33,627 nucleotides of DNA from a virus, in the IMG/VR virus record IMGVR_UViG_3300012178_000009, positions 1-33,627 of that record. One strand, written 5' to 3'. Both the position numbers and the translations under genes were made by a program. The notes beneath the pieces are model-generated. The model searched no databases and was not told the DNA's origin. It was given only the letters and a program-made list of their open reading frames with translations. Shown one piece after another: positions 1 through 33,627 of the stretch (positions within the stretch are counted from its first letter, which is position 1; every line of letters begins with the position of its first letter).

Positions 1-1391
1 GATCTCGTCCGCACCACCTTACCCGTCTGCGCCGTTGCCTCCAGCTTCGCATCCGCATTCTTGGCCACCGTACGACTGGTCGATTGATCTGCCCTCGACT
101 CGGATAGATGCTCCACCGTCTGAGGCTTCGGAGTTATCACGTCCCGATCCACATCCTTAGAGCAATCCTCCCGCACAGTTTCCCGCACCCGCACCACCGA
201 ACCCGGCACCGCCGCCAAATCCACGCTCAAATCCTGATCCGTCACCCCCTTCCACACCTTCGTCTTCTTCCCCTGGTCCGCCCTAAACTCGCTGTCGTAT
301 TCAGGGATAGTGTTCCGATACTGCCGAACATTCTTACGCAGCACAATCGAAAATCTGCCATCCCCATCCTCATTCAGATTCCGATCATAGGAAGTCCCCG
401 CCGGAATACTTCCGGGAATCGGAAGCAGGGAACTGTCCCCCGTGCCCCACAGAAAAGAAGCCGTGACCACCATATCACAGTTAGAGGAAATCGGAATATC
501 ATTCAGCGCCACCCCCGAAAGGTCCAGCTGCGATACCGTCAAATTCACCAGGCCCTGCGCTGCATCATATCCATTCGCCCGGCAATCCGCCCCCCGGGCC
601 TTCGCCTCATCCATTATCCCCTGGGCCAATGCCTCCGGCACATCAAAATACTGCGTTAAGCCACTCTGCCGACTTCCCAGCCAACTCGTAAAACCCTTTA
701 AAACAAACTCCGGCTTCGCCACTCCCAGGCGGATCGTCCCGCTGCCATCCTGCGCCAGCTCCCAATTTACCGCCAGACAATGCCACCCATCCCCCAGCGC
801 CACCGTCACCGCAGCCCCGTCATTCGCAATTTTACGATAGGCCAGGCCCGACAGCGTAGCCGTAGACAGCTTCCCGTCCGCCAGGGCCTTCACCGTATCC
901 GGATCCACCCCCACCCATTCCAGCGTCAAATATTCTGCTCCCGGATTATCCCCCACCGGAGCCTCATCCACAATTACCACATCCCCCGTATTACTCCGCC
1001 CCTGGATCAACCGCGCATCCGCATGAGCAATGGTCGTAAGGAACCCCTCCGCCAACACCTGAATAATCCGCCAGGTACTCCCCTTCGGATCTTCCCGCCC
1101 CTGTGCATCCACCCGCTGCGTCCGCACCCCCAAATGCCGCCACTTCCCCGCCTTCGGCTGACTATCAATAAGCGGCCCCGTGCAATACGCATATTTAATA
1201 GAGGCATCTGCTTCATAATTCGGGACCGAAACAAAACTTTCCAAAAACCCCACCAGATCATCCACATCCCGGTGACTGATCCCGTCAATATACCGTTCAA
1301 ATCGCCCATCCGGCAACAAGCCCTCATCCTGAGAGGTAAAAAGTTTCCACTTGTGTTCCGCCAGTTTCCCGGCTGCTGTCACATTATTCAT
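1..1391 (-). CDS. Phage structural-type protein, 3' end outside the window
   Basis: An open frame starts at the ATG at 1391 and stays open for 463 codons to the window edge, so the C-terminus is missing. The ATG overlaps the stop of the upstream hydrolase gene (ATGA), which suggests translational coupling. I do not recognise the family. The protein begins MNNVTAAGKLAEHKWK and reads as a soluble, moderately acidic polypeptide with no signal peptide or membrane segment. The visible C-terminal third is rich in charged and Thr/Ser residues. It lies downstream of the tail and lysis genes on the same strand, so a virion or tail-associated role is inferred from context only. The minus-strand frame has strong GC-biased third positions, which marks it as the coding strand here. 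Confidence 0.8.
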   Translation of the reverse strand, partial: MNNVTAAGKLAEHKWKLFTSQDEGLLPDGRFERYIDGISHRDVDDLVGFLESFVSVPNYEADASIKYAYCTGPLIDSQPKAGKWRHLGVRTQRVDAQGREDPKGSTWRIIQVLAEGFLTTIAHADARLIQGRSNTGDVVIVDEAPVGDNPGAEYLTLEWVGVDPDTVKALADGKLSTATLSGLAYRKIANDGAAVTVALGDGWHCLAVNWELAQDGSGTIRLGVAKPEFVLKGFTSWLGSRQSGLTQYFDVPEALAQGIMDEAKARGADCRANGYDAAQGLVNLTVSQLDLSGVALNDIPISSNCDMVVTASFLWGTGDSSLLPIPGSIPAGTSYDRNLNEDGDGRFSIVLRKNVRQYRNTIPEYDSEFRADQGKKTKVWKGVTDQDLSVDLAAVPGSVVRVRETVREDCSKDVDRDVITPKPQTVEHLSESRADQSTSRTVAKNADAKLEATAQTGKVVRTR

Positions 1392-2095
1392 GATTCGTCT
1401 CCGATGATGGCGGATGAATGAGGAATGCCTGCCCGAGCGGTTCCCTCCCGGGAACGGCCAGGGATGGCGGATTTACCTTTCCCATCTCCCATCTCCCATC
1501 TTCCATCTAATAAAAATTTACTCACCCGCTCCCGTGTCCACTCCGCACCCTTCTCCCCGAACCAACACTTCGTATGATTAAACGGCCCCACCGTAGAAAA
1601 TCTAAGTTCCTGGGCCAGCCGTTGATCATTTGTTTTAAACCCAAACACCCCAGCCCTCCCAAACGGATGCCAAGGATTCAGGCTCCCCACATGGATTGCG
1701 ATATCCAGCGGATTCGTCAGCACCAGCACCCGATCATAATGCAACGTCTCCCAATCCACGGTATCCCGGTCCGCAGCCGGAGAGATCAGAATCACATTCC
1801 GGAAAAGCAATTCCTCCCAGCCATGATCCTGCGCCATCTCCATCATGCGGACTGCAATCAGACAGCCGTAAGAATGCGCCAGCACATCCCCGCCCGGCCG
1901 CACCTGCGTCAGCAGCATCCGCGCCATCCGGTCAGTGTATTTGTCGTACCGCGCATTCCAGGTATGAGAAATCGGCTTGATCGCCCGACACAACTCCATG
2001 TCACAAGCGCCCGCCACCGCAGCCCCAAGACTGTGAACCGTCCGGGCACCATCATCCCGGATCCCCGGAATTGTAAACAGCGGCCGCGTCTTCAT
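1388..2095 (-). CDS. Alpha/beta-hydrolase (lipase/esterase-like) in the lysis-type cassette
   Basis: A 235-aa protein with a serine-hydrolase nucleophile elbow, AHSYG, with Ser75 at its centre after a beta-strand (GGDVL). Asp131 (LTNPLD) and His174 (FNHTKC) sit in the right order to complete a Ser-Asp-His triad. This pattern is typical of the alpha/beta-hydrolase fold. There is no signal peptide. The gene overlaps its neighbours on both sides and follows a small membrane protein and two lipoproteins, so a role in lysis or envelope-lipid cleavage is possible. A LysB-like function is known for actinobacteriophages but cannot be claimed here. The last ~35 residues (from about GRWEMGDGKGK) are encoded by low-complexity GATGGGA-type repeats and look like a recent extension rather than part of the fold. 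Confidence 0.75.
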   Translation of the reverse strand: MKTRPLFTIPGIRDDGARTVHSLGAAVAGACDMELCRAIKPISHTWNARYDKYTDRMARMLLTQVRPGGDVLAHSYGCLIAVRMMEMAQDHGWEELLFRNVILISPAADRDTVDWETLHYDRVLVLTNPLDIAIHVGSLNPWHPFGRAGVFGFKTNDQRLAQELRFSTVGPFNHTKCWFGEKGAEWTRERVSKFLLDGRWEMGDGKGKSAIPGRSREGTARAGIPHSSAIIGDES

Positions 2096-2289
2096 CAGAA
2101 CTCCACCTTATACAAATTAATAAAATACGGATCATTCACGCCCTTACCCTCCTCCTCACGTTCAGGAGCCTCAAAGCCCGTGGCGTAGCCGCTCACCCCG
2201 AAGATCGCCAGCGAAAGCACGGCAGCCAGCAAGATACCCAGCAGCGTTGCTGGCAGGTATCTCACTAAAAGCCGCACCGGCTTCATCAT
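2095..2289 (-). CDS. Small single-pass membrane protein
   Basis: A 64-aa protein with one hydrophobic helix at about residues 8-35 (LLVRYLPATLLGILLAAVLSLAIFGVSG in segments), followed by a short charged tail rich in Glu. The first ATG overlaps the stop of the upstream lipoprotein gene (ATGA). A second in-frame ATG three bases later has better spacing from the GGAGG Shine-Dalgarno, so the true start may be 2286. The stop overlaps the start of the hydrolase gene. Position between lipoproteins and a hydrolase suggests a lysis component such as an inner-membrane spanin or a holin-like protein, but there is no family evidence. Confidence 0.65.
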   Translation of the reverse strand: MMKPVRLLVRYLPATLLGILLAAVLSLAIFGVSGYATGFEAPEREEEGKGVNDPYFINLYKVEF

Positions 2290-2624
2290 TCCTCCGGCAC
2301 CGATTCCACATCTTCAGAAGGCGTTACCGCAGTCAAGTCCTGCGTGTCGTTACCCTCGCCCACTTTCGTGTTGGCGTTAGCTGCGACTTCTCCACCACCT
2401 TGAGTGTCGATCCAGGTCTGACCGTCTTCTTTCTTCCCAGCCTCACTTGCTTCTGTCTCAAGGACAGCACCACGAGCATAGGCAGAGAGACTGAGGGAGG
2501 CATTAGCCTTCGTCCCACTGTCAACCCGAACGGTGTAGCCAGAGCCACTATTCTCAATCCTAGTCATGCACCCAGCAGAGGAGAGGGCCAAGAGTATCAG
2601 AGTCAGTTTTTTCTTATTGTTCAT
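2286..2624 (-). CDS. Small phage lipoprotein (112 aa)
   Basis: The start at 2624 is chosen because a GGAGG Shine-Dalgarno precedes it and the protein then opens with a classic lipoprotein signal: MNNKKK, a hydrophobic core, then a lipobox ending at Cys19 (LSSAGC). The frame is open further upstream, but that part overlaps the neighbouring gene and is not protein-like. The mature part is about 94 residues, acidic, with no Cys after the lipobox. The gene overlaps the upstream lipoprotein gene by 11 bases and the downstream membrane gene by 4. Two adjacent lipoproteins next to an inner-membrane protein recall an outer-spanin arrangement; that is inference. Confidence 0.72.
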   Translation of the reverse strand: MNNKKKLTLILLALSSAGCMTRIENSGSGYTVRVDSGTKANASLSLSAYARGAVLETEASEAGKKEDGQTWIDTQGGGEVAANANTKVGEGNDTQDLTAVTPSEDVESVPEE

Positions 2625-3039
2625 TGCGAGTTCCTCCACTAGGTACAGTCCAAGTCTGAACTCCCCCAGAGCTGAGCACAGCCTGAACGGTAATGTTCGC
2701 TCCATAGGACGCTCCAGGGCTGTCAAAGCGGAACGTGGGATGGGCTCCGTTGGAGACCTCTTCAGATTCCCCAACCTCAGTGCCGAAGCTACCAGAGATG
2801 GATAGAAGCTCCACATTCCCTGCGAGAGAGGCGGGTAGGAGAACTACCAGATTCCCATCACCCTCTGAAATAGGCTTCCAGAGAAAGGTGTTGATAGCAT
2901 TTCCTGCGACAGACCCTTCCTGGGAAGTCCCATATACATTGTTACTATAATTGTTAGACTTGTCGTTAGCAATATCACTTGCTAATTCACACCCGGTCAG
3001 GATGGCAATCAGGGGGAGTAGTAGTATCATTTTTTTCAT
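2614..3039 (-). CDS. Phage lipoprotein (141 aa)
   Basis: The N-terminus is MKKMILLLPLIAILTGCE, a textbook type II signal with the lipidated Cys at residue 17. The mature domain is Ser/Gly/Val-rich and probably beta-structured, with alternating hydrophobic residues (NLVVLLP, ITVQAVLSS). I do not recognise the family. It begins four bases after the stop of the upstream membrane/coiled-coil gene and overlaps the next lipoprotein gene. Role unknown; context suggests lysis (spanin-like) or a superinfection-exclusion lipoprotein. Confidence 0.72.
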   Translation of the reverse strand: MKKMILLLPLIAILTGCELASDIANDKSNNYSNNVYGTSQEGSVAGNAINTFLWKPISEGDGNLVVLLPASLAGNVELLSISGSFGTEVGESEEVSNGAHPTFRFDSPGASYGANITVQAVLSSGGVQTWTVPSGGTRNEQ

Positions 3040-3042
3040 GGT

Positions 3043-3498
3043 TTATCTCGCTGGTATTTCTCGGTTAAAAAAATAGTTTGAATTTCGGGTTCCTTCGCGG
3101 TCCATGCGCTCCACTTTGCCTCCGCTGATGATGCTACGTTCTTCAAGCGTTGCCAGTCTGCGCTCCGTCACGAGAGCGTCATCATGACGCTTATTTATCG
3201 CCTCCATAATTAGCCGTGCATTTTCATCTGCCTGCCTCTGGGTCGGAATCACGTAGAGGCCAATTCCTGTGCTGACCATCACGATGACTGCCACCAGCCA
3301 GCCCACGTTAAAAGGTTTGGGAACCGCAAGCCCCCGCACCTCATGGAGCAACTCGGTCATAGATGTCTGCAACCCCGTCACGCTGGTTTTCAGTCCGACA
3401 ATGTCGCCTGACATTTGACCAACCTCTTTCTGAGTTTCGGACTGAGCTTTCCACAACTCTTGTAAGTCGTGGGGTTTTGGTGTTGCGGGGTCGGTCAT
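3043..3498 (-). CDS. Coiled-coil protein with one membrane segment, holin-like candidate
   Basis: A 151-aa protein. Residues 12-57 form a heptad-like coiled coil (QKEVGQ..VGLKTSVTGLQTSMTELLHEV), a transmembrane helix follows at about 65-85 (VGWLVAVIVMVSTGIGLYV), then a charged C-terminal helix. This resembles the architecture of XhlA/hemolysin-type phage membrane proteins and some holins, although the helix order differs. Its start overlaps the stop of the 60-aa gene upstream. With the two lipoproteins and the hydrolase it forms a plausible lysis cassette. The functional call is inference. Confidence 0.65.
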   Translation of the reverse strand: MTDPATPKPHDLQELWKAQSETQKEVGQMSGDIVGLKTSVTGLQTSMTELLHEVRGLAVPKPFNVGWLVAVIVMVSTGIGLYVIPTQRQADENARLIMEAINKRHDDALVTERRLATLEERSIISGGKVERMDREGTRNSNYFFNREIPAR

Positions 3499-3680
3499 TA
3501 CAGATCTTCCTCAACCGCCGTCATTTCACGGGTCATAGCTGGTATCTCCTTTTGCTCAGCCCAGGCCTTACGAGCGGCCAACCGAGCGTAGGGGGCTTTC
3601 GCGTACTTCCATATGAATTTCAGGACAGATAGAGCTGTCTTGGGGTCTATGGCTTGGGGTTTTACCGGGGGGTTGTTCAT
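3498..3680 (-). CDS. Small unknown phage protein (60 aa)
   Basis: A 60-residue basic-then-acidic protein starting MNNPPVKPQ, with a predicted amphipathic helix (KTALSVLKFIWKYAKAPYARLAARKAW). There is no signal, membrane segment or recognisable domain. It overlaps the downstream coiled-coil/membrane gene by one base at stop/start and lies 23 bp after the carbohydrate-binding-type gene. Coding is supported by tight packing and strand agreement; function unknown. Confidence 0.55.
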   Translation of the reverse strand: MNNPPVKPQAIDPKTALSVLKFIWKYAKAPYARLAARKAWAEQKEIPAMTREMTAVEEDL

Positions 3681-3703
3681 CAGCGTCTATCTTCGGTTAA
3701 GAA

Positions 3704-4210
3704 TTATTGAGCCAGCCAAAGAGCCGGGACTGCTGGAGGAGTCCAGCCCGGTTGCGTGGTGTGCGATTGAATACATTTGTAAGTGACGCCCTGATACTCC
3801 CGCAGGGAGGCTTCTACCGGCGGTGTCTTAAATAAATCCTCTTTAACTACAGCCTCCCATGCAATCCACGGGAGGACACCAGAGCCGACCTGTTGCACGA
3901 TGAAAAGCGCTGGTGTTTCCTCCGGCGTGAAGTGCGTCCTGACATGCGCCTGACGGCAAACCAGACGAACCTCTCCGTATTGATACACCCCGCGATCTAC
4001 CTGTTCACCCTCCACGGGGAGAGGCGGGAGGTCCGTGATTTCGATGTCTTTGATTGCGGTCAGGTACGCCTCTGGATCTGAGTCAAAAGTCAGATTTGAC
4101 TGCCCGGTGGACGTCACCTGATCCGGGTTGGTTATGCCCAGGTGACGTGTGCCATCATCTGACCAAGCTAGAAAATAGGTTGAGTTTGCGGGTTTGCTGA
4201 TCTGTTTCAT
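3704..4210 (-). CDS. Tail-associated protein with CBM5/12-like C-terminus
   Basis: A 168-aa protein. The start at 4210 (MKQISKP) is chosen because it overlaps the upstream stop in a TAATG and has a GGAGGAG Shine-Dalgarno; the frame extends ten codons further up without support. The C-terminal ~40 residues (REYQGVTYKCIQSHT..PGWTPPAVPALW) match the chitin-binding type 3 / CBM5-12 pattern: an aromatic, YKC, QxHT, the GW-P-PALW signature. Such modules are common on phage tail and baseplate proteins and bind surface glycans. It lies directly downstream of the repeat-rich fibre-like gene, so a receptor- or glycan-binding tail accessory is likely. Confidence 0.7.
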   Translation of the reverse strand: MKQISKPANSTYFLAWSDDGTRHLGITNPDQVTSTGQSNLTFDSDPEAYLTAIKDIEITDLPPLPVEGEQVDRGVYQYGEVRLVCRQAHVRTHFTPEETPALFIVQQVGSGVLPWIAWEAVVKEDLFKTPPVEASLREYQGVTYKCIQSHTTQPGWTPPAVPALWLAQ

Positions 4211-5190
4211 TATATTTCTCCTCCGTCTGTTACTGTCCAAGTATGGTCCGCAACCTGTGCGGCTTTTGCGGTTGTCCCTGCTCCGCTGGTTTTGGAATTA
4301 CCTCCATGGAATGGCACTGAGCTGTTGCTGTTGTTGGCCTCAATGTTCACCCACAGGTTGTTATAGTCCGTGGTGTTGATTGTTACGTTAAGGAACATAT
4401 AAGCCCCATCAGTCAAAGCCCCCAAGACCATCCCGGACGGGAGTGAGGTTAGTGAGGTGCCGTAGAACATATAATACCCACTAGTCAAAGCCCCCAAGAC
4501 CATCCCGGACGGGAGTGAGGTTAGTGAGGTGCCGTAGAACATCGCCCTCCCATCAGTCAAAGACCCCAAGACCATCCCGGACGGGAGTGAGGTTAGTGAG
4601 GTGCCGTAGAACATATAAGACCCATCAGTCAAAGATGCTAGAGTCATATCATCAGGCAGGGAGGCTAGGGGGTTAGTGAGGTAGAACATCGTCCACCCAT
4701 CAGTCAAAGACCCCAAGACCATCCCGGACGGGAGTGAGGTTAGTGAGGTAGACCGGAACATCGCCCTCCCAAGGATCAAATGATCCAGCGTCATATCATC
4801 AGGTAAAGACGTAAGGTTCGTGCAACCCATGAACGCATTACTCTGATCCGTCCCGCTAAGCCCCGTACCCAACTGACTGATCCCCGTCAGTTTAAGTTTG
4901 TCCCCGCCATTGTTAAAATAGATCCGACTAAACACCCCCGTAATCGTCACGGTGTACGCACCGGGACTTGGATAGGTATGCGTCCAAGCCGGGTCGTTGT
5001 AGGTTGTTATGTCATCATTTGAGCCGTCTCCCCAATCGACGTTGCAGGTATAAGTGCCGTCGCTTTTAGTCGGGATGGTGATTTGGCTGTCGGTGGAAGT
5101 GCCTACGTTGTCGGTTTGCCACGACGTTTTGAAGGCGTCCAAATCCGCACCACCACCAAATTTAAATGGATCTATGAGCATGATCGACAT
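4210..5190 (-). CDS. Fibre-like protein with PKD-type segment and BspA/DUF285-like repeats
   Basis: A 326-aa protein. Residues ~20-90 carry the VDWGDGS motif (51-57) and a THTYPSPGAYTVTITG strand, the PKD-like cap typical of BspA/DUF285 surface proteins. Residues ~115-270 are leucine-rich repeats of 24 residues (one of 25) with a core LTSLPSGMVLG-LTDG--MFYGTS. The repeats are nearly identical at the DNA level. BspA-like repeats are known on bacterial surface proteins that bind host matrices; on a phage they would suit receptor binding. The start overlaps the upstream stop (TAATG). The gene lies between virion genes, so a tail fibre or head decoration is inferred. Confidence 0.78.
   Translation of the reverse strand: MSIMLIDPFKFGGGADLDAFKTSWQTDNVGTSTDSQITIPTKSDGTYTCNVDWGDGSNDDITTYNDPAWTHTYPSPGAYTVTITGVFSRIYFNNGGDKLKLTGISQLGTGLSGTDQSNAFMGCTNLTSLPDDMTLDHLILGRAMFRSTSLTSLPSGMVLGSLTDGWTMFYLTNPLASLPDDMTLASLTDGSYMFYGTSLTSLPSGMVLGSLTDGRAMFYGTSLTSLPSGMVLGALTSGYYMFYGTSLTSLPSGMVLGALTDGAYMFLNVTINTTDYNNLWVNIEANNSNSSVPFHGGNSKTSGAGTTAKAAQVADHTWTVTDGGEI
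4390..4790 (-). repeat. Tandem 72-bp repeats within the fibre-like gene
   Basis: The word agtcaaag recurs at 4411, 4483, 4555, 4627 and 4702, spacing 72, 72, 72 and 75 bp, and a diverged sixth unit follows. Units share long identical stretches (for example the segment coding for SLPSGMVLG). The 75-bp unit has one extra codon. The frame is kept, so unit number can change by recombination without breaking the protein. Confidence 0.9.
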
Positions 5191-5771
5191 TACCTCGTTC
5201 CGATTAAAGTTATTTTCAGACCAGCCCCGGCAGTGCCGGACCCGATCTGATCAATGTCCACCGTAATTTCCGCATCATCCGCAATCGCAGAATCCGAAAT
5301 TACCGGAGGGGTTGCAGATCCAACAGAGGTTTTATCTCCATCATCAATGCTGATTTCTGTAGAAAGTACAGAAGTCCCTCCCTCATTCACATCCACCACC
5401 AGATCCGCTCCCACCGGAGCCGTGGTCACGCTGGCCCGTACTCCCGTCAGGGTGAACGCATGGGGGGAGCGCAAAGTCACCTTCGCCGTCCCGGTGGTAA
5501 GATCCGTGGTTTCATCGCTGACGGCCAGTTGGATAAACACATCCTTCGTCCACGCAATGGTCGCCCAGTTAGCCTCAACGCCGAAGTCGTCGGCATTTAG
5601 GGCCAGCATAACGGCGTTATCTCGATCCGTCACCTGCACGTAGTCTCCTGCAACCAGAGGTGTGGTATCGTCGCTCCGTGTTCCTGCGAGCCTCTGGGCA
5701 TTGGTTACATCGTAGAGGGTGAAGGGAACCTCGCTGCCTAAAGATGGGGGTAAGGGGGGTAAGAATAACAT
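5190..5771 (-). CDS. Phage structural protein, beta-rich (193 aa)
   Basis: The N-terminus MLFLPPLPPSLG is short and hydrophobic. The remainder is Thr/Asp/Val-rich with strong beta propensity. The C-terminal half (LTGVRASVTTAPVGADLVVDVNEGG, SVLSTEISIDDGDK, AEITVDIDQIGSG-AGAGLKITLIG in segments) matches a domain I recall recurring in phage virion proteins of unknown name. It ends in TAATG overlapping the fibre-like gene and starts 9 bp after a small structural gene. A tail or head-decoration role is likely; the exact function is unknown. Confidence 0.68.
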   Translation of the reverse strand: MLFLPPLPPSLGSEVPFTLYDVTNAQRLAGTRSDDTTPLVAGDYVQVTDRDNAVMLALNADDFGVEANWATIAWTKDVFIQLAVSDETTDLTTGTAKVTLRSPHAFTLTGVRASVTTAPVGADLVVDVNEGGTSVLSTEISIDDGDKTSVGSATPPVISDSAIADDAEITVDIDQIGSGTAGAGLKITLIGTR

Positions 5772-5780
5772 AATAGTACC

Positions 5781-6116
5781 TCAGTATTTAAGAGCTTCGC
5801 TATAAATGGAGGCGGAGGTTGCGGATTCCCGGATAAACTTCGCCTCTTTGGCCTGGATGGGGCTTAGGTACAGAAAGCTACCTGCAGGGATCAGATCCCC
5901 GTGGTCACTGCCTGGGGCCGGGGTGCTGCCGTCCGTGGTCATCCGTACATCTGCGTTCTGCACATTTATCTTTACAGTGTCGGTCCCTTCTGGATAGGCG
6001 GCGGCGGGAAGCTGTACCCCGCCCGCAGTGGCATCCACCGCGAGCACCTGCCCGCTGGAGGTAATCGTTCTGGCCCCGTATAGGGTATTCTTTTGAAGTG
6101 TGGCATTAGATCCCAT
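5781..6116 (-). CDS. Small phage virion protein (111 aa)
   Basis: A 111-aa beta-rich protein containing NVQNADVRMTTDGSTPAPG, then GDLIPAGSFLYLS and AKEAKFIRES. This pattern (a ..VR.TTDGSTPT.. strand, a L.AG..LYL strand, a ..A.FI... strand) occurs in many short head-decoration or tail proteins of tailed phages, from memory. It sits between the adaptor-like gene and the beta-rich 193-aa gene with gaps of 15 and 9 bp. A virion role is inferred from context and pattern. Confidence 0.65.
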   Translation of the reverse strand: MGSNATLQKNTLYGARTITSSGQVLAVDATAGGVQLPAAAYPEGTDTVKINVQNADVRMTTDGSTPAPGSDHGDLIPAGSFLYLSPIQAKEAKFIRESATSASIYSEALKY

Positions 6117-6131
6117 GGTGTTTTCCTTTGG

Positions 6132-6851
6132 TTAGGTGACTTTAAAACGTATTTCAGGCTCTTGCCCCTGCTGGCTTTCCTGGGCGAGTACGGCCCGGTC
6201 GAGTTCGGCCATGGCCCTGGCCTCCTCCACATCCGCCCGGTCTCCCCGGCCATCGTTGCGCAGCAATTCGGAAAAGGCTCCCCGTACAATCACTTCCCAG
6301 AGATAGGCAGGCACCTCCTGTACGGTCCACCAGGCTGTATCGGTCACCGCATTGCCGGTGTTGGCATCGTCGGCGGACACATAGCACTCCCCGCTGGTGC
6401 TGTCGTACACCACGGCCCCTTCGGCGTAGGTGGTAGCGCCGTTATATGCCACCCGGGTAAACTGCGGCGCGGGATCGCGGTACTGCACCCACAGCGTCCC
6501 GCTGCTGGTTTCGGCTATGCCCAAATAAAGCGCAGTCGCGCCGGGCCGGTAGGCCAGACGGTTGGCGGTGTACTTGGTGCGGGGATCCACATCAAACACC
6601 CCGAACACTCCCCCCAAAGTAGGAGATCCACTTACTTTTAAAGGCAGCGTGGATATTCCATCCGCATCTTCCACAATCGTGCGCTCGGCATAACGCAGCC
6701 GGTCGCTCCAGGGTGCCTCCTCCCAGGCAATGCGCGTCCAGTAGCCCATCACATCCGACACTTCCTCCTGTTGCGAAACGCTCCCCCCCCAGGTGGCGGG
6801 CGGATAACCCATCAGCCGCAAGATCCGTTCATAGGCATGGTTAAAGGTCAT
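6132..6851 (-). CDS. Adaptor/tail-type structural protein with carbohydrate-binding-like insertion
   Basis: A 239-aa protein. The N-terminal helix-rich part (YERILRLMGYPPATW) and C-terminal helical part (LWEVIVRGAFSELLRNDGRGDRADVEEARAMAELD) resemble head-tail adaptor or tail proteins of short-tailed phages. In the middle (about 135-185) is a segment YNGATTYAEGAVVYDSTSG-CYVSADDANTGNA..DTAWW that follows the CBM5/12-like pattern. I recall this fused arrangement from phage structural proteins. The start overlaps the stop of the upstream gene (ATGA). The position between capsid genes and tail genes supports a connector or tail-tube role. Confidence 0.65.
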   Translation of the reverse strand: MTFNHAYERILRLMGYPPATWGGSVSQQEEVSDVMGYWTRIAWEEAPWSDRLRYAERTIVEDADGISTLPLKVSGSPTLGGVFGVFDVDPRTKYTANRLAYRPGATALYLGIAETSSGTLWVQYRDPAPQFTRVAYNGATTYAEGAVVYDSTSGECYVSADDANTGNAVTDTAWWTVQEVPAYLWEVIVRGAFSELLRNDGRGDRADVEEARAMAELDRAVLAQESQQGQEPEIRFKVT

Positions 6852-7348
6852 GGCGCAACTCCGTTGCGGATGGCTAATGGCGGATGGCGAATGGCGGATT
6901 GGTATTTGGGAGGAACAATAAGCCCGTTATCCTTTATTCTTTCTTCCTTATCCGGCGCTGGCGCCTGCTGCCTCATCTGCCGATACCTCTTGGCCGTCAC
7001 AGATCCCGGGGTCCATCCCACCGTGGGGTTTTCCGCTATGCTGGTCACCCGAAACTGGGGATTGTCGCGCAGAAAGTCATGCACAAACCCGGCATCGTCC
7101 CAGCATTCATCCCCCAGCTTCTTCTGCCACATGATGTAGGTGAGCTTCGGAATCCGGAATTTCATGTGCGTGCCGTCCGGCTTGCGCACCGCCCGCACCC
7201 CGTTCTGGTTCCATTTCCCCGCCTCGCGCTTTTCACGCTCCAGGGCCTGCCGATACCGCTCCTGCTGACGCTGATGCAACCGCACAATCATTTCTTCATT
7301 CTGCGGGAGCAATCCTAAAATCTGGCTGTGGGACATCTTGTTCATCAT
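6848..7348 (-). CDS. Unknown late protein with repeat-derived C-terminus (166 aa)
   Basis: A 166-aa protein, helix-rich and basic at the N-terminus (IVRLHQRQQERYRQALEREKREAGKW). The middle contains LTYIMWQKKLGDECWDDAGFVHDFLRDNPQFRV. I do not recognise the family. Starts at 7348, 7345 or the third Met are all possible, and no clear Shine-Dalgarno decides between them. The last ~20 residues (after PPKYQSA) are encoded by ATGGCGGAT-type tandem microrepeats and look acquired. It lies just after a terminator-like structure and before the adaptor gene, overlapping it by four bases. Confidence 0.6.
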   Translation of the reverse strand: MMNKMSHSQILGLLPQNEEMIVRLHQRQQERYRQALEREKREAGKWNQNGVRAVRKPDGTHMKFRIPKLTYIMWQKKLGDECWDDAGFVHDFLRDNPQFRVTSIAENPTVGWTPGSVTAKRYRQMRQQAPAPDKEERIKDNGLIVPPKYQSAIRHPPLAIRNGVAP

Positions 7349-7349
7349 T

Positions 7350-7440
7350 CATCAAAAATAGGGGGACCGCACCCCGGAAAGTGGATCAAGCATGAAACCA
7401 CATTCCCGATTGACACATCCGGCCCGGAGGCACGGTCCCT
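7350..7440 (-). terminator. Rho-independent terminator-like structure after the capsid genes
   Basis: On the minus strand an arm at 7439-7424 (GGGACCGTGCCTCCGG) can pair with an arm at 7377-7363 (CCGGGGTGCGGTCCC) with a few wobbles. It is followed by CCTATTTTTG. The loop is long (about 45 nt), so it is not a minimal terminator. Its place, right after the capsid and putative decoration genes, suggests it reduces read-through into the tail genes. Confidence 0.5.
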
Positions 7441-7451
7441 GATTGTTGTGC

Positions 7452-7880
7452 TTAGAGCACGTTGAAGTACAGATACGCTTCACCGGTATCCACATCGTCC
7501 AGCGATTTGCCGGTCATCGAACCAACCGTGAGGTTGATCGCGGTCGCGCTGGTGGGCGAATACACCGCACCGGTACCCTTTTTCAGGATCACCTCGGTGC
7601 CGTTTTCGTTCACCTGCTGCGCGGCCAGCAGACTGGCCGCATCGCCGCTGATCCCAGCCGTGAATTCGATGTTGTTAAAGGCCGCATCGGATGCGTCTTT
7701 AAACGGCGTAATCAGTTCGGACTTCACCAACTCCACGCTTTTCCCCAGCCCCTTGGTCATCAGAGCGATAACCTGGGAGGTGTCTGCAGTGGATTCGGTC
7801 AGGTCTTCGTGAGTCACCACTACACGCACATTGGCGTTGTGCAGGGCGATTTCTTCATTCAGCAATGACATAATATTCAT
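7452..7880 (-). CDS. Small virion-type protein next to the major capsid gene (142 aa)
   Basis: A 142-aa protein beginning MNIMSLLNEEIALHNANVRVV. An alternative start is the internal MSLL, three codons in. It is acidic and beta-rich towards the C-terminus (LTVGSMTGKSLDDVDTGEAYLYFNVL). There is no family I can name. It lies 22 bp downstream of the major capsid gene and upstream of a terminator-like structure, the usual place of a head-decoration, capsid-vertex or head-completion protein. Function is inferred from position only. Confidence 0.65.
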   Translation of the reverse strand: MNIMSLLNEEIALHNANVRVVVTHEDLTESTADTSQVIALMTKGLGKSVELVKSELITPFKDASDAAFNNIEFTAGISGDAASLLAAQQVNENGTEVILKKGTGAVYSPTSATAINLTVGSMTGKSLDDVDTGEAYLYFNVL

Positions 7881-7902
7881 TTTAGTTTCTCCTGGTTTAG
7901 AC

Positions 7903-8916
7903 TTAGGTAAGGGCGGTGGGAATGTAGGAGAACTGACCCAGCGGGTTCAGACACTCCAGGGTATAAACCGCATCCGCATAGGCACGGTCACCCCCACCCT
8001 GATTTGCCATATGAATCAGACGGAGATCACGGGCGAAGTCCAAGTTCCACATATCCTTCATGAGAAACAATCCGCCGTAGCTCGTGGCAAAGGTGGATGC
8101 AGCCTCTTCGGCATTGGTAAGAAACAGGAAGTCACTCACCATCAAATCAATGTCGGCAGAATCAATTTCGATCCGGTCCACACATTCGATATATGCCTTG
8201 CTCGATGCGTCCTGATTTACCGCCCGCACATTGTGCTTGCTAGATATATCTTTCTGCACAGAGAGCCAGGTGCTGATTTGGCTTTTGAGCTGAATGCCCA
8301 CAATACCCACCATCTTGGCTTTGCCTTTGCGCTCTCCGTAAGCCGTCAGAGAAAGAGCTTTAAGCGCATCCTCATCAAACTCATTAAATGGCACCACGCT
8401 GCGGGCAGCGGGACGGTAGCCGGTAGGTACCGGGAGGGTGTCCTGTTCGGCGGTATCCAACCAGGAGCCTGCGCCACGGGTTTCTTTACCTTCGCTGCCA
8501 TCATCCTCATCACGGCAATCATGATTACAGAGAATCCGGCCTTCGATGCTGCGGGCCAAAACCACCAGCGATTCGTCGGTCTGATCCACCATCTCATCAG
8601 AGACCCCAGCCACGGTGTTCAAGCTGGCCAAATCGCCAACCGCCACACCATCGCGGGATTTCTGCCGGATGCCGTAGAGTTTCTTCCGGGGATTGTGGTT
8701 AAATTTGTTTACATCCTGGAGGTCAGGGACCCCTTTCAGGTTCGGGCTGCGGTGTTTCTTCACACCCCAGGAGGTCAGATCGTCCTCACTGGTTTTCTTC
8801 ATGCTCTTTTTGAACATGGCTTGCACAGGGGTGGTACCGATGTCTGCATTGGTAATCAATTCGACCAGACTTTCCGGAACATTTTCCTGCACGACTTCAT
8901 TCACTGGAATTGCCAT
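7903..8916 (-). CDS. Major capsid protein, SU10-like (HK97 fold)
   Basis: A 337-aa protein whose size, place after a scaffold-type gene and sequence pattern fit the SU10-like/DUF5309 family of HK97-fold capsid proteins. An N-terminal arm (residues 1-60) leads to a central domain with DGVAVGDLASLNTVAGVSDEMVDQ in segments, a helix ESLVVLARSIEGRILCNHDC, and a C-terminal domain ending AYADAVYTLECLNPLGQFSY. It assembles the icosahedral shell. A clear 18-bp gap with a Shine-Dalgarno-like sequence follows the scaffold gene. I am fairly sure of major capsid protein and less sure of the exact family. Confidence 0.78.
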   Translation of the reverse strand: MAIPVNEVVQENVPESLVELITNADIGTTPVQAMFKKSMKKTSEDDLTSWGVKKHRSPNLKGVPDLQDVNKFNHNPRKKLYGIRQKSRDGVAVGDLASLNTVAGVSDEMVDQTDESLVVLARSIEGRILCNHDCRDEDDGSEGKETRGAGSWLDTAEQDTLPVPTGYRPAARSVVPFNEFDEDALKALSLTAYGERKGKAKMVGIVGIQLKSQISTWLSVQKDISSKHNVRAVNQDASSKAYIECVDRIEIDSADIDLMVSDFLFLTNAEEAASTFATSYGGLFLMKDMWNLDFARDLRLIHMANQGGGDRAYADAVYTLECLNPLGQFSYIPTALT

Positions 8917-8934
8917 AGGATTTTTCCTTATTTA

Positions 8935-9903
8935 TTAGTTTTGAGTTCTCGCCAGCATCCTCTGCGTCAACCGACTCAGAAGCTCCTGCTGACCATTGGT
9001 GGGTTCCGGCGGCTGCACGCTGGTACGAACTGCAGTGCCATCAGTGCCCGGCTCTCTTGGAGGAGTCGGGGCTTTACTTTTCTGAGGTGCGGGAGCACTT
9101 TTGGCCGGGACACGTTCCATGCGCCGTCCTTTCAGCATTCTTCCCACCCACAACCGGCCCTCGGGCAAACTGCGCAATTCCGGCAACTCCGCAAACAACT
9201 CTTCCGCTTCCTCGTAGAGATCACTGTCCTCATCCAATAGATCAGGATACAGTTTCGCCACTTGTTCACGGTCGATCCGCTCACGATCACGCAACTGATC
9301 CGCCATTTCGGGCAGGGTCAGGTCGCGCTCATCCTCCAGGTCCGCCGCCAGCTTCTCCAGCTCCTCCACTTGCATGGTATCGCCAGACTGCTTATCGGTG
9401 TAACCCCCCTCCCGGATATACGAATTTACCACCCGCAACTGCTTGCGGATTTCGAGACGGCGGGAATCCACCTCCTCCATTGTGGTAAACGATTTCCGTG
9501 CGGGGGCTGCAGAAGAACCGGCTTGCGCCTGCTCCTCCAGCTCCTGAATGCGTTGCTGGGCAGATTCCAGTTCGGTCTCCGCCTTCTTGCGCTTATGGAT
9601 CTCCTTATTAATCCGCTTTTCAATGCGGCTCTTACGGCGATCCTCATTCGGATCATCTGCATCCTCCCCTGCTTCCGCAGCGGATTCTGGAGACTCCTCC
9701 TCCTCAGTTTCCGGTTCATCCTGCGCGGCGGCCTGCGCCTGCGCTTCATCGTCCAGACTTTCATCCGCCTTGGCGGATTCCTTCACAGCCTTTTCAGGTG
9801 TGTCGTTCGCAGACGAAATTTGCGGCGCCGCTGCGGGTACGCCGTTTACAGCCTTGGCGGCTGCCTGCTGGGATTCCAGCACTTTACGAATAGCTTCGCT
9901 CAT
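8935..9903 (-). CDS. Capsid scaffold protein (322 aa)
   Basis: The protein is highly charged and low in hydrophobics. Residues 30-90 are an acidic, Ala/Glu-rich stretch (DDEAQAQAAAQDEPETEEEESPES in parts). Residues 90-130 are a strong coiled coil (RIEKRINKEIHKRKKAETELESAQQRIQELEEQ). A long helical region follows (QLRDRERIDREQ, LYEEAEELFAELPEL), and the C-terminus is basic/proline-rich and ends in a helix (LLSRLTQRMLARTQN), the usual capsid-binding element. The acidic-coiled coil-helical layout directly upstream of the major capsid gene is typical of phage scaffolds. The ATG at 9903 has only a weak AGGA-type signal upstream. Confidence 0.8.
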   Translation of the reverse strand: MSEAIRKVLESQQAAAKAVNGVPAAAPQISSANDTPEKAVKESAKADESLDDEAQAQAAAQDEPETEEEESPESAAEAGEDADDPNEDRRKSRIEKRINKEIHKRKKAETELESAQQRIQELEEQAQAGSSAAPARKSFTTMEEVDSRRLEIRKQLRVVNSYIREGGYTDKQSGDTMQVEELEKLAADLEDERDLTLPEMADQLRDRERIDREQVAKLYPDLLDEDSDLYEEAEELFAELPELRSLPEGRLWVGRMLKGRRMERVPAKSAPAPQKSKAPTPPREPGTDGTAVRTSVQPPEPTNGQQELLSRLTQRMLARTQN

Positions 9904-10052
9904 AAACTTAATCCTGTTATGGTAGGTGATCGTACAACGATGTACGGGTGTGGAACACCTATAGCACAGAATTAAGTTTTACGTCAAAACGCTGTTCCCG
10001 TAACGCAGGCATCCTGCCTGCGGGATCATGGGCTTTCAGCCCGTTCCTCTCT
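9904..10052. promoter_or_regulatory. Control region upstream of scaffold/capsid with promoter-like boxes and palindromes
   Basis: On the minus strand TTGACG (9987-9982) and TATAGG (9963-9958) are separated by 18 bp. A palindrome CGTACA-ACGA-TGTACG lies at 9931-9946 and the dispersed element GGTGT-GGA-ACACC at 9947-9959, both between the -10-like box and the scaffold start. Further upstream (10003-10045) are two REP-like hairpins, one reading gcaggcatcctgcctgc. A late promoter for scaffold and capsid is plausible; no transcription data exist. Confidence 0.4.
9946..9960. repeat. Dispersed palindrome copy 1 (GGTGT-GGA-ACACC)
   Basis: GGGTGTGGAACACCT, 15 bp, preceded by TGTAC. It is one of six copies in the window with consensus AGGTGT-NNN-ACACCT and a conserved GTAC-type flank. 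It lies 42 nt upstream of the scaffold start codon. Confidence 0.85.
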
Positions 10053-10139
10053 TCATCTCACTTCCAGCTCCATCCCCTTCACCTCACAAAGCCTTTGCGT
10101 AATCGGAATATGATCATACCAAGGTTTTCTAATCTTCAC
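10053..10139 (-). CDS. Tiny candidate gene (28 aa)
   Basis: A GTG start at 10139 overlaps the stop of the upstream membrane gene (GTGA) and is preceded by a strong GGAGGTGG Shine-Dalgarno. The frame encodes 28 residues beginning MKIRKPWYDHIPITQR and ends at a TGA at 10053. The overlap style matches real gene junctions in this operon. The peptide is basic/aromatic with no membrane helix. With so short a frame, coding is uncertain and no function can be given. Confidence 0.4.
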   Translation of the reverse strand: MKIRKPWYDHIPITQRLCEVKGMELEVR

Positions 10140-10375
10140 AATCCACCTCCCACCTGCCGAATCTCCGCCAGGGTCTTCTCCATCCGGTCCAATCCCGCGC
10201 CCGCCTCATCCAGATTGCGCTCGGTGATGCTCCACACCACCACCAGAAACAACCCAAACAACGCCATGGCCAGCAGGAATTTTAGGAACATCATCTGCTC
10301 CCGCCTTTCCCGCTCCCGGCGGATTTGCAGATATTTCAGGGTGCCCAGATCAATAGGTTCATATTCTGCTTTCAT
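10136..10375 (-). CDS. Small membrane protein with flanking charged helices (79 aa)
   Basis: A 79-aa protein: a cytoplasmic-type N-terminus, a very basic/acidic stretch (RRERERREQ), a transmembrane helix at about 29-50 (MFLKFLLAMALFGLFLVVVW), then a helix ERNLDEAGAGLDRMEKTLAEI that looks coiled-coil forming. It overlaps the upstream gene by four bases. Such small membrane proteins between structural genes can be holins or virion/ejection accessories. No family is recognised. Confidence 0.62.
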   Translation of the reverse strand: MKAEYEPIDLGTLKYLQIRRERERREQMMFLKFLLAMALFGLFLVVVWSITERNLDEAGAGLDRMEKTLAEIRQVGGGL

Positions 10376-10578
10376 GCCATTTCCCCTATAGAATACATTT
10401 TCTTTTTAACCTCGACCACGGCATTCGCATATGCCTGCCGGAAACAGCAACGCTCCTCCGGAAGCAGCGGTTCCAGATCCGCCTGCATATTCAAGGCTTT
10501 CACAATGTTCCCCTCCTGGTAATACGCCACCGCCACATCCGCAGCGAACCGTATTAAATGCTCTGCCCGGCCGCTCAT
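10372..10578 (-). CDS. Small unknown protein (68 aa)
   Basis: A 68-aa helical protein (AEHLIRFAADVAVAYYQEGNIVKALNMQADLEPLLPEERCCFRQAYANAV in segments) with a vicinal Cys pair. It overlaps the exonuclease gene upstream (ATGA) and the membrane gene downstream. The helix-turn-helix spacing loosely recalls TPR-like helices, but that is weak. Function unknown. Confidence 0.6.
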   Translation of the reverse strand: MSGRAEHLIRFAADVAVAYYQEGNIVKALNMQADLEPLLPEERCCFRQAYANAVVEVKKKMYSIGEMA

Positions 10579-11135
10579 GATCTTGCTCCTTTCAGCAGCT
10601 GCCGGATCTCCAGCAAGGTTTCCACCTGCTGCACCGCATCCTCCAGCGCATTATGGGTTTTCTCTTTGCGCGGCAGATCCGCCTCGCGCACCAGCGTATT
10701 CATATCCCGCCGCTGTTTCGGATAGCAAAAATCCTGATCCGCCCACTGGATTACATGCGTCTCCAAAATCCGCAGATCAAAGAAATCCGCATACTTGGAT
10801 GAACACCACAGCAAAGGCTCTTCATCGTCTTCATCCCCATAAATGAAATCCACCAAAGCTTCCATGCAGGGTCCGGGTGCCGTGGCCTCATCCGCCAGCC
10901 GCTTCTCCAGCCACAAAGGCAACCGACCGGTCAGGGCGGCCTGCTGAATCCACCAGTTATAAGTCAGCACATCACGCTCCCCATTACCCTGTTTCGGGAA
11001 AAGGTGACAAGTTTTCAGCACCCCGCTGGCATTAAACCGCACCGCCGCAATCTCCGTAACCTCCAGCCGCGCACCCGCATCATGATACTCCGGCAAGGCC
11101 AGCGTCTCAATATCTATCATTATTTCTGATTTCAT
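10575..11135 (-). CDS. DEDDh 3'-5' exonuclease, Rv2179c-like
   Basis: A 186-aa protein with the RNase H-fold exonuclease motifs in order: Exo I MIDIETL (Asp8, Glu10), then VTEIAAVRF, the Exo II-type segment YADFFDLRIL (Asp117/Asp120), and Exo III HNALEDAVQQ (His161, Asp166). The short length and the NWWIQQ segment after Exo I match the Rv2179c-like/DUF5051 phage exonucleases. It would degrade DNA or RNA 3'-5'; possible roles are DNA processing or host nucleic-acid turnover. It heads a short set of overlapping genes inserted between the scaffold/capsid block and the portal block. Shine-Dalgarno GGAG lies upstream of the ATG. Confidence 0.8.
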   Translation of the reverse strand: MKSEIMIDIETLALPEYHDAGARLEVTEIAAVRFNASGVLKTCHLFPKQGNGERDVLTYNWWIQQAALTGRLPLWLEKRLADEATAPGPCMEALVDFIYGDEDDEEPLLWCSSKYADFFDLRILETHVIQWADQDFCYPKQRRDMNTLVREADLPRKEKTHNALEDAVQQVETLLEIRQLLKGARS

Positions 11136-11158
11136 GCTTTTTCTCCGTTTTGGTTTTT

Positions 11159-11282
11159 AACCACTGATGAACACTGATTCACACTGATTCACACTGATGA
11201 AATGCGTTCTGCTTGTCGGGCAGCCTGCAAATTATTCGTTTCATTGTGCTGGATCAGTGTGTATCAGTGTTCATCAGTGGTT
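11159..11282. repeat. Long inverted repeat with CACTGAT units (MITE/REP-like)
   Basis: Arms at 11159-11187 and 11254-11282 are inverted copies of 29 bp with one mismatch. The left arm is built of short units (ACTGATTCAC repeated). Inner bases also partly pair (TGATGAAA with TTTCAT). No open frame lies in the element, which fills the 164-bp gap between two genes. It looks like a small non-autonomous insertion or a REP-type hairpin. I recall CACTGAT/CACAGAT-type repeats in environmental genomes, but that is memory only. Confidence 0.8.
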
Positions 11283-11299
11283 GATTTATGTCATTACTT

Positions 11300-11737
11300 T
11301 TACGTACAGGTGTCCAACACCTGCTTACGCCTTTTTCTTCTTTTCCTTTTCAGGTCCGGCAGCGCGGGCAAGCTATTGCCCGGATCCTCAATAAATTCGT
11401 GCAGCATGGCCAGGGTTTCCGCATTGGAAAACAGCGCATAGATAAAAGACGGCGGCACCTGCTGAGCCAACAGCGCCCGGATATCCTCCGACCTGGGCCG
11501 CAAATCATCCACCGTCCATTCCATTTCCCAGAGAATGGTGTTGGAATTACCCGGTGCCTCCCGCCAGCATGTCACCGCATAAGGCAACCCCCTCCCGCCA
11601 CGCACCCGCCGCCGGTACATCACCGCCCGCGCCACCTCCGCTGGATCTTCGCTCCAATACTCCCGGCCATCCGCCCACTCCAGATGCAGCTCCGTGCAGA
11701 AAACCCGATCTATTGGATCTAAGGACAACCCCTGCAT
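11300..11737 (-). CDS. Unknown phage protein, repeat-derived C-terminus (145 aa)
   Basis: The start at 11737 is chosen because it overlaps the stop of the 50-aa gene (TGATG) and removes ten unsupported codons. The protein begins MQGLSLDPIDRVFCTELHLEW, is Trp-rich (LEWADGREYWSED, WREAPG, WEMEWTVDDL) and has a basic tail (LKRKRRKRRK). The last residues (VLDTCT) are encoded by the dispersed palindrome. The family is not recognised. It sits in an accessory cluster of overlapping small genes. Confidence 0.6.
   Translation of the reverse strand: MQGLSLDPIDRVFCTELHLEWADGREYWSEDPAEVARAVMYRRRVRGGRGLPYAVTCWREAPGNSNTILWEMEWTVDDLRPRSEDIRALLAQQVPPSFIYALFSNAETLAMLHEFIEDPGNSLPALPDLKRKRRKRRKQVLDTCT
11308..11322. 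repeat. Dispersed palindrome copy 2 (AGGTGT-CCA-ACACCT)
   Basis: A perfect 6-bp inverted repeat with a 3-nt centre, preceded by CGTAC and followed by GCTT, like copy 3. It overlaps the last codons of the 145-aa gene. Confidence 0.88.
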
Positions 11738-11889
11738 CACCTCCCCCGCCCCGTCAGAATCCACCACGCAATCCGAAAGCGTTCCCCGAAAGGCCGCTGA
11801 CGCAACCCCAGCAACAATCCCCGCGCCGTAGCCAGCTTCTTCACCTTGGCCTTCAACATATCCCGGCGCGCATAACGTTTATTGCTCAT
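11737..11889 (-). CDS. Small basic protein (50 aa)
   Basis: A 50-codon frame beginning MSNKRYARRDMLKAKVKKLATARG and ending at 11737. The start overlaps the upstream stop (ATGA) and the stop overlaps the next start (TGATG), so it fits the operon exactly. It is very basic (about 14 Lys/Arg) and helical, with a Trp pair near the end. It could bind nucleic acid or be a small structural protein; no family is recognised. Confidence 0.55.
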   Translation of the reverse strand: MSNKRYARRDMLKAKVKKLATARGLLLGLRQRPFGERFRIAWWILTGRGR

Positions 11890-12215
11890 GACGCGCCTCC
11901 ATCAACAAATCCCGCCTCGGAATTCGGCTTTATCGCCTCATCCGAGCGGGTTGCGTTGTCTTCGTAAAACCCTTCGAACTCCTCCGGAAACCATCGATCG
12001 ACCGCTTCCTCATCCTCCTCATCTGGATCAATATAGATAGGACAAATAGCTGGGTCGCACGGATTATTAAGATTTTCAGAATGCGAGCAATCCCAGTCTT
12101 GCCAACGGTGAGGGGCTTCTCCCTCTTTTGTCTCACGACGTACAACATGTGCAAATTTACATTGTTGTCTGCAATCCTTAAAAGATCCCTCTTTATATCC
12201 GTCAGGGCAAATCAT
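11886..12215 (-). CDS. Cys-rich acidic protein, possible metal binding (109 aa)
   Basis: A 109-aa protein with six Cys in the first 60 residues (MICPDGY, FKDCRQQCKF, WDCSHSE, NPCDPAICP) and two His, consistent with a zinc-binding module. The C-terminus is strongly acidic (DPDEEDEEAVDRWFPEEFEGFYED). Overlaps on both sides (ATGA) support coding. I do not recognise the family. Confidence 0.6.
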   Translation of the reverse strand: MICPDGYKEGSFKDCRQQCKFAHVVRRETKEGEAPHRWQDWDCSHSENLNNPCDPAICPIYIDPDEEDEEAVDRWFPEEFEGFYEDNATRSDEAIKPNSEAGFVDGGAS

Positions 12216-12493
12216 AAAATACCTCCATCAGTTTCAACCAAACATTCCTGCGAATCTCGCAAGCTCGATCCGCAGACTTCGGCGTTATTTAAAACCTGAT
12301 AGTGGGTCGCATACCTCCGAGCTGCCCTTATCCTTAATTTCAAGAGCTGGGCATTAATGTTGGCCCGTGACGTATTCGGAGAATACAACCCCTCATCAAT
12401 GAGTCGGCGGATAAGAGCGCCGGAGGAAAGCTTTTTGACTTCAGGCCAATTTCTGGCCATGAACTCTATTCGTTGGCGACGGTCTGAGGTCAT
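12212..12493 (-). CDS. Small helical protein, possible DNA-binding (93 aa)
   Basis: A 93-aa basic protein. Residues 10-50 (FMARNWPEVKKLSSGALIRRLIDEGLYSPNTSRANINAQLLKLR in segments) have the helix-loop-helix spacing of a small winged or helix-turn-helix fold, but no signature allows a family call. It overlaps the end of the 475-aa gene and the start of the Cys-rich gene. Confidence 0.5.
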   Translation of the reverse strand: MTSDRRQRIEFMARNWPEVKKLSSGALIRRLIDEGLYSPNTSRANINAQLLKLRIRAARRYATHYQVLNNAEVCGSSLRDSQECLVETDGGIL

Positions 12494-13917
12494 AACAAGT
12501 CCTCCGTCCGAACCTCGTTCCTCGGTCCGGACAAGTCAGCGTTGTATCGCAGATGCATTTTCATGCCTCTTCCCCCTCTTCCTCTTTTATCTGAATGGTG
12601 AGCAGGCGCGTTTCCGCATTCATCAGACTTGGAATTACTTCCTGCGGGTCTACCCTTTCCCCTTTTTGACTCCTTATCCTGTTTCGCCTCCTGAATCACT
12701 CCCCTCTCCTGCTCACTCATTCCGGCAAGCCTTTCCAGAACCTTTTCCTCATCCAGATTCGGCTGTGCTTCAGCATTGACCTTTATCAAAGGCCATAGGC
12801 GGCTTTTCCAGGTAGGGAATCCTTCAAGAAAAGTTCCATCAAAATCCGGTTCATGTTTATCATATTCAAACCCGGCAAGCCATTCCGCGTCAGTATTCGG
12901 CCAGTCCGGCAAGACCTCCGCCCGAATTGCGGGTCGAATATCCTCCCCTGTAATTCCCTCGAACGTGTCCAGCATCTCCACTAGGAAATGACTACGGGCC
13001 ACAAATAGACCTTCTACCTGTTTTCTACGGTCCCGGATCACTTTGACAATCTTCCGGGCTTGTGTTCGGTTCAGCTTCACTCCGTAAGCCTTGGCAGTAG
13101 ATTTCCATAGTGTCAGAATCTCTGCATCCAGATTCTTTCGTACCTCTCTTTTCTCGGAATCAATCCGTTTCCGGTGATGATCTTCCTGCCCCTCTCGATA
13201 CTTTTTAATCCGCTTATCCTCGGCCTGATATTCCTTTGATGCCTGTATCTCCTTCGCTTTCAGGAAGAGTTCATCCATGCCGGGTTGCAATTCGACCTGA
13301 AGCTCCCAAAGCTTCTGACCCAGCTCCTTTGCTCTCGGAGAATTCCGAACATCTGCAGGAGACTTCCCCGCCTTCAATTCTTTCTGTTCTTGCTTCTCGA
13401 TCTGCTCCCGGATCTGCTCCATCTGAAATTCGATTCTATCACCCCGCTCCACTTTTATCCTTTTCCACTCCCGCCGCCTTTTCTGTTGCGCCTTTTTCCG
13501 TGCCTCCTCGAAAGCCTGTATTTCCGGAAAATCCTTTCCCTCTGTCCATCGCTTTTCGTCCTCATGGGCAGCCCCGGCCGCGTTCCATTCCTTGACGTTC
13601 TTTAGTTCCAGGTCGGAATGTGCCGAAAGGGTTTTTTCAATCGCCCATCCGAATTCCGATCCCCTCCCGCCGATTCCTCCCCACAAGCTTTCGATCCGGT
13701 CCGGTGGCGCGTTTAAGTCTGGGGCAGGATAGCCATCTTGTGTGTCCGGAGTCAGTTCCAGCAGATTCCCTGCATCCGTCACCAACCGCCACACCTTACC
13801 GTGGATCGTATTTATGTGTTGAAACGCCATGACAGCCACGAATCGGCGGTCATGCTCCATTATTCCTTTAACGGTCACAGCAGGGCGTGGGTTGAGGCTT
13901 CCATGATGCATTTTCAT
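12490..13917 (-). CDS. Large charged coiled-coil protein in a direct-repeat-flanked insertion (475 aa)
   Basis: The N-terminal ~110 residues (KGIMEHDRRFVAVMAFQHINTIHGKVWRLVT, then LWGGIGGRGSEFGWAIEKTLSAH) look folded. The middle (130-290) is very charged and helical (KKAQQKRRREWKRIKVERGDRIEFQ). A folded-looking C-terminal part follows (PDWPNTDAEWLAGFEYDKHEPDFDGTFLEGFPTWKS). I do not recognise it. The last ~45 codons read through the second copy of a 74-bp direct repeat in a shifted frame and then continue into an older 24-codon frame (MKMHLRYNADLSG), so the natural C-terminus was probably altered on insertion. No HNH, GIY-YIG or transposase motif is visible. Confidence 0.62.
   Translation of the reverse strand: MKMHHGSLNPRPAVTVKGIMEHDRRFVAVMAFQHINTIHGKVWRLVTDAGNLLELTPDTQDGYPAPDLNAPPDRIESLWGGIGGRGSEFGWAIEKTLSAHSDLELKNVKEWNAAGAAHEDEKRWTEGKDFPEIQAFEEARKKAQQKRRREWKRIKVERGDRIEFQMEQIREQIEKQEQKELKAGKSPADVRNSPRAKELGQKLWELQVELQPGMDELFLKAKEIQASKEYQAEDKRIKKYREGQEDHHRKRIDSEKREVRKNLDAEILTLWKSTAKAYGVKLNRTQARKIVKVIRDRRKQVEGLFVARSHFLVEMLDTFEGITGEDIRPAIRAEVLPDWPNTDAEWLAGFEYDKHEPDFDGTFLEGFPTWKSRLWPLIKVNAEAQPNLDEEKVLERLAGMSEQERGVIQEAKQDKESKRGKGRPAGSNSKSDECGNAPAHHSDKRGRGGRGMKMHLRYNADLSGPRNEVRTEDLL
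12553..12626. repeat. 74-bp direct repeat, downstream copy
   Basis: It matches 13906-13979 at 72 of 74 positions (tt for cc is the only visible difference). This copy holds the coding end of the 121-aa gene out of frame inside the 475-aa gene, and an ATG (12564) in the same context as the real start at 13917. The in-frame 24-codon remnant runs 12564-12490. Confidence 0.92.
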
Positions 13918-13979
13918 GCCTCTTCCCCCTCTTCCTCTTCCATCTGAATGGTGAGCAGGCGCGTTTCCGCATTCATCAG
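13906..13979. repeat. 74-bp direct repeat, upstream copy
   Basis: This copy covers the 3' end of the 121-aa gene (ALMNAETRLLTIQMEEEEGEEA) and the start codon of the 475-aa gene. With the other copy it brackets about 1.28 kb of unique DNA. Confidence 0.92.
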
Positions 13980-14279
13980 GGCGCGGATTTCACCCACCAG
14001 TTCGCGCAGGCTGTTGTCGGGTTTGCCTTCTACGGCCAACTCCTCCATGCACTCTTCCCGGTCGTGGCGCAGCACGGTGACGATGGCTTGCATGATGGGG
14101 TGCTCACGGTTGCGGCGCAGAATCTTGGCCGCCTCGCGGTAATTCAAGCCTTTATTCCATTTGGTGAGGTAGCGCAGGGCTTTGGCCTGCTCTTCCTGCA
14201 GCTTCGCCTGCATCTCTGCGGCGGCGGCTTCCATATCCGGCGGGGTGTCAGTCGCCGGGGTGTCGTTTTCGGGGGTCAT
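13914..14279 (-). CDS. Small acidic-ended helical protein upstream of the insertion (121 aa)
   Basis: A 121-aa, almost wholly helical protein (MEAAAAEMQAKLQEEQAKALRYLTKWNKG, NYREAAKILRRNREHPIMQAIVTVLRHDREECMEEL in segments) with a Glu-rich C-terminus. A clear AGGAGA Shine-Dalgarno precedes the ATG. It lies right after the portal gene, with a dispersed palindrome 43 nt upstream of its start. It could be a small virion or head-completion protein; no family is recognised. Confidence 0.65.
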   Translation of the reverse strand: MTPENDTPATDTPPDMEAAAAEMQAKLQEEQAKALRYLTKWNKGLNYREAAKILRRNREHPIMQAIVTVLRHDREECMEELAVEGKPDNSLRELVGEIRALMNAETRLLTIQMEEEEGEEA

Positions 14280-14322
14280 GCTTTTTCTCCTGGTTATTTA
14301 TTCATCTTTCACAAATATGTAC

Positions 14323-14337
14323 AGGTGTCAAACACCT
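14323..14337. repeat. Dispersed palindrome copy 3 (AGGTGT-CAA-ACACCT)
   Basis: A perfect 6-bp inverted repeat with a 3-nt centre, preceded by TGTAC. It covers the end of the portal gene and lies 43 nt upstream of the next gene, the same distance as copy 1. The minus strand of the centre reads TTGACA. Confidence 0.88.
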
Positions 14338-16472
14338 GCTGCTGTTACTTTTCTTCCTAAAGTTCTGCCGGTCTGGGCATTCTCTGCTTGTCCGGCCTGA
14401 TTTTGTAGGTGCTGGACACGGGCCTCCAACATTTCCCTTTTAAGTGGGGTTAGGCTTAAAACATATTCAGGGCTGGAAGTTATTTTCTCTTCTATGACGC
14501 TGGCGCGGTATCCAAAGTTTTGACCATCCTCCTTCATATCTGGTTCTAATCCGGAGGCGATCATCGCCATATTATTCATCTCATCTTTGCGTTCGGCTTC
14601 TTTTGCGCTTTGCACAGGACGCAAGACTTTCTCGGCCACATTCCCAGGAAGGAGGCGGGTAAGGTAGTCGGTCATTTCAGCGCGGTCGATGGTTTGATCG
14701 GTGTCGATGGCCAGCAGGATGTCCCGGGCCAGTTCGCCAATGACTTTGATATACTCAATATCCATGGTGCGGGAATCGAAATTGATCTGGATGTCCTCCA
14801 GCAAATACAGATTATCCCGCATGGCTTCGATATTTAAATCCTGGCCAGCTCCACATACCCGGCGGATGTCGTCGGGGTTCATGTATTTGAGACTCAGCTG
14901 CACTACTTGCCGCACCACATCGCGCATGGCATCTAAAAAGTTGTCCACCAGATCCTGGGTAAGCAGTTGCTGCACCAGCGCGGGGATCTCCACCACCGGC
15001 AATCCAAAATACATGGAGACACTTTCCATAATCTGTTTCTGCGCCTCAATCGTGGTACGCGGCATGTCCGGTACCTTGATCGGCTCCAGCATTTCCTGAC
15101 GCCGTTTGCGGATGCGCCCCAGCGACCGCCATGACATATCCCGCTCCGTGCGCATATCAGTGACATACGGCGGCAGGGAAAACAGTTGGGCGTGATTGCT
15201 GGTAAGATCCCGGAAGGTCTTGAGATAGTTCTGATCTGTCACCAGCAGTTCGCTCACTCCCCGGCTGTCGAGCAGGTTTTTGCTTATCACCTCGCGCACA
15301 AACCAGGCAAAAGGGAAATCGCCATGCGGATAATCCAGCAAAGTCATCTTGGCCGCCGGAGCTTCGCAGTGAGCGGAGAAGGGCAGCACATAAATCCCGG
15401 TCACGCCGTCATCATTGGTGGCCCGGAGATAGGCATAAAACACTTCGTAGAGATCTTTGTACACCGGTGCCCGGTTGCGGTACATCTGCTGGGCGCTTTG
15501 GGTCACCTCCTGCACCTCGGGAATCGCCGTCTTGCCTTTCTTGAGTTTCAGCTGTTCCACAAATTCTTTTGTCCACTCGCCAGAGGCGGCTTTGGCCTCG
15601 ATGTCGGCCAGGGTAAACCATTCGCGGCGGTACACATAGCGGCAGTCAGAAGGGGATCGGGTAGTGGCCGGGATAAATACCTCATCCCACACCCGCAGGG
15701 CTTTGATCTCCGCATGGTTGCGGTGCACATAGCTTTCCGGAAAATCCGCTTTGCCCTCTTCCCGCAATTCTTTGAGCTTGCTCTTGATGGTGCCCGGTTT
15801 CAGCGCGGGAAAGCGGGTGGCAATCCGGGTAAGCAACTCCTCTTCAAAATCGGGATCCAGCAGCAGGGCCTCCAGATCCAGCAGCGTCTGCTCATTCAGT
15901 TCGCCTCCGCCTTCGACCACCTCCTGCAAAATATCCATGGCGCCATAGCTGGCCATGCGCACCCGCTCTTCCTTTTTCCAGCCCACGTGCATCAGCGACA
16001 GGGCCGGGGAATCCCCCAAACCGTAATTGGCAAAGCGTTCCACCTCCAGCCGGTAATCATGGCCAATGCGGGAATTCAAAACCCACTGGGTAAAGGTGGT
16101 AATATGCCCGGCCAGGGAGTTATCCCCCACCTCCACCCCGGAAATCCGCAATGACCCCATTTTACAGGAGGCTTTACACATGGCCACCTGCAATCTCAAA
16201 ATCATATCCGCCAGACGGTACCGGCTATCCATCGCGCCCTCAAACGGAAACGCCTTTTGATTCGCCGTATCGTATTTGCGACCATCCGCATACTGATTCG
16301 GCCAGACACAAAAACGGGTACGCTCGCCAAAGGCTCTGCGTACCCAAACATCCCGACTGTTCTGCAGGTTTACGGTTTCAATCCCCGCCTTCACCTGCTT
16401 AAACATTTCATCAGACACCGCTACAGGCTGACCCTGACCTTTCTGCCGTTCAATGTTGGTATCCGTGTCCAT
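14328..16472 (-). CDS. Portal protein (714 aa)
   Basis: A large portal, long for the family but typical of phages that lack a tape measure. An N-terminal arm is followed by the clip/wing region with aromatic-rich segments (VWVRRAFGERTRFCVWPNQYADGRKYD; FPFEGAMDSRYRLADMILRLQV). The middle has HGDFPFAWFVREVISKNLLDSRGVSELL, the portal core ending in the helical stem and crown (IEAQKQIMESVSMYFGLPVV, then DLVDNFLDAMRDVVRQVVQLSLKYMNPDDIRR). It forms the dodecameric DNA gate and binds TerL. It follows terminase and precedes scaffold and capsid, which confirms the call. The ATG at 16472 follows a promoter-like region with palindrome copy 4. Confidence 0.85.
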   Translation of the reverse strand: MDTDTNIERQKGQGQPVAVSDEMFKQVKAGIETVNLQNSRDVWVRRAFGERTRFCVWPNQYADGRKYDTANQKAFPFEGAMDSRYRLADMILRLQVAMCKASCKMGSLRISGVEVGDNSLAGHITTFTQWVLNSRIGHDYRLEVERFANYGLGDSPALSLMHVGWKKEERVRMASYGAMDILQEVVEGGGELNEQTLLDLEALLLDPDFEEELLTRIATRFPALKPGTIKSKLKELREEGKADFPESYVHRNHAEIKALRVWDEVFIPATTRSPSDCRYVYRREWFTLADIEAKAASGEWTKEFVEQLKLKKGKTAIPEVQEVTQSAQQMYRNRAPVYKDLYEVFYAYLRATNDDGVTGIYVLPFSAHCEAPAAKMTLLDYPHGDFPFAWFVREVISKNLLDSRGVSELLVTDQNYLKTFRDLTSNHAQLFSLPPYVTDMRTERDMSWRSLGRIRKRRQEMLEPIKVPDMPRTTIEAQKQIMESVSMYFGLPVVEIPALVQQLLTQDLVDNFLDAMRDVVRQVVQLSLKYMNPDDIRRVCGAGQDLNIEAMRDNLYLLEDIQINFDSRTMDIEYIKVIGELARDILLAIDTDQTIDRAEMTDYLTRLLPGNVAEKVLRPVQSAKEAERKDEMNNMAMIASGLEPDMKEDGQNFGYRASVIEEKITSSPEYVLSLTPLKREMLEARVQHLQNQAGQAENAQTGRTLGRKVTAAGV

Positions 16473-16480
16473 AGTTCAAT

Positions 16481-16510
16481 CCTGTAGAGGTGTGGAACAC
16501 CTTTTGTCAA
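16481..16510 (-). promoter_or_regulatory. Promoter-like boxes with palindrome copy 4 upstream of the portal
   Basis: Minus strand TTGACA (16510-16505) and TACAGG (16486-16481), 18 bp apart, as in the 9958-9987 pair. The spacer holds AGGTGT-GGA-ACACCT (16488-16502). The -10 box is weak (three of six consensus bases). The portal ATG is about 9 nt below the -10 box, so any transcript would have a very short leader. Confidence 0.4.
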
Positions 16511-16519
16511 GGGTTCTGA

Positions 16520-16900
16520 TTAAGTTTTTTTAGAGTTAAGCCGCAATTCATAGCCCTGCCACATGCCGGTGGGCAAGCGCAGCAGGCGGTACACCGCCCC
16601 GGCAGTTTCCCAAAACAGCACCCGTTCATCCTTGTATCCACTGGGGTAGCTCAGTTCAAACAGTTCACCGGCCAGGGGGCCGTCGATCATGCGCACATGA
16701 AAGCCGTTGCATTCATCGACCGCGTGCAGCACATCCTCCGCCGCCACCATCAGCGCCGCCGCATAATCCTCCGGCGCAATATCAAACTCGCAGGTAAAGC
16801 GGTAGATCAGTTTATCCAGCTCTGCACCAAATGCCGCCACCTGCCGTTCCGGGGTGGTGGGGTTGATACGCTGGGGTTTTATGGAATTTTGTTCAGCCAT
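16520..16900 (-). CDS. Unknown small phage protein (126 aa)
   Basis: A 126-aa protein with alpha-helical segments (VAAFGAELDKLIYRFTCEFDIAPEDYAAALMVAAEDVLHAVDEC) and a C-terminal beta region (FHVRMIDGPLAGELFELSYPSGYKDERVLFWETAGAVYRLLRLP). No recognised domain. It sits between the excisionase-like small protein and the portal, overlapping the upstream gene by 22 bases. A packaging accessory role is possible from position only. Confidence 0.62.
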   Translation of the reverse strand: MAEQNSIKPQRINPTTPERQVAAFGAELDKLIYRFTCEFDIAPEDYAAALMVAAEDVLHAVDECNGFHVRMIDGPLAGELFELSYPSGYKDERVLFWETAGAVYRLLRLPTGMWQGYELRLNSKKT

Positions 16901-17073
16901 TTCTCAATATCCGTTCGATACAAAAGACTGGCCTTATGGCCACTCTCCGCCTTATAGCATATCAATTCTTTTTTGTCCAATGCCCCCCGAATCCGCTTCT
17001 GGGTGATTTTATATTCCCCCGCCGCCTGCCGGATCGTGATCAGGATACTCTTCGGTTTATTTTCTTCGGTCAT
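16879..17073 (-). CDS. Small HTH/excisionase-like DNA-binding protein (64 aa)
   Basis: The start at 17073 (MTEENKPK) is chosen for its AAGGAGC Shine-Dalgarno; the frame extends further up without support. The sequence SILITIRQAAGEYKITQKRIRGALDKKELICYKAESGHKASLLYRTDIEKWLNKIP has the pattern of MerR/excisionase-like winged helix proteins: helix, turn, then a beta wing ending in an R/I-EKWL helix. It may act in packaging-region or late regulation, or as a small DNA-binding accessory. Overlaps on both sides are consistent with the operon. Confidence 0.6.
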   Translation of the reverse strand: MTEENKPKSILITIRQAAGEYKITQKRIRGALDKKELICYKAESGHKASLLYRTDIEKWLNKIP

Positions 17074-17234
17074 TTTTGCTCCTTGTTTTCGCTTAATTTC
17101 TCTAAAGATTTTCCACCCCGCACCCGCACCACCCCAACAGGCGGGCGCTTGTGATTCCACTTGATATGATCCAGCACCACCCCGCGCTTATTCCAGTCCG
17201 GAGTCCGCGAGTCTGCCGATCCCTTGCCGATCAT
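17070..17234 (-). CDS. Small basic protein (54 aa)
   Basis: The start at 17234 (MIGKGSADS) overlaps the stop of the upstream gene in TAATG, the usual junction here; the frame extends 37 codons further up without support. The protein has a WNKRGVVLDHIKWNHKRPPVGVVRVRGGKS core and a basic C-terminus. No family recognised. Confidence 0.5.
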   Translation of the reverse strand: MIGKGSADSRTPDWNKRGVVLDHIKWNHKRPPVGVVRVRGGKSLEKLSENKEQK

Positions 17235-17560
17235 TATTTTCCCCTTTTGAATACAAGGGTTCGCATATCTTCCAAATGTTTTTGGGTGGCCGCAAGCTGG
17301 CCGGTAGATCCTTCGCCATCGCTGGGGCGGATACCTTCGCGCCACATTTCATCCATAAGAGTTTGCGCTTCCTGGTTGGAAAGCCGGATCAAAGGATAAG
17401 CTTCTTCTCCATCTTTGCGGGGAACCATCTCCACCGGTTTAGCGGCATAGTGTTTTCGATGTCCGTCAACGACAACGCTGCCAAAAAGATAAAGTTCAAT
17501 TCCGTTCCACGCTTCGGGCCTCCGGTGTGCCCTCATGATTTTTGTTTCTCCTATTTGCAT
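17234..17560 (-). CDS. Small conserved phage protein near terminase (108 aa)
   Basis: The C-terminal half (IRLSNQEAQTLMDEMWREGIRPSDGEGSTGQLAATQKHLEDMR in parts) matches a pattern I recall from short phage proteins encoded next to terminase genes: an AQ-LMD-LW stretch, G-RP--G-GS-G-LAAT--HL-DMR. The N-terminal start is uncertain: ATG at 17560 has a GGAG 6 nt upstream; ATG at 17536 has AGGAGA about 10 nt upstream. Function unknown; packaging accessory from context. Confidence 0.6.
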   Translation of the reverse strand: MQIGETKIMRAHRRPEAWNGIELYLFGSVVVDGHRKHYAAKPVEMVPRKDGEEAYPLIRLSNQEAQTLMDEMWREGIRPSDGEGSTGQLAATQKHLEDMRTLVFKRGK

Positions 17561-17642
17561 TTTATTCTCCATTCTTTTTGTTTGTTTCTCCGAACATCGG
17601 AAACGTTCCGACATTCACTTTCCGACTCTCGGAAATTGTTCA

Positions 17643-19640
17643 TCAATGGCATCCCCCACCCACAGTCTTGTAAAAGTCATCGCCGCCGGTGTCGTGGAGA
17701 TCCTGGGCGAAGAAGTAGCGGATCAGGTCGATAAAATCTTTGCAGGCTCCCTTCTGCCCGTCATCCCCGGTCCACACCGAAAGCGCAAAGATGCTGTTGA
17801 AACATTCCTCGGCGATGAAGAAGCGCGGGCGGTTGGTGTAACTGATCGGCTCCTTTTCGTCGTAGCTGAGACGGTCATTGATCAGGTGTACGGCGGACTG
17901 CGGATTATTGTCGGCCAGGCTCCCGGCGGGTCCCAGATGCACGGGAATAAAATCCAGTCCAATATCGTCCAGTTCGTCGATCAAGGTGAAGGTGCCCTCC
18001 GCGCTGGCGGTGGCGGTGTTGCCGGCCCGGGCATCAATGTAGCGCTCCACCACTTGTTCCCCGGTTTCAGTGTCGGGCTCCCAGTCTTTGGGATCGGGGT
18101 TTTCGGTGAGGTCGATCTCCCAGTTTTCCAATCGGGCCAGTTCCTTTTTATAATCGAGCAGATTGAATCCGAAGGGGTTTTGTGCGGGTCCCTTTTTGCC
18201 GTCTTTCTTTTGCCCGGAGACTTCCGCCCAGGGGCCGGGTTGGCCTACGCCGGGAATCACATAGTTTCCGGGCCATTCGCGGTACAGGTACACATCTCCA
18301 CCCACCACCCGGAACCAGCCGAATACGAAGTTGCGGCCGCCGGAGGGATCGCAGATCATGTAGTTGGTGCCGCCTTTGGGGATTTTGTCGCTGGGGAGGG
18401 TGTGCACCTTGGGATTGAACTTGGGAAAGCGGTTGCCGCTGGTTTTATGCGCCACGCCATAAAAGCGCTCCTGCACAAAAGCCATAGATGTACCCAGCAC
18501 CCGCTCATACACGGCGGAGGGGTTGCCGTAGGGGTTGTCGTTGGAGTGGAAAAACAGCACCGCTTTCTTGTATTCGATCTGGCCGCCGCGCATCACTCCT
18601 AGGCAGCGCATCACCCGGGGCACCTGCTTGAACGCCCGGCCTGCGGGGATCTCGGGCTGCGACCTGGTGCCTTTGATCCAGTTGTGCACGTTTTCGGGGA
18701 TGGATCGTGGACCATAAATCTTGCTCTCGGCAAAAGCTTCCGGACTTTCAAATCCAAGGGAGGCCCACTCCAGCGGCTCCCCGGTGTCATCGGGACAGGC
18801 AAAGGCCACTGCCATGCGGGTTTTATCTGCGCCATCCTGAAACATGCGGACCAGTTCCGAATATCCTTGCACCGGGGTTTGGGTGATACAGATTTTTCCT
18901 TCCCGGGTGGCAGTACGAAACTCCAGCGTCTCCAACCAGTCGGAGGGTATCAACTCGTCCGCCCAACCCCAGTCCAGCTCTCCCCCCTCAATGGTGTCCG
19001 ATTTGTCGCTGGAGTAGTATTTGAATTTGAGCACACCTTCCAGGTGGTTCACGATCTTGTTGTCTGAGTATCCCGGACCTGATTTAAAACTCATGTACTC
19101 CGGATTTCCGTCCAATATCCGGGCATTGCGTTTTGAAATGGGCATGTGGGTATTGATCAGCGGCTGCTGTTCATCTTTGCTTCGGCCTGCATCTGCATGA
19201 AAACACCACACGGTTTGTTTTTTGGCTCGGTACAGCATCTGCACCGATCTCTTGGCCGCGTACTGACTTTTACTACCCCGGTTTGCACCGCTTATCAGCA
19301 GCGTGCTGACGGGTGCATTGAATCCCAAACATTCGCGCATGGCCTTGCTCCACATCTCCCATGTCCATTCCTCCCCGAACTCGCGGTTGATCTCCGCCAG
19401 AAAACTCTGATCGTAACATTCCAACCCCAGCAGCGCATCCGCCACTTTCCAGATATGCGGCTCCCATCCGTACACCAGCGGATCCTTTTCCTCTCGGTAA
19501 ATCGCCAGGGTGCGGCGTTCAAAGTATTCGGCGGCATCTTCTTCATTTTCATCCACCTCATCGGCGGTGAGCAGGGGGATCACCGGATGAAAGTCAAAAT
19601 TCACCGGCAAAGTTTCTGCTTCTGCAACCGCGCCGGTCAT
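17643..19640 (-). CDS. terL: Terminase large subunit
   Basis: A 665-aa packaging motor. An ATPase domain has a deviant Walker A GANRGSKS (118-125), preceded by an adenine-binding-type aromatic segment, Walker B LDWGWADE (222-229) and a coupling motif CITQTP (251-256). The nuclease domain opens with MICDPSGG (first acidic residue at Asp431) and later acidic positions (RYIDARAGN; the final KDFIDLIRYFF region). It cuts concatemers and translocates DNA into the prohead with the portal. It is followed by the small unknown gene and portal. The ATG overlaps the stop of the RecA-fold gene (ATGA). No TerS gene is obvious next to it; the HTH protein at 24977 is one candidate. Confidence 0.9.
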   Translation of the reverse strand: MTGAVAEAETLPVNFDFHPVIPLLTADEVDENEEDAAEYFERRTLAIYREEKDPLVYGWEPHIWKVADALLGLECYDQSFLAEINREFGEEWTWEMWSKAMRECLGFNAPVSTLLISGANRGSKSQYAAKRSVQMLYRAKKQTVWCFHADAGRSKDEQQPLINTHMPISKRNARILDGNPEYMSFKSGPGYSDNKIVNHLEGVLKFKYYSSDKSDTIEGGELDWGWADELIPSDWLETLEFRTATREGKICITQTPVQGYSELVRMFQDGADKTRMAVAFACPDDTGEPLEWASLGFESPEAFAESKIYGPRSIPENVHNWIKGTRSQPEIPAGRAFKQVPRVMRCLGVMRGGQIEYKKAVLFFHSNDNPYGNPSAVYERVLGTSMAFVQERFYGVAHKTSGNRFPKFNPKVHTLPSDKIPKGGTNYMICDPSGGRNFVFGWFRVVGGDVYLYREWPGNYVIPGVGQPGPWAEVSGQKKDGKKGPAQNPFGFNLLDYKKELARLENWEIDLTENPDPKDWEPDTETGEQVVERYIDARAGNTATASAEGTFTLIDELDDIGLDFIPVHLGPAGSLADNNPQSAVHLINDRLSYDEKEPISYTNRPRFFIAEECFNSIFALSVWTGDDGQKGACKDFIDLIRYFFAQDLHDTGGDDFYKTVGGGCH

Positions 19641-20383
19641 TTTAAGTTAACCTCATCTTCCTCGTTTAAATCACGAAACATAAACCGATCCGCCTGAAAC
19701 CATAGCTCCAACGGAATAACTTCTCCACCACGCAAAACATCCAGATATACCTTCCATCCCCTCACGCCTCTACTGGGCCTGATGGTTCCAATCATGATCG
19801 TAGAGGCACACTCAACCTTCAATTTTGGATCCACCGGAGAATCCGCCTCCGTTCCTAAAATCGGAATCCCAAGATCAACACCCAACGCATGCAGTTGTTT
19901 TGCAGAATTGTTCGCCAAAGCCAAGTGGTCGCCCAAAAGATCATCATCCATCAAAATGCAGTTCGATAAATTATCCACACTCGCCGCCACAATCTTTTCA
20001 ATAAAAAATCTCTTGCGAATCCATTTACATACCACTTCTTGATCCCAGTCTTTTTCCATCATAAACATAGGCCAATTACAGATTTCCTTCGAAGCCTCAT
20101 AAGCCTTTTTTAACTCATCCTTTGTTGCCTTCCCTGTATTTAAATTGCTAAGCGCAACATCCGAATGCCGTGAGACATCTCGGTTTAATACATTGGACAT
20201 CGTCATATTCAGACACGCCCTGGCTGTGGCGACACCACGCCCAGAGATCGCCGTCATGATTGTCCCTTCCAAACTGGATTTACCTGAACTGCACGGCCCC
20301 GCCACAACATGAAGGCCCGGCTCCAATCCTCCACCCAGTGCCACATCCAAAGATTCTATTCCGGTTTTTATTCTTGGTTTCAT
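19637..20383 (-). CDS. RecA-fold ATPase, DnaB/KaiC-like (248 aa)
   Basis: The N-terminus has TGIESLDVALGGGLEPGLHVVAG, typical of RecA/DnaB/KaiC-type ATPases, then Walker A GPCSSGKSS (29-37). A Walker B-like strand follows at about 131-139 (IVAASVDNLS), and later a sensor-like strand and basic residues (GTIRPSRGVRG). It has no primase domain. It follows the primase-helicase directly and precedes terminase, so it may be a second helicase-type motor, a loader-like accessory or a recombination ATPase. The nearest named family (RepA-like hexameric helicase or AAA_25) cannot be decided without a search. Confidence 0.72.
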   Translation of the reverse strand: MKPRIKTGIESLDVALGGGLEPGLHVVAGPCSSGKSSLEGTIMTAISGRGVATARACLNMTMSNVLNRDVSRHSDVALSNLNTGKATKDELKKAYEASKEICNWPMFMMEKDWDQEVVCKWIRKRFFIEKIVAASVDNLSNCILMDDDLLGDHLALANNSAKQLHALGVDLGIPILGTEADSPVDPKLKVECASTIMIGTIRPSRGVRGWKVYLDVLRGGEVIPLELWFQADRFMFRDLNEEDEVNLK

Positions 20384-20395
20384 AATTCAGCTGCA

Positions 20396-22336
20396 TCATT
20401 TATTTTGTTCAGACACATCCACATATACTTTCGGTTGATCCGATTCCTTGTTCATAAATTGGAAAGTCTCAGGATCAAAATACAAGTACTTCCCTGGTTC
20501 CTCCCCTGTCTCACGTTGCTTTTGAATTTGAATCTTCGCATCCCCCACATGCAAAAACGGTTTTTCCATTTTATCCGCTTGATCAAATTCCCCACGAACA
20601 CGTAACGAACGCGCCTCTGCCAATTTTTGCTCCTTTTCCTGATTCCTCCACACCGAAATCACGCTATCCGCAATGTTCGGAATCCCACTCGTACCACTGA
20701 TGTCATACTTCAACGGCTCCTTCTTTTCAGCCGGACGGTTCATCGTCGGTTTCTTCGAGTGGCACACCATATGCATCGTCACATTATGCCTATGCGCAAA
20801 TGCTTTAAACAACTTGCATACCTCAAGTTGCCCCGCGTAATCCTCCAGCCCCACATCCGAAAGCATCATCAAGCTATCCACCACAAAATGCTGTGTGCCC
20901 CACTTCCGATACGCATACTCAAACGCCTCCAGCAATTGGCGGCCGTCCGTTTCCCCTACCTTGTCATACACGATAAAATACTGATCAAACCAAGCCAAAA
21001 CCTTTTGCACCTGCCGGGCATGTTCCGGTTTGTTTTTAGCCATCGCCTGGCGGGCCATATTCCGAAACGTCTTACGGGCCGGAATCTCCAGCGAAGCCAC
21101 GCAAATCTTTTTCCCATGATACGCAAAATCCACCATGCACTGATTTTGCATCATCGTTTTCCCATGACCATTGTAGCCATGCCACACAATGAATTCACCC
21201 GGTCGAAACGCAAACGGTAAATTCCAAGGCAAAGGATCTCCCTTCGGTCTGTCGCTCTCCTCCGGATAAAACTCCCACCAAATATCCTGGGCAAATTCAC
21301 TCGGTTTCTTCAGTTCCGAAGGCGTAAAATCCCGTGCCTCACACACCAACCTGTCCAACGGCACGCCAGCACACAAGGCCTCATTCGCATCCTTCACCCC
21401 CTCCGGCCATAATACTTCTTTACACCGCGCATAGCCCAACCTTGGCAACAACTGATCCTTCGCCTTTTGGCCGGGTTCATCCCCGTCCAACGCCAGCACG
21501 ATATCCGTAAACCGCTCCAGCCAATCATGGTCATGCTCTAACCACGCATCATGCGGGCTCTCCCGCCCCTCCTGCACCGCTTGGGCTCCCTCCGGTAAAC
21601 TCACTCCCGTGAGTGCTCCGCCCTGCGTCAGGGCCATCGCATCCAGCTCCCCCTCCGTCAATCCAATCATCCCCGCCGTATCCGCCACCGCCTGCTGACC
21701 AAACAGCAATTTCGGAGCACCAAACGCATATTCTTCCGCATCCCGCATACTCGGTTTCTGAAACGTATTTTTTTTAGCCACAATATCCCGATATTTCAAC
21801 CGCACCAGATTTCCCTGTGCATCAAAAAACGGAAACACCACCCAGTTGATCGGGTCAGGCCCCTGCTTCGAAAGCGGAAACCGAGCCTCCCCCAGCCGAT
21901 ACAGCCGGATCACCCCCTCCGAAAGTCCCCGCGTTTTTGTCAGCCAATTCCAAACCGGAGATCCTTCCACCACCTCCGCATAGCTCAGACTTTTCAATTT
22001 CGTCGTATCCACCTTTTTCGCGGGGGTCGCCATTCTCCTTGGCAGCGTATCCGCCACCCCCAGCCAATCCTTCGCCTCCCGGATCGCCTCTTTAAACTCC
22101 AGGCCATGCCGCTTCAGCCACAGCTCCAGCAGATTGCTTCCAGCCTCCCCCGTAGCAAAATCCTTCCACACCCCCACCTTCGATCCAAGCGTCCCCACCA
22201 CCAAGCTCTCGCCCGCCTCCCCCGCCAGATTTCCAATCTTAAATTCTGGACCCTGCTGCTTGCCAGCTGGAAACAAATACGCACAGCACTCCGCCGCCCG
22301 ATCATTCAACAATTGTTTTACTTCCGAAGCATCCAT
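20396..22336 (-). CDS. Bifunctional primase-helicase (TOPRIM + DnaB-type)
   Basis: A 646-aa protein from the start at 22336 (MDASEVKQ), chosen because it overlaps the upstream stop in TAATG. An N-terminal domain (GVWKDFATGEAGSNLLEL) is of the type seen in phage primase-helicases but lacks a Cys zinc site. A TOPRIM domain has GLTEGELDA (acid at ~228-232) and LALDGDEPG (~284-289), then KDANEAL. The DnaB-type helicase domain has Walker A GYNGHGKT (~387-394), Walker B HFVVDSLMM, and a late motif SGTSGIPNIADSVISVWR. It resembles T7 gp4. It primes and unwinds at the fork. Upstream is the initiator gene with iterons, which makes this the replication block. Confidence 0.88.
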   Translation of the reverse strand: MDASEVKQLLNDRAAECCAYLFPAGKQQGPEFKIGNLAGEAGESLVVGTLGSKVGVWKDFATGEAGSNLLELWLKRHGLEFKEAIREAKDWLGVADTLPRRMATPAKKVDTTKLKSLSYAEVVEGSPVWNWLTKTRGLSEGVIRLYRLGEARFPLSKQGPDPINWVVFPFFDAQGNLVRLKYRDIVAKKNTFQKPSMRDAEEYAFGAPKLLFGQQAVADTAGMIGLTEGELDAMALTQGGALTGVSLPEGAQAVQEGRESPHDAWLEHDHDWLERFTDIVLALDGDEPGQKAKDQLLPRLGYARCKEVLWPEGVKDANEALCAGVPLDRLVCEARDFTPSELKKPSEFAQDIWWEFYPEESDRPKGDPLPWNLPFAFRPGEFIVWHGYNGHGKTMMQNQCMVDFAYHGKKICVASLEIPARKTFRNMARQAMAKNKPEHARQVQKVLAWFDQYFIVYDKVGETDGRQLLEAFEYAYRKWGTQHFVVDSLMMLSDVGLEDYAGQLEVCKLFKAFAHRHNVTMHMVCHSKKPTMNRPAEKKEPLKYDISGTSGIPNIADSVISVWRNQEKEQKLAEARSLRVRGEFDQADKMEKPFLHVGDAKIQIQKQRETGEEPGKYLYFDPETFQFMNKESDQPKVYVDVSEQNK

Positions 22337-23202
22337 TATTTTATCAACCCCTTTTCTTTCCAATATTTTTCATTCGCTGCGTTATACGCCTCCGCGTCCA
22401 CCTCTGACGTGTTCTGCTCGCCATCCGCCGCGCCACTCCAACCGCCGCCGCTTTTTTTATTTTTTCCGATTTCCCCCACATAAAAATCAGCATTGCTCAT
22501 GTACTTACGCAACATCCCCAGTGGATTCGGCCATGGGTCAACCATGCTCGCTGCATCTCCCGCAAACTGAGAAACCGCCTCCTCACGGTAAATCTTCGGA
22601 CACTTACGGATTTCCATCCCCGCCGCATCTGCCCGAAGCATCCAGTCATCACGAGCCTCCACCGCCTGGATCGCCAAACCTCCCAATTCCGAATCAGGGT
22701 ACACCCCAGAATGTGTGTGTGACCCCCCCACACACTTCTTCCCTTCTTCCCTTCTTAACTTATTATCTTTCTTAGTTAGTCGTCGCCCGTCCGTCGGTGG
22801 TCCGTCGGGGGTCCGTCGCCCGTCCGTCGGTGGTCCGTCGTTCTGTCCGTCGTTCTGTCCGTCGTTCTGTCCGTCATTTTTGGGAGGGTCAGAAACGTAA
22901 GCTACTGTATCATATAAGGTTGCAACTGTTCCACGTCTGTCGCCTTGAAAGTCACACGCTCCTACCTTCTGTAAGTCGCTTTTTGCAGTGCGATAACGCC
23001 TTTCGGTCCACTTCCATGCAGAAACGTCCGAAAAGCCCAAAACCGCCTGTCGTTTTTCAAGGTTCAAGGGGTTCCAGTCATCATTGTACCGTGCTCGATC
23101 CTGAATCAAAAGCAACAGTCTGAGAGCGTCCGGCTTCTCATGAATGAGCCAGCGTAAACGCTCCCCGCGCCAAGTCCTAAAGAATCCTTCTTTTTCAGCC
23201 AT
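22336..23202 (-). CDS. Replication initiator, lambda O-like with iteron-bearing linker (288 aa)
   Basis: The N-terminal ~110 residues read as a winged-helix DNA-binding domain (LLLLIQDRARYNDDWN, FSDVSAWKWTERRYRTAKSDLQKVG). A flexible linker (108-141) made of NDGQ and PPTDGRR units follows, then a C-terminal helicase/loader-interacting part. The linker DNA contains eight iterons (see the origin feature). In lambda, protein O carries ori inside its gene; the same layout is seen here with the primase-helicase as next gene. It is likely to bind the iterons and recruit the helicase. Overlaps both neighbours. Confidence 0.7.
   Translation of the reverse strand: MAEKEGFFRTWRGERLRWLIHEKPDALRLLLLIQDRARYNDDWNPLNLEKRQAVLGFSDVSAWKWTERRYRTAKSDLQKVGACDFQGDRRGTVATLYDTVAYVSDPPKNDGQNDGQNDGQNDGPPTDGRRTPDGPPTDGRRLTKKDNKLRREEGKKCVGGSHTHSGVYPDSELGGLAIQAVEARDDWMLRADAAGMEIRKCPKIYREEAVSQFAGDAASMVDPWPNPLGMLRKYMSNADFYVGEIGKNKKSGGGWSGAADGEQNTSEVDAEAYNAANEKYWKEKGLIK
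22745..22880. other. Candidate replication origin: eight iterons beside an AT-rich segment
   Basis: GTCCGTC recurs at 22789, 22800, 22811, 22822, 22833, 22845, 22857 and 22869. The first five are 11 bp apart, the last three intervals are 12 bp. Next to it (22755-22780) is an AT-rich tract (ttaacttattatctttcttag). An 11-bp unit shifts the frame, so the repeats cannot be kept for the peptide alone. This resembles the lambda ori layout of iterons plus AT-rich region inside O. Confidence 0.68.
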
Positions 23203-23539
23203 GGACAGCCTCCATGGTAAACAGATGGCGCGTTTTTTCTGTTAGGCTGATGATCTCTTCATCATCGATTTCGATGTATCCCTCGTTTTCCAACTGAACG
23301 AGAGCGGAATCCGCTGTCCCTCCGTATTGATATTCCGACTCCCCATAGAGATCCAGATGGTCATGTTTATGACTGCTGGAGGCCCCACAGGCCTCCTTTG
23401 CCGCCATAAGCAGTAGCATCATGTATTTCCGTTTCTCGTGAGAGAACGTGCCCATTGCCTCGCTGACTAGCCAGCCAGCAGGAACCTGTAGAATAGGGCC
23501 TTTCGGCCCTATGTTGTTTGGATTAGCACGTGCAATCAT
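23195..23539 (-). CDS. Small unknown protein, possible winged helix (114 aa)
   Basis: A 114-aa protein. Residues 35-65 (SHEKRKYMMLLLMAAKEACGAS) and 75-110 (SALVQLENEGYIEIDDEEIISLTEKTRHLFTME) have helix-helix-wing spacing. It starts at the overlap with the RHH-like gene (ATGA) and overlaps the initiator gene by 8 bases. It may regulate or assist initiation. No family recognised. Confidence 0.58.
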   Translation of the reverse strand: MIARANPNNIGPKGPILQVPAGWLVSEAMGTFSHEKRKYMMLLLMAAKEACGASSSHKHDHLDLYGESEYQYGGTADSALVQLENEGYIEIDDEEIISLTEKTRHLFTMEAVHG

Positions 23540-23739
23540 GCCACACCCCCTTCACGGCCATAGCCGTTCAGAAGCTCTCTGAATGCTTCAGTGTGGGTTT
23601 GCCCTGGCTTTCGTACTCGATCCAGGAGACGGCAATCCTCAGCCGTCAGGGTGATCCATTCCCGTGCGGGGGCTCTCAGGCCCGTTCGCCATCTAGGGGC
23701 TCCATACGCGCCATCGGCGCAGCTTCGTGCGTTCTTCAT
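23536..23739 (-). CDS. Small ribbon-helix-helix-like protein (67 aa)
   Basis: The start at 23739 (MKNARSCADG) is chosen for its AAAGGTGA Shine-Dalgarno. The C-terminal half (WITLTAEDCRLLDRVRKPGQTHTEAFRELLNGYG) has a strand, helix, turn, helix order like RHH DNA-binding proteins. The same frame remains open far upstream, but that part is not protein-like and covers the structured leader, so I end the gene here. As first gene of the replication operon it may be an autoregulator; that is inference. Confidence 0.55.
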   Translation of the reverse strand: MKNARSCADGAYGAPRWRTGLRAPAREWITLTAEDCRLLDRVRKPGQTHTEAFRELLNGYGREGGVA

Positions 23740-23802
23740 GTCAGTCACCTTTCTTGAGGTTACCAGACTCTTCCCCCCGGTTTGCCGTCCGGGTACAAAG
23801 AA

Positions 23803-23943
23803 GGGCCTTCGTTCGCTCGGCAAAGACCATGCAAGAACATGGTGATCCCGAAGGATCAACGAACTCAGGCCCAAAAGGGTGACATGAGGTTTCGCTCTTA
23901 CATGTGGTCTTTGCCGAGACTGCCCACATCCTGAACGAATCCC
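23803..23943 (-). ncRNA. Multi-branched structured RNA candidate in the replication leader
   Basis: Outer stem: GGG-(2)-TTCGTTC at 23803-23814 pairs with GAACGAA-(1)-CCC at 23933-23943. Inner stem: CTCGGCAAAGACCA (23816-23829) pairs perfectly with TGGTCTTTGCCGAG (23905-23918). Inside are TGATCC-CGAA-GGATCA (23843-23858), CCC-AAAA-GGG (23870-23879) and ACATG/CATGT (23882-23905). On the minus strand the second hairpin has loop TTCG closed by C-G, the stable UUCG tetraloop, which favours transcription from the minus strand. It lies ~65 nt 5' of the 23739 start. No family (tRNA, known riboswitch) is recognised. Confidence 0.6.
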
Positions 23944-23981
23944 ATGGTTTAAATCAAGGAAAATGTTTCTGTTTTTTTCTG

Positions 23982-23999
23982 GAGTGATATGATTCACTC
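23982..23999. promoter_or_regulatory. Operator-like palindrome covering an extended -10
   Basis: GAGTGA-TATGAT-TCACTC, a perfect 6-bp inverted repeat whose 6-bp centre is a TATGAT -10-type hexamer preceded by TGA (extended -10). It faces the plus-strand ATG at 24005, only 11 nt downstream. A poly-T tract (about 23971-23979) precedes it. This looks like a repressor site that would block the plus promoter. A weak minus-strand promoter across the same palindrome is also possible. Confidence 0.5.
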
Positions 24000-24004
24000 T
24001 TTCC

Positions 24005-24220
24005 ATGAAACCAATTACTGCCCCAATCCGTAAGTTTTTTTCAATCCTCCCAGGATGGATATTTATCATCGTGATGATCACCGCTGTAACCAAACATGTT
24101 TTGATAAGAAGATTAGAAATCTTTCCATTTTGGTTTTCACATAAGGCGTTAATGGCCCTGATGTTCCTCGTTGTTTTCTGGCGGTGGAATCCGCGCCTCG
24201 ATTTTAGAGACAAGGATTGA
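24005..24220 (+). CDS. Small two-helix membrane protein on the plus strand (71 aa)
   Basis: MKPITAPIRKFF followed by two predicted transmembrane helices, about 14-30 (ILPGWIFIIVMITAVTK) and 43-59 (WFSHKALMALMFLVVF), and a charged tail (NPRLDFRDKD). There is no Shine-Dalgarno, but an extended -10 sequence ends 11 nt before the ATG, so a near-leaderless message is possible. The opposite strand is also open, so it could be a shadow; its membrane pattern and promoter-like site argue for a real moron-type gene. It could be a superinfection or immunity membrane protein. Confidence 0.4.
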   Translation: MKPITAPIRKFFSILPGWIFIIVMITAVTKHVLIRRLEIFPFWFSHKALMALMFLVVFWRWNPRLDFRDKD

Positions 24221-24271
24221 TTTAAGTTTGTAGTATTTTTTTTCGTCATGCTTTTCCCCTCATTATTGTAT

Positions 24272-24286
24272 GGGTGTTCAACACCA
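24272..24286. repeat. Dispersed palindrome copy 5 (GGTGT-TCA-ACACC)
   Basis: GGGTGTTCAACACCA, preceded by TTGTAT rather than GTAC, so the most diverged copy. It supplies the last codons and the stop of the 24278-24760 gene. Confidence 0.75.
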
Positions 24287-24760
24287 GCGCCCCTTTTTTT
24301 TAGGCGATGGGCAGTTAATTCGATACAGATCCTTTTCAATGTGTGTGACCGGGATCTGCATACCCAAAACGAAATTCTGATTGCGGTCACCCCGCACCAA
24401 CACCCGCACGCGCTCGCTGTCTTTTTCACAAATCAGCACCGTGCGGTTTTTTGACAGACGAAGAAACTTCACCTTGTACTCCATGGGTGGGCCGCTATAC
24501 ACCACGCATTCGTATTTTTGCGGCGCAATTTTTTTCAGAATGCACCCCTCAATATAAGACCAGAAGCCCTCCGGCAGCTTGTCCTGGTCGATCTCCAGCG
24601 CATCCAGCGCCATCATCACCCCTTTATCCGTCAAAGCCCATCCATGGGCCTCCAGAGCCCGCCAGTGGGTTTCCGGTTCCAGCGCATGTTTCAGCACTTC
24701 CATCTCTTCAAATGGTATCCCGATCACTCCGGCTACCGCTTCACTATCATACTGTTTCAT
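24278..24760 (-). CDS. Unknown phage protein (160 aa)
   Basis: The start at 24760 (MKQYDSEAV) is chosen for its AAGGGG Shine-Dalgarno; upstream extension has no support. An N-terminal helical region (VAGVIGIPFEEMEVLKHALEPETHWRALEAHGWALTDKGVMMALDAL) recalls a phage antirepressor/ORF6N- or BRO-like feel but lacks clear signatures. The C-terminus is beta-rich (YKVKFLRLSKNRTVLICEKDSERVRVLVRG). The end falls in the palindrome. Position between the HTH gene and the control region suggests an early regulator. Function unknown. Confidence 0.58.
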   Translation of the reverse strand: MKQYDSEAVAGVIGIPFEEMEVLKHALEPETHWRALEAHGWALTDKGVMMALDALEIDQDKLPEGFWSYIEGCILKKIAPQKYECVVYSGPPMEYKVKFLRLSKNRTVLICEKDSERVRVLVRGDRNQNFVLGMQIPVTHIEKDLYRINCPSPKKKGRWC

Positions 24761-24976
24761 AAGAGCCCCTTTTCTGAACAAATTTTGGGTAAGGAAATGC
24801 ATATATAGATATGAGACGCGCCGCGCCGCCGACCCCCCTCCCCCCCTCTGATGGCTATACCCTTGTATGGTCCATCTATCCCGCTGCCAGGCTGTATGAT
24901 TCCCGGCGTGGGTGAATTTGTCTCATTATTGGCACGAATATAGTTTTTCATAGTGTTTTTAGCATTTTCTATTCAT
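24761..24976. other. Intergenic gap with an 11-bp hairpin
   Basis: 216 bp without a credible gene. It holds a hairpin at 24850-24876 (GATGG-CTATAC / GTATGG-T-CCATC, loop CCTT) and a C-rich run (24834-24847). There is no T-run for a terminator on either strand. A 64-codon minus frame (24757-24951) lacks a Shine-Dalgarno and reads unlike protein. Confidence 0.6.
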
Positions 24977-25684
24977 TCACAATGAATCTCGGTCTATTTC
25001 GGACAGCATTTCATCCGGCTCCAGGTCATCCGGCCAAACTTCCGGATCCACTGGACCGGGCTCTGAATCAGGCAGCAGCAGGCCGCCGGCCGGGTCCGCT
25101 CCTTTAGACGCAATACTTTTCCGGCCATTTTCCATTCCGGGCGCCTGGCCGGTGGTTTGTCCGTCCGCTGCCCGGATGCGTGCCCGGTATCCTGCCAACT
25201 CTCCATGATCCGGGCGTGCTTCCAGCTTGCCAATAATCGCGGTGGGGGCGCCGGTCAGCTTCTGGGCCTGGTCAATCATGATCCCGGATACAATCGCCTT
25301 ATCCTTAGTACTAATCTTCTTCCGGGTGTCGGGGTCAAGTAAATCCTCCTCAACGCATTCCGCTGCCAGCGCTCCGGCGGCGTAAGCTTTCGCTGCTATT
25401 TTAGCCCGTGCCTGTGTTATTGATTCGGTGTTTTTCCTCCGGATGGCAGCCACCGTCCGCGAGGTCATTTGAAGGTGCCGCGCAATCTCAATTTGCGAAT
25501 ACCTGCCACTTGCCAGCATGGACACCGCTTGCCGGTATGCGTGCGGCCGGTCTCTCAATACCCGGCCGGCGGTATAGCTTGGATCCTGGGCCGGGTGCGG
25601 TTCTTGCTGCGATGCGTCAAGCTCCGCCTCATCAAAAAGGAGGGGCTCGCGGTGCGCTGGTTCGGTTATTTCCTGGGGTTCCAT
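24977..25684 (-). CDS. HTH protein, possible repressor or small-terminase-like (235 aa)
   Basis: The start at 25684 (MEPQEITE) fits a promoter whose +1 would fall on the ATG. A longer TTG-initiated form has no Shine-Dalgarno either. Residues ~45-95 contain YRQAVSMLASGRYSQIEIARHLQMTSRTVAAIRRK, a classic helix-turn-helix. The middle (AKIAAKAYAAGALAAECVEEDLLDP-TRKKISTKDKAIVSGIMIDQAQKLTG) is helical, and the C-terminus is proline-rich and acidic. It could be a terminase small subunit-like HTH or a transcription regulator. A leaderless start and a position beside divergent genes favour a regulator. Confidence 0.68.
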   Translation of the reverse strand: MEPQEITEPAHREPLLFDEAELDASQQEPHPAQDPSYTAGRVLRDRPHAYRQAVSMLASGRYSQIEIARHLQMTSRTVAAIRRKNTESITQARAKIAAKAYAAGALAAECVEEDLLDPDTRKKISTKDKAIVSGIMIDQAQKLTGAPTAIIGKLEARPDHGELAGYRARIRAADGQTTGQAPGMENGRKSIASKGADPAGGLLLPDSEPGPVDPEVWPDDLEPDEMLSEIDRDSL

Positions 25685-25690
25685 GCCCCT

Positions 25691-25718
25691 AAAATACAAA
25701 AAAAAGCGCCCCCGTCAA
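25691..25718 (-). promoter_or_regulatory. Promoter-like boxes giving a leaderless start for the HTH gene
   Basis: Minus strand TTGACG (25718-25713), 16-bp spacer, TATTTT (25696-25691), then only six bases (AGGGGC) before the ATG at 25684. The normal +1 position falls on or next to the A of the ATG, so the message would be leaderless. Confidence 0.55.
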
Positions 25719-25804
25719 AGTGTGCGTATGATTAAACAGGTTTTAAGTTGTTTATAGGCAACGACATAAAAAAAGAAACCGGACAATTTTACCACACCAC
25801 TAGA

Positions 25805-25828
25805 TTTGATCCTGTATATCTAATCAAA
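25805..25828. promoter_or_regulatory. Operator-like inverted repeat between divergent modules
   Basis: TTTGAT (25805-25810) and ATCAAA (25823-25828) are inverted copies separated by 12 bp that include TATATC, a possible -10 for the plus-strand module. It is a reasonable binding site for the divergently encoded HTH protein. Evidence is sequence symmetry and position only. Confidence 0.4.
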
Positions 25829-25839
25829 GCCACACGGCC

Positions 25840-25862
25840 AACCGCCCCGGACGGATTCCGGG
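25840..25862 (+). promoter_or_regulatory. Leader hairpin E1 with ACGGATT loop
   Basis: AACCGC flank, then CCCGG-ACGGATT-CCGGG (25846-25862). A perfect 5-bp stem with a 7-nt loop identical to E2 and E3, ending 23 nt before the ATG at 25886, with an AAGG-type Shine-Dalgarno between. Part of a repeated leader element. Confidence 0.75.
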
Positions 25863-25885
25863 AAACCACCTGAAAAGGAAAAAAG

Positions 25886-26071
25886 ATGCATAATATCTAC
25901 AAAGAAAACGGACACGAAATTCGCACGGCATACCTTGCCGCGCTGGCCACTGATTACGGGCAAAGCCTGCAACTGATTCATACTATTTCCGATACGCTGG
26001 GAAGCTCTGAAGACTTCGACGCGCTGCCCGCATTCCTGCAGGATCTGGAAGCGGTGGAGGTGTTCGCATGA
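25886..26071 (+). CDS. Small acidic protein, first gene of the plus-strand module (61 aa)
   Basis: MHNIYKENGHEIRTAYLAALATDYGQSLQLIHTISDTLG, mostly helical, with an acidic C-terminus. AAAAGGAAAAAAG precedes the ATG. The stop overlaps the start of the next gene (ATGA). No domain recognised. Base composition here is more AT-rich than in the late genes, consistent with an early or acquired module. Confidence 0.68.
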   Translation: MHNIYKENGHEIRTAYLAALATDYGQSLQLIHTISDTLGSSEDFDALPAFLQDLEAVEVFA

Positions 26072-26217
26072 GTGTTTGCAAATACAAAAATAGCAGAAAC
26101 TTTGCCGTATATGATGACCAAGGAAACCTTGTTTGCGTATGCGTTTATAAAAAAGGCGCGGAAGAAGTCGCGCGCCGTCTAAACGCTACATTAAACTTCA
26201 TGGAGGCTGCAGCATGA
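26068..26217 (+). CDS. Small Cys-rich protein (49 aa)
   Basis: MSVCKYKNSRNFAVYDDQGNLVCVCVYKKGAEEVARRLNATLNFMEAAA in two parts: a beta-hairpin-like N-terminus with three Cys (VCK, LVCVCVYKK) and a C-terminal helix. The ATG overlaps the previous stop and the TGA overlaps the J-domain gene start. It is a type of short protein common in mobile-element accessory modules (FAVYD--G-LVCV-VYKKGA--V--RL). Function unknown. Confidence 0.65.
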   Translation: MSVCKYKNSRNFAVYDDQGNLVCVCVYKKGAEEVARRLNATLNFMEAAA

Positions 26218-26729
26218 TCAATCCCTTCTTACATTTAACGCAGCCGGAAGAAGTCAAAAAAGAATTCCGCCGTCAATGCTTCATTCACCACCCGGACCAG
26301 GGCGGAACGGATGCAGCTTTCCGGGATCTCAACCGGATGTATCAGGAACGCTTGCGCGTTCTGGACGGATCCAAGCACAAGACCGAAGGCGGAAAAGAAT
26401 TCACGTACACTTACAACGAAGCCCGGGAAACCGAAGTTGCCGCAAAACTCGCGGAAGCAATCGCCGCGCTGCCTGCTACGGTTAATATTCTGTTAATCGG
26501 GATTTATATATGGATTGACGGCGAAACCAAACCCGAACGGGAAACCCTGAAAAAGTTGGGGTTCTACTGGTCAAAAAACCGCGCCCGCTGGTACTGGAAA
26601 CCGGCGGACTATAAAAGCCGCCGGTCTAAATCCGGCCTGGCCATGATCGCAGCCCGCTACGGGTACCAGAATTTTACCGGAGAAAAGGAGGAAAGCACCG
26701 CACCACGCCGGGCACGGATAAACGCCTAA
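26214..26729 (+). CDS. J-domain protein with C-terminal WYW-type domain (171 aa)
   Basis: The N-terminal J-domain has the HPD motif (His26-Pro27-Asp28 in FIHHPDQGG) with the helices around it (EEVKKEFRRQC; AAFRDLNRMYQERL). The C-terminal part (about 96-133: IGIYIWIDGETKPERETLKKLGFYWSKNRARWYWKP) is a small domain I recall linked to J-domains on conjugative elements and phages. It stimulates a DnaK-type chaperone; why a phage module keeps it is unclear (replication-complex remodelling is one option). It overlaps the preceding gene by four bases. Confidence 0.82.
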   Translation: MINPFLHLTQPEEVKKEFRRQCFIHHPDQGGTDAAFRDLNRMYQERLRVLDGSKHKTEGGKEFTYTYNEARETEVAAKLAEAIAALPATVNILLIGIYIWIDGETKPERETLKKLGFYWSKNRARWYWKPADYKSRRSKSGLAMIAARYGYQNFTGEKEESTAPRRARINA

Positions 26730-26742
26730 ACCCGCTGACGAT

Positions 26743-26783
26743 GGACCGGGGCACCGGTCCGAAATCCCGCAGCAATGCGGGAT
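26743..26783 (+). promoter_or_regulatory. Two tandem perfect hairpins after the J-domain gene
   Basis: GGACCGG-GGCA-CCGGTCC (26743-26760) and ATCCCGC-AGCAAT-GCGGGAT (26764-26783), each a perfect 7-bp stem. No T-run follows, so they are not standard terminators. They may protect the upstream message or attenuate transcription before leader hairpin E2. Confidence 0.55.
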
Positions 26784-26800
26784 CCGGGATGCAAACAAAC

Positions 26801-26823
26801 CGCCGCCTGGTACGGATTACCAG
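26801..26823 (+). promoter_or_regulatory. Leader hairpin E2 with ACGGATT loop
   Basis: CTGGT-ACGGATT-ACCAG (26807-26823), preceded by an AACCGCCGC flank and followed by AAACC. The stem sequence differs from E1 and E3 with matching changes on both sides while the loop is identical. It ends 20 nt before the ATG at 26844. Confidence 0.78.
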
Positions 26824-26843
26824 AAACCGAAAAAGAGAAAAAA

Positions 26844-27299
26844 ATGAAGATCATAAAATTAAAAAGCGCAATTCTTAGCCAACTGGCAAAAGCCGCCGCC
26901 GAAAATGACGGGGCAATCAAGATATGTAATGAACCCTACATGCCTTTATCATGTGAACTCATTGGAGAAACCGAAGTTTCCGGCCAAAGCCTCCAATGCT
27001 TTTCCATGTGCCACTACGGAGAGCAAAACGGGGATTTAATGCGGGATCCTGATGTTTGTTTCTTCATCCAAAAAGACGGAGAAAATGAATATTTCATTCC
27101 TTACGAATTCCAATACGACTACGCCGGAGAATACACCTGTGCCTTTAAAGATCAAAAATGGCAAACCCGCGAACAAAGAGACATTGCAGAATTCTGTCAA
27201 ATTTGGATTAAAAACCTGAAAAAACAGGGATACATTGACCAATTAAACCCTGATTACGTGCAAGCCGTTAAAGATTTTGAAAAGGAGCCAACAGCATGA
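26844..27299 (+). CDS. DUF6908-like protein (151 aa)
   Basis: The start at 26844 (MKIIKLKSA) follows an A-rich stretch and leader hairpin E2; upstream codons are noncoding leader. The sequence IKICNEPYMPLSCELIGET and CHYGEQNGDLMRDPDVCFFI, then YFIPYEFQYDYAGEYTCAF, matches the DUF6908 pattern (N-P-M-L, HYGEQNGDLMRDP). The family is common on conjugative elements and phages; biochemical function unknown. The stop overlaps the next start (ATGA). Confidence 0.7.
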   Translation: MKIIKLKSAILSQLAKAAAENDGAIKICNEPYMPLSCELIGETEVSGQSLQCFSMCHYGEQNGDLMRDPDVCFFIQKDGENEYFIPYEFQYDYAGEYTCAFKDQKWQTREQRDIAEFCQIWIKNLKKQGYIDQLNPDYVQAVKDFEKEPTA

Positions 27300-27454
27300 G
27301 CCCCGAACTATTAAAAACCATCCTCGAAAAACAGGCAGCGCGGGAAAAAACCGAAACCTATTACACCAGCAATCAGATTTTACAGCTTTCCTTCCTTCTG
27401 GCCTGTTGTATTTTCGGCCTTGCAATCCTCATCCATGCCCTGTTAAACTACTAA
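27296..27454 (+). CDS. Small membrane protein (52 aa)
   Basis: MSPELLKTILEKQAAREKTETYYTSNQ then a transmembrane helix at about 29-50 (LQLSFLLACCIFGLAILIHALL). AAAGGAG lies 8 nt before the ATG, and the start overlaps the previous stop. A small inner-membrane protein of unknown role; overlap and Shine-Dalgarno make it credible despite its length. Confidence 0.62.
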   Translation: MSPELLKTILEKQAAREKTETYYTSNQILQLSFLLACCIFGLAILIHALLNY

Positions 27455-27456
27455 AA

Positions 27457-27477
27457 CCGCCCGGCACGGATTGCCGG
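27457..27477 (+). promoter_or_regulatory. Leader hairpin E3 with ACGGATT loop
   Basis: CCGGC-ACGGATT-GCCGG (27461-27477), preceded by AACCGC and followed by AACAAAACAAAAGGAG. Ends 22 nt before the ATG at 27500. Confidence 0.78.
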
Positions 27478-27499
27478 AACAAAACAAAAGGAGAAAATT

Positions 27500-27685
27500 A
27501 TGAAAGCCAACGGCACACATAAATTCAACATCGCCGGAAAATCTGGTGAGATCACCATAAAAAATAAAGAAGCTACTGTCTTGATTCAAGGCGGGCACCA
27601 AAATGGCGGAACTTGCGAAGATATTGAAGACATTCTTCGTTTAATCGCTACCGGAATCAAAACCGCACTTGTACTTGATAAATAA
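27500..27685 (+). CDS. Small unknown protein (61 aa)
   Basis: MKANGTHKFNIAGKSGEITIKNKEATVLIQGGHQNGGTCEDIEDILRL, a beta-hairpin followed by helices (DIEDILRLIATGIKTALVL). AAAGGAGAAAATT precedes the ATG, and leader hairpin E3 is 22 nt upstream. No domain named. Confidence 0.65.
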   Translation: MKANGTHKFNIAGKSGEITIKNKEATVLIQGGHQNGGTCEDIEDILRLIATGIKTALVLDK

Positions 27686-27692
27686 ACCCCGC

Positions 27693-27712
27693 GCCCGGCG
27701 GACCATCCGGGC
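27693..27712 (+). promoter_or_regulatory. Leader hairpin E4, variant loop
   Basis: GCCCGG-CGGACCAT-CCGGGC, a perfect 6-bp stem with a different 8-nt loop, flanked by AAACCCCGC. It ends 10 nt before the ATG at 27723. A diverged member or a coincidental hairpin. Confidence 0.5.
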
Positions 27713-27722
27713 AAAATTTACC

Positions 27723-28070
27723 ATGTCAGAAACATCTATCATATTAAACTGCACCCACGAACAGAAAGGCGCAGCCAAGCGCGCAGCCTATCCCGGCAAA
27801 CTCGCAGAGTGGGCGCTTGAGTGGATCAATACCGGCGTACAACTCTCTGAGAACGCCCCCGTTGATCTCCCGCCCTACCTCATTGCCGACAATCCGGCCA
27901 CCGGTGACTTGTACGCGCTGCACACCCAGCGGCCGCGCTGCTTAATCCGTTTAATCGAAACCGACCGGGGATATATCGCCCAGCCGGTGGAATCCTACGA
28001 ACCCATGACTCAAAGCGCCCAGGATCTTGCGCGGATCCTCCGGGGTGCGGAAGACGCAGCTTCAGAATAA
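27723..28070 (+). CDS. Small unknown protein (115 aa)
   Basis: The start at 27723 (MSETSIILNCTHEQKG) follows the E4 hairpin; the 18 upstream codons are leader. The protein has ILNCTHEQKGAAKRAAYPGKLAEWALEWINTGV and a beta-rich middle (YLIADNPATGDLYALHTQRPRCLIRLIE), then YIAQPVESYEPMTQSAQDLARILR. No family recognised. Last gene of the plus-strand module, convergent with the small gene below the integrase. Confidence 0.6.
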   Translation: MSETSIILNCTHEQKGAAKRAAYPGKLAEWALEWINTGVQLSENAPVDLPPYLIADNPATGDLYALHTQRPRCLIRLIETDRGYIAQPVESYEPMTQSAQDLARILRGAEDAASE

Positions 28071-28081
28071 GCAGCACGCCG

Positions 28082-28253
28082 TCAATACCCAGTATTCCGC
28101 CGCATCCAGTCACAGATCGAAGATTCAGGCACCCTGACAATTTTCCCATCACGGAACACCGGCCCGAGACCTTCCCGGCCAGAGCTTTTCCTTTTCCTCT
28201 CTGGTGATATAAGCGCCGATACTCACCTTATTAGGATCTCTTTGATTTGTCAT
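28082..28253 (-). pseudogene. Small gene below integrase, possibly frameshifted
   Basis: An AGAGGTGA Shine-Dalgarno precedes an ATG at 28253, four bases after the integrase stop. The first frame encodes 34 residues (MTNQRDPNKVSIGAYITREEKEKLW...) and stops at 28149. The +1 frame continues protein-like (LGPVFRDGKIVRVPESSICDWMRRNTGY) to a TGA at 28082, like the C-terminus of excisionase-type proteins. Either the two belong together with a +1 shift (mutation, error or programmed shift) or only the 34-aa frame is real. Excisionase is a guess. Confidence 0.35.
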
Positions 28254-28256
28254 AAT

Positions 28257-29348
28257 TCACCTCTGTTCAATCAATTTCCATGGCCGGTCCAACTTAGCAT
28301 AAAATTTAGTAGTGGTGTCTAGAGAATCATGTCCCAGATACTCCTTTGCCCAGGCAGGGTCCAGATCCGTATATACCCGACTGCCAAAAAGTTTCCGCAA
28401 TTCATGCACTTTCTTCTGAGTTTCCCAACCCAGATTCTTCATCCAAGTAGCAAAATCCTTCGTGACAAGATCATATCTCTCATGCTTTTTACCAGGCAAT
28501 ACAGTTTTCCGGCCCTCTGAAAATTTGCAAATAGCTTCCCATATATCCTTGTGAATGGGCACAAACCTTTCCGTTCCCTTTGGTTTCCAATATTCCCGAT
28601 CAATCAAAGCAATTCCCAGCACACCCCGACTTTCAGTCACCCAGTCCTTCCGCATTGCCGCGATTTCCCCGGCCCGCAACCCGCAATTTATCCCCAAAGT
28701 GTAAATAATCCACAAATCAGGATTTGTTTCCTTGAGTTTAAGCCCCGCCTTCTCCGTTTTCTGCACCAGATCATCCGCCGGATTATCATAAGTAGGCAAC
28801 TTTCCCTTTGGCAAAGAGACCTCCCGCAAATCCCGCGCCCAGTCCCGGACATCCAACCCCTGATCCGCATAAAAAATCACCGCATTCTGACCGATCAAAG
28901 ATTTAGCCTGCACCCATTTTGCATAAATGCTTGCCATCCTCCGCTGACCACTCACCCGGGCCACCTCGTTCAATTCCTTCCCGTGCCACTCCCGCACCGC
29001 CGCCGGAGTCAAAAGATAAAGATCTGATTCCATAGAAAGCCCAGCACCTAAAACCGCAATATCCGTGAAAGCATTCCTCGCCTGGCGCACCGTGGTTTTA
29101 GCCAGTCGGCCTCTTCGACTCCTCCCAGACTCCGCATACCTTTCCCACAAATCAAGCAAGCCCTTCACCGTGCAACAAACCGCAGTCGGCTTCCGCTCTT
29201 CCAACAATTCCGCAAGCAATTCATCCCCCGCCTTCTGCGCCCAGCGTTGACTTCCGTTTCCAAGTGTGCCAGTGAATCTTTCACCATCCACCATGGTACG
29301 CATCACCCATTTCCCGGTATCCGGTCTCTTATAAATATTCGATTTCAT
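28257..29348 (-). CDS. int: Tyrosine recombinase (phage integrase)
   Basis: A 363-aa integrase. The ATG at 29348 (MKSNIYKRP) is preceded by CGGAGT; an upstream TTG frame is less likely. An N-terminal arm-binding-type domain (WVMRTMVDGERFTGTLG) and a SAM-like core-binding domain precede the catalytic domain with Arg225 (CGLRAGEIAAM), Lys257 (KPKGTERFVPI), His315 and Arg318 (HELRKLFGSR), His340 (LGHDSLDTTT) and nucleophile Tyr350 (TKFYAKL), all present. It integrates the phage at the adjacent tRNA-type attP. An arm-like repeat (29362-29379) overlaps its leader and could autoregulate it. Confidence 0.9.
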   Translation of the reverse strand: MKSNIYKRPDTGKWVMRTMVDGERFTGTLGNGSQRWAQKAGDELLAELLEERKPTAVCCTVKGLLDLWERYAESGRSRRGRLAKTTVRQARNAFTDIAVLGAGLSMESDLYLLTPAAVREWHGKELNEVARVSGQRRMASIYAKWVQAKSLIGQNAVIFYADQGLDVRDWARDLREVSLPKGKLPTYDNPADDLVQKTEKAGLKLKETNPDLWIIYTLGINCGLRAGEIAAMRKDWVTESRGVLGIALIDREYWKPKGTERFVPIHKDIWEAICKFSEGRKTVLPGKKHERYDLVTKDFATWMKNLGWETQKKVHELRKLFGSRVYTDLDPAWAKEYLGHDSLDTTTKFYAKLDRPWKLIEQR

Positions 29349-29361
29349 GCTTTTACTCCGT

Positions 29362-29379
29362 GCCAATTTCGAGACAATC
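29362..29379 (+). repeat. Putative integrase arm-type site, left copy
   Basis: GCCAATTTCGAGACAATC, identical to 29554-29571 and in the same orientation. It lies just above the integrase ATG and partly overlaps its Shine-Dalgarno region. Confidence 0.7.
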
Positions 29380-29417
29380 CATGTGTCAATTAAAGGATCG
29401 CCGTGTCAACGTGTGTC

Positions 29418-29445
29418 ACCATAGACGAATGAAGAAAGGTGTCAA
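29418..29445 (-). promoter_or_regulatory. Promoter-like boxes for the integrase, -35 in palindrome copy 6
   Basis: Minus strand TTGACA (29445-29440), 16 bp, TATGGT (29423-29418), giving a leader of about 65 nt to the ATG at 29348. The -35 lies inside the palindrome at 29437-29451. Confidence 0.45.
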
Positions 29446-29451
29446 ACACCT
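29437..29451. repeat. Dispersed palindrome copy 6 (AGGTGT-CAA-ACACCT)
   Basis: A perfect 6-bp inverted repeat with 3-nt centre. On the minus strand it is preceded by GTAG, as copy 4. It lies in the integrase upstream region, 32 bp from the attP core. Confidence 0.88.
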
Positions 29452-29483
29452 TCTACAAAAATTTCCACCACCTTAAATACTAA

Positions 29484-29527
29484 CTCGTAATGAATAGTCG
29501 TCGGTTCGATTCCGTCCTTTGGCTCCA
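29484..29527 (+). other. attP core: 3' half of a tRNA-Thr(CGT)-like gene
   Basis: CTCGTAA fits an anticodon loop with anticodon CGT (Thr). It is followed by a 3' anticodon stem (TGAAT), a short variable loop, GTCGG-TTCGATT-CCGTC as T-arm (one T-T mismatch in the stem), CTTTGGC as 3' acceptor strand, then T-CCA. There is no D-arm or 5' half. A tRNA 3' end next to an integrase is the classic attP of tyrosine recombinases. Confidence 0.75.
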
Positions 29528-29553
29528 CTTTTACAGGTTTTTGAAATGTTCGG

Positions 29554-29571
29554 GCCAATTTCGAGACAATC
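29554..29571 (+). repeat. Putative integrase arm-type site, right copy
   Basis: An 18-bp perfect direct copy of 29362-29379, 26 bp beyond the attP core end. With the left copy it brackets the core asymmetrically (104 and 26 bp), as in lambda-type att sites. Confidence 0.7.
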
Positions 29572-29635
29572 TTTGTACGCTATTTGAAGAGTATTTTCTT
29601 CCCTTCCTTTTGTCTCTCTCTGACAACTTGTGTCA

Positions 29636-29938
29636 TCAGTGCGCCGGTGCAGGCGAGAAGGAAAGCGGTTCCGACATACGGCTCATGCGGAACATTTTCC
29701 GGTTATAAGTTTCGCTTCCCCGCTTGTAACCACGCACCTCTACAAAATACGCATCCAGCAGTTTCATGCGTTCCAACCTTGGGAGGCTTCTGGCAATGCT
29801 ATCATGATATAAACCTTTCCGACTAAGTTCTTCGGGCGTGCTTATTTTATCGTTAGTTATTGGGGCAGAAAATCCATTATTCAGTGAGTCCGGTTCGTCT
29901 CCTGTAATCCCATTCCCTGATCTCTGGGGGCGCGTCAC
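29636..29938 (-). CDS. Small winged-helix-like protein overlapping the polyvalent gene (~100 aa)
   Basis: The C-terminal part (KISTPEELSRKGLYHDSIARSLPRLERMKLLDAYFVEVRGYKRGSETYNRKMFRMSRM in segments) has helix-helix-helix-wing spacing (STPEEL, DSIARSLPRLERMKLL, then a beta wing) and is protein-like. The start is uncertain: GTG at 29938 inside the 3' end of the upstream gene, or CTG at 29884 near an AGGAGA. Ends 65 bp from the right arm-type site. It may be a small regulator of the lysogeny region; no family named. Confidence 0.5.
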   Translation of the reverse strand: MTRPQRSGNGITGDEPDSLNNGFSAPITNDKISTPEELSRKGLYHDSIARSLPRLERMKLLDAYFVEVRGYKRGSETYNRKMFRMSRMSEPLSFSPAPAH

Positions 29939-32900
29939 CAATCTTCTCAAGTAAATCAAGTACCGTGTCAAGGTGTTCAATCTCCTGCTCATTATGGGCA
30001 AGGGCAGCCTGGGCGTGCATGACCATTGCCCGACGGACATTCCTTTCCTCCTCCCACCGTTCCCCTTCCTGATAGGCTTTTGATAGCTGGCCATATCTCG
30101 GCATTTGCCTGACCGCTGCCTTGAGGGATTCCAGTTGATCCAGTTGGACGCGAAGGGCGTACAAATCCTTGTCCCGGATTTGGCCGTATGGTGCATCCTT
30201 GATCCAGCTCCAGCCTGCGAGTTTGAGCCTCCTGTCTATCTGGGACAGTGTTGCCTGTACCTTGGATAGGTCTTGCGGGCTCTGGGCAAACCATCCTGCA
30301 GGATTTCGCATGAACATCCTGCCGATGAACGGAAGGTCCGCCATCTCTCCAATCGGCTTGTTCCGGTCCATGTTATCTAGGATCCGCACTATTTCCCCCA
30401 CCTGGCGACTTAAGCCCTGATTCACGATATATTCCAGCTTGGTCGGTGAGTATTCAAGAAATCTTCCCACCTTCTTGTAGAAAGCCGGGGTAGTTGTGTA
30501 GTGCTGTTCGGCTGCGGGCAGGTTCACCAGCCAGGGGCTCACAATATGCCTTTGGCGGAAGTAGGACCAATTACTCCCGGCTTCCTGTAATGTGTTGATC
30601 TGAGGCCCAAGGAACTGCGTAGGGCTTCCGGCATCGGCTATCCGCTTGAGAAGCTGGATGGATTTCCGGCGCCCATCCACCCGGCTTCGGTCCAACAGGT
30701 CATCCATCACGGAATTGTAGACCAGTGAGGCCATGGCACCTTCTGGCCCGTAGGGAAAACGCGCCCGGAATCCCATGACATCGTGATAATTCAGCCGGTC
30801 ATCAAGAGGGCGTTCCCGTTCCCGGTCCTTTTCGTCATCGTCCATCATTGCAAACCGGAGGGCGGCAATGCTGCCAAACACGGCGGGGACCATGACCATC
30901 AGCTTTGTCCAGGCGGTAGCGGCAATGGCCGGGTCCGGATCGGTGAGAAGCTGGCTTGTCCGACGGACTGCCTGAATCTGGGGATTAAAGAACCCCGGCA
31001 TTGCAAGTGCGGATCTGAGGTCCGCGCTCGGGGAGTGCTCATTGAAGGGGCCTGTCACATTCCAGTAGGCAAGCATGGCTTCCCGGTCAGTCGCCCCACG
31101 TTTCAAGGCGGCCACGGATGCTCCTTCCCGGGTGGCGGACTCCAGGAAGGGGGATATGGTCTTGCCCAAGGTCACAAGATTCACAATGTCCCCTGCCTTG
31201 AACAGCGGGAAAAGCCAGTTAGCGGGTTGGAACACCGTCTGGAGTAACCGGACAGTCTTGTCAGGGTGCTGGGAAACATAGAGTCCTTCCGTCAGGAATC
31301 GCATCACGGCATTCTGTTTCATATTCCGGAGAAGTTCCGTTTCTGTTGGCTGCACCCTGGAAAGTAAAAGTCCCTCCTGGAATACCTGGGGATACTTTTT
31401 GGAAAATTTATTCATCACCCCCAGGACTGTTGCTCCGCCGGGAAACCATCCTACTTTGTCGGTGTTCATCATCGTCTGGTTGATTAGGTCCCCCAAAAAG
31501 TTGTTGACCCCGAAAAGGAGAGACTGGGTAATGTTCCGTTTCCAGTTCTCAATGGCAGGCCGGAGAAGCCAGTTAGCTTCTTTCCAGAATGCGGAAAGCT
31601 CTTTACCCTTGGCGAAGCCCATGAACAGCGCGTCATCTGATACCTGAACGTACTGCCTTTCCCCATCTTTGAGGAAAGAAAGGACATTCACGTCATTGGG
31701 GCGGCCAGGTCTGTAAATCTTCTGAAACTCGGTAGCAAGGTTCAGATTCTCAGGCTGGAACCATTCTTTGACCTGCTTCACGCTTTCACCCGTCTGCTTT
31801 GAGATGTTCTGCGCCACGGCATCATAGGCCTGCTTCACAATCCATTCCTTGGAAACTTCGGCAACCTTCTGTTGCGGCATTTTCAGGGGGATCATTACCC
31901 GACCGGCTGCGGATCGGACTTCCATCGGCAAAGCATTGTCTTTCGCCATGGATTGAAGATTGTCGAACATCTGATTTGCGAACTGATTCCAGTAAACCGA
32001 GCTATAGGCCTGACGGGTGTAATGCTCGGCAACTGTGTTCAAGTCCTGAATGGCTTCCCCGGAACCGAATGCGCGGCGAAGACCTGTTCCCATGTCTGCC
32101 CCGGTTGCGCCCCGATGTCCGGCGGGACTGTTCATCACCCTGGGAAGAGGCCAGTACATTTCCCGCCGTTGAATTTTAGACTTTTCTCCTTTTGCCAGCA
32201 TTCCGGAGCGTTCACGGAGATCAAGCAGGGCGTCAAAGTAGGATTGCACTTCATCAAAATGCCTTTTGAAGTTGGGAATTTCCTTCTCGGCCTGCGCTAC
32301 GATTCCCTTCAGGTCCTCGAGCGATATCCCTTCACGGAATCCGGGATATTCCATACCGTCTTGAACATGCCGGTTCAGACTTTCCAGAGCCCATCCAGCC
32401 TGTTCAAATTGCTCGTAGTATTGAGGCGGGATGGTCTTAATTATATCATTCCAGGTCCTCGGGAGTAAAACATTGACCTTCCCCTTCTGGTCGATGTAGC
32501 GGACCCCTCGTGCCGGTCCAGAACCTGAATAAGCCAATTGAGTTTCCGCGCCGATCTGCAGAAGAATATTATGTCCTTCAATCAATTCCTGAGTGCGTTT
32601 CCGGGATTTCCTCATTTTCTCTGCTGCGACTTTTAGAGTGTCCCCCGATTCACGATAGGCCTTTTTTACCTGACGGGCGAACTGTCTATCAAGTCGCGAA
32701 ACTGGAGCCCCGGAGGCTACGCCTTCTACTAACTTTTCCCCCTGGTGCAAGACCACGTTTAACCCCTCTTTCATGGTAGGGGCCTGACGTTGATCCTTGT
32801 TGAAGGTTGCCCACCGTTGGGCTGCGGGTTGGTTCATGAACCGATTATAGGCGCGTGCCGCGTCCCGGATTCCAGGAAGCACGTTGGGAAGGTATTTAGA

Positions 32901-33627
32901 TATTGCGCTATCCATCCTGACATCAATAGTCGTATCCTGAATGCTTCCTGGATTCGTAACTTTCAACCGCATCCACTCCGCCACGCCTTCGTGAACATTC
33001 TCTGCTGAAGCCATAGAACCCGGACGCTTTGTCAGCCGGAGCAGAGAATTCCGCACACCTGGATCCTGAAAAAATCCTTCGCCTCCCATTTGATTCACCA
33101 GAAGCTCTTTCAGTCCATGTCCAGCCTCGTGGAAATTGATTTGCGATTGAGTATTGCGGGTCATCGCAAGGTGTCCAGTCCTCCGATAGTGGGCCGGGTG
33201 TTTCCGGGAAGTCTGCGACTTTGATCTGCGCATTTCGACTTGAACCAACTTGTTCACATACTGAACAATGTCCGCTACGCCGGCGGCATTTCTTCCTTTG
33301 GCTGCGGCCTGAGCTACCAAATTCGCACCTTGCTTAGATTCACCGTCCCCTTTTGTCCAGTCGGGCACCTTTGCAAAGCGCTTATTCAGTTCCTCTGCCG
33401 GATCATTCAATTCACCCCGCCATTCATCGACCTCCGCCTGCTGACGCGCCGCCAACTGCGCCTTCCGTCCAACTACCCGTAGTATCCCACGGATTTTCTG
33501 AGGGGTAAAGCCCTGTTCAGCGGCTATATCTTCCACGCCCTTTCCAGCCAGCACCCCGTCCCTCACATCCGCCTCTAGATCCTGCAAGGGAGTCACCGCC
33601 AAAGCTTCCTGATAAGCAGAGATAGAC
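29877..33627 (-). CDS. Large polyvalent phage protein, zincin motif and LPD38-like C-terminus, 5' end outside the window
   Basis: The frame is open to the window edge, so the protein is longer than the ~1249 residues visible. A zincin-type motif HEAGH (about 33131-33117) is followed 43 residues later by HEGVAEW with a possible third zinc ligand Glu. The middle has segments typical of large polyvalent proteins (NWKRNITQSLLFGVNNFLGDLINQT; LNYHDVMGFRARFPYGPEGAMASLVYNSVMDDLL). The C-terminus (KKVGRFLEYSPTKLEYIVNQGLSRQ) resembles LPD38. Such proteins are packed into the capsid and enter the host with the DNA; one domain may be a metallopeptidase. Confidence 0.78.
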   Translation of the reverse strand, partial: SISAYQEALAVTPLQDLEADVRDGVLAGKGVEDIAAEQGFTPQKIRGILRVVGRKAQLAARQQAEVDEWRGELNDPAEELNKRFAKVPDWTKGDGESKQGANLVAQAAAKGRNAAGVADIVQYVNKLVQVEMRRSKSQTSRKHPAHYRRTGHLAMTRNTQSQINFHEAGHGLKELLVNQMGGEGFFQDPGVRNSLLRLTKRPGSMASAENVHEGVAEWMRLKVTNPGSIQDTTIDVRMDSAISKYLPNVLPGIRDAARAYNRFMNQPAAQRWATFNKDQRQAPTMKEGLNVVLHQGEKLVEGVASGAPVSRLDRQFARQVKKAYRESGDTLKVAAEKMRKSRKRTQELIEGHNILLQIGAETQLAYSGSGPARGVRYIDQKGKVNVLLPRTWNDIIKTIPPQYYEQFEQAGWALESLNRHVQDGMEYPGFREGISLEDLKGIVAQAEKEIPNFKRHFDEVQSYFDALLDLRERSGMLAKGEKSKIQRREMYWPLPRVMNSPAGHRGATGADMGTGLRRAFGSGEAIQDLNTVAEHYTRQAYSSVYWNQFANQMFDNLQSMAKDNALPMEVRSAAGRVMIPLKMPQQKVAEVSKEWIVKQAYDAVAQNISKQTGESVKQVKEWFQPENLNLATEFQKIYRPGRPNDVNVLSFLKDGERQYVQVSDDALFMGFAKGKELSAFWKEANWLLRPAIENWKRNITQSLLFGVNNFLGDLINQTMMNTDKVGWFPGGATVLGVMNKFSKKYPQVFQEGLLLSRVQPTETELLRNMKQNAVMRFLTEGLYVSQHPDKTVRLLQTVFQPANWLFPLFKAGDIVNLVTLGKTISPFLESATREGASVAALKRGATDREAMLAYWNVTGPFNEHSPSADLRSALAMPGFFNPQIQAVRRTSQLLTDPDPAIAATAWTKLMVMVPAVFGSIAALRFAMMDDDEKDRERERPLDDRLNYHDVMGFRARFPYGPEGAMASLVYNSVMDDLLDRSRVDGRRKSIQLLKRIADAGSPTQFLGPQINTLQEAGSNWSYFRQRHIVSPWLVNLPAAEQHYTTTPAFYKKVGRFLEYSPTKLEYIVNQGLSRQVGEIVRILDNMDRNKPIGEMADLPFIGRMFMRNPAGWFAQSPQDLSKVQATLSQIDRRLKLAGWSWIKDAPYGQIRDKDLYALRVQLDQLESLKAAVRQMPRYGQLSKAYQEGERWEEERNVRRAMVMHAQAALAHNEQEIEHLDTVLDLLEKIGDAPPEIREWDYRRRTGLTE

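Follow-up and report, generated by a model that had tools for sequence, protein, structure and literature searches.

The gene of a phage replication initiator carries, in the stretch that encodes the linker behind its DNA-binding domain, a row of nine (C/T)GAC cores placed 11 or 12 bp apart and followed, a fixed step on, by an A-rich tract. Selection on this array at the DNA level is strongly supported, and within the initiator family the pitch is kept while the letters of the repeat change together with the recognition helix of the protein. We infer that the array is very probably a replication origin embedded in its initiator's own gene, where each helical turn would hold about one initiator molecule, with a presumed unwinding tract alongside. 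The array lies in a viral DNA of 33,627 nucleotides (the window, i.e., the whole stretch that was analysed), which has the following relevant features.

22336..23202, minus strand: initiator gene P0001, 288 aa, supported by the ORF and by its N-domain profile, which matches that of the initiator family
22897..23202, minus strand: predicted winged-helix DNA-binding domain, P0001 codons 1-102 (AlphaFold2 model; PDB comparison)
22975..23010, minus strand: recognition-helix codons 65-76 (WTERRYRTAKSD), placed by the family alignment, the model helix at 67-80 and covariation
22782..22876, minus strand: iteron array of nine (C/T)GAC cores within the linker-coding DNA (repeat and spacing analysis, comparison with the nearest relative, L003)
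22837..22876, minus strand: 12-bp-phased part of the array, four cores including the shared one, in codon frame (core spacing; same 12,12,12 in L003)
22782..22840, minus strand: 11-bp-phased part of the array, six cores (core spacing; lag-11 recoding test)
22735..22780, minus strand: presumed unwinding element, an A-rich tract that follows the array, 3' on the coding strand (A+T content; conserved with L003; fixed step in the family)
20396..22363, minus strand: primase-helicase adjoining the initiator (phrog_239, E 5.1e-91; Pfam DnaB_C and Toprim_2)
19637..20383, minus strand: second DnaB_C-like protein, downstream (Pfam DnaB_C, E 4.4e-12)

The original prediction described eight copies of GTCCGTC, five of them 11 bp apart and then 12 bp apart, next to an AT-rich tract and within an initiator gene that has a primase-helicase as neighbour. 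All of this is confirmed: the copies start at 22789, 22800, 22811, 22822 and 22833 and then at 22845, 22857 and 22869, spanning 22789-22875 with spacings of 11,11,11,11,12,12,12. Only the proposed start of the region, 22745, was misplaced, as it falls in the AT-rich tract outside the repeats. GTCCGTC is present 12 times in the whole window, compared to a mean of 3.75 and a maximum of 9 in 100 dinucleotide shuffles. While the copies are real, a better unit is GTCG on the plus strand (CGAC on the coding strand), with nine cores at 22782, 22793, 22804, 22815, 22826, 22837, 22849, 22861 and 22873 (the last being GTCA) that are separated by five steps of 11 bp and then three of 12 bp; the unit can be described as CGAC-N7. 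In the direction of the gene, the cores are spaced 12,12,12,11,11,11,11,11 and are followed by the A-rich tract, the whole array lying in the coding region between the DNA-binding domain and the C-terminus. The A+T content is 79% for the tract (22757-22780) and 29% for the array, and the final core is approximately 12 bp from the A-rich motif. A search of 22400-23400 revealed no inverted repeats, and the window has no second array with a CGAC core. GC skew, which had been suggested as a check on the origin, falls steadily across the window and does not mark one. A palindrome-like sequence, TGTGTGTGTGACCCCCCCACACAC, is present at 22712-22735 in the same gene, just past the A-rich tract, and is absent in L003.

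In the 11-bp part, the reading frame changes with each step, and the claim that the peptide cannot explain this period was borne out by synonymous recoding. With the peptide of the P0001 linker kept, the observed lag-11 self-similarity was reached in 0/2000 recodings, and that at lag 12, which is in frame, in 14/2000. Eight GACGGAC copies were obtained in 2/100,000 recodings when codons were drawn from the gene's own, array included. The predicted DNA-level selection is likewise supported by L003 (a second contig, L004, carries the same region), the N-domain of which is 78% identical to that of the window. The core spacing in L003 is identical (12,12,12,11,11,11,11,11), and the GAC letters of the nine cores are conserved at 27/27 positions, compared to 29/70 of the remaining array letters and 25/44 residues of the linker peptide. 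The letter following the core is G in 9/9 window cores and A in 8/9 L003 cores, a concerted change, and the recognition helices differ as well (WTERRYRT in the window, WTIRRYRT in L003). Beyond the A-rich tract the two proteins diverge, while domain, array and tract stay together; the gene next to the L003 initiator encodes a DnaB-like helicase (judged by eye from sequence), compared to a primase-helicase in the window. Since both the C-terminus and the helicase differ, domain, array and tract appear to form one exchangeable block.

Searches of Pfam and PHROG families gave no direct match for P0001. However, a profile of its N-domain, built from the window, L003 and Vibrio phage 1.177, matches that of a phage initiator family (hhalign probability 97.9, E 5.9e-13). 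All 17 members of the family profile match the PHROG "DnaD-like helicase loader" annotation (phrog_2514/186/7498), and 12/17 match a "replication initiation O-like" family; L005 matches phrog_2514, whereas P0001 itself does not. The AlphaFold2 model of P0001 is confident for a winged helix at about residues 10-98 (mean pLDDT of 89-96 for residues 21-100) and has the helix-helix-strand-strand order of a wHTH domain. By contrast, the linker over the array has low confidence and is predicted to be disordered, and the C-terminus is modelled poorly. A sequence search against solved structures yielded no close relative, and Foldseek with the model gave no match at E < 0.001; the leading fold matches include RepA_N structures, which are level with other winged helices (MarR/ArsR).

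To avoid sampling on the repeat itself, relatives were fetched by homology. All 40 genome loci were used, and of 243 viral loci the best 80; the seed sequences came from array scans, which introduces a mild bias. For all 120 genes, self-similarity at lags 5-24 was computed over the 210 nt that follow the N-domain and compared to that in 200 synonymous recodings. Lag 11 is the strongest in 70 genes and lag 22 in 13, and lag 11 was not reached by any recoding in 74/120, compared to 0/120 for lags 10 and 13. Homologous initiators thus retain repeats at the DNA level, and the outcome that would have refuted the original prediction, i.e., linkers that keep the amino acids without the 11/12-bp period, is the reverse of what relatives show. 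After thinning to <80% identity, lag 11 is significant in 43/73 relatives and is missing as a significant lag in the other 30/73; among other ORFs of the same loci, which served as control, it was found in 0/245. Array copy number differs among relatives, and the titles of the genome-locus records name Bacteroidales, Prevotella, Clostridia, Paenibacillus, Enterococcus, Pseudovibrio and others (as labelled).

The same test was applied to 22 genes of named phages picked for host spread among the matches listed, the linkers of which had not been seen when the choice was made, except for that of Vibrio phage 1.177. Lag 11 is the strongest in 17/22, and in 12 of these 17 it was unreached in 300 recodings: Vibrio phages 1.177 and 1.085, Staphylococcus phages PVL and SP5, Listeria phage 188, Bacillus phage Pookie, Cellulophaga phage phi18:3, Lactobacillus phage Lc-Nu, Pseudomonas phage Orisa01, ST64T, HK633 and CobraSix. 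For HK022 and HK620, lag 11 is on top but was reached in 6/300 recodings. The exceptions are Anoxybacillus phage A403 (22 bp), Pseudoalteromonas phage SL25 and Vibrio phage 1.189 (23 bp), Dulem virus 31 (33 bp strongest, 11 bp second) and Brevibacillus phage Osiris, which has an in-frame 12-bp period only. In the GenBank record of HK620, a rep_origin feature in gene O coincides with two three-copy 11-bp arrays. The 23-bp repeats, which span two turns and break the frame, occur in the linkers of Pseudoalteromonas phage SL25, Vibrio phage 1.189 and the RepA_N rep gene of pUSA03 (L509, L522, L526:101-1060). Dulem virus 31 (L523, PP511318.1) is filed as a Microvirus, yet has 35.8 kb and a replisome organizer gene, and its taxonomy label looks wrong.

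As a control for the pitch, we asked which genes underlie arrays of each spacing. Raw array counts had failed in this role, because the 10- and 12-bp CGAC arrays and the 11-bp CAGC arrays gave only "at least" counts, as did the 11-bp CGAC arrays; the genes under the arrays were therefore compared instead, the 10-, 11- and 12-bp sets being samples and not totals. Among the matches listed, ORFs of the initiator family lie under 39/121 of the 11-bp CGAC arrays, 0/123 of the 10-bp arrays and 1/122 of the 12-bp arrays; for 13 bp, the complete count is 0/25. These numbers lend support to the idea of helical phasing, and in 38 of the 39 family ORFs, again among the matches listed, CGAC is on the coding strand. 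The tetramer CAGC was dropped as a composition control since it also picks up the initiator family (20/124 of the 11-bp arrays, among the matches listed). This arises because cores such as AACCAGC contain CAGC, so that the CAGC result supports the pitch rather than the tetramer. Outside the family profile, at least 34 of the 11-bp CGAC matches are in ORFs of at least 200 aa, and 16 such ORFs were scanned, of which 12 hit PHROGs of the replication-initiation, primosomal or DnaD-like kind. Of at least 43 ORFs of this length in the 10-bp set, 10 were scanned and 2 are initiators. Arrays of 10-bp CGAC repeats are present in initiators of other PHROG families at L176:7395-8312 and L179:1552-2334. 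Some 11-bp CGAC arrays (e.g., GCGACACCCTT repeated) have no long ORF across them and are apparently located outside genes; these are at L020:2012-2059 and in L017, L032, L049, L084, L087 and L109.

Within the family, the letters of the repeat change jointly with the recognition helix. For 92 genes with clear arrays, repeat similarity tracks recognition-helix identity after correction for the rest of the domain, with a partial rank correlation of 0.20 that was matched in 0/1000 permutations. When 88 windows were slid along the domain, the top twelve were all on the recognition helix or the wing, and the 11-residue helix window chosen beforehand ranked 13 of 88. To assign residues to bases, the register was set without the repeat, using an A-rich motif (AAGAAT, AAAGAA and similar) as anchor; this was usable in 130/196 genes, with 66 left out, and 88 genes remained after thinning. 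Among these, Arg at helix residue 4 goes with G in 17, A in 5 and C in 2 genes, Gln with A in 26, T in 3, C in 1 and G in 0, and Lys with G in 8/8. For Arg/Gln by G/A, the Fisher p-value is 6e-9, not corrected for kinship. The homology-sampled genes alone give G 13, A 3 and C 2 for Arg, and A 22, T 3 and C 1 for Gln. The seven Arg exceptions look misanchored, given that CGAC repeats are visible in their arrays, but they are still counted as exceptions. Reading of G by Arg and of A by Gln corresponds to classical major-groove preferences.

Individual pairs illustrate the switch. L386 (LSVQQVRT, TAAC) and L385 (LSVRQVRT, CGAC) are 74% identical outside the helix, and L466 (Gln, TAAC) and L388 (Arg, CGAC) are 83% identical. 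With a tree from which the helix columns were excluded, the residue-4 rule is followed in 15 of 17 path-disjoint pairs and opposed in none, the other 2 being unchanged (p 6e-5). For Glu or Asp at residue 3 with C, 6 pairs agree, 0 oppose and 5 are unchanged (p 0.03), and two crossed controls gave no signal. The tree is weak, with well-supported branches carrying only 2/17 pairs. In P0001, the residues at recognition-helix positions 3 and 4, to which the proposed code applies, are E67 and R68. The window and L003 are outside the anchored set; read from the sequence, the window fits the residue-4 rule (R68 with CGAC) and fails the residue-3 rule of Glu with C (E67 with CGACG). In the anchored genes, the final core precedes the A-rich motif by a fixed step of 11 bp. 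Of the 88 genes, 73 have the A-rich tract in codon frame 0, 7 in frame 1 and 8 in frame 2, a distribution that hints at a DNA-level constraint without proving it. A DnaA-trio-like reading of the tract was rejected, since by eye the phase of the middle A is lost when the codon frame shifts.

In the mechanism that we propose, for which no binding or replication data exist for this phage, the N-terminal winged helix of P0001 (residues about 5-100) would read a CGAC-type core once per helical turn in the linker-coding DNA. As 11 bp is approximately one turn of B-DNA, monomers would stack head to tail, forming a row of initiator molecules aligned on one DNA face. The array ends at a fixed step from the A-rich tract, so that the bound row could strain and open the tract, and the C-terminal part may bring in the neighbouring primase-helicase; both of these steps are modelled on lambda, SPP1 and RepA_N replicons.

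In-gene or iteron origins have been described for RepA_N plasmids, SPP1, PLE and lambda (PMC5703833, PMC6316719, PMC7145576, PMC3349717), and in-gene 11-bp repeats as a likely origin are already known from phage L, where gene 18 has six imprecise copies (PMC8022706). The original prediction of a lambda-like origin holds insofar as repeats lie within the initiator gene beside an AT-rich tract, as they do in origins of the lambda O/P22 gp18 kind; in lambda gene O, the iterons are followed by an AT-rich part. It does not hold for the units: lambda has four iterons of approximately 20 bp (PMC8022706), whereas the window has nine one-turn units of 11/12 bp without inverted repeats, and its origin function remains inferred. 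The closest described case is instead gene 18 of phage L/ST64T, which together with gene O of HK022 and HK620 encodes a lambda-O-like initiator with in-gene 11-bp repeats. The link between this group and the window is indirect, via the family profile (tblastn E 8e-5 and 6e-6 for a family member versus the HK022/ST64T N-domains). The phage L/HK022 group has two three-repeat sets with a spacer, cores such as TGTCC and TACCAG, and a DnaB-like helicase downstream, whereas the window has a single run, CGAC cores and a primase-helicase. In P22 and L, the replication genes are exchangeable as a block but not singly (PMC8022706). RepA_N plasmids such as pSK41 share with the window a winged-helix N-domain and Rep boxes in linker-coding DNA (PMC5703833), but their iterons are semi-palindromic and of about two turns, and the pUSA03 rep gene has 23-bp repeats. 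We considered pUSA03 as a natural hybrid with a phage-type domain and rejected this, given the 23-bp repeats and the absence of a match between its Rep, the only RepA_N Rep tested, and the family profile. SPP1 gene 38 (oriL) resembles the window in having direct repeats and an AT-rich tract within the initiator gene, and SPP1 has a second origin (PMC6316719).

Could the repeats merely follow a repetitive, flexible linker peptide? The linker is indeed predicted to be disordered, the 12-bp part is in frame and encodes NDGQ repeats, and its periodicity is within reach of recoding (14/2000). Yet the 11-bp part breaks the codon frame, the spacing is kept in relatives although the peptides change, and lags 11 and 22 dominate among the 120 relatives; for the 11-bp part, the recoding tests refute a protein-level origin of the repeats, and overall we regard this explanation as highly improbable. 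We give equally little credence to the idea that the array is a minisatellite expanded by slippage, without selection, in a linker that tolerates it. Slippage does expand tandem arrays, and copy number differs among relatives, but it gives no reason why spacings of 10, 12 and 13 bp should be avoided in the initiator family, or why distant relatives should share a pitch with other letters. Moreover, the array is located just past the same domain and ends at a fixed step from the A-rich tract, and its letters change along with the recognition helix.

Harder to dismiss, if still unlikely, is that replication starts elsewhere and that the array, though read by the initiator, serves mainly in incompatibility or copy control or as the operator of the initiator gene. 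The covariation points to binding and origin firing has not been shown, and the second origin of SPP1 lies outside the initiator gene (PMC6316719). However, the site lies in the middle of the gene and has an A-rich tract next to it, an arrangement shared with phage L, HK620, SPP1 oriL and RepA_N plasmids, and the lack of a second CGAC-core array in the window also speaks against this possibility.

With an origin in the initiator gene as the preferred reading for the window, we also lean, with clearly less assurance, towards a single origin design across this large family of phage initiators, in which 11-bp sites in the linker-coding DNA end one unit before an A-rich tract and follow a residue-to-base code (Arg/Lys with G and Gln with A at helix position 4, Glu with C at position 3). 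The carriers would be phages or prophages of Bacteroidota, Firmicutes and Proteobacteria. As reader and array are on one stretch of DNA, specificity could shift within one lineage without a partner in trans, and, if the design is real, domain and array could be swapped as a cassette between differing helicase systems. Most phage origins are unmapped; should the rule hold, the origins of many temperate and lytic phages could be read from the genome at base-pair resolution, and one or two helix residues would suffice to predict the specificity of an initiator. Natural pairs differing in the helix (Gln/Arg) and in the repeats (A/G) would then provide ready material for studying DNA opening by an initiator row and the evolution of origin specificity. 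We found no published description of a family-wide 11-bp pitch or residue-to-base code, but subscription journals were mostly not covered, making this weak evidence of novelty.

Other repeats were noted in the window. Imperfect tandem repeats of 72 and 147 bp are present at 4393-4803, and two 10-bp tandem repeats at 11162-11201 and 11253-11279, CACTGATGAA and ATCAGTGTGC, are partly complementary to each other.

Follow-up and report, generated by a model that had tools for sequence, protein, structure and literature searches.

Locus and architecture of the predicted leader RNA

The stretch of DNA analysed here (the window) is the 33,627-base virus record IMGVR_UViG_3300012178_000009 of IMG/VR. 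Lytic genes lie on its minus strand and continue to position 3, and upstream of these is a 141-nt segment (23803-23943) that an initial annotation had put forward as a structured RNA candidate. Comparison with shuffled sequence, as that annotation had suggested, gives a minus-strand fold of -60.3 kcal/mol versus -42.8 kcal/mol for the shuffles (sd 4.0, n=200; z -4.4). This is well beyond the shuffled range and, together with 10 further distinct relatives, it bears out the proposal. The plus-strand fold reaches -53.9 kcal/mol (z -4.0 relative to shuffles). A plus-strand RNA with a lambda boxA-like CGCTCTTACA at 23893-23902 (+) was considered and rejected, as the motif is missing from the relatives L007 and L017. 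The region was also said to contain no credible gene, and we agree: the first codon of a 62-aa ORF (23741-23929) precedes the predicted transcription start, and L007 does not conserve the encoded residues, so that a coding reading was rejected.

A promoter is predicted on the minus strand at 23928-23957, consisting of a -35 box TTGATT (23957-23952), an 18-nt spacer and a weak -10 box CAGGAT (23933-23928), with transcription predicted to start near 23921. All 11 members of the RNA family possess a TTGA[CT] or TTTACA box located 35-37 nt ahead of the first base of the 5'-terminal hairpin P0, the -10 box being weak. From the position of the -35 box the RNA would begin at the base of P0/P1, and the 5' strand of the outer 10-bp closing stem drawn previously (~23943-23933) falls inside the predicted promoter, between the -35 and -10 boxes. 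This outer stem was discarded; its pairing is lost in L007 and L017, and its 3' strand corresponds to the segment b', which pairs with 23872-23860.

The whole structured leader spans ~156 nt (23766-23921, minus strand, as for all RNA features below), as delineated by the alignment of 11 distinct members and the covariance models R1 and R2; it thereby extends 3' of the limit drawn previously, to include the hairpin P3/P4. At the 5' end, P0 (23907-23920) is a GUCU-CGGCAA-AGAC hairpin whose loop carries the core of word a. Word a (23907-23918) is also the 5' strand of P1, pairing with a' (23827-23816). In the window this corresponds to a 14-bp inverted repeat without mismatch (23816-23829/23905-23918), and the 14-bp stem recognised previously is retained as P1, conserved and covarying in members. 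P1 is extended inward by P2 (5' strand 23895-23904, 3' strand 23828-23837). Within the P1 loop, b (23860-23872) is complementary to b' (23803-23815), corresponding to a 13-bp helix that crosses P1. The same loop contains P2b (23843-23858; UGAUCC-UUCG-GGAUCA), the UUCG hairpin of the initial annotation, which is present, conserved and covarying; its loop is UUCG or GAAA in several members. This is the one of the three hairpins proposed originally that is kept as drawn, since CCCTTTTGGG shares bases with b, and the CATG...CATG strand forms the 3' half of P2. The central strand continues from a' (23816-23827) directly into b', and the 3' part of b' matches b'' (GAAGAGUC, 23766-23773). The resulting helix P4, with a 5' strand (23800-23807) overlapping the 3' end of b', closes P3 (23776-23793; CCCGG-ACGGCAAA-CCGGG). 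The P3 loop holds a'' (CGGCAAA, 23787-23781), which repeats the core of a and is likewise complementary to a'.

A Shine-Dalgarno-like AAAGGTG (23746-23752) precedes the first downstream gene (23536-23739, 67 aa), for which no family match was found. The start codon is located 25-29 nt past the modelled RNA end in nine members; in L028 and L029 the scripted first ATG gave implausible frames of 2 and 19 aa, and an ATG further on, at about +23 and +29 respectively, was picked by eye. A possibly conserved hairpin at the Shine-Dalgarno site (P5) was seen by eye in several members, but its mean energy is only -6.0 compared to -4.5 for shuffles, and P5 is kept as tentative. Divergent from the RNA, a small hydrophobic ORF is present at 24005-24220 (+), with small hydrophobic ORFs in matching place and orientation in L007 and L030. 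Within the Rep-like gene (22336-23202), tandem direct repeats (11-nt x4 and 12-nt x3, GTCCGTCG core) at 22781-22878 are a candidate for an origin of replication like that of lambda O.

Family members, carriers and downstream genes

The RNA family comprises 11 distinct sequences, the window and 10 relatives (three phage contigs and seven Kiritimatiellota genomes). A protein search with the 714-aa gene retrieved contigs ~99% identical in structural genes, including L007 (L006 is the same stretch), in which the RNA element is ~80% identical to that of the window and the neighbouring replication genes are replaced. The replaced module corresponds to 19602-23689 of the window, suggestive of mosaic exchange beside the RNA. 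Elsewhere in the window, short segments of 12233-13987 are repeated or rearranged in L005 and L007 (several blastn pieces at one place). A search with the P1-arm pattern located L017 in a divergent phage and L018 in the Kiritimatiellota bacterium B12222. The hidden pairings bb' and a'' were first spotted by reading the window, L007, L017 and L018 side by side, and pair counts on these four sequences favoured P1, bb', P2b and P3. Covariance model R1 was built on bb', P2b and P3 only, and its search of 345 host-class genomes yielded six more members (E 2e-16 to 8e-8). With model R2, members score at least 95 bits in the class search, compared to ~20 bits or less for all else in the class. The eleventh member, L048, was found by sequence pattern and scores 84 bits with a model built without it; the RNA of L050 is a further copy of that in L024.

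Several matches were set aside: the pattern matches L011, L012, L014 and L015 were judged on inspection to be chance, as were the genome matches L019 and L020, which lie inside genes; L046 and L049 reach 7 bits only, while L047 and L051 gave no score. L038 (28 bits, R1) and L039-L045 (17-20 bits, R2) were likewise rejected, given that members reach at least 84 bits (R2). These weak matches (17-28 bits) are in other genomes, and the alignments of some look like chance. No relative of the region was obtained by blastn of phage records or by a primase-helicase protein search in IMG/VR. A sample of 387 genomes across the phylum returned only the known members and the 28-bit match, and no member turned up among 247 genomes taken from the phylum to which a Bacteroidetes MAG belongs. 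The observed range constitutes a lower bound, since the searches consisted of exact patterns for IMG/VR and of models for the 345 class genomes and the samples of two phyla. The initial annotation could name no family for this RNA. At gathering score, Rfam gave no match in the window and, in the relatives, only a tRNA near L018; at E up to 10 no family matched over 23700-24050, and L007 gave one chance lncRNA match. The tRNA gene (L018:938-1009) immediately flanks the B12222 element and is a likely site of its integration. Judged by these searches, the family appears to be previously undescribed, with phages and phage-like elements as its carriers.

The genes behind the RNA differ among carriers. 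Replication genes follow it in the window, L007, L017 and L024; L025 has a transposition operon with a MuB-like ATPase, L027 places the RNA between the transposition and head genes of a Mu-like phage, and L028 has a Bro-N gene. In the B12222 element (L018) a single gene, a 206-aa ORF, separates the RNA from the element end. A replication control circuit, as suggested by the initial annotation, is hence not supported as the general role. Among the carriers, only the window, G004, G007 and G319 are clearly related phages, while two genes are common to G006 and G317. With E 1e-4 as threshold, the DNA examined (~5-60 kb per carrier) revealed no protein common to every carrier; the RNA thus probably has the host machinery, a ligand or itself as its partner.

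A host target is a feature of processive antitermination leaders of the HK022 put or Bacillus EAR type, in which the RNA binds the host RNA polymerase at the exit channel and allows readthrough of a long operon. Such a role would be in keeping with an RNA that begins at the predicted transcription start, with the lack of a common phage protein and with the run of lytic genes downstream in the window; put acts without a phage protein at early promoters (PMC9378689). The same source describes put as ~70 nt with two stem-loops, compared to ~156 nt here. Furthermore, downstream intrinsic terminators are not in excess, the B12222 element offers a single 206-aa ORF to read through, and a fixed polymerase-binding RNA would not need conserved alternative pairings. 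We consider antitermination unlikely.

Covariation and mutually exclusive pairings

To assess the helices by a test not fitted to them, the 11 members were aligned by MAFFT on sequence alone, without use of the structure. The fraction of alignment cells paired was 95% for P0, 90% for P1, 88% for bb', 91% for a'a'', 83% for both P2b and P3, and 82% for P4, with double changes in 3/4, 8/12, 9/13, 5/7, 3/6, 4/5 and 5/8 pairs, respectively. P4 is the weakest helix. Slid control versions were 20-76% paired on this alignment; the separate counts made by the covariation tool agreed, with 0/500 shuffles reaching the observed values. On the R1-derived alignment, P1 has 96% of cells paired with 8/12 pairs changed on both sides, while a'a'' has 96% paired and 4/7 changed on both sides (slid a'a'' 23-50%, or 20-51% over both alignments). 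P1 and a'a'' provide independent tests because both are absent from model R1. While kinship among sequences can inflate covariation counts, the carriers are mostly unrelated. The helices do covary in homologous phages, where failure to do so was the observation named at the outset as arguing against a structured RNA. In the comparison of the window with L007, a G-to-C change in P1 is matched on the opposite arm, with the outer stem lost.

Permutation of own versus other members' partners gave p 5e-5 for each of a-a', b-b', a''-a' and P3 (10 members), the segment limits for these four tests having been set by eye, which favours own partners. The 5' strand of P2 binds its own partner at -12.1 kcal/mol compared to -5.9 kcal/mol with the partners of other members (p 5e-5, 11 members). 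The a'' word follows a' through six word types. G.U exceeds A.C at paired positions by 46 to 15, indicating that the minus strand is the RNA. A leader regulator on this strand had been anticipated, and it is further supported by the -35-like box, which fits a start at the first base of the RNA in 11/11 members.

The same words could in principle act in DNA, with a, a' and a'' as operator or iteron sites for a repressor or a replication initiator: a, the inverted a' and a'' do resemble repeated sites and change together. This would leave the complementarity of b-b', P0, P2, P2b, P3 and P4 unexplained, and it does not account for the excess of G.U over A.C. In L026, a'' differs from a and still pairs a' via G.U, favouring RNA pairing over repeated protein sites. 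The tandem repeats in the Rep-like gene furthermore make a better origin candidate, and a DNA-level element is accordingly highly improbable.

Each of a and a'' matches a', and each of b and b'' matches b', so that the contiguous a'b' strand has duplicated partners on either side; the bases of a'b' are used in mutually exclusive ways. Such an arrangement is probably an RNA switch on lytic gene expression. In the proposed state A, a' would pair with a (P1, extended by P2), and P4, formed by the end of b' with b'', would close P3. In state B, a' would instead pair with the P3 loop a'' and b' with b, leaving a to fold on itself as P0. As states A and B are mutually exclusive, we propose that the leader acts as a toggle, and that toggling between the two would set expression of the operon behind it. 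We take both states to be used because the helices of each set covary; selection appears to act on both of the mutually exclusive folds. Our preferred reading, with a probability of roughly 0.55, is that temperate Kiritimatiellota phages open their lytic (early) operon with a two-state leader RNA that acts in cis.

The nested minimum free energy fold includes P1 in all members. A crude energy sum, in which the kissing term is a duplex energy only and which serves as a plausibility check and not as evidence for switching, places the two states within ~2 kcal/mol of each other in 4/11 members (L007, L024, L026 and L028), with state B ~4-23 kcal/mol above the minimum in the window, L017, L018, L025, L027, L029 and L048. 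For L048 the minimum free energy was used, the forced-P1 figure being a constraint artefact. By the order of its segments, state B would require a kissing or pseudoknotted geometry. Judged by linker length, P1 and bb' could also coexist in one pseudoknot; such a third state would weaken the case for a toggle. Neither a terminator nor Shine-Dalgarno sequestration at the leader explains the output.

The choice between two conserved exclusive folds could also depend on a host factor or small molecule, which would make the leader a ligand-sensing riboswitch, and the absence of a common phage protein together with the placement of the RNA before differing genes can be viewed in that light. Conserved positions are mostly in helices or words with no obvious aptamer core, and within the searches made the family is confined to phage-like elements of one host class. 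A riboswitch thus seems quite unlikely.

Comparison with known systems

In trp-type attenuation leaders, successive segments pair alternatively. The two-state leader proposed here differs in that no leader peptide or U-tract terminator was found, and in that two segments swap together. STAXI, a pseudoknot motif, occurs close to DNA-manipulating genes of phage type and in some cases close to C4 RNAs (PMC2864571, Weinberg 2010). It consists of a repeated short pseudoknot, and no STAXI match was obtained here in the Rfam scan. HK022 putL/putR, with which early phage transcripts begin, is likewise a structured RNA that lacks an evident phage protein partner; put binds the beta' zinc-binding domain of RNA polymerase and suppresses termination. 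The -35 box ahead of the RNA in 11/11 members would fit a put-like placement, but the carrier operons are not all clearly early. In contrast to the two stem-loops of put, the present RNA contains at least seven helices, and the available part of PMC9378689 describes no conserved exclusive pairings for put.

The closest parallel is found in the C4 family (RF01695, with c4-a1b1 RF03163; P4 CI, P1/P7 C4), likewise a phage leader in which a middle strand is complementary to flanking word pairs, with word sequences that vary on a constant scaffold. The P4 CI RNA pairs with seqA upstream and seqC downstream, stopping transcription of the replication genes (PMC4825925); some of the leaders described here also precede replication genes. 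Processing and word specificity of C4 are described in PMC5320573, a 4-nt deviation between P1 and P7 altering specificity. As a control, Rfam found C4 (74.9 bits), isrK and c4-a1b1 in the P4 leader region, and a complementarity scan recovered the word pairs on both sides of C4. An antisense strand complementary to upstream and downstream word pairs in one transcript is present here as well, with covariation.

One rival reading based on this likeness is a trans-acting immunity RNA: processing of the leader would release a stable small RNA, and its a'b' strand would shut off the operon by pairing to a, b, a'' and b'' in leaders still being transcribed, be it from the resident phage or from a superinfecting one. 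The target words flank the complementary strand as in P4 and P1 (PMC4825925, PMC5320573), the words vary among members on a constant scaffold, and the window and its close relative L007 differ by coordinated G-to-C changes in all three words. Such a role is at odds with the contiguous P1 and P2, which hold a' in the same molecule, with the non-collinear element order and with the occurrence of the same word in three distant members. XRE-type repressors are encoded in the G100 and G057 elements, so immunity need not depend on the RNA. Immunity as the principal function is thus improbable; within the preferred cis-acting toggle, part of the action of the RNA may nonetheless occur in trans, as immunity.

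The leader RNA described here also differs from C4 in its organisation. The C4 order is collinear, with targets a-b followed by antisense b'-a', whereas here the order is a-b, a'-b', a''-b''; with a'-b' in this order, pairing has to be of the kissing or pseudoknot type. C4 acts in trans as a separate small RNA of ~77 nt released by RNase P processing, compared to one compact ~156-nt leader whose antisense strand is partly held in P1. The C4 models (RF01695, RF03163) gave no gathering-score match in the window or relatives, none at E<=10 in the window stretch, and nothing above the cut-off in 10 carrier genomes/records; C4 and the present family show no sequence-structure match in either direction. 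A weak C4 match (L067 in G033 contig 31; 25.9 bits, cut-off 45) lies elsewhere in a carrier genome. Given the absence of a model match in either direction and the non-collinear order, membership of the C4 family fails, and by sequence comparison it is the complementarity logic of P4 CI and P1 C4 that is shared.

The covarying helices and testable exclusive folds define a structured RNA family for Kiritimatiellota phages, whose hosts have almost no phage biology in the literature searched; we found no paper on prophages of this phylum. We tentatively suggest that these leaders might represent a phage riboregulator class of a new kind: one unbroken strand would exchange both of its partners together (a.a' + b'.b'' versus b.b' + a'.a''), and the words would serve as a specificity code, able to evolve, for controlling lysis or immunity to superinfection. 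Such a class would have been invented in phages of another bacterial phylum, independently of C4/CI. If the toggle is true, the design requirements of such control and the question of words as immunity groups become directly askable, and control of lytic operons by tripartite complementary words, as in P4 and P1, would have arisen twice, with differing topology.

Follow-up and report, generated by a model that had tools for sequence, protein, structure and literature searches.

A putative 22-nt pseudoknot in phage gene leaders and its possible part in translation initiation

The stretch of viral DNA analysed here, referred to throughout as the window, is a 33.6-kb virus record (33,627 nt) in which seven plus-strand genes form an operon between minus-strand phage genes and an integrase gene. 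Three of the seven overlap their predecessor in an ATGA arrangement: a 49-aa gene and a J-domain-like 171-aa gene (together 26068..26729, with starts at 26068 and 26214), and a 52-aa gene (27296..27454, start 27296). The other four have no upstream overlap, i.e., a 61-aa gene (25886..26071) for which Pfam and PHROG searches gave no match, a DUF6908 gene of 151 aa (26844..27299; Pfam PF21849, E=2.5e-31), a second 61-aa gene (27500..27685), and a 115-aa gene (27723..28070). Copies of one small structured element precede all four non-overlapping genes (4/4; starts 25886, 26844, 27500, and 27723) and none of the overlapping ones (0/3).

A first-pass annotation had reported three hairpins in these leaders, each enclosing ACGGATT in a perfect 5-bp stem that ends 20–23 nt before an ATG, and all three are present as described. 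They lie on the plus strand at 25841..25862 (copy 1, stem CCCGG/CCGGG), 26802..26823 (copy 2, GCCGC CTGGT ACGGATT ACCAG, stem CTGGT/ACCAG), and 27456..27477 (copy 3, ACCGC CCGGC ACGGATT GCCGG, stem CCGGC/GCCGG); the ATGs of the first 61-aa gene, the DUF6908 gene, and the second 61-aa gene follow at 23, 20, and 22 nt, respectively. A covariance model scores the three copies at 35.3, 25.5, and 30.9 bits. The flanks are shared less fully than had been claimed: CCGC is common to all three 5′ sides, but AACCGC is not (copy 2 reads GCCGC), and the 3′ flank AAAC is shared only in part (copy 3 has AACA). The window shows no enrichment of ACGGATT by itself (9 occurrences vs 5.1 expected); the recurring unit is the hairpin plus its flank. 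Copy 3 begins 1 nt after the stop codon of the upstream gene.

A variant had also been noted before the fourth gene. This copy 4 (27688..27712, plus strand; CCG C GCCCGG CGG ACCAT CCGGGC) has the architecture of the others but a longer third loop, and the counterpart in the 98% relative L020, CGGATTAT, agrees (CCG-C-GCCCGG-CGG-ATTAT-CCGGGC). It is weakly matched by the covariance model (16.6 bits, E about 1), ends 10 nt before the ATG, and has no clear Shine-Dalgarno (SD) sequence. Judging by its letters, copy 4 is probably a longer-third-loop form of the same fold and a member of the set. Two more hairpins lie upstream of copy 2 (26740–26800), and they differ between the window and its relative yet are still paired (GGACCGG/CCGGTCC in the window vs GGTCCG/CGGACC in the relative, with GGCA enclosed in both).

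Loop bases 1 and 7 also pair, making the stem 6 bp rather than 5 bp, and the CCG upstream of the stem can pair with the CGG of the loop. From the aligned copies, we consider it very probable that the element is a minimal H-type pseudoknot. The consensus of aligned copies is A-[CCG]-C-[NNNNNA]-[CGG]-AU-[UNNNNN], 22 nt in length, with a conserved first A, a helix S1 of 3 bp, a loop L1 of 1 nt (C), a helix S2 of 6 bp, an L2 of 0 nt, and an L3 of 2 nt (AU). In copy 1, for example, the A is followed by S1 (25842–25844 with 25852–25854), L1 (C, 25845), S2 (25846–25851 with 25857–25862), and L3 (AT, 25855–25856). Pseudoknot stereochemistry allows 1 nt to span a 6-bp helix and 2 nt to span a 3-bp helix. 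The loop had been called invariant, and in copies 1–3 of the window it is constant; more generally, it is largely so because its CGG base-pairs with the upstream CCG, and elsewhere both sides covary. In other phages S1 is CGG:CCG or CCC:GGG, the closing pair of loop positions 1 and 7 may be A-U, C-G, or G-C, and variant loops occur in the same phages (CCGGATG, ACGGCCT, and AGGGAGT with an upstream CCC).

The element extends well beyond the window. Pattern scans of viral contigs added 25 phage contigs, most of them unrelated, with GC contents of 31–67%. A scan for the exact string CCGCN5ACGGATTN5AAAC gave perfect stems only in the window phage and its relative; 25 contigs outside this phage that matched the string were judged to be chance matches, since all their stems are imperfect. 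A relaxed pattern, by contrast, recovered the same hairpin ahead of starts in unrelated phages. The complete scan of viral contigs with ACCGCNNNNSACGGATTSN{8,20}AGG (ACCGC...ACGGATT...AGG) returned 117 stretches, comprising 96 distinct readable matches. At least four contiguous Watson-Crick pairs are present in 20 of the 96, vs 0.8% expected (binomial 9e-23), and pairing is bimodal: 37, 27, 9, and 3 matches have 0, 1, 2, and 3 pairs, respectively, and 10 matches each have 4 and 5. Every one of the 20 well-paired matches directly precedes a start codon; a strict start filter was passed by 19/20 paired vs 4/76 other matches (Fisher 3e-15). Some contigs are related (L192/L201/L217, and three copies from L020), meaning that independent events are fewer than rows, but the above-chance pairing tied to starts does not hinge on them. 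Paired matches outside leaders are few, fall mostly within long reading frames, and look like chance, and the accepted copies are all in sense orientation just ahead of a start codon. Two outcomes had been named in the first-pass annotation as refuting it, a lack of further copies near starts and randomly placed copies with mismatched stems, and neither was observed. The J-domain, DUF6908, capsid, LPD38, primase, and integrase proteins, used as queries, retrieved the near-identical L020 (40.5 kb) and a capsid-bearing fragment of 13 kb (L039); all other matches were distant homologues. The distant DUF6908 homologues examined lack the element.

Scans that relaxed the letters further support the second helix. 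In the last scan, two of the three loop-flank pairs were left free, as was the loop 1–7 position, and the counts obtained are lower bounds; among the matches listed, full pairing was linked to preceding a start (at least 6/10 vs 8/98, Fisher 2.5e-4), the L310 and L322 leaders carry CGG:CCG, and the loop closes with C-G in Burkholderia phage Mica and L348 and with G-C in L331 and L377. In a structure-only scan of 3.4 Mb, the combination L1=C with L3=AT was the commonest by a wide margin (38 in all, 29 in leaders; the next combinations numbered 9 and 5), with many of the loci having been fetched by patterns that fix these bases. In an alignment of 27 distinct sequences (A1), 97.5% of pseudoknot cells are paired (S1 100%, S2 96%), a level of conservation that partly reflects row selection, as most rows came from searches in which parts of S1 or S2 were fixed. 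Double-sided changes occur in both interleaved helices and number 46 vs 8 in shuffles; the covariation score of the pseudoknot is 0.63 vs 0.14 for shuffled and 0.03–0.07 for slid alignments. Compensatory double-sided change is seen in 8/9 pairs, including loop 1–7 and two of the three S1 pairs. The informative rows are L310, L322, L249b, and L114b for S1; L202b, L264b, Mica, L331/L377, L348, L310, and L322 for the inner pair; and nearly all rows for S2. Together, the tie between pairing and starts, the covariation, and the recurrence in unrelated phages strongly support the earlier suggestion of a functional RNA element in gene leaders.

Comparisons between homologous genes point the same way. 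Three contigs encode homologous proteins (31–42% identity), each with the element in its leader and with compensated stems (GCCAG/CTGGT in L192, GCCGG/CCGGT in L208, GTCAG/CTGAC in L249), and the Gp49-like homologues of L229 and L140 (52%) have stems GCCGG/CCGGC and GCCAG/CTGGA. Orthologues therefore conserve the element while its stem letters change in compensation. Conversely, Rhizobium phage RHph_N65 has a homologous gene (77% identity) in the same GAAGAGGAAGAAC context with no hairpin, and the element is therefore not essential there. Among the carriers is Burkholderia phage Mica (MT701586), which has the element at 34846–34867, ahead of gp052, and again at 39967–39988, ahead of gp062. The products encoded downstream include scaffolding proteins (L202, L219, L310), an integrase-like protein (L238), Gp49-like proteins (L229, L140), DUF6908, and many proteins of no assigned function. 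The canonical pattern was not found in T7, lambda, P22, epsilon15, N4, T4, BcepIL02, D3, phiKMV, PPpW-3, AF, Mu, P2, P1, or RHph_N65.

Several features of the carriers and of the window's relatives may be recorded here. On the minus strand of L202 (2265–2327), tandem pseudoknots with loops CCGGATG and ACGGATT lie ahead of a head scaffolding protein gene. Genes for a GOLLD RNA, a tmRNA, and several tRNAs are also present (3050–5781) on the element-carrying 58.7-kb phage contig L118. Where the window has a single leader (25800–25890), L020 (5480–5930) has an extra 77-aa gene with its own near-identical leader and pseudoknot, as if, from the sequences, a leader-gene cassette had been gained or lost by recombination between repeats. 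BLASTN places short segments of the window's 11.8–14.0 kb region at several places in the relative G001 (11.5–15.2 kb), which suggests duplication or reshuffling. Adjoining the integrase gene of the window is a tRNA 3′ end (29488–29535; GTCGTCGGTTCGATTCCGTCCTTTGGCTCCA, Thr-like) that is likely an attachment site; this stretch is absent from the relative (window 29489–29816 is unmatched), and the tRNA-like core had no host match in the viral or genome contigs searched.

The distance between element and gene is nearly constant. In 20 of 21 copies, a set gathered without the AGG filter, the gap from the end of S2 to the start codon measures 14–26 nt (mean 20, sd 3); in the remaining copy it is 35 nt. 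A ribosome placed on a start codon occupies some 20 nt of the mRNA ahead of it, so with a spacing of ~20 nt the knot would stand at the ribosome's upstream edge. Copies inside operons often lie directly against the stop codon of the preceding gene, with 0–1 nt between the two in L252, L044, L229, Mica gp062, and window copy 3; in L219 they overlap by one base. In two GC-rich carriers (L264:2760–2850 and L322:1330–1430), the element closely follows an apparent tRNA 3′ end, and tRNA processing could make the mRNA 5′ end there.

Two interleaved helices and a sense location ahead of starts mark the element as a candidate cis-acting H-type pseudoknot of mRNA leaders. As for its role, we propose, with a probability of about 0.5, that it is a cis-acting translation-initiation module that works through the host machinery at the upstream edge of the 30S subunit. 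Lying in a 5′ leader or an intercistronic gap and ending ~20 nt ahead of the start codon, the knot would border a 30S subunit bound to that codon on its upstream side, the mRNA-exit/platform edge. It may help independent initiation by docking the 30S subunit, for instance through ribosomal protein S1, may set the SD spacer apart from upstream RNA, and would act through host machinery with no phage-specific regulator. We favor this reading because the start distance is near constant, the element is used only where genes are not coupled by overlap, the downstream genes are generic, and there is no common phage protein. The docking step is suggested by analogy, combined with the spacing: H-type pseudoknots are ligands of ribosomal protein S1, and 30S standby binding depends on the leader pseudoknot in tisB (PMC7708055). 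Counting against an initiation role are copy 4, with its 10-nt distance and no clear SD, the predicted openness of the SD region (folded without the knot), which is not above the local average (0.53 vs 0.50), and the absence of the canonical form from 14 well-studied or reference phages.

Other roles would fit part of the evidence. The knot might instead stabilize or process mRNA, by blocking RNase E-type or exonuclease decay at a 5′ end or by marking a cleavage site, with transcript life set gene by gene. Stable 5′ structures protect mRNAs, and the likely transcript start given by a good sigma-70-like promoter in L118 and in L114 is no more than about 12 nt from the element; nevertheless, such a role does not need a constant distance to the start codon, many copies lie inside operons right behind a stop codon, and we regard it as rather unlikely. 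The first-pass annotation had suggested a binding site for a phage protein that controls translation. Leader pseudoknots do serve phages as operators, e.g., in T4, where gp32 uses one as a nucleation site (PMC535899), and the several copies within one window operon would suit repression or activation by a phage-encoded RNA-binding protein. However, no protein family occurs in more than 5 of the 13 carrier genomes compared (BLASTP 1e-6; some genomes are incomplete), and phages usually have one copy, ahead of unrelated genes, making an operator less likely than had been supposed and, in our estimate, quite improbable. Generic genes and free stem letters would be expected of a passive insulator, i.e., a very stable mini-fold without a partner whose only effect is to prevent base-pairing between the ribosome-binding site and upstream RNA; such folds may have recurrent origins, as UUCG hairpins do. 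The predicted stability of S2 alone is −4 to −11 kcal/mol. A plain hairpin would suffice for this purpose, however, SD openness is not raised, and the A, C, and AU left unpaired show conservation, albeit in rows mostly selected for them; we hold this explanation to be likewise improbable.

Two further explanations concern what the letters of the element resemble. Canonical copies share the loop ACGGAU with the ANGGAX hexaloop sites of CsrA/RsmE, and RsmE binds this hexaloop with high affinity in the hcnA-RsmE complex (PMC4005645). GGA inside base pairs binds worst (PMC4005645), and in the present element two of the three bases pair in S1; moreover, the sites do not cover the SD. An unpaired GGA is not present in every loop, as L310 and L322 have CCGAT for CGGAT (loops CCCGATG and GCCGATC) and so lose GGA while keeping the pairing. 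A CsrA/RsmA site is, therefore, very hard to credit. As for a DNA-level element, such as a recombination site or a protein operator that merely resembles an RNA hairpin, the gain and loss of leaders (the extra L020 gene with its near-identical leader, and RHph_N65 without the element) would be in keeping with it. Yet stem letters vary with pairing kept, 6 rows have a G-U outer pair, the covariation between loop and flank follows RNA pairing, and accepted copies are in sense ahead of starts, leaving this idea with next to no credence.

If the translation-initiation reading is true, i.e., if the knot recruits or positions ribosomes, it would represent a compact, host-general translation signal for phage gene expression and for leader design. 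The broader proposal that the 22-nt pseudoknot and its 20-nt spacer form a portable ribosome-recruiting module, and a new, widely spread phage RNA class active in many bacterial hosts, is tentative and falls short of probable. The natural pair swaps CCG:CGG, CGG:CCG, and CCC:GGG make the role directly testable.

Very small and conserved in nature, the pseudoknot keeps a near-fixed position ahead of starts in unrelated phages, and Rfam does not contain it: Rfam 15 covariance models gave only chance matches in the window region, to E=10, and no match above the gathering threshold at the element in seven carriers. We found no description of such an element in the open-access literature, subscription papers being mostly outside the search. 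The SAM-II and preQ1 riboswitches are likewise compact H-type pseudoknots before genes; unlike them, the present element has no Rfam match, no common pathway downstream, and no SD inside the fold. The gene 32 leader pseudoknot of T4 and RB69 is an autogenous translational operator of one gene, bound by its own product. It consists of a knot of about 28 nt followed by more than 40 nt, lies farther upstream than the present element, and shares no sequence with it, and T4 lacks the canonical pattern. An autogenous operator of that type does not describe the present copies, whose downstream genes encode scaffold, integrase, Gp49-like, DUF6908, and other proteins, not a single-strand DNA-binding protein. 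There is also a likeness to the tisB standby pseudoknot, a leader pseudoknot proposed to bring in the 30S subunit via ribosomal protein S1 (PMC7708055). The tisB knot has helices of 9 (S1) and 5 (S2) bp, loops of 0/2/3 nt, and a 3′ partner, and lies about 100 nt upstream of a sequestered ribosome-binding site, whereas the present element has a 5′ partner, helices of 3 and 6 bp, and a position about 20 nt from the start codon. Within the known broad kind of leader pseudoknots, it is a new family.
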